A stretch of 64,000 nt of DNA, from assembly GCF_022605165.1 (NCBI RefSeq), contig NC_063073.1, positions 248,001 to 312,000 on the forward strand, written 5' to 3'. Below the pieces are notes generated by a model, which had not been told where the DNA came from, did not search any database, and saw only the letters and a program-made list of their open reading frames with translations. The translations under genes were made by a program, and so were the position numbers. The stretch is from Purpureocillium takamizusanense. Lineage: Eukaryota; Ascomycota; Sordariomycetes; Hypocreales; Ophiocordycipitaceae. Below are positions 1 through 64,000 of this stretch, piece by piece; the first letter of the stretch is position 1, and every line of letters begins with the position of its first letter.

Positions 1-471
1 ACCAGCTCGCACGAGGGCAACTTTCGCATCAAGACGAGCCACCTCGGTGATCTCTTCTCCGTGTTTCCCGAGGAGCGCCGCGTGCTGGGCGACGACACGC
101 GCCTGCAGCCTGGCCGCGGTAAGCCCCTGCCAGATATCTTCCTCCTCGCGCTTAAGACCATCAATGATACGCTGCCTGCCGGCGAACGGCCCATCGCGCC
201 CGAGGAGTGCCTCGTCTTCGAGGACTCGGTACCGGGCGTCGAGGCGGGCCGCCGCGCGGGCATGCGCGTCATATGGTGCCCGCATCCGATGCTCAAGAAA
301 GAGGTCGCGGGTCGCGAGGAGGAGGTACTGGCCGGGCGCACGGGCGAGGCCGGAGACGTGGACCTGCATCAGGTAGGCGAGCCGGGCGACGGGTGGGCCG
401 AGTACTTGGAGACGCTCGAGGCGTTCCCGTACGACAAGTATGGCATCGTGGTGGCTCCGGCGGGTCAATAA
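1..471 (+). CDS. HAD-superfamily phosphatase, 3' part only
   Basis: The window opens inside this gene, so the N-terminus and catalytic Asp motif lie outside. The open frame from base 1 gives about 156 residues ending at TAA 469-471. What remains fits the C-terminal half of an HDHD1/GS1-like HAD hydrolase. A conserved Lys lies in a GKPLPDIF segment (motif III region), followed by the acidic motif IV stretch CLVFEDSVPGVEAG and then AGMRVIWCPHP, the strand and turn expected after motif IV. Family members dephosphorylate small phosphometabolites (sugar phosphates, pseudouridine-5'-phosphate) in the cytosol; the substrate here cannot be predicted. No intron is evident in the visible part. I am confident of the family and not of the subfamily. 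Confidence 0.85.
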   Translation, partial: TSSHEGNFRIKTSHLGDLFSVFPEERRVLGDDTRLQPGRGKPLPDIFLLALKTINDTLPAGERPIAPEECLVFEDSVPGVEAGRRAGMRVIWCPHPMLKKEVAGREEEVLAGRTGEAGDVDLHQVGEPGDGWAEYLETLEAFPYDKYGIVVAPAGQ

Positions 472-2118
472 AGCCGGGGTGGTGTTGCATGCCGAGAGGT
501 CTTACACATGACCAGCCGACTCTGCATGCATTGCTACCTTGTGGCAGACGTAGACGTACAAAGTACTTCATAGGCGACAGATACCACTACCAGTAGTATG
601 ACGTTGCCGCCCGACCCCAACGTCCTTTTGGGCAAGGTGAGATGGACAGGGGCGGCGCATGGAAGAGCACATATAGACCGCATTCGCAATAACGGCCGAC
701 CGTAATAGTACCACTGCCAGCAGACTCACAAGCCATGGACTCATAAGCCACATTGAAGACCCCGCGCAGACCAGCAGGGTGGGAAGCTTCAACGGGCAAG
801 CGGCAGGAGTGTCCTGGGTCACGATGAATACTCAGCATAGGAGATTACAAGCAAGTACTTCGTACAATTGCGAAAAGCCCTCTGGCTTGGGAATCGAATT
901 GCGTGCTACTCATCGACAATTGTGCTCAACCGGTGGAGCCACGGGACGAGACATGGCACTCTACCAACGCCTTGCTGCTCCTGTGCGGCATTCGTGGCCA
1001 GCGAGCGCCAGATGCAAGTCGCCGACGAGCCACTGCATTGGCGTTGATGGTCTGGGTAGCACAACTGTTGATCTCGCGCGCATACATGTATGTATGGCTC
1101 CGTCGGTACCGTCCGTGGCGATTCAGCCCCCGGCATTCAGCTGCATGCAGTCCAGCCACTGCATCTGCAAGCGAGATGCCCAACCCAGAAACGAAGGGTC
1201 ATCACGATCGGCTTCACGTTTCTCGTCTATCTGACGCGACACAGCATGCTTTACTAGCCTTTTCCAAAGTCGACGTCGCTCTTCCTTTGCGGAGACGACG
1301 CAGGACAACAACAACAACAACATCACTTACCGTTAGAATAAAAAGAGGACTGACACCGAGCCTTCGCTCGAATTTCTGTAGGTAAGCAAACTGCGTGCTG
1401 CCTCGGTGGATTTGGCACGATGTGACCTCGGTCCGCCGACCCACGACCGTTCTGACGTGATGTATTCCCTCACGCCCGTTCCAAACTTACCTAACTGCCG
1501 GTACGGCTGCATAACTAGTCTCTACGTTGTGCTTTCTTTTCGTCGATTTAGGGCCGGCGATCCCTGTCGGGCGCGACCGCCGGACGGGGGGCGGACGGGC
1601 GGACGGACGGGATCGTTGAAGCATCGCTCGCCTCGGCAGCGGGCCGGGCGAGCTGGTTTGGTTTTTTCCTGCCCGTCCTGAGGCGTGGTGTCTGTCCATG
1701 CCGCCTCATGTAGCGTCTGACGCGGCCCCATGACGTCTTCGAGCATGGACGGGGGATGGGCACGGATCCTTCAACGAATATGTGCGGCACGGACAGGGCT
1801 CCGGCGCGGCGGGTCGTGCGTCGCTCATACTACGTACAAGAATCGAGATATGTAGCATGAGGTTAGCAAAAAGAATTGGTAGGGAGGCAGAGGGCGGAAA
1901 TTGATGTGTTCACCTCCCTCTTGGCCCGCTAGCCGCGAACATCTCTAGTCTGGCGGCCCGATGAAACATGCCGCGATGAGCATAAGTACTATAAAAGACG
2001 AGCTCGAGCCCGCGCCACGTCGGGCAGAGAAGAGAGGGGAGAAAGAAGGAACGAAAGAAAAGAAAGGGTGTAATCGTCTCCCGTTAGGAGCAGCCCGTGC
2101 CGCCGCCATCGTCCAGCA
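472..2118. other. Intergenic region with no supportable gene
   Basis: About 1.6 kb between the HAD gene and the flavoprotein gene. Reading frames here are short, rich in Arg/Pro/Ser and without family features. The last 150 bases carry the TATA-like site of the downstream gene. Confidence 0.6.
1990..1997 (+). promoter_or_regulatory. TATA box of the flavoprotein gene
   Basis: TATAAAAG lies about 120 bases before the ATG at 2119, followed by a purine-rich leader. The spacing suits a fungal TATA promoter with a short 5' UTR. Confidence 0.55.
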
Positions 2119-3652
2119 ATGTTGTTCGGAAACGCACTTGCGCTCGCCCTGTCGAGCTTGTCGCTGCTCGCGACGGCAGCGCCCGTGTCGGACGAGACCC
2201 GCGTCGACTACGATGCCGTCATCGTCGGAGGCGGCCCTGCCGGCCTGGCTGCGTTGAGCGGACTGGCTCGGGTCCGCCGCCGCGCCCTCCTCATCGACTC
2301 CGGAGAGTACCGCAACGGGCCGACCCGCCACATGCACGACGTGCTAGGCTATGATGGTGAGCCGTTGTCCCTCCCCTTTCCCAAGCTTCCAAGCTAGTGT
2401 CAACGACAACAACAACAGCAATGGATCCTTTGGTGAGCCCCGAGAGAGGCCATGTTTCTTTGCTAACCGATGACTGGGAGCGGCGGCAAAGGAGTAACGC
2501 CCGCGTACTACCGCTGGGCCGCGCGCGGACAGCTCGCGCACTACTCGACCGTCTCCATGACCAACGGCACCGTGACCAAGGTCGAGCCGCAGGCCAACAA
2601 CACCTTCTTCAAGGTCTCGGGCCGGTACCTGGGGCGGGACGACTCGGTCGTGACGGCGCGAAAGGTGGTCCTCGCCACGGGCCTGCGCGACCTCCTGCCG
2701 GCGACGCCGGGCATCCGCGAGAACTGGGGCAAGGGCATCTACTGGTGCCCGTGGTGCGACGGCCACGAGCACGCCGACCAGGGCCTGGGCTTGCTCGCAC
2801 CGCTCGACTCGGTCCCCGGGCTGGTGCGGGAAATCCTGACGCTGAACCGCGACATCGTGGCCTTTGTCAACGGCACCGACACGCCCGCCGCGCGCGCCGC
2901 CACCGAGGACAAGAACCCGCGGTGGCAGGAGTACCTCGCGCTGCACGGCGTGCGTGTCGAGAACCGCACCATCGAGTCGCTCGAGCGGCTCGCCAACGGG
3001 ACGACGGGCGACGAGGACCCCTCGCTGCCGACGGCGCCGGAGCACGACCTGTTCGAGGTGCGCTTCGTCGGCGGTAACGGTAACGATAACGGGGAGCCGG
3101 TCCGCCGCAACGCCTTCCTGTCGAGCTTCAAGGAGGAGCAGGCGTCGACCCTGGGCCCCGACATCGGCGTCTGGCTGTACGGCGGGCGGCTCGCCGCAGA
3201 TGCGTCCAAGGGGCTGGCGACCAACATCCCCGGCGTGTACGCCATCGGCGACGCCAACTCGGACAATGTGACCAACGTGCCGCACGCCCTCTTCAGCGGT
3301 AAGCGCACGGCTGTCTACCTGCACGGTGAGTTTCGGCTTCACTTTTCCTATCCCCGGGGTCTCACAGGCTCCCGCATGCCCCCCCCCCCCTCTTTCCCTT
3401 TGTAGGGACGGGGGCGAGCTGTATGTACATACGAGAAGATGAAAAGGGGGCTAACGAGGGGCGACGTCGATCGCCGTTGTTTTCGCAGTCCAGCTGGAGC
3501 GGGAGACTGCTGCCAAGGAGCTCGCGGCGCTGCCCGAGGGCAATTCGACGGCGGTTCACAAGCGAAGCGTCGACGAGCACGCGCGGTCGCTGTGGGACGT
3601 CGTGAACGGGCGCCGGGACGACATGCTCTACGCCGGCGAGTTTGACCAGTGA
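2119..3652 (+). CDS. Secreted thioredoxin-reductase-like FAD oxidoreductase (CxxC type)
   Basis: Three exons: 2119-2356, 2492-3325 and 3489-3652, giving 411 residues. Introns are GTGAGC...AAAG and GTGAGT...GCAG, and both junctions keep frame. Residues 1 to about 22 form a signal peptide (hydrophobic, ending near TAAPVS). The FAD-binding motif VIVGGGPAG follows, then the redox pair CPWC (Cys165, Cys168) before DGHEHAD, and a C-terminal FAD motif GVYAIGDANSDN. This is the layout of the fungal thioredoxin-reductase-like group that includes GliT-type dithiol oxidases and many uncharacterised members. The signal peptide and several N-x-S/T sites suggest ER or extracellular location, unlike cytosolic thioredoxin reductase. 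It has no biosynthetic neighbours, so a role in gliotoxin-like metabolism is not supported. The substrate is unknown. Confidence 0.88.
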
Positions 3653-3740
3653 GTGAGTGAGTGACTGAGTCTACGAGACTGATGAAGCGTGAGGGGAGCG
3701 GGTGAGTGAGTGAGTGGGTGAGCGAGCGAGTGAGTGAGTT
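3650..3740. repeat. GAGT-type microsatellite just after the flavoprotein stop
   Basis: Two blocks of imperfect GAGT repeats separated by about 35 bases. The first overlaps the stop codon TGA at 3650-3652. Confidence 0.8.
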
Positions 3741-4362
3741 GAATACCCACTGGATGCTCTGGGCCCTGGCCTTGTGTGCAGGCTGGTACAGGGTGCTACA
3801 ACACAACCTTGTATATGCGGCGGGGGAGGCTTCGAAACTGTTCATATCTTGGCGTAATAATTTATAATTGCACGCGCATCTTTCGTTGAAAAAAGTCGTC
3901 GTCGCCGGCCCTGGAGTGAGAGAATAGCTTATGTGGGTCCCTGCCGTGGAGTCTTCTCCCATCAACTCCGCCAGCGACGCGGCAGTTTGCCAGTCGGTAC
4001 TAGTATAGGTACTTGGGGCGCGCGCCTATCGCTGCATTTCGTCAATGAAATTAATAACTTACTGCCTACCTACCTTACCTACCTCATAGTACGGAGAAGC
4101 TGAGCCCAAAGTGACAAGAGCCCCGAGGTACACACTATACTGTACACAAGGCGGCAGTTGACATCCCTCGGCCGAGAATCTGTATCAGCCAGTGCGTGAA
4201 TGCGTAGGGCCATCGACCGCGCTTCTCCTTCGTGTAACTAGATAGTCATGATGGATGGTGTCTCGGCTGACGTCGGTCGCTGCCGGTACCGTCTCCTGAT
4301 TGTGGTGAGACCCAGTCCCGGGCAGGGAAAGGAACCCCCGTCGCTGGTCGCTGGTCGTCGTG

Positions 4363-4402
4363 GTCATGTCATGTCATGTCATGTCAGGTCAGGTCAGGTC
4401 AC
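4363..4402. repeat. Pentanucleotide tandem repeat (CATGT, then CAGGT)
   Basis: Four to five CATGT-type units pass into three CAGGT units, so the array has changed by one transition partway along. Confidence 0.85.
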
Positions 4403-5450
4403 TCTGGCAGCCCGGCGGTGCCTCGCCTCGCCCTGCAGGGAGGAGCGTCTCGGATCCACCATTGACGGAAGACTCCGTGTTCGGTTTCATGTGCCGAGGG
4501 CGAGGAGCGGATGCCGCGCCGTGCGTGGGGACGGACCGCGCGCGCGGGAGGGAGAGGAGAGAAGAATCGTTTTGTTTGCTCGCTGCCCGACCAGTCAACA
4601 ACCCACACCGGCGGCTGGAGGAGAGTGACTGACCATTTTGGGCATGTCTGTGTCTTTGACTCCCTCACATCCCACGCTGAGCGTCGTCGTCGTTAGAGGC
4701 TGGATAGTTATCGATCCAACGGGGCTGCCGTCTAGGCAACTGCTAAGTTACCGTACAGTATCGACTGGAGAATTCCGGCACCTGGCTTGGCGTCTGCCGA
4801 AAGCTTGGATCGCCGTTCTGCCAAGGCGGCGGCGGGCGGGTCTTGTCAGTCTCGTGATGCCATCTGCAGCCAGGTCAGGGTAATATTAACCCCCCCCATA
4901 TATGCGCCGGGATGTCTGGGGATACGTACGTCGCCATCTTCTCGCTTGATGCTACTACTACTACTGAAGTTGTATGAATAATAAATAATACTGCTGGGGC
5001 ACCCTTTCTTGTCCGCGGGTCGACGCAAGAATATGCGTTCTAGCGGCAGGATTGGACCCCCCGTTCTAGGTATAAGGGTAGTTAGTATTACCTTGAGGTA
5101 TCATGGGATCGTATAGTGCGCGCAATACTCGAGTCGAGGGTTTTTTCTTCTTCTCCAGGTGGGCGCGATTCGCGCGCGCAGCGGATGACATCAACAGCCC
5201 CTCAGCTTCAAGGAGTATCTGTCTCATGGCTTGCTGGGCGACCAAACATCTATCGCAGCCGGCCAAGGTGTCTCAGATGGACGACTCGCGTTGAACTGGT
5301 GGGCGTTGACCGGTGACGACGATCTTTTGTTGTTGGGAGCCCGCAACCTACATACTAGGTACATATCTGCTCGGACGCTGCAAGTGTAGGGGTACATTGG
5401 TATTGCTCAGGCAGGGGCGCAAAGACATCATCCACGGAAGACGGCTGCAT

Positions 5451-5483
5451 GTGTGCGTGTGCGTGTCTGTGTGTGTGTGTGTG
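5451..5483. repeat. GT-rich microsatellite
   Basis: Imperfect alternating GT, interrupted by GC and CT steps. Confidence 0.8.
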
Positions 5484-5828
5484 ACTTGCGACGTCTATGA
5501 GATTGCCAGACAACAGTATCTCTCGCAGCTGCCCAATGGGCGCGAGAAAGGCGAAGCACATGTCTGTCCGTCGGCGGACGTGACGCCGCAAGGCCACGGT
5601 CCGTTATAGCGACAATACGTCGTCGACCGGGCCGAACGCAGGACGCAGCGCCCCTCCAGTCTTGCGCGAGGGGGGAAGGTCCAGAGACTCGCAAAAAAAC
5701 GAGGCCGACCATGCAGGACGTGTTGTTGGCATTCGGCCACGCCCATCCCCCGGCTCACCTTCTGGCTGTGCGCACATGCTGCTGCCACGTCCGACGGCGT
5801 GACCGGAGTTGCTCTGGGCTTTGTGCTC

Positions 5829-5860
5829 GTGTGTGTATGTATGTATGTATGTATGTGTGT
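5829..5860. repeat. TGTA tetranucleotide microsatellite
   Basis: About five TGTA units flanked by GT dinucleotides. Confidence 0.85.
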
Positions 5861-6776
5861 ATACGCTGCACATTGCCTGAATCCCGGGGTCGCGAGCGTG
5901 GGCTCCGGACACCGCAGGCAGCTTGTTGCTCTGCTGGCCGACTTGTCTGGGTGGGATGGTGTTTGACGAAGCGTAGGTGCGGACAGGGGTCTCCGCTCCG
6001 GCGGACCCCCGATGGGACGGAGGGCGAAAGCCAGAGACAGGACCCCTGTGACCGGCCCGCTGTCTCGCACCGGAGCAGGAGCCCGTGGTGGCGCTCCTCC
6101 CGAAACAAACCGACGCAGTGGAAGCCATCCATCCCTACCTTAGTACTTTGTATGCTGCTGCATGGCCAGCCAGTCTGCCAATTCCCCTGCTGGCCCAGCG
6201 TAGCGCCGCCGTCTGTCTGCTCTACGTCTAGTAGCAAGTTACTACTTACTGGAGTTGTTGAGGCGCTGATACTTACTCCGATGCCTGGATGAATGATTAA
6301 CCGCCCATGACCCCCTTCATCGGCGGTTCCGTCGGTACAAAGACCCCTTTCCGCGAGTCTAGTGCGCAGCAAAGCGACGAAACAATGTCCCCGTAGGCGA
6401 GATGCAGCGAAGCAGTGGTTACTGTGCTGCAACCCCGACATCAGGCGGGCGGCGGCTTTGGGACCCCGACGGGGTGTGTGTGCTCGTACGAAGTAACTTA
6501 CTGTACGTACCTTAAGGTAGCACCGTACATGCAATGATGTAGGTACCACCGTCAGTTCCTCACATGGCACGCGCCTGTCAAGAGACTTGGCACCGACAGG
6601 CCTCGGTGCCTCTTGGGATGGAGGTGGACAAAGAAGCTGCACCACCATGAAAGAAGGTGACGTGACGGCCTGCGTGACGGACGTCAAAGGAGGACCCTCC
6701 GGGCTGCCGACTGCGCGGCGCGGATGCATGTGCGCACAGTTTCTGGCGAGCAATGCTAGATGCTCGATACTGCTAC

Positions 6777-9250
6777 GTACTGTACTTTATTTACTGTACA
6801 GTACTAATCTATATTGTACCTACGTACTGGTAGAAGGCCATTGCCGAATGCCCCCCTCCGCGGAGGAGGAGGAGCTGGAGCTGGAGTGCAACGCTGTGCG
6901 CCCCGGGCGGGGGGGACACAACCAGGGCAGCGAGGCGCCGCAGCGCAGCCACCCATCCATCATCAGTCGTTCATCCATATTGTGACATGGCACACACGAG
7001 CTTTCATTCGGCGGCCGGGGGGAAACCGGGTCGCAACGCCGAGGATAGACAAAAGATGTGGGGGAGGAAGTCACAGAGAGAGACAAAGCCAGGAACGACA
7101 TGGCATGGCATGGCATGGCCGGCCGGCGGGAGACGAGCCCCGGAAGCCAATCCCCACGCATTCAATTGGCGCCGGACATTGGTTGATCCACCGCGAAGCC
7201 AAGCCCGCCCTTTTTCGTGGTGGCCGCCGCACCGCTTTCCCCATCGCCGAGGTCCGAAGCGGGCGGCCCACGCACGCTGTTCGGAGATGGATATCGCTCC
7301 GACCGTCCTGGCGCAAACGGGCCACCTGTAGGCACTGCACTGCACTGCACGGCACTATCGGTATTGTGCGGTACTGCACCTATGTACCTACAGTTAAGTT
7401 AAATTAGTATAGTACTGTACGGCCTCTACTAAGGTATCATCGGTGTAGTGCAGTACAGTGCGTGCAGTACAGTGCGGCAAAGTACTGCACGCGCGTGCGG
7501 CGTGCGTTGACACTCACTCAGTCGACAGGTCTGAGGCGGCGCACGGAGCAGGCAGCCTGGGCAGGGAGAGCGCCGGCGACACACGCAGCAGCACCTCAAA
7601 ACAAAAAAAAAGATAAGAAAAATTTGCTCCTCCTCCTCCTTGAGGGGGCGCGGGCCACCACTGGACCCCCCCAGGGACGGCACGCAGCAAGCCCCCAAGC
7701 ACGATACTGTATACTGTTTGCGCGAGGGGCGAAAGCCTTTGTCTCAAAAAGGGCCGGGAGTGGCCGCCGCACCCGGCACTCGTGCAGCCGAGATTGCAGC
7801 GGACGAGACATTCATCGCGCTCGACGCGCAATCTGGAAGGAGGACCACGACGACCGACCGCGCCGTGCCTGCCGTAAGGTGCCGTACCGTACAGTACCTA
7901 GTACAGTACAGCACGGCACAGTGACAGAAGCAGAAGCCGCAGCCGCAGCCGCAGCAGCATTGACGTTCTTTCCTCCGTCCGTCTTCCATTGCCCTCGCGT
8001 CCGCTCATGCTCGAGTCGGTGGAGCGGTCCCGTCGGTGGAGGAGGGTTGCGGTTCGGGGGCCCGTCGCGCGGCGTTCCCGCCCTCCATCAGCCGCCCCCT
8101 CCCCCGTCTCATGGTTCCATCTCCCGTCTTGCCCGTCTCTCGTGCCATCTCATCTCATCTTGCGCCGGTCCCATCCGTCGGACGTCTGGCTGCCGTCCCC
8201 GCTCGTGTGCTCACAAGCTCCCCCTCCGAGGGTACTGAAGCCCGAAACGGGAACCCCTTGGCTGATGATGCCTTAATGCACCACCACGCGGCGCATGGCC
8301 CAGCCAGCCCGCCAGCCAGCTCCTCGACGTCGACCACCCGGTCCGCCCTGGTTTTGGAACTGGCGGTCGCGGCGGCAATACAGTACCACTGGCACCCGGG
8401 CAACTCGCTGGGGCTGAGCTGCGCGGCGCTGCGCAAGCTTCGGTGTCGGGACATGGCGCTGGCGCCCACGGGCCCCCGTTTCTCTCGAGCGTGACGCGGT
8501 CGGTCGGTCGGCGCTCCGGAGGGAGGGGGAGGGGTGGAGGCGCCTGGCCAGGGCAACACGCACCTGAGGTGAGTTGAGTTCCCGGCCCAGAGGGCGGCGG
8601 GACCACTTGAGTCGTGTGTGTGCGCGCGCGTGTGCGCATGTGTGAGGGCGCCGGTGCGGGTGCGGGTGCCCTTCGGGTGCATGCGCGTGTGCACTGTATT
8701 CACACACCAGCAGGACAAGAAGAAGGAGGGGGGAAACCGGTGCCTTGCAGAGACTACCTACTAAAGATGTCAACAGAAAACATCGGATTCTGGACATGCG
8801 GTTATCCAGCAAACCTAGGTCGGTACGAACCCGCACTGCTAATATGACAAGCCCAGGCAGCGGGTTTACGAGGGCTCTCGCCGCCCAGTGACCCTGCCCG
8901 TCCCGCTGTGCCGAGAAGGAAGCTGGCGTGGGAACGCTCTCCAGCGCCCTCCGACCTGCGGTGGCCCCGGCCGTCGGGGGGCATCAATGGGCGGGCAGCT
9001 CGTCGGCCCCACCTCGCCTCCAATTCCACTTTTCGCGCGGCGACGGTGGCGCATAGAGGGCAGGGCATCTGCGGGCATCCATTCTGCCTGCCCGGCGCCG
9101 AGAAAGAAACGAAATAGACGGCTCGCGAGCGGCCCCCAAGAGTACCCTCCTCACACGGGGCGCCGGACCTTTTTGGCCTCGGGCACCAGGCGGCCAGGCT
9201 AAGCCCCAAATAGCGACGACTGGCATCGACACTGTACATTGTACTGTACG
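6777..9250. repeat. Dispersed GTAC[A/T]GTAC near-palindromes
   Basis: The 9-mer GTACAGTAC or its complement GTACTGTAC, plus shortened forms, recurs at 6777-6785, 6796-6804, 7412-7420, 7451-7475, 7884-7909 and 9241-9249. It is often next to TACCTA or ACGTAC. Each copy is close to self-complementary. I cannot tell whether this is a protein-binding array or a compositional habit of these spacers. Confidence 0.5.
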
Positions 9251-9774
9251 AAACCGAATGGAAGGTAAGGTACGTAAATGACGAAAGACCTGAGGCACTG
9301 ACAGTATCGTCATGACTGGCTGGCGAACGCTCCAGCAGGGGTGGTGGTGGTGGTGGTGACGGACCTGATTGACCTGATGATCTGATGTCACAGCCCCCTC
9401 TCCCTCCGCGGAGCGTGTGTGCGCGCGTGTCCTAGGTTGTAGTACATGTGTGTCTGGTTCCCGGCTGGCGGGATTCTGTCTCTTGGGCTGAGCGCTGGCT
9501 GGCTGGCTGGCTGGTCTTGTTGTCTTGCCTGGCCGCCTGCCGCCGGCGCGTACCGTGACTGCTCGGCCACGATGCAACGGGCAAGAAAAGTCGATCCACC
9601 GGCGGCCGGGGGTGCCGCTCAGGCGCAGCCGAGCGCTTGGGTGGGAGACATGCAGCCGTGCCTCGTTCGCCTGCTGTGCTGTACTTCGTACATATCACAC
9701 ATCCTCTGGCTAATTATAACCCATCGAGCAGGACAGTTGGGACGACTTTGACGCAAGTTTGCTTACGGTCCCGG

Positions 9775-9822
9775 GTCCGTCCGTCCGTCCGCCCGTCCGT
9801 CCGCTGCGCTGCGCTGCGCTGG
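9775..9822. repeat. GTCC repeat followed by GCGCT repeat
   Basis: Six or more GTCC/GCCC units run directly into three CTGCG-type units. Confidence 0.8.
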
Positions 9823-9934
9823 GAGAGGAGGGACCATGGCCGGCGGCGCATCCGGGGGAGCAGGGAGGAGGAGGGGAGGGGGGCCAGAGATCCAACGCGC
9901 CTCCCGGCCATCCCCCCCTCGTCGGTGACGTTCC

Positions 9935-9961
9935 TGTACCCCCGTACCCCCGTACCCCCGT
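9935..9961. repeat. Heptanucleotide tandem repeat GTACCCC
   Basis: Three full copies and a partial copy in direct tandem. Confidence 0.8.
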
Positions 9962-10687
9962 GTTCTTCGCCACCTCTCCGGCGCAAGCTGGGGGCACCGC
10001 CTCACGCTCCGGGTGAGGCAGCAGGCCATGAAACGCCTCGGGAAACTCTCAGCAACTGCTTCGAGGTGACGCGACGCTCAACCAGGCTCACAGTGCGCGG
10101 GCGGACAGGGGGGAAAAGAAGGGAGGAGCCGCGGCGACGGGTACCTACGAGCGCGCGCGGGCGCGGGCGTGGGCGGCGGTATGCACAGCAGGAAGTCGGG
10201 CCCCATATCTGGGCGAGCCGCGAGGTGGACGCCGGACGGGGGGGCGCGGGCGGGCGAGGGGCCCCTCCCCGAAAAAAATGGGCAAGGAAAACAGGCCAAT
10301 GCCCCGTGGGCGGTGGCCCCTGATTCGACGCGGGCGCCTCGGGGCGCCGTGGCTCCCGTTCGCGTTCACTGGCAGCCAGCAGCCCGCAGCCTCGACAATG
10401 TGTGTGACAATAAAAGAGGACGAGGAAACCGGGACGCTGGCCCGCTTCCTTCTTTGCCTTGCGCCTTTGACGCGCGCGCGTCTGTCTCCTCCCTCTCTGC
10501 CGCCGCCGCCAGCCTCGGGGCAAGTCGGTGGGGGTGGGAGGTGTCGCCTCGTCCGTGAACATGCGCCGAGAGACCTGTAGGTGGCAACCTGGGCAAGGCA
10601 CCCGTGGTGTAGAGGAAGACTTGCGGGAGTGTGACGTGCTTGCTGCCTTGTGACGTTTAGTAGTTGGAGCGCGCGGCCGCCGCCGTT

Positions 10688-10712
10688 GACGACGACGACG
10701 ACGACGACGACA
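10688..10712. repeat. GAC trinucleotide repeat
   Basis: Eight uninterrupted GAC units in non-coding DNA, followed by A-rich sequence. Confidence 0.85.
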
Positions 10713-11285
10713 AAGGACCAAAAAAAACTGCCGGCGCCCGCTCGGAAGTACGCACGTAGGTTTGGGTATGTGGACCTCCCTGCTGCGGACGCGCGGGCAC
10801 AGGTACCAACCTACATACCTGCTGCCGTGGACCTGCCTCCTGCTCCTGCTCCTCCTCCTCCGCGAGGGGCCGACCGCCCAGCCCGTAAGTTACTAAGTAG
10901 GTGCGCGACGACGACGACGGCAGCCCGACATGGCAGGGCGGACGGGCAGGTTCCCTCCCACCTCCCGACGACGCGGCACAGTGTGTCTGGGGTACCTCCC
11001 GGTACGGTACGGCAGAGCTGGTCAGGTCGGGGTCGGGTACCTGGGGTGGAGCACAGGCCCGGCACCTCAGGCCGATCCGCCCGTGCCAAGGGTGGTGCGG
11101 GCGGCCCTGCTGTTGCTGAGGAGGGCCGTCGCCTCTTCTTGCGGCTGCTGCTGCTGCCGCCGCCGCTGCTGCACGTTCCGCGCGGGCAGTGGACGGGGCT
11201 CGCCTCCTTAGGCCGCCCGCCCGCCTGCCTGCCTGCCTCTGCCTCCCCCCCCCCACCAATGCCCTGCCAGTCGTCCACCTCAGGT

Positions 11286-11310
11286 CCAGCAGCAGCAGCA
11301 GCAGCAGCAG
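11286..11310. repeat. CAG trinucleotide repeat
   Basis: Eight CAG/AGC units in the C-rich leader about 600 bases before the transcription-factor ATG. Confidence 0.85.
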
Positions 11311-11720
11311 CGCCGCCGCCGCCGCCGTCGCCGCCGTCGCCCGCCCGCCCCGTCTGTCACCCCCCGCCCATCCCAGCCCAGCCCAGCCAGCCCTCATCAT
11401 CGCCTCTGCCTTCCCTCTCGCTCTCCCTCTCATCCATCCCCCCCCGTCTCCTCCTTCCGACAACCACCACGCCTGCAGGTTCTCCTCTGAACCGTCTCTA
11501 CGGACTCGGAAACCGTGTCATCGCCTCTGCGTCTGCGTCGCGTTCGCACGTCGAATACTTCGTCCTCATTTTTTCCCGCTGATAGTGGGCGTGTCGCCGC
11601 GCCGTCCGCTTGCGCCTGTCGCGTCATTTTCATCAAGCCAGCCCAGCCCAGGCCGCCCGCCCATTTTTCTCGCCCCCGGGCCCGACCGAGGACGGGGCGT
11701 GTCGCGACCTCCGGAGCGTC

Positions 11721-11750
11721 TGCCTCCTCCTCCTCCTCCTCCTCCTCCTT
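11721..11750. repeat. CCT trinucleotide repeat in the presumed leader
   Basis: Nine CCT units in a long pyrimidine-rich stretch upstream of the ATG at 11900. Pyrimidine tracts of this kind are common just upstream of start sites in filamentous fungi. Confidence 0.7.
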
Positions 11751-11899
11751 CCCCCCCAACCCGCACCGCCCACGCAACTCCAGCATCATCACGCATCGCC
11801 GTGCGACGTCTTTCGCACACGCGCGCCCATCGCCGGCATCGACCCTCTCCCATTGTCTTTTTTTCCTTTCTTCTTTTGACCCCTTTGCGCGTTCCTGCC

Positions 11900-14800
11900 A
11901 TGTCGTCTGGCGTGGTGCGCTCTACCGCCCTCAGGGCCGGCGGCGCCTGCGTGCGCTGCCGCAAGGGCAAGACCAAGTGCGTCTACGAGAACGGGCGCGC
12001 CCCGTGCAAGAACTGCGCCAAAGGCATGCACGAGTGCTATCTGCCCTCGGAGAGCATGGCACATCATCACGGCCAGAGCCCAGCTCGTCACGCGAGCGCG
12101 CACCGCCCAGCGCGCGACTCTCTGCCGGCCGCCGGCGCCGGCTCCTCCTCTGAGGCCAGGCAGGCCGTCGCGGGCGCTGGCTCGGCGCGTCACGTCCCGG
12201 CCGTCTCTGAAAAGTGAGTACCGAAACCATCTTGTTGCTGCTGCGTCTTCTCTTTTGCTCTTGGCGCGCACCCACCCCTTTGCATTCTTTTTCCTTTGTC
12301 TGTTTCCCCCCCTTACTGCGCGCAACCTGGGGCCCTCTCGCTGGTCGGCGGCGGCGGCGGGCGGCGAGTCCAAGGCGGGTGGGTGGGTGGTGGCCGACTC
12401 GCGCCTCGCCGTCGCGGCCGACGACGGGGCGGGCGCTGCCCCCTTGGCCCGTTCCGTGGGCTCTCCAGTTTTCCTTCTGTGGCCGCCCCCCTCTCCGGCA
12501 CCTGCGCTGCACTGGCGGCCCCGTCGCAGGCCTGGAGGGTCTCCAGCTCCAGCTTGGCTCGCTCGCACCACCCACGCGCACCAACGCACCGCATCGCACC
12601 GCCACCGAGGAGGCACCACCGTCCGTCCGCCCGCCGTCTCTCTCGCTCTCTCCGTCGCTCGCCCTCATGCGTCAGCGCCTCGCATCTCCACTCACTCACT
12701 CCCGTCACTTGCCCCCCCTCGCTGCTCCCCTCCCACCCCCGACCGCCCGCCCGACCGTGTGAGCTCTGGCCGCCGTCGTCGCCTGCCCGCCACCAAGTCT
12801 CACGCACGTGGCCCCGAATTGCATGCACCCTTCGGCTCCCCGTCCTTTGCCCTTCCCCGCCTGCACCATTCTCGATCCGGCCCTCGAGAGCCCGGCTTCT
12901 GAGCGCCATGTCGCTGCTCCACGTTGCCGGTCAGGCTCTTGGCCCCGTGTCGATGGGTGTCCGGAGCGGCGGCCTCCCTCGAGATTGGGCCTTCGTCGTT
13001 CCAGTGCAACGTCTCTCATGGCATCTCGTCTCAGTTTCACCGCCTTCTTTCTCATGGTACTGACCGATCCTTTCCAGGTTGACCCCGGAGCTCATTGCCG
13101 AGTGTGAGCGCGTCGTCTCCAAGACCTTCCCGGCCTGTGTGGCTTTCCACAAGCCCTCGTTCCTCCAGCAGCTCAAGAATGCCTCTCTTGAGCCTGCTCT
13201 CGTCCATGGCCTCCTGACGTGCGCCGGCCGGTAAGTCATTGGCGCCTCTGCCCTTCGCCTCATCTCAACGCGCCACTGACGCCCGCGCAGAAGCTCGCCA
13301 AGCCTCATTCGCCGCTATGGCTCTCCCACCCAGGCAGCCGAGACCTTTGCCACCAAGGCCATCGCTCTCATCAACCAGAACATGGATCACCCTAACCTGG
13401 CAGACATCCAGTCTCTGTGCCTCCTCATCATCCACGAATGGGGAACCCGGAATGCCGTCCGCGCCTACATCTATCTCGGCCAGGCCGCCCGCATGCTGCA
13501 GATGTACAGGATCCTCAACAGCCACCACACCTCGGACTCTGCCGACCAATTTCTCCGCGACGAGTCCTTCCGCCGCACTCTGTGGCTGATCTACATACTC
13601 GACTCTCTCCTGACGAGCACTCCCGGTCGCTTCCCGGCATTGTCGGTCCAGGACACGGCCGACGTGTCCCTGCCTTGCTCCGACATTAACTTTGCCTTTG
13701 GCAATGCTGTCTACGTCAAGACGCTCGGCCAGCAGCTCGGCCACCACGCCATCTCCCCCGGCCACGCCCTCCCCGGCGAGGTGGGTGAGTTTGGTCAGAT
13801 TGTCCTAGCCGCTACCATCTGGCGCGACGTTGTGGCCATGCTCACCGTCACTTCTCTTGCCAACTTCCGTGAGGAGGACTGCAGCAGCCTCATTGTCAAG
13901 ATCGAGGGACTTCGGTCTTCGCTGCCGATGCAGTTCGTCGACAAGCCAGGCCAGATCAACCTTCACATGACCATGGGCTCGGGATACACGTATGCCATGC
14001 TGCACTGCCTGCTCCATTGCGCCACCGTCTTCGTGCACCGCCGCCGACTGCTCCAGGAAGTGACGGCGCCCAACTTTAGCCTCGAGACGTTCCGAGCGAG
14101 CCCGCGATGCCACGACATTGTCGACCGTCTCTTCACCTCTTGCCACGGCACTATCTCTCTGCTTAACGCTGTCGAGGCAGGTGCCGAGAAGGATCATGCC
14201 ACATGCTTCCCCATCTTCATGCTGTTCTCGTCCTTCACGGCCAGCGCCACGGTCGCGTACTTGTCTCTGAAGGGCCTTACCCCGCCCAACGCCGCTGAGA
14301 CGGCAGCGCACATCGTTAAGGATGGTCTGCGCTTCATGCACGACGGCACCGAGAATTGGCCTCTTATGACGAGCTGGCTGCGCCACCTCACGGTTATGCA
14401 GCGCGTCCTCAACAACGACGCGGCAACCGGTGCGGGCATCTCGAGTGCCCATGGAGGATCGCGACACGGCTCCCACTCGCACGGCGGCATCAAGGACGAG
14501 CTCTCGTCCAACGCTGATACCAACCCCGACGCCATGGACTACGACCAGCAGCCGACTGGTTCCGGCGGCGCCGCAGGCCAAGGCGGTGCACCCCAGCGGT
14601 CGGTCTCGGAGTCGGGCCGAGACGACAGCGAGCCTCCCGTGGCCATTCCTCGCCGACCCGGTGTCACCACTATCAATGGCGGCTCGGGTGGCGTCTCCAC
14701 GCCGGCCACTGGCGGCACCTCGCCCCCGCCGGGTGCCGCTCCCACGGCCCCCATGCATGCCCAGGAGCCGAAGCAGCAAAGCCCCGAGCTGGGCTCCAAT

Positions 14801-14929
14801 GGCGTTGTAGCTGCCCCCGAAGGCCCCAGCACCAGTCAGGACATGACCGCGCCGGAGCTGTGCCAGGCCTTTGAGCGCCAGCTGCTTGATCTCGACGACC
14901 TGGCGGCGTTTATGGGTGGCGGTGTTTAA
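11900..14929 (+). CDS. Zn2Cys6 transcription factor (fungal_trans domain)
   Basis: Exons 11900-12213, 13078-13230 and 13291-14929 give 701 residues. All junctions keep frame (donors GTGAGT and GTAAGT, acceptors CCAG and GCAG). Cys17, 20, 27, 36, 39 and 46 form the C-x2-C-x6-C-x8-C-x2-C-x6-C binuclear zinc cluster that binds DNA. A Ser/Ala-rich linker follows. The middle region contains the fungal_trans middle homology domain: RRYGSPTQAAETFATKA, then AYIYLGQAARMLQMYRI, then FRRTLWLIYILDS. The C-terminal 170 residues are Gly/Ser/Pro-rich and disordered, with an acidic helix-like end (LLDLDDLAAFMGG) that could activate transcription. It acts in the nucleus; target genes are unknown. The 864-base first intron is exceptional for a fungus; an extra small exon inside it is not excluded. 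Confidence 0.85.
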
Positions 14930-17900
14930 CGCGCCAGCCGGAAGTCGAGTGACGACTCCTACATGATCAGGGGCGCCTACCGCCGGCGCGCGAAGTGGGC
15001 GTTTTGTCCGCTGGTCTTGTTAGAAGCGAACGGTTGAGAGGCCCAGGGGGAAAGCGGCAAGGGGGAACTTTGTAGGATTTACGGAGCTCAGCGGGATACC
15101 CGATATGGCGGAACAAAGGCGGAAGGCGTTGGTGGTATTACCAATTCAGGGGCGCCTAGGGAAAGGCGCCAAGGCCGTTGCTATCTACCTGCAATGTCAC
15201 GTGGCACGACGACAGGGAAACGGTTCCAGTTTGTTCCTTTTTTGCTGTGAGGGCTCCTTTCGAGCCTCGTCGGTTGGGGTGGGTTGTCCTACTCTAGCCG
15301 TTGGCACAGACGCTCGTCGTAGCAGCATTGGCATGCGCTTTGCATGCGTCGATGTAATAGTACCAAAGTATCACTCGCCATGTATCCCGCAACTCGTGCA
15401 CGTACCTTGAAAGGCCCCTCCTTAGTCTCTAGATGGGCCACCGTTTACGAAGTAAAGTATCTACTGAGTTCTTCTCGATATTCTCCCTTTCTTCTATCTG
15501 GGATGCTATCCTGGTCGTCGGGTCGCGTGGCACGAGCAAGCATGGGGGACGGTCGCTGAGAGAGCGCGCCAAAGTTGCAACTGCTTTACAGATAGAGCCG
15601 GTGGCTGCCACGAAGTAGGGTCCCTGGCGCGTGGGGGAAGATTTGGTACCTCTCAGGTGCATAGGTGGCTCGAATCATCTATCTGCGTGTGTGCTAATCT
15701 AACGAGAGAGCCTCGATGTCTTGTAGCACCCGCCGTCCCTGACCGTGGCCCTTGTCCCCGCCACTCTGCCACCCTGCCGCCCCATGCTGCCCTCAAGGAG
15801 ATGCCCGGTCGGGCTCATCAGGTAAGGGACGGGATCGATTTTATCCTTGGGGCCGTTTGGGGCGATGGGTAGGGCGAAGAAAGTCAAGGGGTTTGCGGGT
15901 GTAGAAGGTAAGGGTTTGGTTGGGTTGGGTTGTCTCGGCGTGGCGATAACGGACCGGACGGAGAAGACGAGGCGGATGGATAATGTGATGCTATAGAACG
16001 GGACTCTTATCTGGATGGAACGGGATGGCAATTCATTTGCAGTACCCAGCCCCCTGTGCATATGGCTTTATAGCTTTGTTGGGCGCGAGTGTGCGTCCAA
16101 GAAGAATACAACGCCCCCCTTGTCTGTCCGTCTGTTCTTCCGCAAAGTAGCGTTCGGCGTGTGCCCCTCCGAACGAGGGAGCGACGAGCTCCGGTCCCCC
16201 GGATCTGGATTCTCGGATCCTCAACTGCCGAGCGTGGACAAGGGGGGACTGACTGACTGGGGGCGATCACTAAGTTACGTCGCAGGCACGTGCATCTCGC
16301 AAGGGGGGGTTCTCAATACACATGAAACAAGCCCTCAACACGTTTACGTACGTACGTCATCGTCCTTTGGTACGTAGCTTACCCCGGACGTGTTTCCTCT
16401 GGGGGGTTTCGGTGGGCTGCTGGGGAAATACGGGGGAAGAATATTGACTTAGATGGACGGAGGGGGGGCGGCGCGGGGGAGGCTGTGTAAGTCGTCTCAT
16501 CATGATGCGCAGCGCCGGATATTGGCCCAGTGGTAGTACTGTGTACAGTGGCAGCGCAGCCGACAGCATATGCTTCTAGAACGCTTCCATCCCCCCTCCC
16601 CTCAGGTAATAGTATGTATGTCGGCAGGGACATAACGAGCGAGCGGGCGGGCGCTCATGGCATTATGCAAAGTTGATAGGAATGGTACGGTGGCATCGAA
16701 GGGGGGGGGGGGCCCAGGGGGTGTTGGCGAACAGACGGGGCGGCGACTCCGCCTTCGCCTAGGTAGGCCAACTGGGCTCTCTCTCGCTTCGGCCCATCGA
16801 CGCAGCAATGTCTCGCCCGATGCGACGCCGTCCACGTAAACAGGACCTACACGACAACAGTAGCCGCTGGCCGCAGGGGGTGGGTCCGTCCGGAGAACGG
16901 ATGCAAGGTGAGTCGCTTGTTGACGATCCCCCGCGCTCGTCGTCGGTTGGCCAGGGTGCTGTGTTTGAACAAAAAGACCGAATGACAAAAACCTGTCAGG
17001 GAGCGCAGGCGATTGATTGCCCGCTGCGGCGCTGCTCGTGCGCAGCAAAGCCCAAGCCCCTTCCCCTTCCCTCCCGATCTCGTCCTCGTCGTCGCCGTGG
17101 GCGAGCGTCGCGGTGAAGATGGGCTCGTGCGGAGGGAGGGAGGCTCCGGGTTTCTTAGTGGTCGACCCCGGGCCGGAGTACTACTGTAAGTCCGCTGGAA
17201 TACGGCCTCCGCGGTCACGACGGCGGCGGCGGGGGGAAGGCCGGCGGGGCTCGGGTTCCGCCATGGTCGACCGAGGCTGGTAGGAGTAATAATCAAGCAG
17301 TAACTAAGTTAGTACACGGTCGACCGAGGATGCTTGGAGTAATCAAGGAGCTTGCGCGTCCCGAAGACTTTTCGTATAATGGCTGGAGAACAAAAGGCTC
17401 GTAGTACGTATTATCTGTCCCTGGGCCGGTGTCGCAGCAGTGCCTGCATACGGCATGTACAGTATATGTGTATGTTTGTGCCCGTGACCAACGGGAGCTG
17501 CAGTCTGCCGGCGCGGCCGTGCATAGAGGCTCCGGTCACCGGGGACGAGATGTGTGGACGGAGGCAAGGTGGACAAGGAAAGCCTGGTCGCCAAAGCGCC
17601 AAAATGGAAATGGTGGCAGGGGCTGCTCACCGAGTACCACCAGCGCGGTGGCGCGCCAAGACGGTGGGCGCCTTTCGGCAACCTTCTGCCGGGCGCCATG
17701 TCATTGCCTGCCCGGACAGGAGTAGGCCATGCCGGACTAGCCCTAGCTCTGGGAGGGCGGCCCAAGATGGATGGGTGAGCGAAGGACGACGATGAACGAC
17801 GTGGAGGTCCCGAAGGGGGACCTGAGCGAACAAGCTTGTGTGTAGGCTTATCGTCACGACGCGCTCATGTTTGGGTTTCCCGGGATGAAGCCTAGTCCTC

Positions 17901-20278
17901 GGGGGCGTTGATGAATCGTAGCGCATCCTGTCAACATGGCGAAGTCGCGGAGAAAAAGAAAAAGGTAATCCGGCAGCCCAGTGTTGTGCGTGTCCCCCGA
18001 CGCCTCTTCCGGGTCATCCTCGTGATGCAGCCTGGGACGAGGCAAGGATCGCCATGTTTGAGCCAACACGCCGGCAGTCAGACGCTGCCAAGGCGCGGGA
18101 CAAGGTGGAAAGAGTGAAGACCCGGGAAGGGGAATGAATCCTTTGCCCAACGTCCCGCGCCATGCTTGGCGAAGGCATGAATGGGACATGGCGTCATGCC
18201 ACATGGCGCAAGACACCACGGCTTGCACTCAGTACTTGACCGTACTACTTCTCACCCAAACAGTAGCCGCAGATATGTCACATTTACGGGGTTCTGGGCG
18301 TTTGGCAGGCAGGCAGCTTCCCCGTCGTTCACCTGGTCGGAGGGCTCTCTGAAGCCCTGTGTGTGTAATGTGCCATTCCATCTCCAGGGCCGTCCATCTC
18401 CGCTGCGCAGAGGTGGCGTCAATGGCCGGGGCCCAGATCTGACGTCCGCCTGGCTCATTCTTGGTCGCGCGGGATGAGCAGTCAACATCCGGTTGACAAA
18501 CTCGCATCAGTCATAGGTTCCAAGGCGACGACAATCTGCGTGAGATGGACCCGCCGTTAGCGTAGGTAGCTGATTCAAGTAAACACACAGGACCAGCTAC
18601 CTTGAACCTTATGACCGTGGAGACGCAGAGGAAGGGATCCAGTGCCTGGGCGTCATCATTCACCTGTTTGGCGCGCCAGGCGGCTTCGTACAAGCCCAGT
18701 CTGGCCAGGCGCGCCCACCAACCCAACGCGGCACACTGCCATCACTGCGTCTTACATGCATCCACCATCTTGGCTCGCGACTACCCAGGTGGGTATGATT
18801 TGCGTCGCGGCCGAGGTGGCTCCCCCAGACTCCAGACCAGAGAGGGTCCCACGCACCGGCCCACCGTCGGTGCCGGGCCAGATTCGTCAGTAAGCCGCCA
18901 CGGCTCAAGTGCCGCGGAGCCGTGGATAAGCCAACATTCAATGAATGCCTCCTGGTAATCAGAAGGCTCCCGTGCGTGCGTTTGTGCCTTTTTCGGTGAG
19001 GAGGCATGATGGCGACAACTTGCCTCGGTGGCTATCAGCAGTCAGAGCCTGCCTCCGCGTGACTCGCGATCGTCGTTTGCGTCACAGGCCTTCTTTGGAC
19101 GATCTGCTACTGGCGGAAATAACCCCCGGGACCTGGGGGAGGGGGGCCGGGGGTGGCCGGGGGGCAAAGACTCGGGAGGGGAGGGTGGGTTTGGGGAAGA
19201 AGCTCCAGTTTGCATCATGTTCTTGCGGGGTGTCCGTCCGTGGATCTCAAGGTGGGAGGCGAGCGTGACCATGGCAGGGATCATGCCGGTGCAAACGGCG
19301 CCGAGCAGCTGTGCCTCGTCCGGGCTGCTCAATGCGTCTGCGTGTATGTATGGCTGCGGTTAAAGAACGTACGGGCGATGCATCGCGCATGGTGGACAGC
19401 TGTGACGAACGGGCGGCCATGTCGCCGAGGAGCGCCGAGGGACGCAGGATATTGCTTGTACGTGGCACACTGTTATTTACTTCGTGCGAGGAACGCAGAC
19501 CGTTCGAGGCGAGGGAGGGAGGGTTGGTGGAGGAGGAGCAGGAGGAGACTAGAGTCAGTCGCTTTGCCTGCCGTGGCGGCGCATGGTTTACTTCGTACAT
19601 GCGCGACGGACATGGCTTTTAGCCCCAGTAAGTGCCTGTAGCCCGACATCCCGGCTGGAGGAATCTAACTTAGCGAGTGGATGGACCGCGACAAGGGAGC
19701 TGCTGCTTCTGCCCGCCCAAGGAGCGTGTGTACGTACCTATTCGTGGGGCCCCGAGTGCATGAATGGGACGGGATGGGATGGATGGATGTTCCAAGGAAG
19801 GACTGCCTTCCATGGGCGCGCCCCAGCGCCCGCAGGAAGCTCCCGATGCGGCGGCGGACACGAAACAAAAAAGCCCCAAGGTGTCAGCCATGAGCGTGAC
19901 CCCGATTTATTAGTACCTCAGCTTAGGTAGTAACTTAGTTAGGGCCTTGCTCTCATCTCTCCTACCTCGCCTTACCTGAGGTCGTTCGTACATAAGGGAA
20001 GGTGTTGCCCAGGTATATCAAGTTGCGCCTGCCCCTCCTCTCCCCAGCCCGTGCGAGAGCCCGCCGCCCCTTCGCTTGGACGCTCCTTCCCTCGCATCTC
20101 CTTCCCTAGGGCTACTACCAAGTTACGCCAGCACCGCCTTGACGTGTGACGCACCCTCTCTGCAGTTGCCTTTCCCAGGTTTCGCTTTTCCAACTTCCAC
20201 CTCAACCTCGCTCATTCGAGGCGACAATCCTCCAACACGCGCGCGCGCTCCCCTCCGCCCCCTCATTACGGCCTCACA
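14930..20278. other. 5.3 kb intergenic region, no supportable gene
   Basis: Frames on both strands are short and compositionally biased. The region contains poly-G runs of 8-10, TACGTA motifs and a duplicated segment near 17.3 kb. The last 300 bases are the promoter side of the carboxylate transporter; a weak GGTATATCAAG site lies near 20014. I see no domain-bearing exon. Confidence 0.55.
17264..17350. repeat. Direct repeat of about 35 bases, two copies
   Basis: 17264-17300 and 17317-17350 share GGTCGACCGAGG, then a few variable bases, then GGAGTAAT and AATCAAG. The start-to-start distance is 53 bases. Each copy contains the palindrome GGTCGACC. Confidence 0.75.
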
Positions 20279-22441
20279 ATGGGCTACCCCGGCACTTTGG
20301 AGCGCGGCGCGGCGCCGCACGAGGGCATGTCGGCCAGCCGCTACGCGGCGACGCGCATCTCGTCATTGAAGCCGCCCATGCTGTCGGTGCCGAACCCGTG
20401 GAAGTTGGTCCGCATGCTCAACCGCCAGCAGTGGGCCTTTTTCTGCCTCGCTTTCTGGGCCTGGGTGAGTTCTATCTGCGTCTCGTCTCGTCTCGTCCCC
20501 TGTCAATCCCGTTTCGTCCCGTCTGCCCATTCGCTGCAGCAGTGCTGACCTCGATTGCAACAGACATGGGACGCCTTCGACTTCTTCACCGTCTCCCTTA
20601 CCGTGAGCGGCCTGGCCAAGACGTTTGACAGGTCCAAGACGGACATCACTTGGGGCATCACCCTCGTCCTCATGTTCCGCTCCGTCGGCTCCATTCTCTT
20701 TGGTGTCGCCGCCGATCGCTATGGCCGCAAGTGGCCCTTCATTGTCAACAATGCGCTCTTTGTCGCGCTGGAGCTGGTGAGTCCTGCCCAACTCCTGACC
20801 CCGTGTGTGCCGCCATGAAAATTGTCTGCCCAATTGTCTTTCGGTCGGGTCCTGTTTTCGCGTGGGGGCGCACGCCACCGTCGATCGACTTGGTGCGGCG
20901 TCAAGCCTCTTCGTCGGACATGACGAAACGTCGCCCGGGCGGACGGGGGCAGCCTTTGGGTCCTTCCCCGTCGTGCTCGCGTCGCGCCAATCCGGCACGA
21001 CCACGAGTGATGCGAGACAATTGCAACGGCGACACGTGAAGGGACGTGTCCCAAGGTCGACTGGCGATGGCTTGGCGACGATCTACACGCCTGGCGGGGC
21101 CTCCCGTCTTGGCCAAAGCAGGGGTTGCATGCGGCTGCGCTGGGGCCTTGGCGGCGGCACGATTGTGCAGCTCGCACCTACTTTTATGATGCTGATGGAA
21201 TGGCGCGCGCAACAGGGAACCGGCTTCTGCCAGACATATTCGCAATTTCTTGCCTGCCGCGCGCTATTTGGCATCGCCATGGGCGGCCTGTACGGCAATG
21301 CCGCCGCGACGGCTCTGGAGGACCTGCCCGAGGAGGCGCGAGGTCTCATGAGTGGCATCTTGCAGCAGGGTGTAAGTCGCCTCAGTCACAGTCACCATCG
21401 ATAATAAAGAGGGGTGATGATGAACTGACACGCACATCTTAGTACGCCTTTGGGTATCTCCTTTGCGCTGCATTTGCGCGCGGCCTCGTCAACACCACGT
21501 CGCATGACTGGCGGCCCCTGTACTGGTTCGGTGCCTGCCCTCCAGTCATCTTCATCATCTGGCGTCTCTTCCTCCCCGAGACAAACAACTTTCGGGAGCG
21601 TCAGCGCCTTCGCGCCGAGGCCGGCGTCGTTGCGGCCGGTACTAAGTCAGCCAGCTCCGTCTTCCTCAGTGAGGGCAAGGTGGCGCTCGTGCGCCACTGG
21701 CTACTTCTCACCTACCTGGTCCTTCTTATGGCGGGCTTCAATTTCATGAGCCACGGCAGCCAGGATCTGTACCCGACGATGCTCGAAAACCAGCTCGGCT
21801 TCAGCGCCACCCAGGTCACCGTGACGCAGGTCGTCTCCAACCTCGGCGCCATGACTGGCGGCACCGTCATCGGTTTCTCGAGCCAGTCGATTGGCCGTCG
21901 CTTTAGCATCATCATATGCTGCATCGTCGGCGGTGCGCTGCTGTATCCCTACAGCTTTGTCACGACACCTGCCATCATGGCGCCCGCCTTCTTTCAGCAG
22001 TTTTGCGTGCAGGGCGCCTGGGGTGTCATCCCAATTCACCTCATGGAGCTGTCGCCCGGCGCGTTCCGCACATTTGTCGTCGGCACTGCGTACCAGCTCG
22101 GCAATCTCGTGTCGTCCGCGTCGTCGACCATCGAGGCCCGCATTGGCGAGCGCTTCCCGCTGCCTCCCACCGAGGAGGGTGTCAAGCGCTACGAGTACGG
22201 CAAGGTCATCTGCATCTTCATGGCCTGTGTCTACGTCTACGTCATCATCCTCACCCTGGTCGGCCCGGAGCACCTCAACCGCAAGTTCGACGTGGCACAC
22301 GACCTCGACGCAAAGGCTGCCGTTGGTGCCGACGCCATCGAGAACACGACGGGCGTGCGCGATGACCACTATTACGACCCCAACGAAAAGGCGCGCGAAA
22401 TTGAGCAGGACGAGGAGAAGCGCGGCTCGAGGCAAATTTAG
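20279..22441 (+). CDS. JEN-type monocarboxylate/proton symporter (MFS)
   Basis: Four exons: 20279-20464, 20564-20776, 21216-21371 and 21443-22441, all phase 0, giving 517 residues. The protein has the length and membrane pattern of a 12-span major facilitator with a hydrophilic N-terminus. The JEN family signature is present at residues 285-297, NFMSHGSQDLYPT, matching NXX[S/T]HX[S/T]QDXXXT. The MFS loop motif is seen as GVAADRYGRKWP after the second span. JEN carriers import lactate, pyruvate, acetate or dicarboxylates with protons across the plasma membrane and in yeasts are repressed by glucose. Substrate choice here is unknown. The charged tail (EIEQDEEKRGS) could carry trafficking signals, by analogy. 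The second intron, 20777-21215, is 439 bases, much longer than the other two (99 and 71). Confidence 0.92.
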
Positions 22442-22525
22442 GCTGAAGCAGCAAATCAATTGAAACTAGGATAAGGGACGAATTAAAACTTGTAGTTTCT
22501 CGAACTCGAGACTCACGTCGACGCT

Positions 22526-23260
22526 TTACTTAAAGCCGAGCTTGATGTTCCAGCCCGATGACACCTTTTTCGCAGAGTAGTTTACCTTGCCAACGCAGTG
22601 ACCACCGTATTCGTAAGTCCTGGGAATGCTTCCACCACTGGCACCTCTCGTCTTAGACGTCGGGCTGAAGAAAGTTACCTCCGTCTTGGGCAGAGAGTCG
22701 CAGGGCTCATGGCGGTGGGCGTTCCAGGGAAAGTACTCGATAAAGCCTGCTTGCTGGCTCTTAATCTTTCCCGACCCAGCAGGCAGCGTCCACTCACCGA
22801 TAGTGGTCGCCGTGCCAGTGACGGTATCCACCAGCGTCCCCTTCCACGTCCGCTCGCCCGACTTTTCGACGGTTACGTTATAGGTGTGGCTGTAGTCGCC
22901 CTCGATGTCGACGGAGCAGGAGACGCCAGCCTTGCCGTCGGCGCCGTTACTGCACTTGGGATGCCGACTGGTCGTGCCGCCCTGAAAGGAGGAAAAGGTG
23001 CCGTGGACGATGGTCTTGCCCTTGGAGTTGTAGCGGGGCTGTATCCCTATGTAGCATGAATGCTTGAGGCCGGAGACCCAGAAGGACTGGGCGAAGTAGA
23101 AGCCATTCTTGTGGGGTGCGTTCTTCATGTTGATGGGGAAGGTGACGTCGTCGAGGCCGTCGCGGGGGGCCTTTTCGAATTTCCACGACTGGCCGGCGAG
23201 GGCGAGGACGGTGGAAGGTGCGGCGAGGCACACGGCGACGAGGGTGGTCATGAGTTTCAT
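22526..23260 (-). CDS. Small secreted protein, uncharacterised (possibly DUF3472-like)
   Basis: Single exon, 244 residues from the ATG at 23258-23260. This start is preferred over the upstream ATG in the same frame because it begins directly with a signal peptide (MKLMTTLVAVCLAAPSTVLA, cleavage near residue 20). The mature part is rich in aromatic residues, Gly, Ser and Thr, with Cys in HSCYIG, HPKCSNG, VSCSVD, HEPCDS and GGHCVG. It looks like an all-beta extracellular fold. Segments such as IVHGTFSSFQGG and a terminal GWNIKLGFK resemble my memory of DUF3472-type proteins, but this is weak. It may be a cell-wall or effector-like protein. Its 3' end lies 84 bases from the convergent transporter gene. 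Confidence 0.8.
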   Translation of the reverse strand: MKLMTTLVAVCLAAPSTVLALAGQSWKFEKAPRDGLDDVTFPINMKNAPHKNGFYFAQSFWVSGLKHSCYIGIQPRYNSKGKTIVHGTFSSFQGGTTSRHPKCSNGADGKAGVSCSVDIEGDYSHTYNVTVEKSGERTWKGTLVDTVTGTATTIGEWTLPAGSGKIKSQQAGFIEYFPWNAHRHEPCDSLPKTEVTFFSPTSKTRGASGGSIPRTYEYGGHCVGKVNYSAKKVSSGWNIKLGFK

Positions 23261-23476
23261 TGTGGAGGCTTGAGATTGTTGTTCTTGCAAGGGGAGTTGA
23301 AAGAGATGTGTGTTTGCCTTGAGGTCAAAGGAGTGAGATGTGAAGTAGTCTTGACTTGGCGTAGTGTTGTTGATCTCAAGGATGGTTGACTTGAGAGTTG
23401 GTTTTGCTTGGAGCTGCGAGAAAGCTTGGAGGAACACTGTTGGAGATGTTTGGCAAGTCGGGCCAGAACTTGGGGA

Positions 23477-23487
23477 TATATATATAC
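23477..23487 (-). promoter_or_regulatory. TATA element of the secreted-protein gene
   Basis: A run of alternating TATATATATA about 220 bases upstream of the ATG on the minus strand, followed by a CA-rich leader typical of strongly expressed fungal genes. Confidence 0.5.
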
Positions 23488-23732
23488 ACAGTCACACAAA
23501 AGGTGATATTCACACACACACACAACCGACGTTGACGCAGCATACATGTCGCAGAGCAAGAGAAACAGAAATCTTTACTCTCTAGGGCCAGGCTCACAGC
23601 GGCGCCAGCTAGAGACCCACGACGACAACGAGTGGGATAAAAGAACGCAGAACGTGGCATGTTGCAAATATGCATAGCGGTGAGAAAAGTTTCCCGTGGG
23701 ATCCGTGCTCATTTCCGTTGTTTTTCTTATCT

Positions 23733-23751
23733 CCCCCCCCCCCCCCCCCCC
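23733..23751. repeat. Homopolymer of 19 C
   Basis: An uninterrupted C run in the spacer; its length is likely unreliable in assembly. Poly-G/C runs of 8-10 recur at 23897, 24071 and 24620. Confidence 0.9.
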
Positions 23752-26373
23752 AGTTCACACGATACATAGTAGCGCGATGGTGAGCTGATGGGCGTTGAGC
23801 GTGGTTTCATTGTCTCCATCGCTGTGCGTTTCTCCCCAAACTTGAGCCCGCGAGACGCGATATCATTATTACGCTAATAAGCGCCAGGTAAGTGGGGGGG
23901 GGGGGTTGGTTGCTGTTGAGCAACGGCAACGGCGGCAGGCGGTGCAGAACGAGATGGCATTTCGGAGCGTTGGGCTCGAACAACCGATACTATTATTACT
24001 AGTAGGGCTAATACTATAACAACGTCAGTTAAGCCTAGAACTCTTTCGGCACCGAGCGTTGGAACGTGCAAGGGGGGGGGGGAGAACAGGAACAGTGGAG
24101 GGGGAAGAAGCGGGCGGATGTAACACATGAGCGCAGTTGTCACAAGACATAGTACGTACTGACAATTCGATGCTGCGCCGGCGAGGAGCGGCAGGCAGGC
24201 GGGGAACGAAGAAGATAGGTCCTGGCCCCCTTCAATCTTTGGGCAGCGGGCCCCGACGAGGCGCAATGGCGTGGTTTCGAGCCTGGCCGGGGGGTTCCGG
24301 GGGTGAGGTGAGGGGTTGCGCAGGGACGTCATACGTAGGAAATATTAACTACCACTAGTACAGTATTACCATATACCGGCAGTGACTTGGTGCTTGCATA
24401 CATGCTTAATAAAGACCAGACGACAGCTGCCGAGCTAGTATGTAGCATCTTTTTCTGTGACGCGGGATTCTGCCGCCGAGGGCGGGGGGTGAGGGCGGTT
24501 CCGCCGCCCGCAGCGTCTTATTAGTTCGTCTGATGAGGAGGGGCTATTAACTAACTACTTTAGTTACTGTAGGACGTCGCGGCGACAGACAAGTGACAAC
24601 TACAAAGTGATGGACACGCTGGGGGGGGGGGCCGGAGGGTAGATGATGTCCTGTCCCGTCGGCTTGGTGGAGGGGACTGACTGAACCCTTGACGGAGATC
24701 TCCCGAGTTCGGCTCCCCCTCAACGGCGCGGCGAGCGGGACGTCTGGGGGGGTCTGGGCCCAGCCCGCCTTTGTCTTCTGCGTACTATGTAGTATGTTAC
24801 TCCGTATGTTAGTTAGTAGTAGGCTCTTCCCTTGAAGACGTGCTCGATGGACTACTGCGTGTAGTACTGCGTAGTTACCGAGTCGACTACCGAGGGTGTC
24901 GTAACCGTGGCATCAACATAATCGAAAAAGATGATCTGTCAACACGACGAGGCCACGCACGGGCTTGCTACAGTTCATTGTACCCATGTGATGCTACATA
25001 TCGTTTTTTCTATTAGTCAAGTGCCCGTGCTTTTCTTCTTACATATAAAGGTACGTTTTGTTGCCGGCAACGTGGTGGTGATGCACACATATGGGATTGG
25101 TTGTGGCGTTTGTCCGGCCCGCGCGCGGCACGCACGAATGTTCACTCATCATCGCAACTCACTCCCGGCTATCCATTAGCACACCACCTGCCTTGTACCT
25201 ACGTGTGCGGCAGCCACTGCGAGCGAGTGATTCACGCTCTCTTCAGCACGGGGACCACCGCCCCGCCCCGCCTGGGGGGGTTCGGCGCCGGTGACGGGAG
25301 CGGGAGCAAGACATGCCTGTCACCTGCCACTTACGGACCTGCTACGGAAGTATGTCATGGCGGTTGCGAAGTAGTAGTAGTCGTTAATTGTCATATATAT
25401 TGTAATGTTTGTAAGTTGGTATCCGGTCAGGGTTGTTTGCCGTAGACCGTGCAGTGTCAACGTCACATACCTACGTAATAAGGCATTCGGTGGGCGGCGA
25501 TCCGTCCCCTGTTTTCCCTCTCCGCCGGCTGCGGCATTCGCCGACGACGGGTTCATTCGTTTCGAGAACCAAGAAAAATGCTACCCTACCTGCCTCGCAC
25601 CTGCCACTGCCTCGGCGGCAGACGGCATGCTCCCGAGAGTAGTACCGCTACGACCTTATCTGACGCAGGGTGTGCCTAGGTGCAGTATACTACGTATATT
25701 ATGTACGTACTACTAAGTAATCAAATCACGTCGCTACCTGCCTGCCTGGCCACCTTGCTACTTACTATACGTGCGTGCCCCCATTTCGGCATGAGCGCCA
25801 TGTACTAAGAGTGAGGGGGAGAGAAGAATTGGCCTACCTCGTTGAGGCTCTACCCTCTTCTAGAGTCTGTTGTCAATGTCGACGCGCAACGCCGCCTGCC
25901 GTGGGGCATCACGCTGGAGGGATGTTGTTGATCTGGTCGAGCCGGTGGAGACAGACGGTGCTCGACGAGGAATAAAGAGAGCAGCCGCCGCTCGCCGCTC
26001 GTCTAAAGCGCACGAGAAACGAACCATCACTGCAAGCTGCGAGACAAAGAGTAACGAAATTCGTAATCGGATTCATCAATCGACCAGCGCAACAACGCTC
26101 GTGGGTGTCATATTTATATATATGCGACATGCGCAGTGGTGTATATATGCCTCCTGATCCATCATCAGGATACATTAATCCTCCCAAAATAAAATAAAAA
26201 GTCAATCTGCAAATCCGTTGCCGTCGTGAATCTTACACGGGCATAGTCAACCATGATACCGCCCACACTGACTCCCGCCCTGCGACAAAAACTTCATCGT
26301 CTGAGGATCATCCGACGTAGGCACCCATAACAAAAGCAGCAGTTTACACCGCCCCTCTGCATCCTTCCCTCCT

Positions 26374-27148
26374 TTAGTCCGAGTCGCTGCTGCTGCTGCT
26401 GCTCATGCCGCGGCTGCCGTGCTTCTTCATCTTGTGCTTCTTGTGCTTCTTCTTGAAGGCGTGCTCCAGGACGTTGGCGCCCACGGCACCAGCACCCACG
26501 GCCGCAATGGTACCGAGCATGCCGCCGCCGGCCTTGTGCGCCGCCCAGCCGGCCGCGCCGCCGCCCACGAGGGTGGCGCCGAGGCCGCGCTCGCCCTCAG
26601 GCCCACCAGGCCCACCAGGCCCAGCAGGGCCGCCGGGACCGCCGGGACCGCCGGGGTACTGCTGCTGGCCGGGAGGGCCGCCCGCATACGAGGAAGCCGC
26701 GCCGCCGCCGTACTGGGGCTGACCACCGTAGCCACCGCCGCCGCCGTGCTGCTGTTGTTGGCCGCCGTATTGCGGCTGCTGCTGGTGATACGAGGGCTGC
26801 GGCGAGTGTCCGCGGTTGTCGTAGCCGGGCTGCTGCCCCTGGGCGTACGTGGGCTGCTGTTGGTAGCTGCCGCCCTGCTGGTGTGGCGGCTGGCCGTAGG
26901 GGGCGTCCTGCTGGGGGTATGGCGAGTGGGACTGCTGCGAGTATTGCTGCTGCAGGTGGTGGCGCCGTCAGCAGAGGTGAGGGGAAACGGAGGGGGGGGG
27001 GGATATGGCTCACCTGTTGCGGGTAGCCGCTGCCGTAGCCCTGCTGCTGCTGGCCGTACTGTTGCGGTTGACCGCCGTAGCCCTGCTGGCCGCCGTAGCC
27101 GGGCTGTTGGGGCGGGCCGCCGCCTCCGTAGTAGTCGTTGGCGGACAT
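26374..27148 (-). CDS. Gly/Pro/Gln/Tyr-rich protein with a glycine-zipper segment
   Basis: Exons 27148-27014 and 26949-26374, with a 64-base intron (GTGAGC...CTGAC...GCAG), give 236 residues. The acceptor is ambiguous by one CAG codon. The N-terminal half is a disordered low-complexity tract of GYGGQPQQ-like units. Next comes a collagen-like GGP run, then a glycine-zipper hydrophobic segment (GAAGWAAHKAGGGMLGTIAA, GAGAVGANVLEHAF). After this there is a strongly basic KKKHKKHKMKK patch and a Ser/Asp tail with predicted CK2-type acidity. The glycine zipper suggests membrane insertion or self-association, and the low-complexity region suggests condensate behaviour; both are inference. Similar proteins are widespread in Pezizomycotina and uncharacterised. 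Confidence 0.85.
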
Positions 27149-29369
27149 TGAGACGGGGAGCTTGTTCTTGTTCGCGGGGGAAGCGATGGCGGGGTGAGGC
27201 AGTCAGTCCGTAGGTGGGCGGGTGATGGCGACAGAAAGGACGGCGCGCGGAACGAGCCAAGGGCTGACCGAGCGGTATTTATGTGCGGATGGGCACTTCG
27301 TATTTCGGTAGGTTGAGCGAGCTGCCACTAGCAGTTGCTACTGTGTTTGGTGTCGAGGAGATGGCAAAGCCGAGGAGACACAAAGCGCCGACGAGGCTGG
27401 AGGCTTGCTAGTTAATAAGTGAAACGGAGAGGAGCCAGAGGCAGCCAACACCCCCCTGCAAGTATGGAAGCTCCCCCTCTTCAAGCTGAACACGGTGCCT
27501 GCCAATCGCCATACCTGGTGAGTAGCAGGTGGCACCCGAAAAGCCACGCTCGCACCAGGCGCTGGCGTGGCCGCACTCGTGGTGCCACGGCGAACCCCAT
27601 GATGACGGGGGGCGTGGTGAAGGTGGGACGGATGGATGGATGGATGGTAAGGGTGGCATGGGGGCAAGTGACGTGCGATGCGATGCAGCGCTGGCGCACC
27701 CATTGGAGGGTCTGTGGAGGGGCCTGGCGTTCCGCTGTGCTGGCGGTCAGGGTCCGCTCCCCAGGGCCAGGGGTGCCCCGACTCAATCAATGGAATCGTG
27801 GCGAAGCAACCCAACCCACTGTAAAGGCAGCCGGCGCAGCACCCTCAAGACCCTCTAGGTTGCCCTCCAGCCAGTAAGCGTGGGCGGCAACCCCCGGTCT
27901 GGCAGGCGAGGCACCTGGCGAGGCGCTTCGGGGTCTCCATGCATTCCATTGTGCATCCATCGTCTTCTTCCATGGTCAAGACCCCTCCCTCCCTCATCCC
28001 CCCCCCCGCCCCGCCATCGCCATTCGCATCGCCGTCCGCATCGCCATGGCCCATCCCCAGCGGGCTTGGCGTGCGTGCGTCTGCTTGCTGCAGGGACCCT
28101 TCTCACCTTTGACGGCATCACGAATGTGCGGGACCCGGTGGTTTCACCGTAAACATCGCCAGCAATGTCCGCCTCCTAACCCCCGCCGGCTCGCATCGAT
28201 GCCAGTGGCGGCGGGGTATGCCTGGCCCAGTCGGGTAATTTTCTGCCCCGGTCAAAGAGACGTAGCTCGGATGCGCCGTCTGACCGAGTCCTAGGCTGCG
28301 AAACGTGTGCCAAAAGAGGCAAAAAGAGAGCAGACGCGGTGGGGAGGTGAGCGGCACATTGATTCATTACAGGATATGGCAGTCGTCCCATTCTCCCAGG
28401 AGATGTCTGCCTGACGCCGCGACAGACACCCAGTCGGAAGCCGTGATGAGGTGATTGGGATGCGGGGCCGGAGACGTGTCAGCTGTGCCATGCGCATGGC
28501 TGCCAGCCACTCGGCGTCGTCATCTCAAGTCCGATCCGACGCGTGTGCCGACGGCCAGAGCTGCGTTCTCCTTGCCTTGTCCTACGAGCGAGCGTCAGAT
28601 CCGGCGGCGATATGAGGCTCCGTAAGGGTCCACGTAGCCCGGCAGGTAGGTCGTCACGCGAGCGGGCGGAGCCGATGCGGTGCGATGCATCGACGGCATC
28701 CCCAGGGCATGCCGGAGATGGCAGTGCAGATGTGACGAGTACCTACCGTGGCTTCTGCGGCCTAAGGAGGGTTAAAAATAGCTGCTACTTTGTACGTGAA
28801 GGTTGGCTCGAGAGACACCAGGAACGGCCTCGAGCGAGAGCCCTCGAAAAACGCCCCGCTTGTGGAGGGGACCTCACCTTCCACGGCTGCGCCACTTCAT
28901 TCCACTGCCATAGCCACTGCCATTGATGACCACCTGCACTGGAAGTCAGCTATAGCGCTGCCTGGCTTCCAGCGCCAGAGGTCCAGGTTCAAGGCTCCGC
29001 ACTTGTCACAAGCTCATCTTTCGCCGTTGTGACGCCGATAGAGGCGGCCCAAAAAGTGCCAGATTTCATGGTGACACGGGAAATGGAGGCACTCGGGGAT
29101 ACGTCATCCGGTGCTGCTGCAGCTCCGTGAGCGTCGCTAGCATCGACGACGATCGTTTCAGCACCATGTTTACTAGCCTTCCTCCGCGCAAGGATATCGA
29201 CGCCGTTAGGGCCGCACGATCCCACGACTCCGACCGCGAGGATTCAGACACGAGCGGCCCGGACCGCGCTCCGTAGTCTCCAGCGACTTCAACCTTGCAG
29301 CCCACTGTTCGGGGTGACGTGCATTCCCCAATCCCGTCCCGTCCTGCCTCAGGCAAGTCTTGCCGCCGC
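27149..29369. other. 2.2 kb intergenic region, no supportable gene
   Basis: Contains only the promoter side of the glycine-zipper gene. Short frames overlap on all strands without family features. A GGAT repeat lies near 27630. Confidence 0.5.
27276..27285 (-). promoter_or_regulatory. TATA-like site of the glycine-zipper gene
   Basis: CATAAATACC read on the minus strand, about 130 bases upstream of the ATG at 27148. Confidence 0.4.
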
Positions 29370-30452
29370 TTATTCGCCGAACCATGCCCTCAGCTGTTTC
29401 ATCCTACTCTCTGATCGCAAGACCTCCTCAGATGGTGACCCATCGTCGTTACGTCGGAATGCTAATCGGAGAATTGCGCCAATCCGGCCAGCAGCTTCAG
29501 CCAGACCCCGTATTCTGCTCCGAAGTTCGTCCCCTTCGATCCCGGAGACGACCCAGAACTCCTGCCAAAAGGTGTGTTGCAGCCGCGCCTTACATGCATA
29601 GTCATGCCAGCCGTCTCTGGTCATAAACCCCGTAGTTAAAAAAAGGATGTCCAAATCCATTCCGAAGGGCTTGAACGCCGCTAGAGACCAATCGACGATG
29701 CCTGTTATTTCGAATTGGTCCCTGTCGACTAGAATGTTCGTTACGGAGAAGTCGCCGTGCGTGAGCACTTGTGGATAGTCTCGGCTGAAGAGGGAGGGAA
29801 GACCCTCAATGAGTTTGGGCAGCGTCGCGTTCGGCAGAATAGACGACAGTGGTTCTTCCGCCAGTCGAGAGAGCCGTTTACAGATTTCTTCTTGTTGGTT
29901 GGCCTGGGGTCGGCGGTGCACCGATCGAGAGCTGGACCAACATCGTGCAAAGTACCTTGGAAGATATGAGCAATCTGGCTTTCTGAATGGTTCTCGGTTT
30001 AATATGGGGGTTTACCGAGCCAGGTGCTTGACAAAGACTCTATGCTTGGCTTCGTCGCCGGGATCCATTTCTACCTCAAAGGACAGAACTTCAATGCAGG
30101 GGGAGCCTCGCAGATAGGGCATGGAGTAGATGAATAGCGGCGGATCAGCCCCCTCCAAATTGCCGTGACAGGTCGACTCCGGCACAAGGTCGCCATGTAT
30201 CTCCTTGGCCAACTTCACGATCCCCTCGTCGAGTGCGGCACCTGGTTCTCTGAAGGATACAACGAGATCTTGTGGCCCAGGGCAGCCTTTGCAGACGACG
30301 GTGTAGCTCATTGAGCCTGGGCTCTCCACGGGGCTAACCGTCGATGCGCCGGAGACGGATTGTGCAACTTCGTCACATTGCTTCTGAGTTGGTGATTTGC
30401 GGCCGCTGAAGAAGCGGTCGGTTGCCTCTTGGGCCCAAGAAGCCTGGGTCAT
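29370..30452 (-). CDS. Aminoglycoside-phosphotransferase-fold (APH) kinase
   Basis: Exons 30452-30016 and 29955-29370 with a 60-base intron (GTAAAC...CCAAG) give 340 residues; the total is divisible by three. The start is the ATG in ...SIMTQASWAQEA. The C-lobe carries the catalytic loop HGDFSVTN (His212, Asp214, Asn219) followed by ITGIVDWSLA, the metal-binding segment that replaces DFG in APH/choline-kinase folds, and FGMDLDILF. The N-lobe is weaker: SYTVVCKGC and DLVVSFREP could supply the ATP-binding strands. Fungal APH-like proteins form large families with unknown small-molecule or protein substrates, so drug resistance should not be assumed. The intron acceptor is my choice by frame and size; the branch site is poor. 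Confidence 0.82.
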
Positions 30453-30995
30453 TATCGAAGGTGTAGTTTTCTCGTGTCGTGCCAACGGTGGAGGGTACAG
30501 CGTGAAGAGTCGTTGTCTGCTGTGGTGGAGGGTCGCAGTTCTGGCGAGCGGGGAAGTCACGATTGCCTGACCAACAACAGATGCAACAAACATGCTGGGA
30601 TTAAACCAGGCAGCAACCCCTCATGCAAACCCGCTTTGATGCAGGACAGAGCTTTGGATTTCTCTGACTGATAAGTTGGTACCCACGGCCTGTCACCATT
30701 TGACATTTCTGATTATAGATAAGTCACCGTGTAGAAGTGACTACTTATAGGTACCTTAGAAGGTATTCGGGCCCGAAACTATTATCGGTCAAACATTACT
30801 CTTCTAATAATTAAGTGAATAATAGCTATTGCCTGTTACCCGGGACTGTATCGGTTACGAGCTACACGTCCGGATATAAAAGGAGTACAAATATCTTCTT
30901 CAACAGCGTTCCAACACGTAACTTTGGACATCATCATTATCGCGCTTCATAGCCGGCGTGCCCATTCCCAATTACGATCAGGTTAACTCTCGAGT
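30453..30995. other. Shared upstream region between divergent genes
   Basis: About 540 bases. From 30660 it is AT-richer, with TAGGTACCTTAGAAGG and several AATAAT pieces, and then contains a TATA box for the possible small gene to the right. Confidence 0.5.
30875..30882 (+). promoter_or_regulatory. TATA box upstream of a possible small gene
   Basis: TATAAAAG 121 bases before the ATG at 30996, with a CATCATCATTATCGC leader. It is the same octamer, at about the same distance, as at the flavoprotein gene. Confidence 0.5.
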
Positions 30996-31400
30996 ATGAA
31001 AATGGCTTCTGTCCAAACCCTTTCAGTTGTAGAACTCCCTGGTCTTCATCACGCGCCCAGCGCTGAAGACTTTACCGAACCTTGAAACGTGTGTACGCCC
31101 GACTGCTCCCAGAATCCCCAGGCATTTCCACAGGACCCTGCTGAGTTCTTGCACCTGACCAACCTCGCAGGCTTGGTTGCGCTACAGCTCTTGGATGGCT
31201 TGAGCGAGGGGACCAATACTGAGCTCCTGGTCGGGCCACAGAGCACTTTGACGATGGACAGTAGAGATATCATCGGGTTCGAGCCCGCCAAAGTTACTAC
31301 AGGTTGGCTCTTCCAGGTAGGGAACGATAGAATCATTTCTTGCAAGTGCGGCGACGTGTATGCTCCCAAGAAGCACATGCACGGACCCTGGAGACGTTGA
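30996..31400 (+). CDS. Possible small hypothetical protein
   Basis: The frame from ATG 30996 runs for 29 codons and meets TGA at 31083. The same frame is open again until 31400. A possible intron 31029-31133 (GTAGAA...TTCCACAG, 105 bases) would remove the stop and give 99 residues. The second part includes AEFLHLTNLAGLVALQLLDG and ends KKHMHGPWRR. No domain is recognised. A good TATA box and leader support transcription. The donor is weak, and an opposing frame of 129 codons overlaps (31049-31438 minus). It could be a pseudogene or a short uORF-like product. Confidence 0.3.
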
Positions 31401-31839
31401 AAGCGGCTCTTCTTCAGGAAGGAATCATTGCCTAACATTCTGGACGCTCGCCCCCCTCAATGGCTTGGTCGACTTGGAGATGACTGCGATGGCGGTAGCA
31501 AAGATAGCAGAATATTTTGTTTCTTGTATTGATAGCAGTGCAGTGTGGAGGATACAGTCACTCATTTAGCAGAATGAAGTAGTTCCCATCGAACACTTTG
31601 TCATCAGGCTGTCGGGCTACTAGTGGCAGATAGCCTTCTCCCATCCAAGCCAAGGTGCCGTTTGCTAGAACATAAAGCAAGCCAATGAAAAAGGGCCGTG
31701 CCTACATCCTGTGTGGCATAGATAGGTGAATATCCGCTTTACTGTTCAACTCTCGCTATATATAGATGCGGTTCTCTGCATTGGAATTCGATCTTCACCA
31801 TCTATGCTGGCTGCCAACTTGAAATGTATAGCATGGTAC
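31401..31839. other. Intergenic region, nothing supported
   Basis: Moderately AT-rich spacer between the possible small gene and the 3' end of the kinase gene. No coding evidence. Confidence 0.5.
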
Positions 31840-32637
31840 TCATTCCTCAAATGTCGGGTTACTCAACCACATACGAATCTTGGTCAGGGCCGAAATGTCA
31901 TGTCGTGTCTCTGACATGGTATAGTCCTTCATCTCGCCGTCGATCCAACCTTTCGTACCCCGGCTAGTGGACAGCTTCTCCCCGATCCTACGAGAAGAGC
32001 CAAAGTCAATCAGAATAGGTCTTTTGTCTTCTGCCACGAGGACGTTTGTGGGGTTGAGGTCGTTATGAGCCCAGCCAAGCGAATGTAGATGATGGACTGC
32101 TGACTCCAGTGATTTGATAAAGAGCTCTTTGTCTTGGATGATGTGGCCGCTCTTTAGGTAGCTCTCCAAATCATGGAGATGTCGGTCAAGGACGAGGCCA
32201 GTGATATAACCTCGTCGCACATGGCAGCCATGGTATCTCACGATGTTTGGGTGAGGTTGGCTGGCCAGCATTTCCATTGCTTCTGCCTCTTCTGCCAACC
32301 CCCCACGGAGGAGATGCACAACCTTATTCTTCGAAAAGATGTCGTACAGCGCGATCCTGGGCCGCTTGATGAAAACGTCTGGTGGGAGCACCTCAGGAGC
32401 CTTGGTGAAACTAAGGCCTTGGGACCATTGGGGGAAAATCTCTTCGTCCGGAATCCGAGCAAGAGTATCGGTAGCATGTTGAAATGAGATGTCTGCCTTT
32501 GGCTTGTTCAACTGGCCGTAGTATATCATGTCGTCTTCCACCAGTGCGAACATGGTATATTGGAAGTCCCCGGTATCCTCGTCAACTTCTTCAGACACCC
32601 AGAGCAGTTCCTCCCAACTGGTAACCTGTGGCGCCAT
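31840..32637 (-). CDS. Small protein-kinase-like protein
   Basis: Single exon, 265 residues from the ATG at 32635-32637; the frame extends further upstream but without another ATG. The kinase C-lobe is clear: catalytic loop HNDLNPTN (His191, Asp193, Asn198), metal-binding DFG at 211-213 (LIDFGSS), and a late subdomain IX Asp (RHDISAL, near 247). The N-lobe is degenerate. There is no obvious Gly-rich loop; VFIKRP (Lys91) may supply the ATP-anchoring Lys, and EEAEAMEML the helix-C Glu. The HRD Arg is replaced by Asn, so activation-loop regulation is probably absent. The protein stops soon after subdomain IX, shorter than a full kinase domain. Fungal genomes hold many such small kinases, often in accessory regions. 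Activity is plausible but unproven. Confidence 0.8.
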   Translation of the reverse strand: MAPQVTSWEELLWVSEEVDEDTGDFQYTMFALVEDDMIYYGQLNKPKADISFQHATDTLARIPDEEIFPQWSQGLSFTKAPEVLPPDVFIKRPRIALYDIFSKNKVVHLLRGGLAEEAEAMEMLASQPHPNIVRYHGCHVRRGYITGLVLDRHLHDLESYLKSGHIIQDKELFIKSLESAVHHLHSLGWAHNDLNPTNVLVAEDKRPILIDFGSSRRIGEKLSTSRGTKGWIDGEMKDYTMSETRHDISALTKIRMWLSNPTFEE

Positions 32638-32825
32638 AGCGGAAAAGTTGTCAAAGGGTTTGTGCTGTCTGGTGAATGCTCGGATACTTTGAGTCGGGTG
32701 CGTTTCAGTCACCAATTATAGACGAAGTCCGCTAACGTGCGATCGAGCACGTTAGTGATGTGGCTACGAGAGATTCCCCGCGCTTCTCATTTCTCATGTA
32801 GCGGCGGTACCGAGGTAATCCCGAC

Positions 32826-32833
32826 TTATATAA
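32826..32833 (-). promoter_or_regulatory. TATA element of the kinase-like gene
   Basis: CTTATATAAG, a perfect palindrome, lies about 190 bases upstream of the ATG on the minus strand and could in principle serve either strand. Confidence 0.4.
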
Positions 32834-32869
32834 GGAGTATTTGCTATTCGCAGAGCCTATTTTATCTAG

Positions 32870-33135
32870 TCGTAAAGCTATTCTATATTTTCCTATATCT
32901 GCTGCCCGTCTAAATGCTACGCTAGCTATTTTTAATATTTAAATATAGAATAATATAAATATTCTAAATATTAATATCTTAATTATAATATATTATTATA
33001 ATATATCTTTAATATTAATATATTAATAAAGCTTTATTTATTTAATCAATATATTTCTTATAAATATATATATATATATATAATCGTAATTTATATTAAA
33101 TTAGTATAGAATGGGGTCTTAAAGTAGAATAGGTT
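32870..33135. repeat. AT-rich block, probable RIP-degraded repeat relic
   Basis: About 250 bases made almost wholly of A and T, with TAATATTAATATATTAATA-like strings and an (AT)n run near 33065-33083, set in GC-rich DNA. This composition is what repeat-induced point mutation leaves of old transposons in filamentous ascomycetes. No coding remnant can be read. Confidence 0.6.
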
Positions 33136-33386
33136 AGCTATATACCTAGCGCGGGTCTGCTGGTTACTGGGCCAATATTGACGCGCCGGCCACCTCGAAC
33201 TTCTTGTCCTGCAATTGCGCATTCAGATTGATAGCTCGTCGTGCCTGCCTCAACTCCAGATTCCCGCTTTTTGCTGTTTCTGGATGCTCGCATTGGGAGC
33301 GACTCGAGTCTGCGTGTGCTGCCAATGTCCGCTACATTAGCAACCCAGAGATTGATTGACGACGCGGAACGCAGAGAAACCGTAAG

Positions 33387-35054
33387 ATGGGTGAGCTTCT
33401 CGATATCCTATGATGCTGCCTTTCCATCATTAACGCGAATCACTGTAGGGTCAGCAAACATTCGCGGCTCTACAAGGAGTTCAAATGCCGTCGCGCCTGC
33501 GATTTCTACCGCGTCGACAAAGAACAAACGCGCTCGAAGCGCCGTCGACGATCACGAAGGAGCTACTAGTCAACACCATGAGCCGCCAGCAAAGAAATCT
33601 AGAGTGAGCTCACCGCGCAAGCCGTCGAAGCCAGTCACAACCACTCAGAAGGGCGGTCGCCACCCTGGTGTCGAGCCGATCTCAGCTCGAAGCCCAATCA
33701 ACGAAATTCCTACCGAGGTCCTGGCAGTTCTCATGTTTGGTGGCGGTGAGAACGGCGAACTGGGCCTTGGGCCGAGACAGACAGAAGCACGGAGGCCTCG
33801 TGCGAACACATATCTTGACCCTTCGGATTCGTCCAGGTTCCATGTCGTTCGCTTGGCTCCTGGCGGCATGCACACGATTGCGTTGACGGTCGACAACAAG
33901 ATTATATCCTGGGGTGTTAATGACAACAATGCCCTCGGGCGCGGTACTGATTGGGATGGCGGTTTGCGGGATGTTGACGCAGAGTCTGACGATGAGGGCG
34001 AACTCAACCCTCACGAGTCGACTCCCGCCAAAATAAACTCCACCGTTTTCCCTCCAGGGACGAAGTTTGCGGACGTGGCTGCTGGTGACAGTTGCAGCTT
34101 CGCTTTGACAGACACTGGACTCGTCTATGGATGGGGCACGTTTCGTGTATGCCTGCACTCTTTCTCGTTGTACTACCTCCACTAATGATTAGGCAGGATC
34201 CAGAAGGCAAGGAGGGTTTTGGATACCAACCTGACGGCACCTTGATCAAGAAGCAAGAAACGCCCACCCTGATCCGTGGCCTCCAGAACATTGTGCAAAT
34301 CGCCTGTGGAGCCAATCACGCCCTCGCCCTCGACGCCAGCGGCAATATCTGGGCTTGGGGGCGTGGCAATCAGAACCAGTTCGGCCAACGCCTCTTTGGC
34401 CGTCATCAGGAGAGCCTTCTTCCTCGTATTGTTCGGGTGTGTAGGGGAAGCGCCAAGTATATCGCCTGTGGCGAGTATCATTGCTTTGCCGTTGACCAAA
34501 GCGACAACGTCTGGGGCTGGGGCCTCAACAGCTTTGGTCAAGCAGGCGACGCAAAGTCCGCTGGGGGCAACGAAGCACTTCTCCCGTTTCCCATGAAGAT
34601 TCCAGGTCTCTGTGGCAAGGGTGTCACACTTCTTGCTGGGGGCGCTCATCATTCGGTGGCTGTGGCGGCGAACAATGACTGCCTTGTATGGGGCCGCATC
34701 GACGGGGGGCAACTTGGTGTTAGCTTTACATCGGAACAGCTTGAGGACGAGGCGATCGTGCGTCGTGATGACCGCAACAAGCCACGCATATGTCTACGCC
34801 CTACACTGGTGCCTCACGTCGGCAAGGTCATCCACGCCGCCTGCGGCACCGACCATACTATATTCGTCAGCTCAGATGGCCATGCGTATTCCACGGGCTT
34901 CGGCTCAGAAGGACAGCTTGGGCTCGGCTCTGATGACGACGTGAGCGTCGCAGAGCGTATCGTCGGCAAAGCAGTAAAGGACAAAACATTCAGGTGGGCT
35001 GGAGCTGGTGGGCAGTTCTCGGTTCTCGCCGGCCCCTACGTTTCCAGCCCCTAA
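33387..35054 (+). CDS. RCC1-repeat protein (Pim1/RCC1-like Ran exchange factor)
   Basis: Preferred model: exons 33387-33390 (ATGG only), 33449-34146 and 34197-35054, 519 residues. Introns are 58 bases (GTGAGC...TTAAC...TGTAG) and 50 bases (GTATGC...CTAAT...GCAG). An alternative start at ATG 33325 reads through the first intron without a stop and would add a 41-residue N-terminus. After a basic, nuclear-localisation-like stretch (KNKRARS, PAKKSRVSSPRKPSK) come about seven RCC1 blades: FGGGENGELGLG, VVRLAPGGMHTIAL, ISWGVNDNNALGRG, DVAAGDSCSFAL, WAWGRGNQNQFGQR, WGWGLNSFGQAGD and STGFGSEGQLGLG. The length and single seven-bladed propeller fit RCC1, the chromatin-bound exchange factor for Ran/Gsp1 that drives nuclear transport, so this may be the essential orthologue despite its accessory-looking surroundings. 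Confidence 0.88.
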
Positions 35055-36240
35055 GCCCGTCTTAAACCTATCGTCGCCTCCTATGGCCTGGCATCTTCCC
35101 ACTCTCTGGCGGAGACGTGTGGGCTGCATCGAAATGGACGCATGTTGGTTGGGAAGTAATCGTCACGCCATGATAGGTCGTAATATGAACCTATCTAGGC
35201 GCTTCCCACCTGGCCGCAGCAGCCATTTTTACGATATTGCATCGCCATTGCAGTACGGTATCATGAAATATAGTGAGAAGACAACTGGGCCAGCTGTCGC
35301 CACTGTTGGTCCGGCACGTGGTTGGAAGGGTATCATCGACCTTGTTCGTTCCGCTCCCTGCAAGTGAGTTGATGCAGGGCACCGCGCTTGAGATCCGCTA
35401 GGTGATCCGAACTGCCTAAGCATGCCAATTCCCAATGTCATATCGCCTGAAACATGCACTTTGACCTAGGAGTAACTCAGGTCTCCTTCAGCAACCAACA
35501 TATGTTGCTCAAAATTTGGCAGTAAAGAAAGGGCTTACAGGTTGCACCCTGTCCAGCTTCGCCATGTCTTTGAAATAATATATAAGACGGAAACTTATCC
35601 CACAGTACGAGTCTTTAGGATCGTATTAACTCCTGTTTTCCGGTATCTTGGTTACATACAAAGCCTGCTCATTCAGATCGAATCCGAGCCGCCCATTGCC
35701 GATCCTCGCGTGGGGTTAGGAGGAGCGGAGAGAATCTGAGCCCCCGTCGACAATGCGTAGGAGGCGATGTTAGGGATACCGTACAGGGCGATGTGATAAA
35801 CGCTGAGCTATCTAATAGGATCGTTTGGAATGTCTCTTGCGGTGCGGCGAGTGGCTGTTGATTCAAAAAATCGTGTTCGATGGTACTGATGTTTCTGCAT
35901 GGTCCCATCCTCCTGACACGCAGGGTGGAACATGTCACTTGAAGCGGGTGAACATCAAGCCGGAAGACGGTACAGCTTACACTCCTGGATGTCGTGGTTC
36001 AGCCTTGCGCCTCACCCGTCCCTGTTAGATTCTTGCCAAAACGGGCGGTCAGTGCAACGCTCCATTTTCCAGTTAACGGTAGCCAGGCTGTCAGGCTGTC
36101 ACGCGGCTGTCAGTCGATATTGGTGTAATATAGGGGTCCGCCCACGGAAGGTCCCCTCATCTGAACAGCAGCAACCATGCTAGTATTATTTTCTTTCTTG
36201 GGTTTACATACCGGCTAAAGGACCAGGAGGCTCATCAAGC
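35055..36240. other. Intergenic region, nothing supported
   Basis: Short frames only. Around 35570-35680 the DNA is AT-richer with degraded-looking sequence. Confidence 0.5.
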
Positions 36241-37415
36241 ATGGGCACCGTCGTGTCACTGACGGTGGACCGGGTTTCGGGCCTCATCGCATTAGGCAAT
36301 TGGATTGGTACGTATCTACAAAGACAACTTGTCGCTAAACCAGAACATGAGGCTAATCAATATGCACCACAACCAACGTGCTTCAAGTTACGTTTACTGC
36401 ACCATTTCTCTTGGGCATTCTTTTGGTGAACCATCTAGATGGAACATTATCTGCTGCAAGCTGGTAAGATCCTGAAAGGGCATAGGCGCACATCCGGACG
36501 GTGTATAGTGTTGATCTCCGTTCAGGTCTGTGCTAGCACGGCAGCTGCATTCCAGTGACTGGCCATCGCTGCTCCGATCGAAATCCGTTGCAAGCAAGAA
36601 AGTTGATCGGAGAGTGTCTGTCGTGGCCTATCTCAACTTGGCCATGACCATTTTCGGCATCATCTCCGGCGTTGTCTCCGTTGGTGGTCACTACGGCTGA
36701 AACCCAATCCGTACGACTCCTAGAGTAATAGTATGGTGGTGCATAGCGACCGCCTGCAGGGCAAATGGCTCAATATCCCAGACATCATTCTCAATAATAA
36801 CGGGAGCTTGTTTTTCAACGGTACCTTTTAAGACAAACCCCGGGAAGACTTCCCGTATTTGTACGGCGCGGGTCTGTTCGGAGAACTGATATATCGATGC
36901 ACCGGAAGCCATAACGGTACTAACGTCTAATGTGCGTAATTATTCGGAACTCCTAGGAGAATCGACGGAGGGCCTCCCCTGCTTCAGGATCCAGGTTCAA
37001 AGTAGAGCGTTCCTCTTCACATATGTGCTGGAGCTGTCAAGGCGTCGGTTAAGATCGTCTCTTTCTTCATGAACGGGTCAACCCCTTCGTTGGATTCTCT
37101 GTTCGCAAGAGACATCAAAGAGAAGCAATACAAAAGCGCCGAGACATATCCGCTTTGGGCCGTGGAGGACGAGACACATCTGGGAAGTGAGGGCGCATCT
37201 CCAGCACGGCTGTGGGGCATTGTCAAAATACCTTGGCCGGTGTTCCGGGTTACAACTTCACCAAGGTACCTTCATTCTACCTCCCTTACAGCTGGAGTCC
37301 TTCCGGCTGGGACACTCGAGCCGGCCCGCGGGATATCCTTGCGGGCTCGGCGGTGCCATATGCGAGGTTAATGGAAGTGTTGGGTACCGTTTTTAGCGGC
37401 ACTACACGAATATAA
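36241..37415 (+). pseudogene. Broken coding region of unknown family
   Basis: Several protein-like pieces on the plus strand lie in order but in different frames and are cut by stops. At 36241 a hydrophobic start (VSLTVDRVSGLIALGNWIG) is followed by GTACGT. At about 36610-36705 there is a Gly-rich hydrophobic piece (AMTIFGIISGVVSVGG). At 36735-36830 there is a polar piece ending in a stop. At 37069-37210 SLDSLFARDIKEKQYKSAET leads to WAVEDETHLG, and at 37212-37415 the frame changes to GVPGYNFTKVPSFYLPYSW and finally LMEVLGTVFSG. The switch near 37210-37250, with no room for an intron, points to a small deletion. I do not recognise the family. It may be a decayed gene or one with several unrecognised introns. 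Confidence 0.4.
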
Positions 37416-37530
37416 TTGATCTCTATAATAGTCTCCTCCCCGATCTCGCTCCTTGGATAATTAGCGTTTAATAGATATCATCGATATGACTTAAGCTATA
37501 TAGATAGGTATAGAGAGCGGTAGGACTAGA
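37410..37530. repeat. AT-rich degraded segment
   Basis: Rich in TATAAT, TAGATAT and TAAGCTATATAGATAG, directly after the broken coding region. It resembles RIP-affected relics elsewhere in the window. Confidence 0.45.
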
Positions 37531-37776
37531 ATATATAGCCGGGTATAAGGGGGAGGCGCCTCGTCTTTACATGCCTCCTCCTTTCCTCTCCGCGCGACTG
37601 TTCAAGACGATATACTAGTATATGGACAGGCAGTATGGCTCACAATACAGACACACACCAAAATCTACACAATTCCCAGTGACCAAAAGCGACATGAGCT
37701 TTAGGCTCCCGGACGTCCAATAATTATAGGTTATAGGTTATAGGTACCGAGGGAGGTACATTGCACGCGAGGCTAC

Positions 37777-39583
37777 CTATGCCTTAACCAGTGTCGAACG
37801 CAGGCCCGTGTTCGACACGCTCTTGACGACCCCATCCTGCGATACCTCAAAGTCGAATTCATCCACCGGGAAGCTTCCGTAGCGTGAACTGTCCACCGCG
37901 AGCCAGTTGCTGCACGCCTCACTGGGCTTCGACGGCGTCGGGCTACTGGCTCCGACCGTTTCCTGTGCAACCCGCCATCGTCCATGTTCGATGGGATAGA
38001 TGCGCGCGTCCAGTTCGCAAGGCTCGATCCCCTTCTGGTCTGCCAACGCCGCGAGAATGGACTTACCTGCCAGTGTCCATGACTTGATCCTCAGGCCGGG
38101 CCCACTATCCACGACGAGTTCTAGGCTTGACGAGTTTCCGTTCCCGACGTACCGCCCAGCGTAGGCCTTCTCAGCCTGTCCCCTCGCCAGCGCATCCGCG
38201 GCATGCACCACCGCTTCAGTCACGACATCCAGCAAGTTCATACTCGGGTTGCTCGCCTCTTCCGCCGCCACCATGATGGTTCCGCCGATTTCGTAGTCAG
38301 GGATGAGGAAGATGTACGACGTCCATCCGGGCATAGATCCGGACTTTGTGTATACGTCGATGGGCCGGTTATCCGGTGTGAGGTGTGCGAGTCGGAAGAT
38401 CTCCCAGGGAGCGCCGACGTGCATGGCGTATGAGCCGGCGAAGGCCGCCGGTTTGAGCCACATCCGGGTGCGCGCGGGAGAGAGGAGCGTGCTGTTGAGG
38501 ATGGCACGAGTGTAGGATGTGAGGTTCCGAGGTGTGGAGAAGAGGCCGGCGGTGCTATATGTCGTCAGAATCTACAACGCAATAATGGGTGAGCAAGACG
38601 GGATCCTCAAGACGCACTAGTTGAAGTTGCCGATGTCGAGGGCAAAAAAATTGGCCCCGACTCCCGCCGGGATGATGCCCCGCGACAGGTCCGGCACCTG
38701 GAACCCCGTAGCCGAGAGGCCCAGCGGACCAATGATACTATCGTGCAGGATCCTGTCAAAAGGTTTGCCTGTTATGTTCTCCATAGCCCAACCGAGAAGC
38801 ATGTAGGCTTGGTTCGAGTAGGCGGCCTTGTCGCCGGGCAGGACAGTGAACTGATCCCTTTTGAGGACCTCAAGCATTTCTTGTAGAAGTCAGAACGGCA
38901 AAGCCGCGTATCGTGACACATACGGGGCTTACTTGAGCGGGAGCACATAGGCATAAAGAGGTTGTCACAAGTCGGCACATCCTTAGGGTCAGGCTTTGGG
39001 AAGCCGACCTTCTCTAGCTCGTTCCCGCGGTTGATGAACTCGTCGAAGGCGAATCCTAAAGCTGTCAGACACAGAGCCTCACCACTATCCCATCCATGGA
39101 CTCAATACCGTTTTTTGGCACGCCTGCCATCTGGCTCGCCAACATCCGCAGAGTCACCTCTTTGTATGGCTCATACCCCTTGAGCTCCGGCACGTACTCC
39201 CCAATCAGCGTGTCTAGCTTGTGCGGCGCATTCAGCAGTAGCGCCAACACGTTGAACGTTTTCGTTACGCTCATGACGCGGTACACCGTATCCGAGTCGA
39301 CCTTTGTAACGCCCGTCGCATTCCTCACAGACGCAGTGTGGTGGTACTCGAACAATGTTGCGTCCACTGATGTCAGCTGCACGGAAAAAGATGTCGAGAC
39401 GTTCCACTTGGTTGCCGGGGCCTTGAGCATGGCCTCGATTTTGGAGAAGAGCCCGGACGGGTCGAACCTGGCCGGATACTTGGGTGGAGGAAGAACTGGG
39501 CCTGCGGGAGGACAGTGTCCTCCGATGGCTGTCGCAGCAACACAAGAAGCTCCTACGAGCGCGAGAAGAGCGTTGATGACCAT
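37777..39583 (-). CDS. Secreted beta-lactamase-fold serine hydrolase
   Basis: Four exons: 39583-39109, 39055-38933, 38879-38618 and 38554-37777, giving 545 residues. Introns of 53, 53 and 63 bases have donors GTATTG, GTAAGC and GTGCGT, and CTGAC branch sites; all joins keep frame. An N-terminal signal peptide (MVINALLALVGASCVAATA) indicates secretion. Catalytic motifs of the class C beta-lactamase/penicillin-binding fold are visible: SVTK (Ser105, Lys108), YSN (Tyr220, Asn222) and KSG (Lys357). A C-terminal domain of about 150 residues (AYAGRYVGNGNSSSLELVV...) is the lipocalin-like strand region that follows the catalytic domain in many fungal members. These enzymes hydrolyse esters or amides; some work in polyketide pathways, others are uncharacterised. 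No polyketide synthase is nearby. Substrate unknown. Confidence 0.88.
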
Positions 39584-41672
39584 CCTTACAGTATGAAAGC
39601 TGTTGTTCAATAACTTATTTGACGGTCTTAGTGCTCTTTCCCTTTTCTACGATGGCTGTACGTCTCTCGCGCTGGCTTAAGTAGTGTTGCTAACGGGGCA
39701 GTGCTGTTAGGAATGACAATGCGAACGCGTGTCGTCAAATTCAAGCTTGACGTGTACGACATTCAAACGGAACAAGATGATTAGCAACGTCACGGGCGAA
39801 GGCCGCCTGGCTGCGTTCTTCTCGATGTTTACTACCGACAGCCGGGGCCACTAAGTTAGTTCCGGGGCTGGGAGTGACATGGCCGCGTTATACTCCCAGT
39901 TGAGCTGAAGCTGCTGCCCACCGAGTGCGCAGCATGATAGTGGCGCCAGCCGCGCGAACTCAAGGGTATATGGGCATGAACCGTACTCTACTTCGTATTG
40001 TCCCGCCGTTCAAATACTGCGCGACTGCCCGAACGGGGTGACAGTCGATGGCAGACTTCGTTGGACGCGTAAGACGGGTCAAGTTCACCGGGGCCGTTCA
40101 CCTGGAGGCTCGGTTTGTCGTAGCTGAGCCACCACCCTTACGGATGTGCGTGCGCAATGTGAGGAATACCTTGGCGCCTTCTGAAGACAAGCCATGTGAG
40201 ATGGAGTTGCTCCGTGACAATGGAAGCCCGGAATGGGCCGATATCGTCTGGCCCTTGGGTTCTTTGGAGTGGGGATCCCGAGGCATCACAAGAGCCACTG
40301 CCCACAAGGCTGTGGGCTGTGGAACCAAAGGGTGATCGACGCCTGACTAGTTACCGTAGTTATAACCACATGAGATTCGGCACTGCCCCGCTTTTCAAGT
40401 CAAGCCCTAAGGGATTCATTGGCTCAACTGTCCTATGCCTTCTTTGAGGTAACTAAGTGCCTGCTATGAACCCTGACCTCCCGTAGTGGGGTAGTGCCGA
40501 ATTTCATGAGTTTATACGGTATGTTGGCGTGAAGCCGCCGAATGGACCAAGCGATGAAGCCCACGGGGTACCATACGCAAGTCCCCATTTTCTGCCGTAG
40601 CGTCAAGTTACCGCCGTCACACATTATTGTGACGACAGCCGAGAGCAAGAAATCTTGCATTTGGAGCTGATGGCGCCGCTGTTCTGTGTCTATGTACTTG
40701 TCTGGCCCTTCCTGGCCCTCTGCTTTTATATGATGGTAGTCACTCGTGTGCGTTGGTTGGAGCACTGGGAATGGGCTGCTCAGAAGGCTTTGGGGGACTT
40801 GAGTAGTGGGTTATTATTGTTATTGTATTTTCCGTTCAGCGGCCCAGGTCCCTTTACATAGGGCGCAGGACTTGCTGGGCTAGTGGGTGCATCGAGACAC
40901 TCAAGGCAGGCTGCGAAGCGCAGTCGACGTGCTTCGAGAAACTAAGTTATACGACTGGTGGGATTCTACTCTCTCGATATAGGGCGGCGATAGGCGTCGT
41001 GCTCTAGACTCGCAGGACGGCGCGTATCGAGTTATGGAGCGACCTCTTTATCCTCCGTAACAGCTATTAAATCCCGGAGGGACCTTCCTTTATGGGGAGC
41101 CTTCGTCCTCGTCCATTCGGTGCAACCTCGCGGTTGTGACGCATCCTTGACATGGAACGCTATATCCCGCCACTTTTGTGGCATCAATCCAGCATTGCCG
41201 CGCCCGTCCGGCAGTGACTGAGCCGGCGGCCAGTCAACTGCCCAGCACTACTAGTTACTCCGTACCTGCAGTACCGTTGTGCCGGCATCTGCGCCACCAT
41301 GCGCGGATCTGGCGGCCTCATGCCAGCCCCATAGGGCTTAAGGTCGGGTACAAATACGCCGGAACCGAGCCGTTGCTGATTGTCATGATTACGTATGACC
41401 CTACCTCCGGGTGGGCACCGCAATCCTCAACGCTCTAACGGCGTCCCGGCCAAACGGTGAGGGCTTGTCTTTCTCCGCCGGTCAATAGAGATGAAACTCT
41501 TGAACTTGCTGCTGCTGTCCACAACTGCTTGTGAGTCCGCTTGAGGTTGTTCGGTTTTAACTTTGGCCTATGAGCGGGGAGCATCGCCTGATTCACAACC
41601 GCCATCAGTCGCGGAATATCTCTTATTACTCTCACACCCACCACAGGAGACTGGTCAACAAACTCGGAAACT
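39584..41672. other. 2.1 kb intergenic region with a palindromic element
   Basis: No gene supported. It contains the inverted repeat described separately at 40356-40530, and a more degraded stretch at about 40930-41080. The right end is the promoter side of the second Zn2Cys6 gene. Confidence 0.5.
40368..40510. repeat. Inverted repeat, possible MITE relic
   Basis: Arms 40368-40391 and 40486-40510 are reverse complements over 24 bases with four differences, three of them transitions. Weaker similarity extends outward to CCGTA...ATAA on both sides (about 40354 and 40520). The interval between arms is about 95 bases and non-coding. Transition-type mismatches fit RIP or methylation decay. No clear target-site duplication is visible. 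Confidence 0.5.
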
Positions 41673-43705
41673 ATGCCGCCTAAAACGCAACAATTCTCAG
41701 CTGCTGAGCCGTCCAGTTTTGCGAGGAAACCTAACAAGAGAACAACCATTCCCCCAAAGGCGCCCCCATGCCATACTTGTCGTCGCCAAAGGCTACGGTG
41801 TGATGGAGCAAAGCCTGGCTGCAACAAGTGCGTCGCAAGAGGCGTGAAATGTCTGGGGTACGGCGCCCAGCCATTTCTCTGGGTCCAGCCCAAATCGTTG
41901 GACGCACCAGAGCGAGTCGACCTGGGGAATCAAGGTACAATTGGCGGACGGACAGTCGAACAACCCAGGAAACAAGGTCGGCCGAGACTGGTGTTGATGT
42001 CTAACCCCGAGGAGCGCAATGATGATCGTCTATCCTTGCCACCTCGGCCATCCCAGCAGCCATCGCAGTGGGTTATTGCGCGGGGCCCGAACGGGGGGCA
42101 ACGACCCGGGGCAGACCGAGCAGGCTTTCCTAAACCCCGTGTCGGACTCGATCCGCTCGACTACGAGAACCACAGGCTCATGCTCGATTGCCTCGACTAC
42201 TTCAACAACTTTATCTGCCCCGACATGGTGCTGCTCGACACAGCGGCAAATCCGCACCGGTTACCACTCCAGTACTGGCGATACATCCCGGATATGAGTT
42301 TGGACATAATCATAGCCGCATCACTCACCCACCAGGCTATTAGATCTCAGGTCCATGAGCTCTCTCTTGAGACGGACAGGATCGGTCTTGTGCCTATCAA
42401 GAGGCACCGAATGGGCTCGTTCAACGGCCCTTCTCTGCCTCTCATATACAAACATTTCCAACGTATCCTGAAAGCCCTTAATCAGGAGCTCAGCGAGCCG
42501 GAGTCACGCTACGGGGACTTGGCGCTTACCGTTGTCATCACACTCATGCGTGTAGAGGTAGGCAGCTCACCCCATCTGTCGACATGTGTTGACCCCAGCT
42601 AGATCCAGCAATCCGCGTTCGGCGCTTGGCCTACCCACTTGGAAGCCGCCCGAGCAATCATTGCCCATCGGGGAGGTTTCAGCCAGCTGGCAACAAATTG
42701 CGACATGTATAGTCGCATCGACTTGGTCAATTTCATGCTGTCTGTTGAGCCCTTCCCCAGACACGCCCCAATCACTGACCTTGTAGGGTTGACATCATGA
42801 ACTCTGTCATGACGCCCTCGCCCCAGATGGACGACCGGACAGCAGACCAAACCGAATATATATCTCATCTCTTCACCGTCTACAGGAACGGCAAGGACTG
42901 TGACTTTCCCTGCCCGGCCAGGCTGCTGGAGGCCATCATTCATATAAACAATGCCCGAGCACTGAGTCGTGAGGGTGGCCACGACACTGCGCTTGACGAC
43001 CTTTCCGGACAGATCGTCGCCAACGTCTTGTCTTTCGACGCCACTGACTGGACGAAGCAGCACGTTCGAGAGTTGCTGTCTCCGAACATATCCGTGGCCT
43101 CGTCCCCGTCCTCGGACGGCACCGCCCGGGAAAGTTCTGACGAGCAACTTCAGGTCGAGGAGCGTGATGCAGCTGACCGACTGCTCGATGCTGCCGTCGA
43201 ATCTGTCCAGGATATGTGCATAGATCTTATAAAGGCGATTCAGTACTCTGTATTGCTCTATTGCATCCGCACATTGCACATAGACCGAGCTAGCTCAAGC
43301 GGCATCGTCGCACACCCAGCTTCCGTTTCTGTCTCTGACGACATGACAACTGATGTTCAGTTTGCGCACAAGTCTGCGCTCGACATGCTACTCGCTGCGC
43401 TGCACAGGCTGTGGGATCTCGACGAGACAAAGGTCAAGCACTGGTGTGGGAAGCTGTCATTTTGGCCACTCTTTATTGCCGGCATGGAGATGGATCCCGG
43501 ACCGCACACCAAGGCAGACAGGGACTTTATCTGCGACTCGCTGAGGAAGCTTGTCTATTACTTGGGAGTCTTGGGCCCTTTGGATGCGGTCTCAGTGCTG
43601 CAGCTCATCTGGCGCAAGACAACGTTGGACGGCCACTCGGTTCAGCAGTATTCTTGGGACCAAAGGTTGCTCATGCCCGGACTTGGCGGGCTCTATTTCT
43701 TCTGA
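41673..43705 (+). CDS. Zn2Cys6 transcription factor (fungal_trans_2-like)
   Basis: Exons 41673-42557, 42603-42739 and 42787-43705, 646 residues. Introns are only 45 and 47 bases (GTAGGC...CTAG and GTCTGT...CTGAC...GTAG). Without splicing, the first intron contains an in-frame TAG. Cys33, 36, 43, 50, 53 and 60 form a C-x2-C-x6-C-x6-C-x2-C-x6-C zinc cluster, preceded by a basic stretch (KPNKRTTIPPK). The linker contains an AT-hook-like KQGRPRLV. The rest is helical: ENHRLMLDCLDYFNNF, then LQYWRYIPDMSLDIIIAASL and WPTHLEAARAIIAHRGG, ending in GLGGLYFF, a common end for this subfamily. It is nuclear. Its place beside the secreted hydrolase and the acetyltransferase suggests local regulation, but nothing proves it. 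Confidence 0.87.
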
Positions 43706-44234
43706 TCTCCCGTTGGTACGTTGCCCAACTGGTACGATTGTACTCAAAGCTGAACGCACATCACCAGGCGCGACACGATGACACACTACGTAGAATCCAT
43801 CACCTCGAAATGCTTACGCATGTCGTTTCTCCAGTCCTCAATGCGTTTAGACAGGCAGACTCACTGAGCGGCGCTGCGGCAGCTTCGGGATACCTGCAGA
43901 ACCATAGATTGCCAGCGGAGAAAAGGAACATGCTTGATGAAATATCTATACCTGGTCCATTGGCTGTCTCGGACGTGTAAATGCAGCTTGGTGGTGAGAT
44001 GAATCTGGCCAGCCGTGCCCGCAACAACACCAGCTTCCTCCTCTCCGTCCTTGGCTGCCGTAGCTGGGCCAGCGCCATCATCACCGCCGCTTTTTATAGA
44101 GCCAATTGCAACTGGTACAGCTGCTCGCCCACGTACAAACAATACAGGAGACTGCCTTCCGGCGCCCCGTTAGATACCGCGGCTGGCTCTCGTCGCCTGG
44201 CGTCCAGCATCAAATGGCAAACGAACCTAACCTC
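43706..44234. other. Intergenic region after the second zinc-cluster gene
   Basis: A 90-codon open stretch continues in another frame (to 43980: ISRWYVAQLVRLYSKLNAHH and on), with no start or acceptor that would join it to the gene. Most likely it is non-coding 3' sequence or an old gene tail. Confidence 0.4.
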
Positions 44235-45089
44235 CTACCCCCTGTTGCGATGCGTGCTCAGCCACTCCACGGCAAAGGCGACCGCCTCGGGCATGGAAAA
44301 CAGCTTGCACTCGGCCGCGCCCACCATGCCGCTCGCCACGCCGCCGCCGCCGCCGCCGCCGCTCTCCTCAAAGTGCTGCCCCAGCTCGGCAAAGTCGTCG
44401 CTGTCGATGGGCACGTCGTGCACCGTCACCCACTCGCGCCGCGTCTGCCCGCCCGGGCCGTCCTCGACCAGCGCGGCAAACGAATTCTCGACGGGCGTGT
44501 ATGGGTTGCGGTACTCGGCGAGGTGAAACGACGTGCAGCGGTCGAAGCCGCACCCGAGCAGCAGGACGCGCGCGCCGAGCCGCTCCAGCGCCGCCAGGGG
44601 GCTCTCCTGGCCGAGGCGGCACTCCAGCGCGGCGGGCCCCTCGGTGACGATGTCGTCGGCGCGGGCGCCCACGGCGGCGAAGCTCGTCTGCGGGTGGGCG
44701 CTGCGGCGGGCGCCGGGCCAGTTGCGCAGCGTCTCGGCGACGACGCCCATCATGCGCGACGGCGCGGTGCGCGGGTCGAAGGCGGGCGTCGCGTCGCGGA
44801 TGGGCTGCCACCAGTCGCGCGGGACGGGGGGGTCGCACCACTCGGCCGGGTCCGAGTTGTCGCCCGTATGCGTCGGCGCGGCGAGCGTCCCGCCCGGGCC
44901 GAGCACCTCGAGCAGCGCCCGGACGACGGCCGGCGCGCCGCCGACGACGAAGCCCATGGCGCTGAGCGACGAGTGGAGCAGCACCGTGTCGCCGGCTTGG
45001 AGGCCGAGCCGCCCGAGGTCCTCGACGAGCGAGGCCTGCGTGCAGAGCGGGCCCTTGGGCGTCTTGCACCGGGGCTCCAAGTTCTTCAT
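44235..45089 (-). CDS. AAC(3)-type aminoglycoside N3-acetyltransferase family protein
   Basis: Single exon, 284 residues from the ATG at 45087-45089. The Antibiotic_NAT family is recognisable from VLLHSSLSAMGFVVGGAPAV, then VLGPGGTLAAPTHTGD, DPRTAPSRMMGVVAETLR, the catalytic-site region RRSAHPQTSFAAVG, and VLLLGCGFDRCTSFHLAEYR, ending with VTVHDVPIDSDDFAELGQHF. Family members transfer acetyl from acetyl-CoA to the 3-amino group of 2-deoxystreptamine antibiotics or to unrelated amines. The length is normal (260-290). A poly-Gly insertion of eight residues lies near residue 249. Codons are extremely GC-rich and there is no intron, compatible with an origin by transfer from bacteria, but fungal homologues are known. 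The natural substrate in a fungus is unlikely to be a clinical aminoglycoside. Confidence 0.9.
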   Translation of the reverse strand: MKNLEPRCKTPKGPLCTQASLVEDLGRLGLQAGDTVLLHSSLSAMGFVVGGAPAVVRALLEVLGPGGTLAAPTHTGDNSDPAEWCDPPVPRDWWQPIRDATPAFDPRTAPSRMMGVVAETLRNWPGARRSAHPQTSFAAVGARADDIVTEGPAALECRLGQESPLAALERLGARVLLLGCGFDRCTSFHLAEYRNPYTPVENSFAALVEDGPGGQTRREWVTVHDVPIDSDDFAELGQHFEESGGGGGGGVASGMVGAAECKLFSMPEAVAFAVEWLSTHRNRG

Positions 45090-45183
45090 GGCTGGAGGAT
45101 GCGTTGCCGACGTGACGGGGGGTGGGTTTCATTGCAGCGAGTGCGTCTAATAAGTGGCCGACTTGCGTGGATGACGGTCTGTG

Positions 45184-45192
45184 TATTTATTC
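45184..45192 (-). promoter_or_regulatory. TATA-like site of the acetyltransferase gene
   Basis: AATAAATAC on the minus strand about 95 bases upstream of the ATG at 45089. Confidence 0.4.
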
Positions 45193-45459
45193 TTCGCCCC
45201 TTCGTTATCGCGAGCCCGCCCTCGCGCAATGCAGTCGATGCCGCCGGCAAGCAGACTTCCCCGGCTGACTCATAATCGACTTATCATCATCGTCACACCG
45301 AGCAGCGAACCGACCGAGTTTGCGCATTTCTATGCCGCAAAGCGCGCTTGCTTCTCTGCCGTGCTGCTGCCCTCGTATAAGGCGGGGCGGTTCCGAGCAA
45401 CGACGCCCCCCAGCCAGTCCGGGCGAACGCCCTCGCGTCTACAGTCCGTGTACGTCCCG

Positions 45460-45690
45460 CTTGACTCTATAAAAGTTATAGATTTAGCTCTAATAGAGTC
45501 GCGCGAGCTAACTACGTACTATATAGATTCTTTTATATATAGGTAAATTATTAGATATATCGTTTAGGTCGCGCGATAACTAATTGCGTAACCTTTTAGG
45601 GCGGTTTGCCTTAGGTATTTATGTACGTTATTACTTAATTAGCTCGCGCGACCCTACCGGAGCTAATAAATCCGCAACTTCTATAGAGTC
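45460..45690. repeat. AT-rich block, probable RIP-degraded repeat relic
   Basis: Sequence dominated by TATAGA, TTAGCTC, AATAGAGTCGCGCG and TATATAGATTC-like strings, with isolated CGCG islands. It lies between the acetyltransferase promoter and the HAD gene. This patchwork is characteristic of mutated transposon remains in Hypocreales-type genomes (general knowledge). Segments such as TATAGAGTCG recur within it. Confidence 0.5.
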
Positions 45691-45772
45691 GGCGGTGACT
45701 TTGCATGTCGTGACCTTCTTCCAGTTCCACCAAGGACCGCTAGGGGAAGCCAAGCCCGACACCGCCATCGCC

Positions 45773-46833
45773 ATGGCGAGGCCACATCTCCTGCTCTGCT
45801 TCGATGCATTCGGCACCCTCTTCCGTCCCAAGCGCTCCGTCGCGCAGCAGTACGCCGAGGTCGCGCGCCAATGCGGCCTCACGGGCTTCACCGACGGCGA
45901 GCTCGAGGCGTCTCTCAAGGCGGCGTTCAAGGACGAGGCCACGCGGAACCCCAACTATGGCCGGGCGACGGGCCTGGGCGCGACCAAGTGGTGGACGAAT
46001 GTCAGCTTCAACCAGCCTGCCTGCCTGCCCCTTTGTCCCATCCCATCGCGTGCAGGATGGACTTTGGAGCTGACTGGACCCGCGCGTGTCGACGCCGCCG
46101 CCGCCGCACGCACGCGTAGATTATCCAAAAGACCTTTACGCCGCTGATCAGCAGCAAGAACAACAATAACCACTGCTCGCTGCCAACGGAACTGGCTCCC
46201 CGGCTGCTGCATCGCTTCGCGTCCAAGGAGGGGTACGACGCCGAGCCGAACCTAGTGTCTACTCTTCGGGCTCTCAAGCGCCCGGACCACACGAAGCATT
46301 TTGACAGCATCGTCATTGGCGTCATCACCAACTCGGACGACCGCGTCCCGGACATCCTATCCTCGTTTGACCTCAACGTCAGCCCTTTGCGGTACGGCAC
46401 AGACGTGGACACTAGCGTTCTCGCGCGTCGCGACTACGACGTCGACTTCCACTGCATGTCCTACGATGTAGGCGTCGAGAAGCCCGACAGGCGCATCTTT
46501 GACGCGGCGAGCGGCCTGCTCGTCCGGATCCTCGCTGCACGGGAGGGCATGTCCGAAGCCGAGGCCGAGGCGGAGATTGGCAGGACGTGGCGTAGAGTGT
46601 ACGTCGGCGACGAGCACGCCAAGGATGTTGTCGGCGCCAGGAACGCGGGCTGGAGCCCCGTGCTTCTCGACCCTGAGGCCCACTCTGTCGGGACCGCCAG
46701 CGTGGAGGACCATGGCGGGCAAACGCTGGATGAGCTTTTCAAGGAACATGGCGCTCTACGAGTCAAGTCGATACGAAACCTGACCACCTGGCTGTCCAAT
46801 GGTGGCGATTGGGGCGGTCGTGGCGAGAGATAG
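45773..46833 (+). CDS. HAD-like hydrolase (HDHD3-type)
   Basis: Exons 45773-46000 and 46120-46833 with a 119-base intron (GTCAGC...CTGAC...GTAG), 313 residues, phase 0 join. Motif I is CFDAFGTLF (nucleophile Asp in residues 9-11; the second Asp is replaced by Phe, as in the DxFGTL group). Motif II is VITNSDDR, motif III Lys is in GVEKPDRRIF, and motif IV is YVGDEHAKDVVGARNAGW. A helical cap lies between motifs I and II. These are the marks of HDHD3/haloacid-dehalogenase-like phosphatases, cytosolic and generally uncharacterised in fungi. The ATG context GCCATGG is strong. The donor GTCAGC is unusual but is the only one that fits the frame. Confidence 0.88.
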
Positions 46834-46874
46834 CTGCTGCATGATAACACGAATTAAATGAGCCCCTATGACAA

Positions 46875-47729
46875 CTATCCCTCCATGGCGGGCCAAAACG
46901 GCTGTTCCGCAGCCAGTATTTCCCGCCACTTGATCAATGACCGTTGGAGCAGCTCCTGCTTGACCCCCTCGCCGCCCCGGCGTATCTCATCGTCCACAGC
47001 CGCGTCGATGAGGTCCCCGAGCTCGTCCACAAACTCGACAAACTCCTCGGACGTCCAGTTGGGGATGAACTCTTTTCTCAGGGCGCCCCCGTCGGCGTCC
47101 GCGGCCGGGTCAGCGCCGCTGTCATCCCGGAGCAGACCCTTGGCGTAGGCCCACGCATCGAGGTAGCACTTTTCCGTGCCGTAGAAGACGACGGCGCACT
47201 CGAGCCACGGCAGGACGTCGCCCTGCCCGGGCGCCAGGCCGGCAAAGAGGGCCTCGAAGCGGCGCAGGCCCTCGATTTTGGCCTCGTCGGGGACGCGTCC
47301 GTCCGCCGAGGTGGGGAGGTTGACGGCGATGCCGAATTCGTGCGCCGTGTCGACAAAGAAGCGCTCCTCGCGGCGGATGTTGACGAGGGCGTCGATCATC
47401 CAGGCCAGCAGCCGCGTGGGCGGCGTGTCCTCGCCGTCGTCGTCGTCCTCGCCGTCCGCCTCTGCCTTGGCGTCCTTGCCTGTAGCGGCGTGTGGCCCCC
47501 CCCGCCGCCGCTCCGGCACCGTCTCGGGCAGGGCGAGGAAGCTCAGCAGGCGGCCGATGCCCCGGATGTAGCCGTGGATGTAGAGGCGGTCGTTGGCGAG
47601 CCAGCGGCCGAGGACGTCCTTGGGCACGGCGCCGCGGGCGGCGTTGCGCAGGAAGGGGGACTGGGTGGCGCGCCGGAAGCCGTCCGGGTCGGAGGCGATG
47701 AGGGCCTCGGTGAGGCGGAAGCGGGCCAT
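46875..47729 (-). CDS. TenA/THI-4-like protein (heme-oxygenase fold)
   Basis: Single exon, 284 residues, start ATG 47727-47729. Features of the TENA/THI-4/PQQC fold are SPFLRNAARGAVPKDVLGRWLANDRLYIHGYIRGIGRLLSF at the N-terminus, then LAWMIDALVNIRREERFFVDTAHEFGI, then GDVLPWLECAVVFYGTEKCYLDAWAYAK. This helical bundle acts in thiamine salvage (aminopyrimidine hydrolysis) in bacteria and yeast. Filamentous fungi also have divergent members of unknown role, and this looks like one of those. An acidic insertion (EADGEDDDDGED, near residues 90-102) is a lineage feature. It faces the HAD gene tail-to-tail with a gap of only 41 bases. Confidence 0.85.
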   Translation of the reverse strand: MARFRLTEALIASDPDGFRRATQSPFLRNAARGAVPKDVLGRWLANDRLYIHGYIRGIGRLLSFLALPETVPERRRGGPHAATGKDAKAEADGEDDDDGEDTPPTRLLAWMIDALVNIRREERFFVDTAHEFGIAVNLPTSADGRVPDEAKIEGLRRFEALFAGLAPGQGDVLPWLECAVVFYGTEKCYLDAWAYAKGLLRDDSGADPAADADGGALRKEFIPNWTSEEFVEFVDELGDLIDAAVDDEIRRGGEGVKQELLQRSLIKWREILAAEQPFWPAMEG

Positions 47730-48461
47730 GGCGATGTTGTTGCGCGGTGTATAAGACTACGTGATAATAAGTGAGGGAGTGGAGCGCGGAGTTTGAGATG
47801 GCTGCTCCGTGGGTGCGTGACGGCTGACGCGTGAGGAGGGGCGGTCGACAATGGCATGAGTGGGAGCTGGCGGTGACGCCCGTCAGCCCTGCAGCGTATC
47901 AACATCCGATACGATCGAAGGACGTACTGAAGGTGGTAGTGCCCGTTGTCTTGTCTTCCACAACGGGCGGGCGTCAAGCGCTGACGGCTCGGGGGCATGA
48001 GAGCCGGAACGCGGCAGTCGATCCCCTGGAGTACACCCACTGATGAGCCTAGACTGCCCCGCCCCGCCCCCGTCAGCCACGGACCGGCAGCCGCGCATCC
48101 CAAAACCCCGATTCGGCCTACCCCTGACGTCACGTCGTGATTCGTATCTTGACATGCAACAAGTATCTAGCCTGGTAGACATGCCACTGGTGCGTACGTA
48201 GAGATGGCATCTCGCGCAGATCAAAGGGCTAATCGCTAGCCCAAGCCACGGCGATCTCGCTGTCGAGAAAAGTGTAGACGGGAGGGCAGCCTAGCTTGCC
48301 ATAATCTGGCACAATATAAAGAGGCAAGCAATCCAACGCCAGTTCATGGACGGCTTGCAACCTAGTTGCGCCACCACCATCTCACTCTCATCAAAGATAC
48401 CCCTACTGCCATCTTCAAAGACGTGAAATTCGTTGCGCCATAGGACACGGCACAGCCAGCC
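47730..48461. other. Divergent promoter region
   Basis: About 730 bases between the TenA-like gene (minus) and the next plus-strand gene. No gene is seen. Contains CCGCCCCGCCCCCG near 48058, possibly bound by a C2H2 regulator (inference), and TATAAAGAGG near 48314. Confidence 0.4.
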
Positions 48462-49247
48462 ATGGACCAAAAACGACAGGCCGCCGCGGCTGCCCGCCCG
48501 CGGCAGTTCCAAATCAACCGCACCTCCTTCACGCGCCACTACGACATCTACTCAACCACCGACGGACAGCAGCAGCAGCAGCAGGCCTACTACATCGACA
48601 TTTCGTCCTTTACGCCGGGAAAGCCCGACCTGACGGTCTACGAGGGAAAGGGGGGCCCGAAAGGAACCGGCGGCGGCAGCGTCGTGGCCGTCGTGCACAT
48701 GCCCAAGCTCTCGGGCGACTTCAAGATTGGGCTCGGCGGCGGGGGCGGGCTGGCGGGGGCGGCGGGGGCGACGACGCGCTGGGAGGACATGACCAAGGAG
48801 GACGTGCGGCACTCGCGGCACCGGTGGGCGATGACACTAGGGGGAGACGGAGGAGATGAAAGTGGCGGCGGCGGGCAGAGGCGGCGAAGGGAGCGACGGG
48901 AGTTTATGTGGAAGCGCACGCGGCGGGTGGCCGCCGAGGGGACGAGCGTGTCGTCGCTGAGCGGCCGGAACCTGAAGCTGGTGGAGGTGCATGGCAGCGG
49001 CGGCGGTGGAGGTGGCGGCAGTAACGGAGAGGAGGAAGGTGAGCGAGAAGAGGTGCTCGCCGTGTTTACGAGCGACCGGGGGTTCTCATCGTGCGGCGTG
49101 CTGCAGATTAACAGCGACAACAACGAGGGCCGTGACTTTGAGGTCATGGTGGTGACGACCTGCGTGGCGCTGTATGAAAAGGCGAGGCGGCGGAGGCATC
49201 GCGCGGCAGCTGGGGGCGGCGGAGGTGGTGGTGGCGGTGGGGGATGA
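48462..49247 (+). CDS. Conserved fungal protein of unknown function (tubby-like fold suspected)
   Basis: Single exon, 261 residues. The conserved core reads YYIDISSFTPGKPDLTVYEG, VVAVVHMPKLSGDFKIGLG, RWEDMTKEDVRHSRHRWAM, REFMWKRTRRVA, GRNLKLVEV, VLAVFTSDRGFSSCGVLQI and EVMVVTTCVALYEKARRRR. The alternation of strands with a final hydrophobic helix recalls tubby C-terminal/LURP1-like beta barrels; this is my inference. Low-complexity insertions (polyQ near residue 36, several Gly runs, and a GGGGGGGGGGGG C-terminus) interrupt the core and look like recent repeat growth. Function unknown. Confidence 0.85.
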   Translation: MDQKRQAAAAARPRQFQINRTSFTRHYDIYSTTDGQQQQQQAYYIDISSFTPGKPDLTVYEGKGGPKGTGGGSVVAVVHMPKLSGDFKIGLGGGGGLAGAAGATTRWEDMTKEDVRHSRHRWAMTLGGDGGDESGGGGQRRRRERREFMWKRTRRVAAEGTSVSSLSGRNLKLVEVHGSGGGGGGGSNGEEEGEREEVLAVFTSDRGFSSCGVLQINSDNNEGRDFEVMVVTTCVALYEKARRRRHRAAAGGGGGGGGGGG

Positions 49248-50164
49248 GGCGGATGATGATGATGATGGGAGAGGTGGTCGTGGTGTTGTTGGTTCCATGG
49301 CCAGTTGGCACCACGACTAATAAGGCCTGGGGATGTGCGCCTGACTGCGATCCACCCTGTCATTATACATTAAGATGAGGGGTAGACCGAATGGGACGGG
49401 ACTCGCAGAATGAGCTCCGTAGAGGAGTCGGAATTGAATACTCATTATTAGCAGCGTCTTTATCTGGCTATCTCATGAGGAGGAGGAGGAGGAGGAGGAG
49501 AAGGAGGACAGGAGCTGACATGAAAACACCAACAAAAGCCCAGACTCGACATCCTGTATTCTGCTGTGGTATACGTACAACGGGACGATCCGCGGGATTA
49601 CGCTACGTACCTTATTGTTAGCTGCCAAAAGAAGCCATGTGTCGCCGACGCTGTCCCCCGTCAAGCAACTGCCGAGCCCACCAACCCACCTCACAGGGCA
49701 CCTCCAGGCTGCTGCGCCCTCGGCCATCCACTCACCCCTGGGCGGCCGGGCCGTGCCAGCCAACAACACGATGCTCAACGTCGGGCGGGCGGGGGCCGGC
49801 GTTCGCTTCAGTTCGGCGCTGCATGCGTGCGTGCGTTTATGCGCGGGTATGGTCCAGCTTCTTTGGGCATTTCGCCGTCTAACCTATATTTCTGTTAGGC
49901 CGTAGGGGCCATATAAAGCACTCATCCGCACGCCGTATATGCATACATAGGACAATGCGCATCCCGTCGTCGTCGTCCCCCTCATCAAGTCCCCTCCTCC
50001 TCCCCCTCCAACTCCCGAGCAAAAACGTCGCGCCTCACTCACAGGACATTACACCGGAGCACGAGTGAACCACAAAGGCGTTACACAACAACAACCACCA
50101 CAGTAGTAGGAGCAGTAATAGTAGTAGCAGCAGCTGCAACGGCAGTAGCACCACCGCCGCCACC
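49248..50164. other. Intergenic region with GAG microsatellite
   Basis: No gene supported. It contains an (AGG)n run at 49476-49508, and a CAGTAG/CAGCAG-rich leader from 50095 directly before the DUF4267 start. Confidence 0.5.
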
Positions 50165-50650
50165 ATGGCAACCTCCTTCTCCCCCCTCCCGTCCTACCTC
50201 TTCGGCACCGCCTTTCTCGGCCTCAGCCTCAGCGCCATCCTCGCCCCGCGCCGCGAATACGCGCGCTTCGGCCTGCCTCTCGAGACGACGACGACGACGT
50301 CCTCCTCCACACCCGCGCGTGTCATCATCAACCATAACAACAACAACAACAACAACAGCGGCAGCGGCAGCGACGGCAGCGACGGCAGCGACGGCTTCGC
50401 CTCGCCGCTCATGTACCTCAAGGGCATCCGCGAGCTCACGTACGGCGCCGCCCTGCTGGCGCTGCAGTGGCAGGGCAACGAGCCCGCCGTGACGACGCTC
50501 GTGGGCGTGCTCGCGTTCGCGGCCCTCGGCGACGGGTGCGTCATCTGGGCGCACGGCGGGGAGGCGCTGCGCGGCAAGGCGTGGGGTCACTGGCTGCCGG
50601 GGCTGGGGTTCCTGGGGTGGGCGGCCTGGCGATGGAGGAGGAGTCTCTGA
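50165..50650 (+). CDS. DUF4267 integral membrane protein
   Basis: Single exon, 161 residues; ATG in a CACCATGG context. Four hydrophobic segments are visible: LPSYLFGTAFLGLSLSAILA, ELTYGAALLALQW, TTLVGVLAFAALGDGCVIWA and HWLPGLGFLGWAAWRW. The motif YLKGIRELTYG between spans 1 and 2 is typical of DUF4267 proteins, small four-span membrane proteins common in ascomycetes, without known function. A low-complexity loop (NHNNNNNNNSGSGSDGSDGSDG region, residues 57-78) sits before that motif, clearly a repeat expansion. Confidence 0.85.
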   Translation: MATSFSPLPSYLFGTAFLGLSLSAILAPRREYARFGLPLETTTTTSSSTPARVIINHNNNNNNNSGSGSDGSDGSDGFASPLMYLKGIRELTYGAALLALQWQGNEPAVTTLVGVLAFAALGDGCVIWAHGGEALRGKAWGHWLPGLGFLGWAAWRWRRSL

Positions 50651-50991
50651 TAACTCAATAACTAAGGCGTGTTCTTGTTTCCGTTTGCTTACGGTGGTGG
50701 TGGTGGTGGTGGTGATGATGATGATGATGGATGGTTTAGAAATCACGACTCACGAGGGTGTGTTGCAATCTGTCATGGATTGAACGTGGCTACCTACGAA
50801 TACGGCGCTACAAACTATGGCAATCGACGTGGATCCTCCTCCATCAAAGTACCCTCGCACATTGGTGTTGTCATCTAGTTGATCCCCTCATTGACCGAGC
50901 ACGGCGCCAAGTGCCGTTGCAGGACGCGCAGTGACATACTCCTAGTTCCCCCCCCTCCTCCCCACCTCGTCAACACACCTCACTTATCACC

Positions 50992-53639
50992 TCACTGCTC
51001 GCGGTCGTCGTTGTACGGCCACGTACCCGTCGGGAACGCCACGCCAAACTCGAGGGCGAGCCGCACCGCCCGCCCGGCCTTGAGGCTCACCTCCCACTTG
51101 ACCTCGCCGTCGCGTTTGAGGCTCGCCGCCGCCCGGCCCCAGTCCCGGCCGCTCCCGCTGACACCGGAGCCGGAGCCGGAGCCGGAGCCGTCCCGGGTCT
51201 CGGGCCCCGCCGACCCCGCCGCCACGACCCCGCCGCCCGGCGTCAGGCCCTGCGGCGCGAGCACCTCGACGCGCAGCTTGTCGTCCTCCGACACGGGCAC
51301 CTGGTCGCGCACCGTGATGGACACTGCCGACGCCGCCGAGTGCGAGGGGCCACCCCTGGACGCAGCTCCGGCACCAGCACCGCGCGTGTTGTGCAGCAGG
51401 ACACTGCGCGTGTACACCCACGTATTCTCCTTGCTAAAGAGACCCCCCGTGCCGCGGCACACCGCCGGCTTCGGGTACGCGACCTTGACGGCCGGGTCGA
51501 TGCCCAGGCTCAGCGTCATGTCGGCCCCGGGGCTGCAGCGCGACAGCGTCGCCTTGCCGAGGAAGCTGCCGTCGAGCGTCAGCCCGGCGCGCCCGCGGAA
51601 GAGCGTCATGCGCGACGTGTTGCGCAGCCGCGCCTGCAAGAACGCGACGGGCTTGTACTTGGCCACCACGGTGTGGCTGTAGGCGACGCCCGTGAAGGTG
51701 GTGCGCGCCACGTGTGACTTGGTCGACGAGTGCTTGGGCGCGAGCGTCTTGAGCCCGGGGAGATCAAACGTCGTCGTCATGCCCGTCTCCTCGACGACGC
51801 TGCCCGTGCGGCTGTTGGACCCGTCGTCGTCGTCGTCTTCGTCGGACGACTCGCCGCCGGCGCCAGCGGTTCCGAAGAGGCCGCCCGCTCTGCTGCTGTC
51901 CATGCCGTTGCCCGCTCTGCTGACGTCCATGCCATTGCCCGCTCTGCTGATGTCCATGCCGTTGCCGAGGCTGCCGCCCATCTGCTCACCGCGCTCCAGA
52001 ACCTGGTTGATGTTCCGCTGCAACACATCCGACCGCGTTGCCATCATGTCCAGGCTCGCGCCGGGCGCTGCCATCGACTTTGCGGCAGGGATCGCCCCTG
52101 CCGGTTGCGGGGCCAGTGCACGCATCGGCGGTGTCCCGAAGAGATTCTTCTTGTAGATGTCCTCCGCTTCCCCCCCGAATGTCGGGAAAGCCTCCGGCAT
52201 CACGCCTCCCCGGTCGCAGCCGAAAAGGGAATCCTCTGGCGGGTCGCGCGGCCTGCCAAACATGTCCCCCCTGGGTCGCTGCGTGTCCGCCTGTCGCTGC
52301 CGCTGCTGCTTCCACTTGGCGACGCTCTCGCACTCCTTGTTGCTCCGCAAGATCTGCTGATGAGCGTTGTCATTGCGGCCGAAATACCGGTCGTTCCCGG
52401 CGAGGCCCAGACGCCACGGCGCGAGCTCCGGCACCGCGTCGTCGAGCCCGGAATAGGTGGCCTGCGACGTGGACAGCGAGACGCGGCAGTTGGACCACGT
52501 CTCCGAGGTGGCGTTGTACAGCTCCGCCTCGAAGCTGAGGGCAGCCGTGTTGTTGGTCGTCGACAGCTTGAGGTCGTACGAGGGTGTCCAGTGCGCCGAC
52601 GACGTCACGTAGGACAGGAGCAGGTCGCAGGTGAGGGGCGAGGGCGACGAGGAGGAGACGTCGCCGTCGTCTTGCTTGGTCACGTCCACGTCGATGGTGG
52701 TGGCCACGGACGCACGGCGCGAGCATCCCGGGGTCAGGGCCGAGGCAGCCTCGATGGTGATGCGCACCGCGTAGCACATCTTGGGCCAAAAGTCCTCTTG
52801 CTCGCGGCAGATGCGCGCCCGCTCCTTGGCCCGCTCCATGCGCTGCCTCGCGCGCTGCTCCCGGGCCTTGGTCTTGGGCTTGCGTTGGCGGTCCCATGCC
52901 TTGCTCGCCTTCGCTTGGGCGATTTTGTATTCGTCCTTGAGGTCCTCGATCTTCCTCGTTTGCCTGGTTCTGGCGCGGTCGGCGTCGCGCGACTCGCGCT
53001 TGCCGTCCACGATGTCCTCATGCAGCTTGGCGCGTTCTCGCTTGTACGCTTCGAGCTCTTCGGCGACGGACACGTTGCGCTTGCGGTCCAAGGTCTTGGC
53101 GTAGGCGTCGAGGTACTTGAGACGGGCCTCAGCGTTTTTGATCTTTTCCGAGGCGGCCTCCATCATGTCGCAGAGGTGATCCTCTTTGCGGTACGCCTCC
53201 TGGAGCTCGGGAGCCCTCTCCCAGCGGAAGGACTTGTCCCAGGCGTCATCGTCGTCCGAGTCCGAGTCGCAGTCGGGGTCGCTGGGATAAATGTCCTCCC
53301 AAATGTCGCGGTTCGGCAGCGACTCGACGAGGACGTCGCTGATGGCGAGGCCGCTGGTGGTGGCCGTCTCGACGCGGACCGAGTCTCGGTCGGTGGTGGG
53401 GGTGATGCCGAAGACGGTGATTTCATTAGTGCCGGGCTGAGGGCGGTCAGCGTGTGTTTCTTGAATAACGATTATTTCTTGACAAAAAATGGAATACTCA
53501 CCTTGAGCTGGACGTTTGCGAGCTCCCTGGCGACCTGGGCTCTGGTGGGGAAGAGGGTGACGGAGCGCGTGGAGAGCTGGCGGACGTGGAACTCGAGCTT
53601 GTTGACCGAGTCCATGCTGGATGCGTGTGGGTGATTCAT
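50992..53639 (-). CDS. DUF4140/DUF4139 protein (mucoidy inhibitor A-like family)
   Basis: Exons 53639-53502 and 53436-50992 with a 65-base intron (GTGAGT...CTGAC...TCAG), 860 residues. The N-terminal DUF4140 region is SVTLFPTRAQVARELANVQLK, continuing PGTNEITVFGITPT after splicing. A charged coiled coil (residues about 130-260, rich in Lys/Arg/Glu) follows. The DUF4139 beta domain begins with LLLSYVTSSAHWTPSYDLKLST and ends with WEVSLKAGRAVRLALEFGVAFPTG. The central part is disordered: a 9-residue repeat (GNGMDxSRA, three copies), acidic SSDEDDDDDG, and a short GS dipeptide run near the C-terminus. Fungal family members are cytosolic and poorly studied; the bacterial name does not describe their role. 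A second in-frame ATG lies 24 bases downstream and could be the start. Confidence 0.88.
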
Positions 53640-54876
53640 CTTCCTCTTTGTCTGTATGCTGAGCCAGAACAAAAGACTGCCAAGGGCGATACGTAGTGCC
53701 TTATATATATGCCCTGTCCGGGCGGGCGGGCGGCTGAAGCGCCATGGGATTTGAGGCTGTACACTACCTCTCTCTACACAGTTGGCGCCAGGCACACCAC
53801 GATGTTGGCTGGTGGTGGCTGTTGGTGCCTGGGGGCGTGTGACTCCACGGCGACGCAAGGTCCGGTTTCATTGTTGCGGCAGTGCCTGGTGGGATATCGA
53901 AGCACCGAGGTGACGTTGATTTCGCCCAGAGTGATGCCCCGTTGGGTCCTTTGGGGTCCTTTGAGGGTGGCAGCGAGATTGTCGTCGAGTTCTGTAGTGG
54001 GAGCGGAGACATTGAAAGTGAGAATACTACTAAACGTTACTAAGCTCTAACTAAAGGTGCCGCCAGGGCGATCGTCCCTGGTGTAAGTCGGTGGATCCTT
54101 GGCGCTGTGCCCGCGGGGGTCCATTGTTTGACGGCGGCTGGAGAGCCCTGTCGAGGCTCAGCCCGTGCTGCAGGTCGTGTGTGGGCGTGGCGTGGCCCCC
54201 CGGGTCTTCATGGGGACGGCCAGGCTGATTGCAAGTCGGCACCTAACCAAGGTTCCAAGGTTGTCTGCAGCTGGATGGGTAGAGCCCTGGACCTGTGGTG
54301 GTGGCGCTCTGGGGTGTTTGCCAGGCAGCACAGCCCGCTGGAACCCCCTGGCGGCCCCCGTGAGCGGTGTGGCTGATGCCTGTGGACGCCATCATGGCCT
54401 GCTGCCGCTGCGACCATGACGCCAGTGTAAGTCGATGCCGCCTCGGCCTCTCCTTGTAAGGTTCTGTCCGTCTTTCTGTCTCTGGGTGCCTTTTCTTTTC
54501 CCGCGGTCGGCGGTCGTCAGGTCAAACACGTTGGCCACATTGACTGGCCACATCAACTGCAACTCAACTCGGGCGCGTCGTCAGGCATCCCCGCAGCGAG
54601 GCCAAGGGAAGGTCCCGCCCGTCTGAATCCATATCCTGTGCATGTCCCGCCGCTGGTTCGTAGCAGCCGGCGGCAATCGACAGGACGATGCAGGGATGGA
54701 TGGGCTCTTTATTACCAGCCACCGAATATTATTACTCCTTCCCGACATCATCCATGACAACAACGGCCTTCACATCAAACACATATACAAGCACACAACG
54801 TTACCTGACCTCACGGCCCTGCTGTCCCTGGCCCAAGGCGCCTAATCTAACCGCGCACCACCCACTATCCATCATC
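53640..54876. other. 1.2 kb divergent intergenic region
   Basis: Separates the DUF4139 gene (minus) from the proline-rich membrane protein (plus). Frames of up to 113 codons lack family features. TTATATATATGCC at 53700-53712 is a TATA element suited to the minus-strand gene, about 60-70 bases upstream of its ATG. Confidence 0.5.
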
Positions 54877-55902
54877 ATGAGCTCATCCGGCCCGCCCCTC
54901 GCTGGCGTTGGGCGCCCCGGCCCCCACGGCTCCTCGCCCGCCAACGTCGGCATCCCGTGGGACTACGGACAGGGCCACGGCCACGGCTTCCCAGATGACC
55001 CAGCGCCCGGGACGCGGGTAGATCTCCCGCCGCCCCCCGACCCTATTCCTCCCGGTGCCGGCATCGCCCTACATCTTGGCCCAGAGTCGCAGATCCCCGA
55101 CCACCCGGGCAGCATGGTCGGCGTGCCCCAGGTCCAGCCGCCGCAGGCGTACTATCCGCCTCCTCCCGCCGTGGCTCCTCCTCCTCAGGCTGTCACTGCG
55201 GCGGCGGCGGCGGGCCCCGGCCAGGACCTGGACATGCGCGACCTCAAGACGAGCTGCCAGGTCGGGCTGCGCGAGCTCTCGGGCATGCAGCGGCTGCGGC
55301 GCGAGTCGGGCGGCGCGGCGGGCGTCGAGTCGCGCATCCGAGCCCAGGCCGGCCTCGTGCTGGGTGACCTGCGCGCGCTGCAAGATGAGGTCCGTGGGCT
55401 CGTCAAGGCTGCCGAGGATCACCGGTGGCGGCGCTGGATCTTTGGCGGATTAATGTGCGATTCCCCCTAGTGTCTTCCCAACAAACAAGTGGCCTACCAG
55501 AACCCCGTCTTCACTTGTCGCTCGACGCTGAGTCGCTGACCCTCACGTAGAGCAACGTTCATCCCCGCCGTCCGACGCATCTTTCGTCGCGGCGGCCACG
55601 ACGACGCCGACGCCGACTCGCGGCTGTCGTCCAACGGCACCGAGTACGCCTTCCGCCGGTCCAGGGGCCTCATGGCGCGCATCAAGGACGGCGTGCTGGG
55701 CTCGGGCTCCCTCGCCAAGATGGCCTTTTTCGTCTTCGCCGTGCTGTACGTGTTCCAGAACGAGGTGTCGCTGCGCGTGGCCCGGACGGTGCAGAAGCGC
55801 GTGAGGCGCCTGATGGAGAGGGTCGAGAGGGGGGACGAGGACGTGGGCGAAAAGGACGTCAGGATGCTCGACGGCTGGCGGTGGCGGGTGCTGTTGTGGT
55901 GA
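54877..55902 (+). CDS. Proline-rich protein with C-terminal hydrophobic segments
   Basis: Exons 54877-55454 and 55551-55902 with a 96-base intron (GTGCGA...CTGAC...GTAG), 309 residues. Residues 1-120 are Pro/Gly-rich and disordered (VDLPPPPDPIPPGAG, YYPPPPAVAPPPQ). Residues about 120-185 are a charged helix (DLKTSCQVGLRELSGMQRLR, ALQDEVRGLVKAAEDHRWRR). The splice joins WIFGGL to IATFIPAVRRIFRR, completing a short hydrophobic segment. A second hydrophobic stretch, SLAKMAFFVFAVLYVFQNEV, is a likely transmembrane helix, followed by a basic helix. It looks like a tail-anchored or two-span membrane protein; no family is recognised. Possible organelles are a guess, so I give none. Confidence 0.78.
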
Positions 55903-56444
55903 GGAGCGATGAGCGGAGCGGTGGGCTTGGGGGTTGATGCACTCTATAACGCGAGATGTTGTAAGGTTGACGACGACGACGACTACGACGATGATGATGA
56001 GGATAAAGGTACCAGGTTATATATGTATGCATGCTAGGCTATCGCAGCCGGCCGTCACTGTCTTAAAACGACCGTTTATAGCTAGCAACGTCGAAAAATA
56101 CCTTATTAGACGCCACGCCGGCTTTTACGATTATACCGAGAGAATCTTTCTTATGCACGCAGCAAATTGGTCCTGGACCCTACTGATATTTACCTTTAAA
56201 TCCCCCGTCACTTTAGCAAAAACAAAGTGTGCATGTATATTTGCTAGCGTTCATCTAGTCAACGTTCATGTTCAAGCAGGTACGTTGGGTGTTAGTTCTA
56301 CGCCTCGGAGTAAGCAATGTTGGTCTTGTTGGCAGCGCGACGGGCTCCCATACACTTTGATACGAGCTGGTGGGACTCATGTCGCGATCAATACGACTTG
56401 CCTTTAACGAGGCACCAAGCCCACCCCGAATTGACTGCCCTATC
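55903..56444. other. Intergenic region, AT-richer and degraded-looking
   Basis: Begins with a GAC/GAT repeat (about 55970-56002). From 56040 to 56270 it is AT-richer, with TTTACGATTATACC and TTTAAATCCCCC, and resembles a mutated repeat relic. No gene supported. Confidence 0.45.
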
Positions 56445-57095
56445 CTATCCAATGTCGTTAGTGCCGAGTACGATTGCAGTCTCATTGTACGGCACGCCTA
56501 AATTGTCAACGATCAGGGGCCAACCGTCCTCTTCCATCCGCCTTTCCAGCTCGGGGAAGCTTAGCACCCGGCCTCTACTCTTGTCGATGATGAACAAGTC
56601 CTCGGCCGCACATGCGAAATGATGCTCGTTGAAGGCATCTTCCCATGCTTCCCAGCCGTCCACCGCAAGGATAAAGCATTGCATCACCCCATCAAGCACC
56701 GTTAAATTGTTGGCACTGCCATGGTACCACCATTCCGCGAGATTCTCTGCCTCGAATTTGAGCCGCCGGATGCGACGTCCGCATTCTTTGAAATGAGCGT
56801 AATGGAACGCATCCCCGATATCGATGATGTCGACATGCAAATTAACCCAGATGTAGATATGTTGTGATCTCTTCGACAAAAAGAACTTTTCGTGATAGTC
56901 AGAAGAACCTCGGCAACGACTTTCGCGGCAGAGGTGCATGATGTTAGGCACGGGCGTTGACGAGGCTAGGTATAGGAATCGACTTTCTCCGGGTTTGATG
57001 TGAGCTCTTACACGGACCTGGACCATCCGAGGTTCGAGTGTCAATGTCCATATCTGAGCCCGGATTTCATATGGTAGATCGGTGATGGAAGCCAT
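56445..57095 (-). CDS. 2EXR-domain protein
   Basis: Single exon, 216 residues. The N-terminus shows the 2EXR signature: ITDLPYEIRAQIWTLTLEPRMVQVR followed by TPVPNIMHLCRESR. This F-box-like motif is abundant in Sordariomycete proteins of unknown function. The rest (HIYIWVNLHVDIIDIGDAFHY, RIRRLKFEAENLAEW) is the usual alpha/beta tail. It is AT-richer in codon usage than the flanking METTL16 and DUF4139 genes, consistent with a fast-evolving family. Possible role in protein-protein interaction or ubiquitin pathways, unproven. Confidence 0.85.
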   Translation of the reverse strand: MASITDLPYEIRAQIWTLTLEPRMVQVRVRAHIKPGESRFLYLASSTPVPNIMHLCRESRCRGSSDYHEKFFLSKRSQHIYIWVNLHVDIIDIGDAFHYAHFKECGRRIRRLKFEAENLAEWWYHGSANNLTVLDGVMQCFILAVDGWEAWEDAFNEHHFACAAEDLFIIDKSRGRVLSFPELERRMEEDGWPLIVDNLGVPYNETAIVLGTNDIG

Positions 57096-57382
57096 GTTGC
57101 TGGCAGGGTTCCGGCGTCTGCACGATCTCGGCGTTGTGAATTAAATTGTACGTTGCTCGCGTGGGCCGAGCTTGATGATGGTGCGGGCCTGTCGGTAGGT
57201 GAAGGAAGCCTGGAATGGGGGATGGTCAGCTCTCTCACACGCGTCGTTCATTCACGTCACAGCGTGCAGTGAGTGAGTGAGTTCTAGCTGGGCGCCCCAC
57301 CAAAACTCATCACTCTCTCCATCTCAGGCTCTCCCTCACAAACGCCAACCACCACCACCACCATCACAGCCGGCCACCCGCC

Positions 57383-59170
57383 ATGGGGCCGAAGCGTAAA
57401 GCATCCCCGGGCTCCGACCCGCCCGCTCCCGCACCCGCCTCACCTCCTCTCCCACGACCTGACCGCGACTTCGCCTCGCGAGCGCACGATGCGAGCAACA
57501 GCACCGCCCGAAAGCAAGCCGCCGCGGACCGCCGCTTCCGCGAGCTGTACCACGCCCGCGCCCCAGACTTTGCGGACCTGTCGCGCCGCGATCCCAACTT
57601 TGCCGCCGTGTGAGCTGCGCCTCTACCCTTTTCCCATCATGTTGTCCCCTGCCTTTCCTCCTCCTCCACAACCCGGTCGTCGCTGGGGGGGGGGGGGGGG
57701 GAGGAGACGCGGGGTGCAAGACTGCTCAGGTCGCTGACGCTGGGCACGGCGTACCGCGCGGGGGGAGAACAGGACCAAGGGCCGCGAGCTTGACTTTAAC
57801 GACCCGAAGGCCGTCATGCAGCTCACCAAGACGCTGCTGAAGCTCGACTTTGGGATTAAGCTGGAGCTGCCAGACGACAGGCTATGTCCTCCGGTATGCA
57901 TGACGAAAAAAAAGACGGACTTGAAGGCTTGGTCAGGGTCGCTGATGAAAAAGTAAATAAAAGGTTCCGAACCGGCACAACTACATCCTCTGGCTCAAAG
58001 ACCTGCTCGACACCTCATCGTACAGCCCGCCCGGCCAGAAGCTCGTCGGCCTTGATGTTGGCACAGGGGCGAGCTGCATCTACCCCCTTCTCGGATGCAC
58101 ACAGCGGCCCTGGTCTTTTATCGCAACCGGTACGTCCACCACATTGCGGTTGGCAGCGGACCCTATATGGCTAACCGACTGTGAGGACAGACACCGACGC
58201 AGAGAGCACATCTTGGGCCAGGAAAAACGTCGAGCTCAATGACCTTGCTGCCCGCATCACCGTCTCTCATCGGGACCCATCCTCACCCCTCCTCCCACTT
58301 GACGACCTCGGCCTTACCTCTCTCGACTTCTGCATGACCAACCCGCCCTTTTACGCCTCTGAGAAAGACATGCTCGCTAGCGCGGCGCTCAAGGCCCGGC
58401 CACCGCGCACCGCCTGCACCGGCTCCCCCGCCGAGATGGTCACACCCGGCGGCGAGGTCGGCTTCGTGAGTCGCCTGGTCGACGAGTCGCTCGCACTGCG
58501 CGACCGCGTGCGCTGGTACACGGCCATGCTAGGCTTCTTGTCGAGCGTCGCCGATGTGGTGGCCCGGCTGCGCGACAGTGGCGTCGACAACTTTGCCGTC
58601 ACCGAGTTCGTCCAGGGGAACAAGACGCGGAGGTGGGCCGTGGCCTGGAGCTTCGCGCCCATGAGGCCGGCGCAGGCCGTCGCGCGCGGGACCAAGGCCG
58701 CGACCGCGAAGCTGGGCAGCAGCGGCAGCATCTTGCCGCCGCAGACGGAATACCACCTGCCCGTGCAGCCGCTGCCCAGTGACATTGGCGCATTCGTGCA
58801 GCATGTGCGCGATGCCATGGTCGCTTTGGAGCTCATGTCCTGGGAGTGGGACAGCGAGGCCATGGAGGGGACCGGACGGGCCGCGGATCGCGTCTGGGCG
58901 CGGGCGTGGCGGCGCAAGAAGAAGCGCGCGGAGGCAGAGGCCAAGGAGAAGGGAACGGCGAAAGCAGACGCAGAAGGAGAGGCAAAACAGAACATGGCCG
59001 AACCGGTCTGTGCGTTCGGGTTCAGGGTGCGGATGCGAGTAGCCCTCGACCACCTCGACGTGCAGTGTCGGTGGATGGAGGGCTTCGACGCCGTCGCGTT
59101 CGAGAGCTTTCAGGGGTTCCTCAAGACGACTGTAGAGGCGGCGACTGCTAGAGCGAAGGAACCCAAGTGA
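57383..59170 (+). CDS. METTL16-type N6-adenosine RNA methyltransferase
   Basis: Exons 57383-57609, 57773-57893, 57964-58129 and 58191-59170, 497 residues; introns are 163, 70 and 61 bases and every junction keeps frame. The N-terminus includes YHARAPDFADLSRRDPNFAAV and ELDFNDPKAVMQLTKTLLK, then LPDDRLCPPVPNRHNYILWL, the conserved METTL16 entry region. The SAM-binding motif is VGLDVGTGASCIYPLLG, and the catalytic NPPF sits in DFCMTNPPFYASEKDM. Human METTL16 and its homologues methylate A43 of U6 snRNA (and MAT2A mRNA in animals) in the nucleus, so a U6 role is the best guess. A Lys/Glu-rich insert (RRKKKRAEAEAKEKG) and a C-terminal domain follow. The first intron contains 17 consecutive G. Confidence 0.9.
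57685..57701. repeat. Homopolymer of 17 G inside METTL16 intron 1
   Basis: An uninterrupted G run in the first intron, likely variable between isolates and error-prone in sequencing. It lies 71 bases before the acceptor. Confidence 0.9.
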
Positions 59171-59317
59171 AAATGAAGGCCTGAACTCAACAAAGTGCCA
59201 TGCCGACACCAGAAGCTATGCCACCCACTTACTTACATCTTGTGCCTGCTGCGTCCAGCTCTCGACGTGGACACTGCCGCCATATACCTCGACTCTGTTG
59301 GACTCAACTCTGTCCGT

Positions 59318-60136
59318 CTACTTTTCCAACGTGAACCCTTCCGGCAAGTGCTCGTTGTAGCCAGCCGCCACCAGCCGCTCCATGGCCGCCCAGACGTCGG
59401 GCGGGATCTCCTGCTCGACCTGGAACCCGCGCGCGGGGTAGTCGCGTATGCGGACGAGGTCCCCGACCATGACGTTGAGGACCAGACGACGGGGGTTTTC
59501 CGCGTCGGGGTAGTCTTCGAAGGCGTCGAAGCGCGGCGACGTGACGCACATGCGCACCGCCCCGTCCTCCTCGCCATCACCGCCATTGCCATCGCCATCG
59601 CCATCAGCGCCGGGCCACTGCCTGCGAAACGTAGCCCACGTGCGACGCTCCATGTACGGCTTCTGGACGAGGATGAGGGAGCGCGCGGGGACGCCCCGCT
59701 CGCGCAGCAGGGCGTGGGTGAAGCGGACGTTCTCGCCCGTGTTGGTCGCGCGCGGCTCGACGACGATGCGCGCGCCGGGGACGCCCATGCGGCGGGCCAC
59801 GGCGGCAAAGGCCTCGGCCTCGGGCAGCCCGCCGAAGAGCCCGCGCGTGAGCTTGCCCGAGGCGCCCGAGAAGACGAGCCACGGCGCGAGCCCGTCGAGC
59901 CACAGCTGGGCGGCGCGCGCGGCGACGCGCAGGTCCAGGCTGCAGAGGCAGAAGATGACGTCGGAGGGCTGCGGCGCGTGGTGGAGCTGGTGGTATTGGA
60001 AGATGAGCTCGGCGTCGTGCGCGACCTGCTGTTGCTGCTCTTCTTCCTCTTCTTGTTGTTGGTGGTGCCTTTGCTGTTGCTGCTGCTGCGGCGAGGTTTC
60101 GGTGGCGGTAGTGGCGGCCGAAGAGGAAGACGCCAT
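59318..60136 (-). CDS. DUF218 (YdcF-like) protein
   Basis: Single exon, 272 residues from the ATG at 60134-60136; another in-frame ATG at 60277 would add 47 low-information residues. The DUF218 core is visible as DVIFCLCSLDLRVAARAAQLW, PWLVFSGASGKLTRG, EAEAFAAVARRMGVP, RIVVEPRATNTGENVRFT, RSLILVQKPYMERRTWATF and LNVMVGDLVRIRDYP. Family members (YdcF, SanA, ElyC) bind nucleotides or act in envelope biology in bacteria; fungal cytosolic forms are uncharacterised. A polyQ/His/Glu tract (residues 17-38) precedes the domain, and a GDGDGNGGDGEEDG insertion interrupts it. It converges with METTL16, with 147 bases between stops. Confidence 0.85.
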   Translation of the reverse strand: MASSSSAATTATETSPQQQQQQRHHQQQEEEEEQQQQVAHDAELIFQYHQLHHAPQPSDVIFCLCSLDLRVAARAAQLWLDGLAPWLVFSGASGKLTRGLFGGLPEAEAFAAVARRMGVPGARIVVEPRATNTGENVRFTHALLRERGVPARSLILVQKPYMERRTWATFRRQWPGADGDGDGNGGDGEEDGAVRMCVTSPRFDAFEDYPDAENPRRLVLNVMVGDLVRIRDYPARGFQVEQEIPPDVWAAMERLVAAGYNEHLPEGFTLEK

Positions 60137-60437
60137 TATTCTTGGCGCAGCCTGTTCAAGCGGGAGAGGTGGCCGACCGGGGCCGCTGGAGAAGTGTATG
60201 AGCGAGATGAGAGACGAGGACGCAAACGAAGTGATGTTGTTGATGAAGGAGGGGTGGCTTCTGTTCCTGGTGGTCACTGGTGATGGCGGACCAAAGTGGA
60301 GTGGGCTAGCCAGCGAGCGGCTCGCGGCCGGATATGCCGAAACCCCGACCTACACGGCCCCTCACCTCACACGATCAACAGATGGACGACAGTCGTTAAT
60401 CGGCGCACGCTTGTGCTTCGTCTTTGCTCCATATTCA

Positions 60438-62925
60438 TCAACTCGCTAGTGGCCTGCGATCCGCTTCGATAAACCTCCTCCGCGCCTCCTCGCCCGCCCA
60501 CAGCGAGTGCGAATACACCGCCAGCGGCAGCTCCTCGTCCGCCAGCTCCCTGTTCGCGTCTACAAACTCTTCAAACGACCCCAGACGCCCATCACAGCCC
60601 ATCCACGCGGAGTGCAACCGCCTAGCCCAGAACGTCCTCTGCGTCACGCCGTCGACGCCCGGGCAGGGAACCTGCAGCGCGGCGGCCATGGCGCCCTCGT
60701 CCGACGTCTCCTCCGCCGCGAGGACGCGATAAAGGCGCAGCAGCATCCTGGCGTGGCTGTTGCCCTTGACCAAAGAGCCCTCGGTGTCTTCCAGCGCGAT
60801 GATCTCGGCCTCGTCAATCACCGCGGCGGCCATGAGGGCGAGGTCGTCTTCCGAACGGGAGGGCGGCTGGGCCTCATCATCGCTGGCTATGTCTGCTGCG
60901 GCAACGTCATGCGTACCAGACCCCCCATGACTTGGATCCAGACTCTCGATGAAATTTTTCGCGGCCCTCAGAGTCGGCTGCTGCGCACTCGCCATGCTAC
61001 TACTCCGCGGCGCCGTCTTCACCGCCAGGGCGTGCGGCAGCGGCTTCAGGTCCGGCTTCGCAAACGCCACGCGCGCGGGCACGCCCTCCCACACGACGCG
61101 CGAGTAGTACCCGCGCCACTCTTCGCCCGTGATCCCAAATATGTCCCTGAACTCGTCGAGCTCGATTTCCGCGCCCCCGCCGTGTGCAAGTCCGATGGCG
61201 GGGTTGAGACTCCTTCTGGTGTCCTCGGTACCTTCGCTGGGCGGCATGACGACGCCGCCGAGGCACGCGCGCACAAACTGGATCCAAAAGTGCGCCTTGG
61301 TTGCCGAGTACGGCGCGATGGTACGGTCCGTCGTGCGAGCGCGCATGATGGACGACTGCAGAGCGGCGAGCGCGTGCCCGAGAGCATCACCGCTGCCGCC
61401 TCGATACTCCTCGGTGCCTATCGGCTGTCGTTGCTTTTGCGCGACGGCGAGGGCAAAGCTCACGAGCCTATCACTCTCGTCGGGTTCCTCATGGAGACAC
61501 ATGGGCGTCGCTGCGCTGGTACTAAAGGGCATTGCGGAGATGGGCGGCAGGGACTGCAGGTCTGGAAAGAGCCAACGCTCGTGGGCGTCGGGCGAGAAGA
61601 GTCTATCCCGGGAGAAATAGTCCCTCCACAGGCCGGGGTCGGACAACTCGGGGGCATGGAGCAGCACGCTGGCAAAGTCCTCGCGTCTGAGCGGCCTGTC
61701 GAGTTTTGTTTCCCGGACGTACTTGGCTGCCGAGAGGTGGAGTTGGAGGAGCCAGAAGATTGTCATGGTGCTGTGTGGTCGTCGATGTTAGCGGGTTGGT
61801 TGGCTTTCATGTTGAGAAGCTCTTTAGAGGAGGAGCACTTGCCGGGGTGTTGCGTCGCCTAATCCATCCGTCTTCAAGGCCTCAAGGTGTCCTAAATGTT
61901 GGAGAAGCACATCTGCGCAACTCAATAGCGTCGTCGAAGCTGCGGCGCCCTGGACCAAACCAAAGAACCCTGCACGCAGGCGCATATAATGATTCCACTC
62001 CTGCAAGTCACCTCGCTCGAGCGCCTGCCAAAACTCATCCGCCGACAAGCCATCCGCATCGACCATCCGCTGCGCCTCTCTCTTCAAGTCATCCACGTCT
62101 GGACGGGGGACCTTAACCACGAGTCGCGACTCGACCGCGCTGGCTGCTACTGCTGCTGCTCTCGGCTTAGGCCCGTGCCGCAGCGTCTCCTGCACATGGT
62201 CCAGGACGACGTGCAAGTCCGCGTCGGAGCTCTTCGTGGCGCTCAGCCCCGGCAGGTTCAGGACGTCGACGGCGAGCTTCCCGGCGTACGTGGCGGCTTT
62301 CTCCTCGTAGCGCCTTGCGAGGTCGGCGACGTGTCGGCGTCTTTTGGCAGGGGGCAGGAGGTCCTGCTTGTTGAAGATGACACAGATGAAGCGCCCGTCC
62401 GCGTCGGCGAGAGTCTGCGCCACGCGGTTGAACTCGTCGAGCTGCTCGTCGCGGCGCTCGTGGTCCGCGCAGTCGTGGATGAAGATGATGTATTCTGTCG
62501 AGGGGATGTAGTGTCGGAACAGAGGGCGGATCCTATCTCCTCCTGTAGTTATACACCCCGTCGCGTCAGTTACGCACACAACAGAACGTTGCAAGCAGCA
62601 CGGGTCTTTTTTCTTCCTATCTTCGATCATGACCTGGCTACTACAAGTAATTGCACCGGGAAGAAGATCAGGAGCACCACGTACCTCCAATGTCCCACAG
62701 GACAAGGTCGAAGAATCCACCGTCGCGGGAGACGGTCTCGACGTTGAAGCCCACGGTGGGGATCGTCGTGACCGTCTCGCCCAGCTTCCAGCGGTACAGC
62801 AGCGTCGTCTTGCCGGCGGCGTCGAGGCCGACCAGCATACCGCGGCGCTCGGGCCCGCGACGGGAGAGCGTTGCGGGCAGGAGCCATTTCGCGAGAGCCG
62901 TGCCGCGGGTGACGAGTCCACTCAT
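60438..62925 (-). CDS. Arf-like GTPase fused to a long uncharacterised C-terminal region
   Basis: Exons 62925-62685, 62542-61843 and 61770-60438, 757 residues. The first intron is GTACGT...ACAG (142 bases). The second is a GC-AG intron, GCAAGT...GCTAAC...CACAG (72 bases), and gives an in-frame join ATPR to [12 protein letters not shown]. The Arf domain has P-loop GLDAAGKT (33-40), switch [10 protein letters not shown], switch [18 protein letters not shown] (77-92) and NKQD. Position 82 is Gly where Arf proteins have the catalytic Gln (WDVGGQ), and residue 2 is Ser, so N-myristoylation is not expected. Residues 200-757 are helical and unassigned, with repeated Trp/Tyr motifs such as [21 protein letters not shown] and [16 protein letters not shown]. 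Arf GTPases act in membrane traffic; this fusion could be a fixed-state scaffold (inference). If the GC intron were not used, two proteins of 319 and 442 residues would result. Confidence 0.82.
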
Positions 62926-63774
62926 GATGAAGGATGGATGGATGAATGGCCGGTGGGCGGCTCTTGACACGCAGGTGAACAAACAAAGTGGCGCAGACGA
63001 TGCGCTGGCTAGGTGATGGATGTATCAGTCATTTATGTGACTTGAAGCCTGCGCTGTGAGTCGGACGGACGCTCATGGGCGTGGGTTTGTCAGGAAGAGG
63101 CCATCGCGACGTGGCCTTTCGATGCCGAGAATGATGCTGCCTACCTAGCTAGGTATGTAGTTGAAAGCTGTCAACATGACGTGGAGATGCTACCAACGTA
63201 GCGCCTGCTTGTATCCTTGTCTTGGTGACTGACTCTTCAGCCTCATTGTCCTGGTCGATACTTGTGTGTTCCAAACTGCTGCTGCCTACATCAGGCTCGC
63301 GCGCGCGGGGGGAAACGAATATCTGGCCACAATGCGCCGCAACTGAAAAGACGACTTGACGAGGCGCAGTCTTGACTTTTTAATTCTTCCAAAAGAAAAT
63401 CCGAACGTGAGTGAATGGCAAAAAGGATGTCCTCGCATCGCTACAGCTCACAGGCCTAGCATAATGTGAAGCAGGCAAGCAGGCCACTGCCTTGGACACT
63501 GCTCGCCGATGTCAATGGCTGGTTGCCTGTGCCGGCCTTACGACACGCAACGATGCGGCTCAAAGTTTGGCAGCAACCATCTCATCAAAAGCCCATGTCT
63601 ATTCTATTAAGTGTTTCTCGCCGATGTACTTCATCTCTCCTCACCCCGTCACCCCCGACCCCTCATCAACTTACACTCGGGCCCCTCCCCCACATCATCG
63701 TCACCACGCCCCTCATGCCCCTCCTCATCTCACGATCCGTCACCTCACTCACTTCACCCTCATCTACCCCCGCC
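62926..63774. other. Divergent intergenic region
   Basis: About 850 bases between the Arf-like gene and the SDR gene. It contains GCGCGCGCGGGGGG near 63301, a CTCATC-rich pyrimidine leader from 63640, and no supportable gene. Confidence 0.5.
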
Positions 63775-64000
63775 ATGTCGTCCTCATCCGCCGCCGCCGC
63801 CGCCGCCGCCGAGCGCAGCGCCCTCACCCAGCGCTCCATCCCGTTCATGACCCTCGCGACGGATACCTCCGCCCCGCCACCACCCGCCCCGGACGCCGCC
63901 TCGCGCTTCGCCGTGTCCGGCGTCGCCATCCTCACCGGTGGCACGGGCGCCATCGCCAGCGCCATCGCCCGCGCACTCCTGCAGCATGGCCTCTCGGGCC
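63775..64000 (+). CDS. Short-chain dehydrogenase/reductase, 5' part only
   Basis: ATG at 63775-63777 in the context CGCCATGTCG after a long C/T-rich leader. The window ends after 75 codons. A poly-Ala/Ser N-terminus is followed by LTQRSIPFMTLATDTS, a Pro-rich linker and then VSGVAILTGGTGAIASAIARALLQHGLSG. This is the first beta strand, the Rossmann TGGxGxI cofactor loop and helix of a classical SDR. In SDRs this motif binds NAD(P)(H); the catalytic Ser/Tyr/Lys lie beyond the window. Fungal SDRs of this type are often mannitol-2-dehydrogenase/sorbose-reductase-like, but the visible part cannot decide. Confidence 0.8.
   Translation, partial: MSSSSAAAAAAAERSALTQRSIPFMTLATDTSAPPPPAPDAASRFAVSGVAILTGGTGAIASAIARALLQHGLSG

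What the first reader, a model, noticed from the sequence alone, without database searches (positions are those of the whole stretch)
60438..62925. Arf-like GTPase fused to a 550-residue helical region through a GC-AG intron
Two frames that look like separate genes join in frame (total length divisible by three) if a GCAAGT donor at 61842 is used. A CTAAC branch site and CACAG acceptor are in place, and no GT donor gives the right phase. The result is a large Arf-domain fusion, unlike ordinary Arf proteins of about 180 residues. The C-terminal part has recurrent Trp/Tyr motifs and no recognised domain, so it could be an undescribed membrane-traffic or signalling module.
Basis: partly seen in the sequence, partly recalled or inferred. 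Interest (0 to 1): 0.8.

Follow-up and report, generated by a model that had tools for sequence, protein, structure and literature searches.

The report
Fungal Arl17: Arf GTPase with tail
Two neighbouring reading frames are really one gene for a long Arf-like GTPase of a little-studied family (Arl17) that was already described across eukaryotes in 2021 but whose function is still unknown.

Summary
On the minus strand, 62925-60438 joins into one 757-residue protein if a 72-base GC-AG intron (61842-61771) is removed. Eleven of 13 fungal records keep the junction as one continuous protein, and 15 of 42 ORFs found with the domain profile break off just behind the same residue, as unspliced genes would. 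The contig matches Purpureocillium takamizusanense by length. Its deposited protein is already a fusion but uses another donor and loses 52 conserved residues.

The interpretation "undescribed module" does not hold. An Arf-like GTPase followed by one to three non-identical copies of an uncharacterised domain, also found alone in bacteria, is Arl17 of Vargova et al. 2021. Here there are three copies, two of them degenerate.

One addition is not in that paper's main text: the catalytic switch-II glutamine is missing from all 85 fetched sequences in which the site could be read, Cys in 75.

Best reading: a GTPase that hydrolyses GTP poorly and carries its own helical binding modules. Function is unproven. 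This is a new member of a known kind, with modest interest.

The parts
60438..62925 (-). Whole coding region of the fused gene, three exons, 757 aa plus stop; Arl17 orthologue
   Evidence: homologues; deposited model P0002 reproduced from the same DNA
62543..62684 (-). Intron 1, GT-AG, 142 nt, inside the GTPase domain just after WDIGG
   Evidence: the product [16 protein letters not shown] aligns without a break to homologues
62169..62853 (-). ARF-family GTPase domain (about residues 25-205, interrupted by intron 1): P-loop [24 protein letters not shown]; Gly in place of the catalytic Gln of Arf1 (Q71, numbering recalled); no Gly at position 2
   Evidence: Pfam PF00025 E=1.9e-31 over residues 25-144; residue counts; end of the domain set by eye
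61771..61842 (-). Intron 2, GC-AG, 72 nt, phase 2, inside the first copy of the tail domain
   Evidence: junction continuous in 11 of 13 fungal records; 15 of 42 ORFs break off at the same place
61539..62057 (-). Tail domain copy 1 (residues 243-391, interrupted by intron 2); best preserved, but W-x-H-x-x-H is W-N-H-Y-M-R and the His before T-x-T-x-F-W is Pro
   Evidence: Profile hit 6e-56 (the profile includes this copy); alignment
61032..61481 (-). Tail domain copy 2 (about residues 411-560), degenerate; borders by eye
   Evidence: Partial profile hit 3e-3 in the window protein (residues 532-560); 3e-9 to 4e-12 in Fusarium, Cladobotryum and Aspergillus homologues but only 2e-3 to 4e-3 in Orbilia and Grosmannia; copy 2 was not used in the profile; similar order of helices in the model of P0003
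60444..60836 (-). Tail domain copy 3 (about residues 626-756), degenerate; absent from the shorter Aspergillus and Cladobotryum proteins; upstream border by eye
   Evidence: Profile hit 1e-6 over residues 693-756, copy 3 not used in the profile; similar order of helices
61771..61998 (-). Alternative 228-nt intron used by the deposited model P0002; judged wrong
   Evidence: removes 52 residues in a stretch kept by homologues

Best explanation
The region holds one gene, the Arl17 orthologue of a Purpureocillium fungus: an ARF-family GTPase domain followed by three tandem, increasingly degenerate copies of the Arl17 tail domain, a mainly helical domain that also exists as a stand-alone bacterial protein. 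An intron inside the first copy, with a GT donor in some relatives (inferred), is GC-AG here, which explains why it looks like two genes. Most likely working (inferred): the GTPase binds GTP but, lacking the switch-II glutamine, hydrolyses it slowly, so it would sit mostly in the GTP state as has been argued for Arl13B; the tail copies act as built-in binding modules. The fungal copies are probably non-catalytic, since the His residues of the best conserved motif are partly lost. Likelihoods: single gene with GC-AG intron 0.95; Arl17 membership 0.92; poor GTP hydrolysis 0.5; tail as binding scaffold rather than enzyme in fungi 0.5.
For: Splice join and frame. Single-gene fusions in Purpureocillium, Tolypocladium, Cordyceps, Fusarium, Cladobotryum, Aspergillus, Grosmannia and Orbilia (that search scored only the 7994 candidates sharing most words, so the list is partial). 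Intron position shared. Copies 2 and 3 found by a profile not trained on them and a similar helix order in a full-length model of P0003, mean pLDDT 83.9. 85 of 93 hits to the tail of P0015 also carry Pfam Arf, among them glass sponge, rotifer, volvocine algae, dinoflagellate, cryptophyte, chrysophyte and chytrids. Stand-alone bacterial copies in 13 of 198 genomes of the phylum of a Saprospiraceae MAG, that MAG included. Of 148 fetched proteins examined, 85 show the switch-II site and none has Gln: C 75, R 4, S 3, G 2, W 1; in the same genome 8 ARF loci were fetched, the site was readable in 5 of them (4 genes), all Gln. Published Arl17 description; Arl13B precedent.
Against: No transcript data, so splicing is inferred. 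I could not compare sequences with the published Arl17 set (supplements not open to me); the paper says about 100 residues for the domain, whereas my profile has 151 positions. No experiment bears on GTP hydrolysis; a GAP could supply a catalytic residue. Window copy 2 is a weak hit on its own (3e-3). Three of the 15 ORFs that break off at the junction do not read as GTAYGT.
Confidence: 0.85

Rival explanations
1. Two separate genes: a 319-residue Arf-like protein ending at 61824 and a second gene starting at the ATG at 61766.
For: Both frames are open and the second has an ATG in place; some records split the gene there (P0024 of Colletotrichum starts at MTIFW).
Against: 11 of 13 fungal records read through the junction; the split would cut the tail domain in half; ORFs elsewhere begin or end at the same exon edge.
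Confidence: 0.03
2. One gene, but spliced with the GT donor at 61998 as in the deposited model (705 residues), either always or as an isoform.
For: The deposited protein P0002 is exactly this.
Against: It removes 52 residues including the W-x-H-x-x-H-type segment kept in the other fungal records; GTGGAA looks a poor donor compared with GCAAGT (judgement, no splice model run).
Confidence: 0.04
3. Arl17, but the tail domain is an active enzyme or ligand-binding unit switched by the GTPase, as its conserved W-x-H-x-x-H and H-E-T-x-T residues might suggest.
For: These residues are conserved in at least 80% of 78 non-fungal first copies, and H-x-x-H in 14 of 14 bacterial copies read.
Against: The window copy has Arg and Pro at two of the His positions and Tolypocladium lost both His of H-x-x-H; 11 of 14 bacterial copies have Asn in place of the H of HET.
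Confidence: 0.25

Closest known systems
Arl17 (Vargova et al. 2021, PMC8358228)
   Same: ARF-family GTPase with one to three non-identical tandem copies of a novel C-terminal domain; domain also alone in bacteria; present in certain fungi, protists and rotifers.
   Different: The paper's main text does not contain the words Ascomycota, Pezizomycotina, Aspergillus or Neurospora, nor glutamine or catalytic. Tail identity rests on architecture and distribution, not on direct comparison with their sequences.
Arl13B / Arl13
   Same: ARF-family protein with a long C-terminal extension and no catalytic glutamine (passages).
   Different: Arl13's extension is described as a coiled coil plus proline-rich region, and Arl13B is ciliary (listing); the Arl17 tail consists of copies of one helical domain.
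Canonical ARF-family genes of the same genome
   Same: Switch I of the PTxGxN kind and WDxGG.
   Different: Gln after WDxGG in the 4 genes read; ordinary Arfs are about 180 residues without a tail (recalled).
   Same: Same domain over nearly its full length.
   Different: Single domain in open frames of about 130-166 residues without a GTPase; function unknown; no Pfam or NCBIfam model hit for the four tested.

Membership tests
Arl17 | ARF-family GTPase domain | tested here: met
   PF00025 109.3 bits, cut-off 22.3
Arl17 | One to three non-identical copies of a novel C-terminal domain | tested here: met
   Three matches in the window protein: 6e-56, 3e-3, 1e-6; copy 2 weak on its own
Arl17 | Tail domain unrelated to described domains | tested here: inconclusive
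   No Pfam or NCBIfam hit to the tail over a cut-off; PDB sequence search best E=0.4; absence of a hit does not exclude a relative
Arl17 | Tail domain also occurs alone in bacteria | tested here: met
   L009 (Saprospiraceae MAG); 13 of 198 genomes, that MAG included
Arl17 | Sequence match of the tail to the published Arl17 tail alignment and tree | not testable with these tools
Arl17 | GTPase domain derived from Arf1 | tested here: inconclusive
   Besides the window gene itself, fungal homologue P0009 matches a GGQ-bearing Arf gene of the same genome best, 62% over residues 9-86; no tree against all ARF subfamilies was built
Arl13 | No catalytic glutamine | tested here: met
   Gly in the window; no Gln in 85 of 85 readable family members
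Arl13 | Coiled-coil plus proline-rich C-terminal extension | tested here: inconclusive
   No coiled-coil predictor was run; the tail is accounted for by copies of another domain
Ubiquitinyl hydrolase (name in deposited records) | Peptidase domain of a ubiquitin hydrolase | tested here: not met
   No such Pfam family among hits of the window protein nor of the 7 proteins

The most novel reading that the evidence does not exclude
Arl17 is an ancient ARF branch that gave up GTP hydrolysis as an off-switch: its catalytic glutamine is lost family-wide, usually to Cys, and it is covalently joined to copies of a bacterial-type helical domain, so that it works as a mostly GTP-bound scaffold rather than a cycling switch.
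Probability: 0.3. Interest if true: 0.6.

Novelty: new member of a known kind. Interest (0 to 1): 0.35.

Why it matters
It places a little-known eukaryotic GTPase family in filamentous fungi, including some Aspergillus species, where it could be tested by gene removal. It corrects a deposited gene model and suggests a GT-to-GC donor change in a shared intron. The absence of the catalytic glutamine from every family member that could be read gives a directly testable biochemical prediction for a protein family without any known function.

Full report
What is in the sequence. On the minus strand the ATG at 62925 opens an Arf-like frame. After a 142-base GT-AG intron (62684-62543) it runs to a stop at 61824. 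A second long frame lies at 61787-60438. Removing 61842-61771 (CG|GCAAGT ... CTAAC ... CACACAG) joins the two in frame: 2274 nt, 757 residues plus stop. The window is part of a fungal assembly of 35.6 Mb in 14 contigs. Its contig C6 is 2,695,859 bases long, the same as the contig of P0002, a deposited Purpureocillium takamizusanense protein.

Is the GC-AG intron right? P0002 is reproduced letter for letter from the window by a different donor, GTGGAA at 61998, with the same acceptor. But P0002 lacks 52 residues in a stretch that 11 of 13 fungal records keep; the two exceptions are P0002 itself and P0005. The partial record P0017 was left out of that count and is continuous too. P0005 reads THRQVTP at the junction, which fits unspliced GCARGT (inference). 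Of the 42 proteins found with the domain profile, 15 stop 0-17 residues behind the same H-K/R; 8 read 'YV' next, as a GTAYGT donor in the same phase would give, 4 stop at once, and 3 read YG, SV or YQ. These ORFs have no organism names; they are 49-90% identical to the Fusarium first copy over about half of it. P0021 and P0024 (Colletotrichum) start at MTIFW, the other edge of the intron. So the intron seems shared by related fungi, with a GT donor in some, and is GC-AG here. Non-canonical introns are a small minority in fungi: GT-AG is 98.7% in a survey (PMC7072748, passages read).

What the protein is. Pfam finds only the Arf GTPase and related GTPase families above their cut-offs. A profile made from 11 first-copy sequences plus three bacterial translations and P0058 finds three stretches in the window protein: 243-391 (6e-56; this copy is in the profile), 532-560 (3e-3) and 693-756 (1e-6). 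In the Fusarium homologue P0008 the second and third copies score 3e-9 and 6e-9; in Orbilia and Grosmannia the second copy is as weak as in the window (2e-3, 4e-3). In the model of the P. lavendulum homologue P0003 (mean pLDDT 83.9, pTM 0.45) each copy ends in a similar series of short helices. Aspergillus and Cladobotryum proteins have two copies.

How widespread. A search with the tail of P0015 gave 93 proteins, 85 of them also carrying Pfam Arf. Names among the Arf-bearing ones include Oopsacas (glass sponge), Rotaria, Volvox, Pleodorina, Polarella (dinoflagellate), Spizellomyces and Nowakowskiella, a record labelled chrysophyte, and Geminigera (cryptophyte, from its taxid); Gonium was found without an Arf call. 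The first search was capped at the 7994 candidates sharing most words, so its 16 hits are a partial list; one of them, P0016, has no tail domain. In a FastTree tree of 94 sequences the filamentous fungi group together, with Orbilia branching first (midpoint-rooted, support values not shown). Stand-alone bacterial copies occur in a Saprospiraceae MAG and, with it, in 13 of 198 genomes drawn from its phylum.

Known or new. Vargova et al. 2021 (PMC8358228; [quoted passage not shown] The window gene fits the architecture and distribution that I could test. I could not compare it with their sequences, and they give about 100 residues for the domain where my profile has 151 positions. Human ARL17A/B share only the name (recalled).

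What is added. Of 148 fetched proteins examined (P0001 and P0016 set aside), 85 show the switch-II site and none has Gln there: C 75, R 4, S 3, G 2, W 1 (a first count with a narrower pattern, window protein included, gave 80 of 149). The two G are P0002, the window's own gene, and P0013; the W comes from a Cordyceps record, P0007, that lacks the following stretch and may be mis-modelled. Eight ARF loci of the same genome were fetched; the site was readable in five, which are four genes, all with Gln (L002, L003, L004 = L007, L005). Arl13B also lacks it, hydrolyses GTP very slowly and was argued to be mostly GTP-bound (PMC4868535, passages). The words glutamine, catalytic and GTP hydrolysis do not occur in the main text of the Arl17 paper; supplements were not seen. 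Position 2 is Gly in 1 of 74 sequences tallied, so the usual Arf N-myristoylation is not expected (inference).

The tail domain. A two-copy model of P0069 is confident and mainly helical (mean pLDDT 93.5); what the structure searches gave is told under Tried and rejected. First copies of non-fungal members keep W-D-H-x-T-H-L-R and F-H-E-T-M-T-Y-F-W in at least 80% of 78 sequences. Bacterial copies keep H-x-x-H in 14 of 14, but the H of H-E-T in only 3 of 14. The window has W-N-H-Y-M-R-L and P-R-T-M-T-I-F-W. Loss of His at two of these positions speaks for a binding or structural role in this fungus, if the residues are functional elsewhere.

Mechanism. Shown by computation: one gene, intact nucleotide-binding motifs, missing glutamine, three tail copies. 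Inferred: slow hydrolysis, a mostly GTP-bound state, and tail copies that bind partners in cis. Cell role: unknown; no evidence here for membrane traffic specifically.

Noticed in passing
window 59321-60025, minus strand: A DUF218-type gene lies directly downstream; it matches residues 711-929 of the Tolypocladium record P0006 (65%, E 1.8e-98), where it is merged with Arl17, so gene order is conserved and P0006 is probably a merged gene model.
   Followed up: partly
P0082 with P0080, P0084, P0085, P0087, P0088: Arl17 in the glass sponge Oopsacas, with five unnamed relatives at 75-81% identity, four of them on contigs of 0.4-1.6 Mb; the 2021 paper knew rotifers as the only holozoans with it.
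   Followed up: partly
P0139, P0090: Records labelled chrysophyte and Ochromonas with the tail domain (P0139 with Arf), although the 2021 paper lists Stramenopiles as lacking Arl17.
   Followed up: no
P0002, P0004, P0014, P0028: Records named ubiquitinyl hydrolase or ubiquitin C-terminal hydrolase; no such domain in my scans of P0014 and P0028 nor in the precomputed Pfam lists of P0002 and P0004. Probably propagated misannotation.
   Followed up: partly
viral model A0A6N1P216 (Tupanvirus soda lake): A giant virus of amoebae appears to carry the Arl17 tail domain (Foldseek probability 1.00, E 1.7e-5).
   Followed up: no
L013, L014, L016, L017, L020, L022, L024: The bacterial stand-alone gene is convergent with a gene that I recognise from memory as RsmE-like in 7 of 13 loci examined.
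   Followed up: no
window 58175-59170, plus strand: Open frame with an NPPFY motif, likely an N6-adenine methyltransferase of the METTL16 kind (recognised from memory).
   Followed up: no
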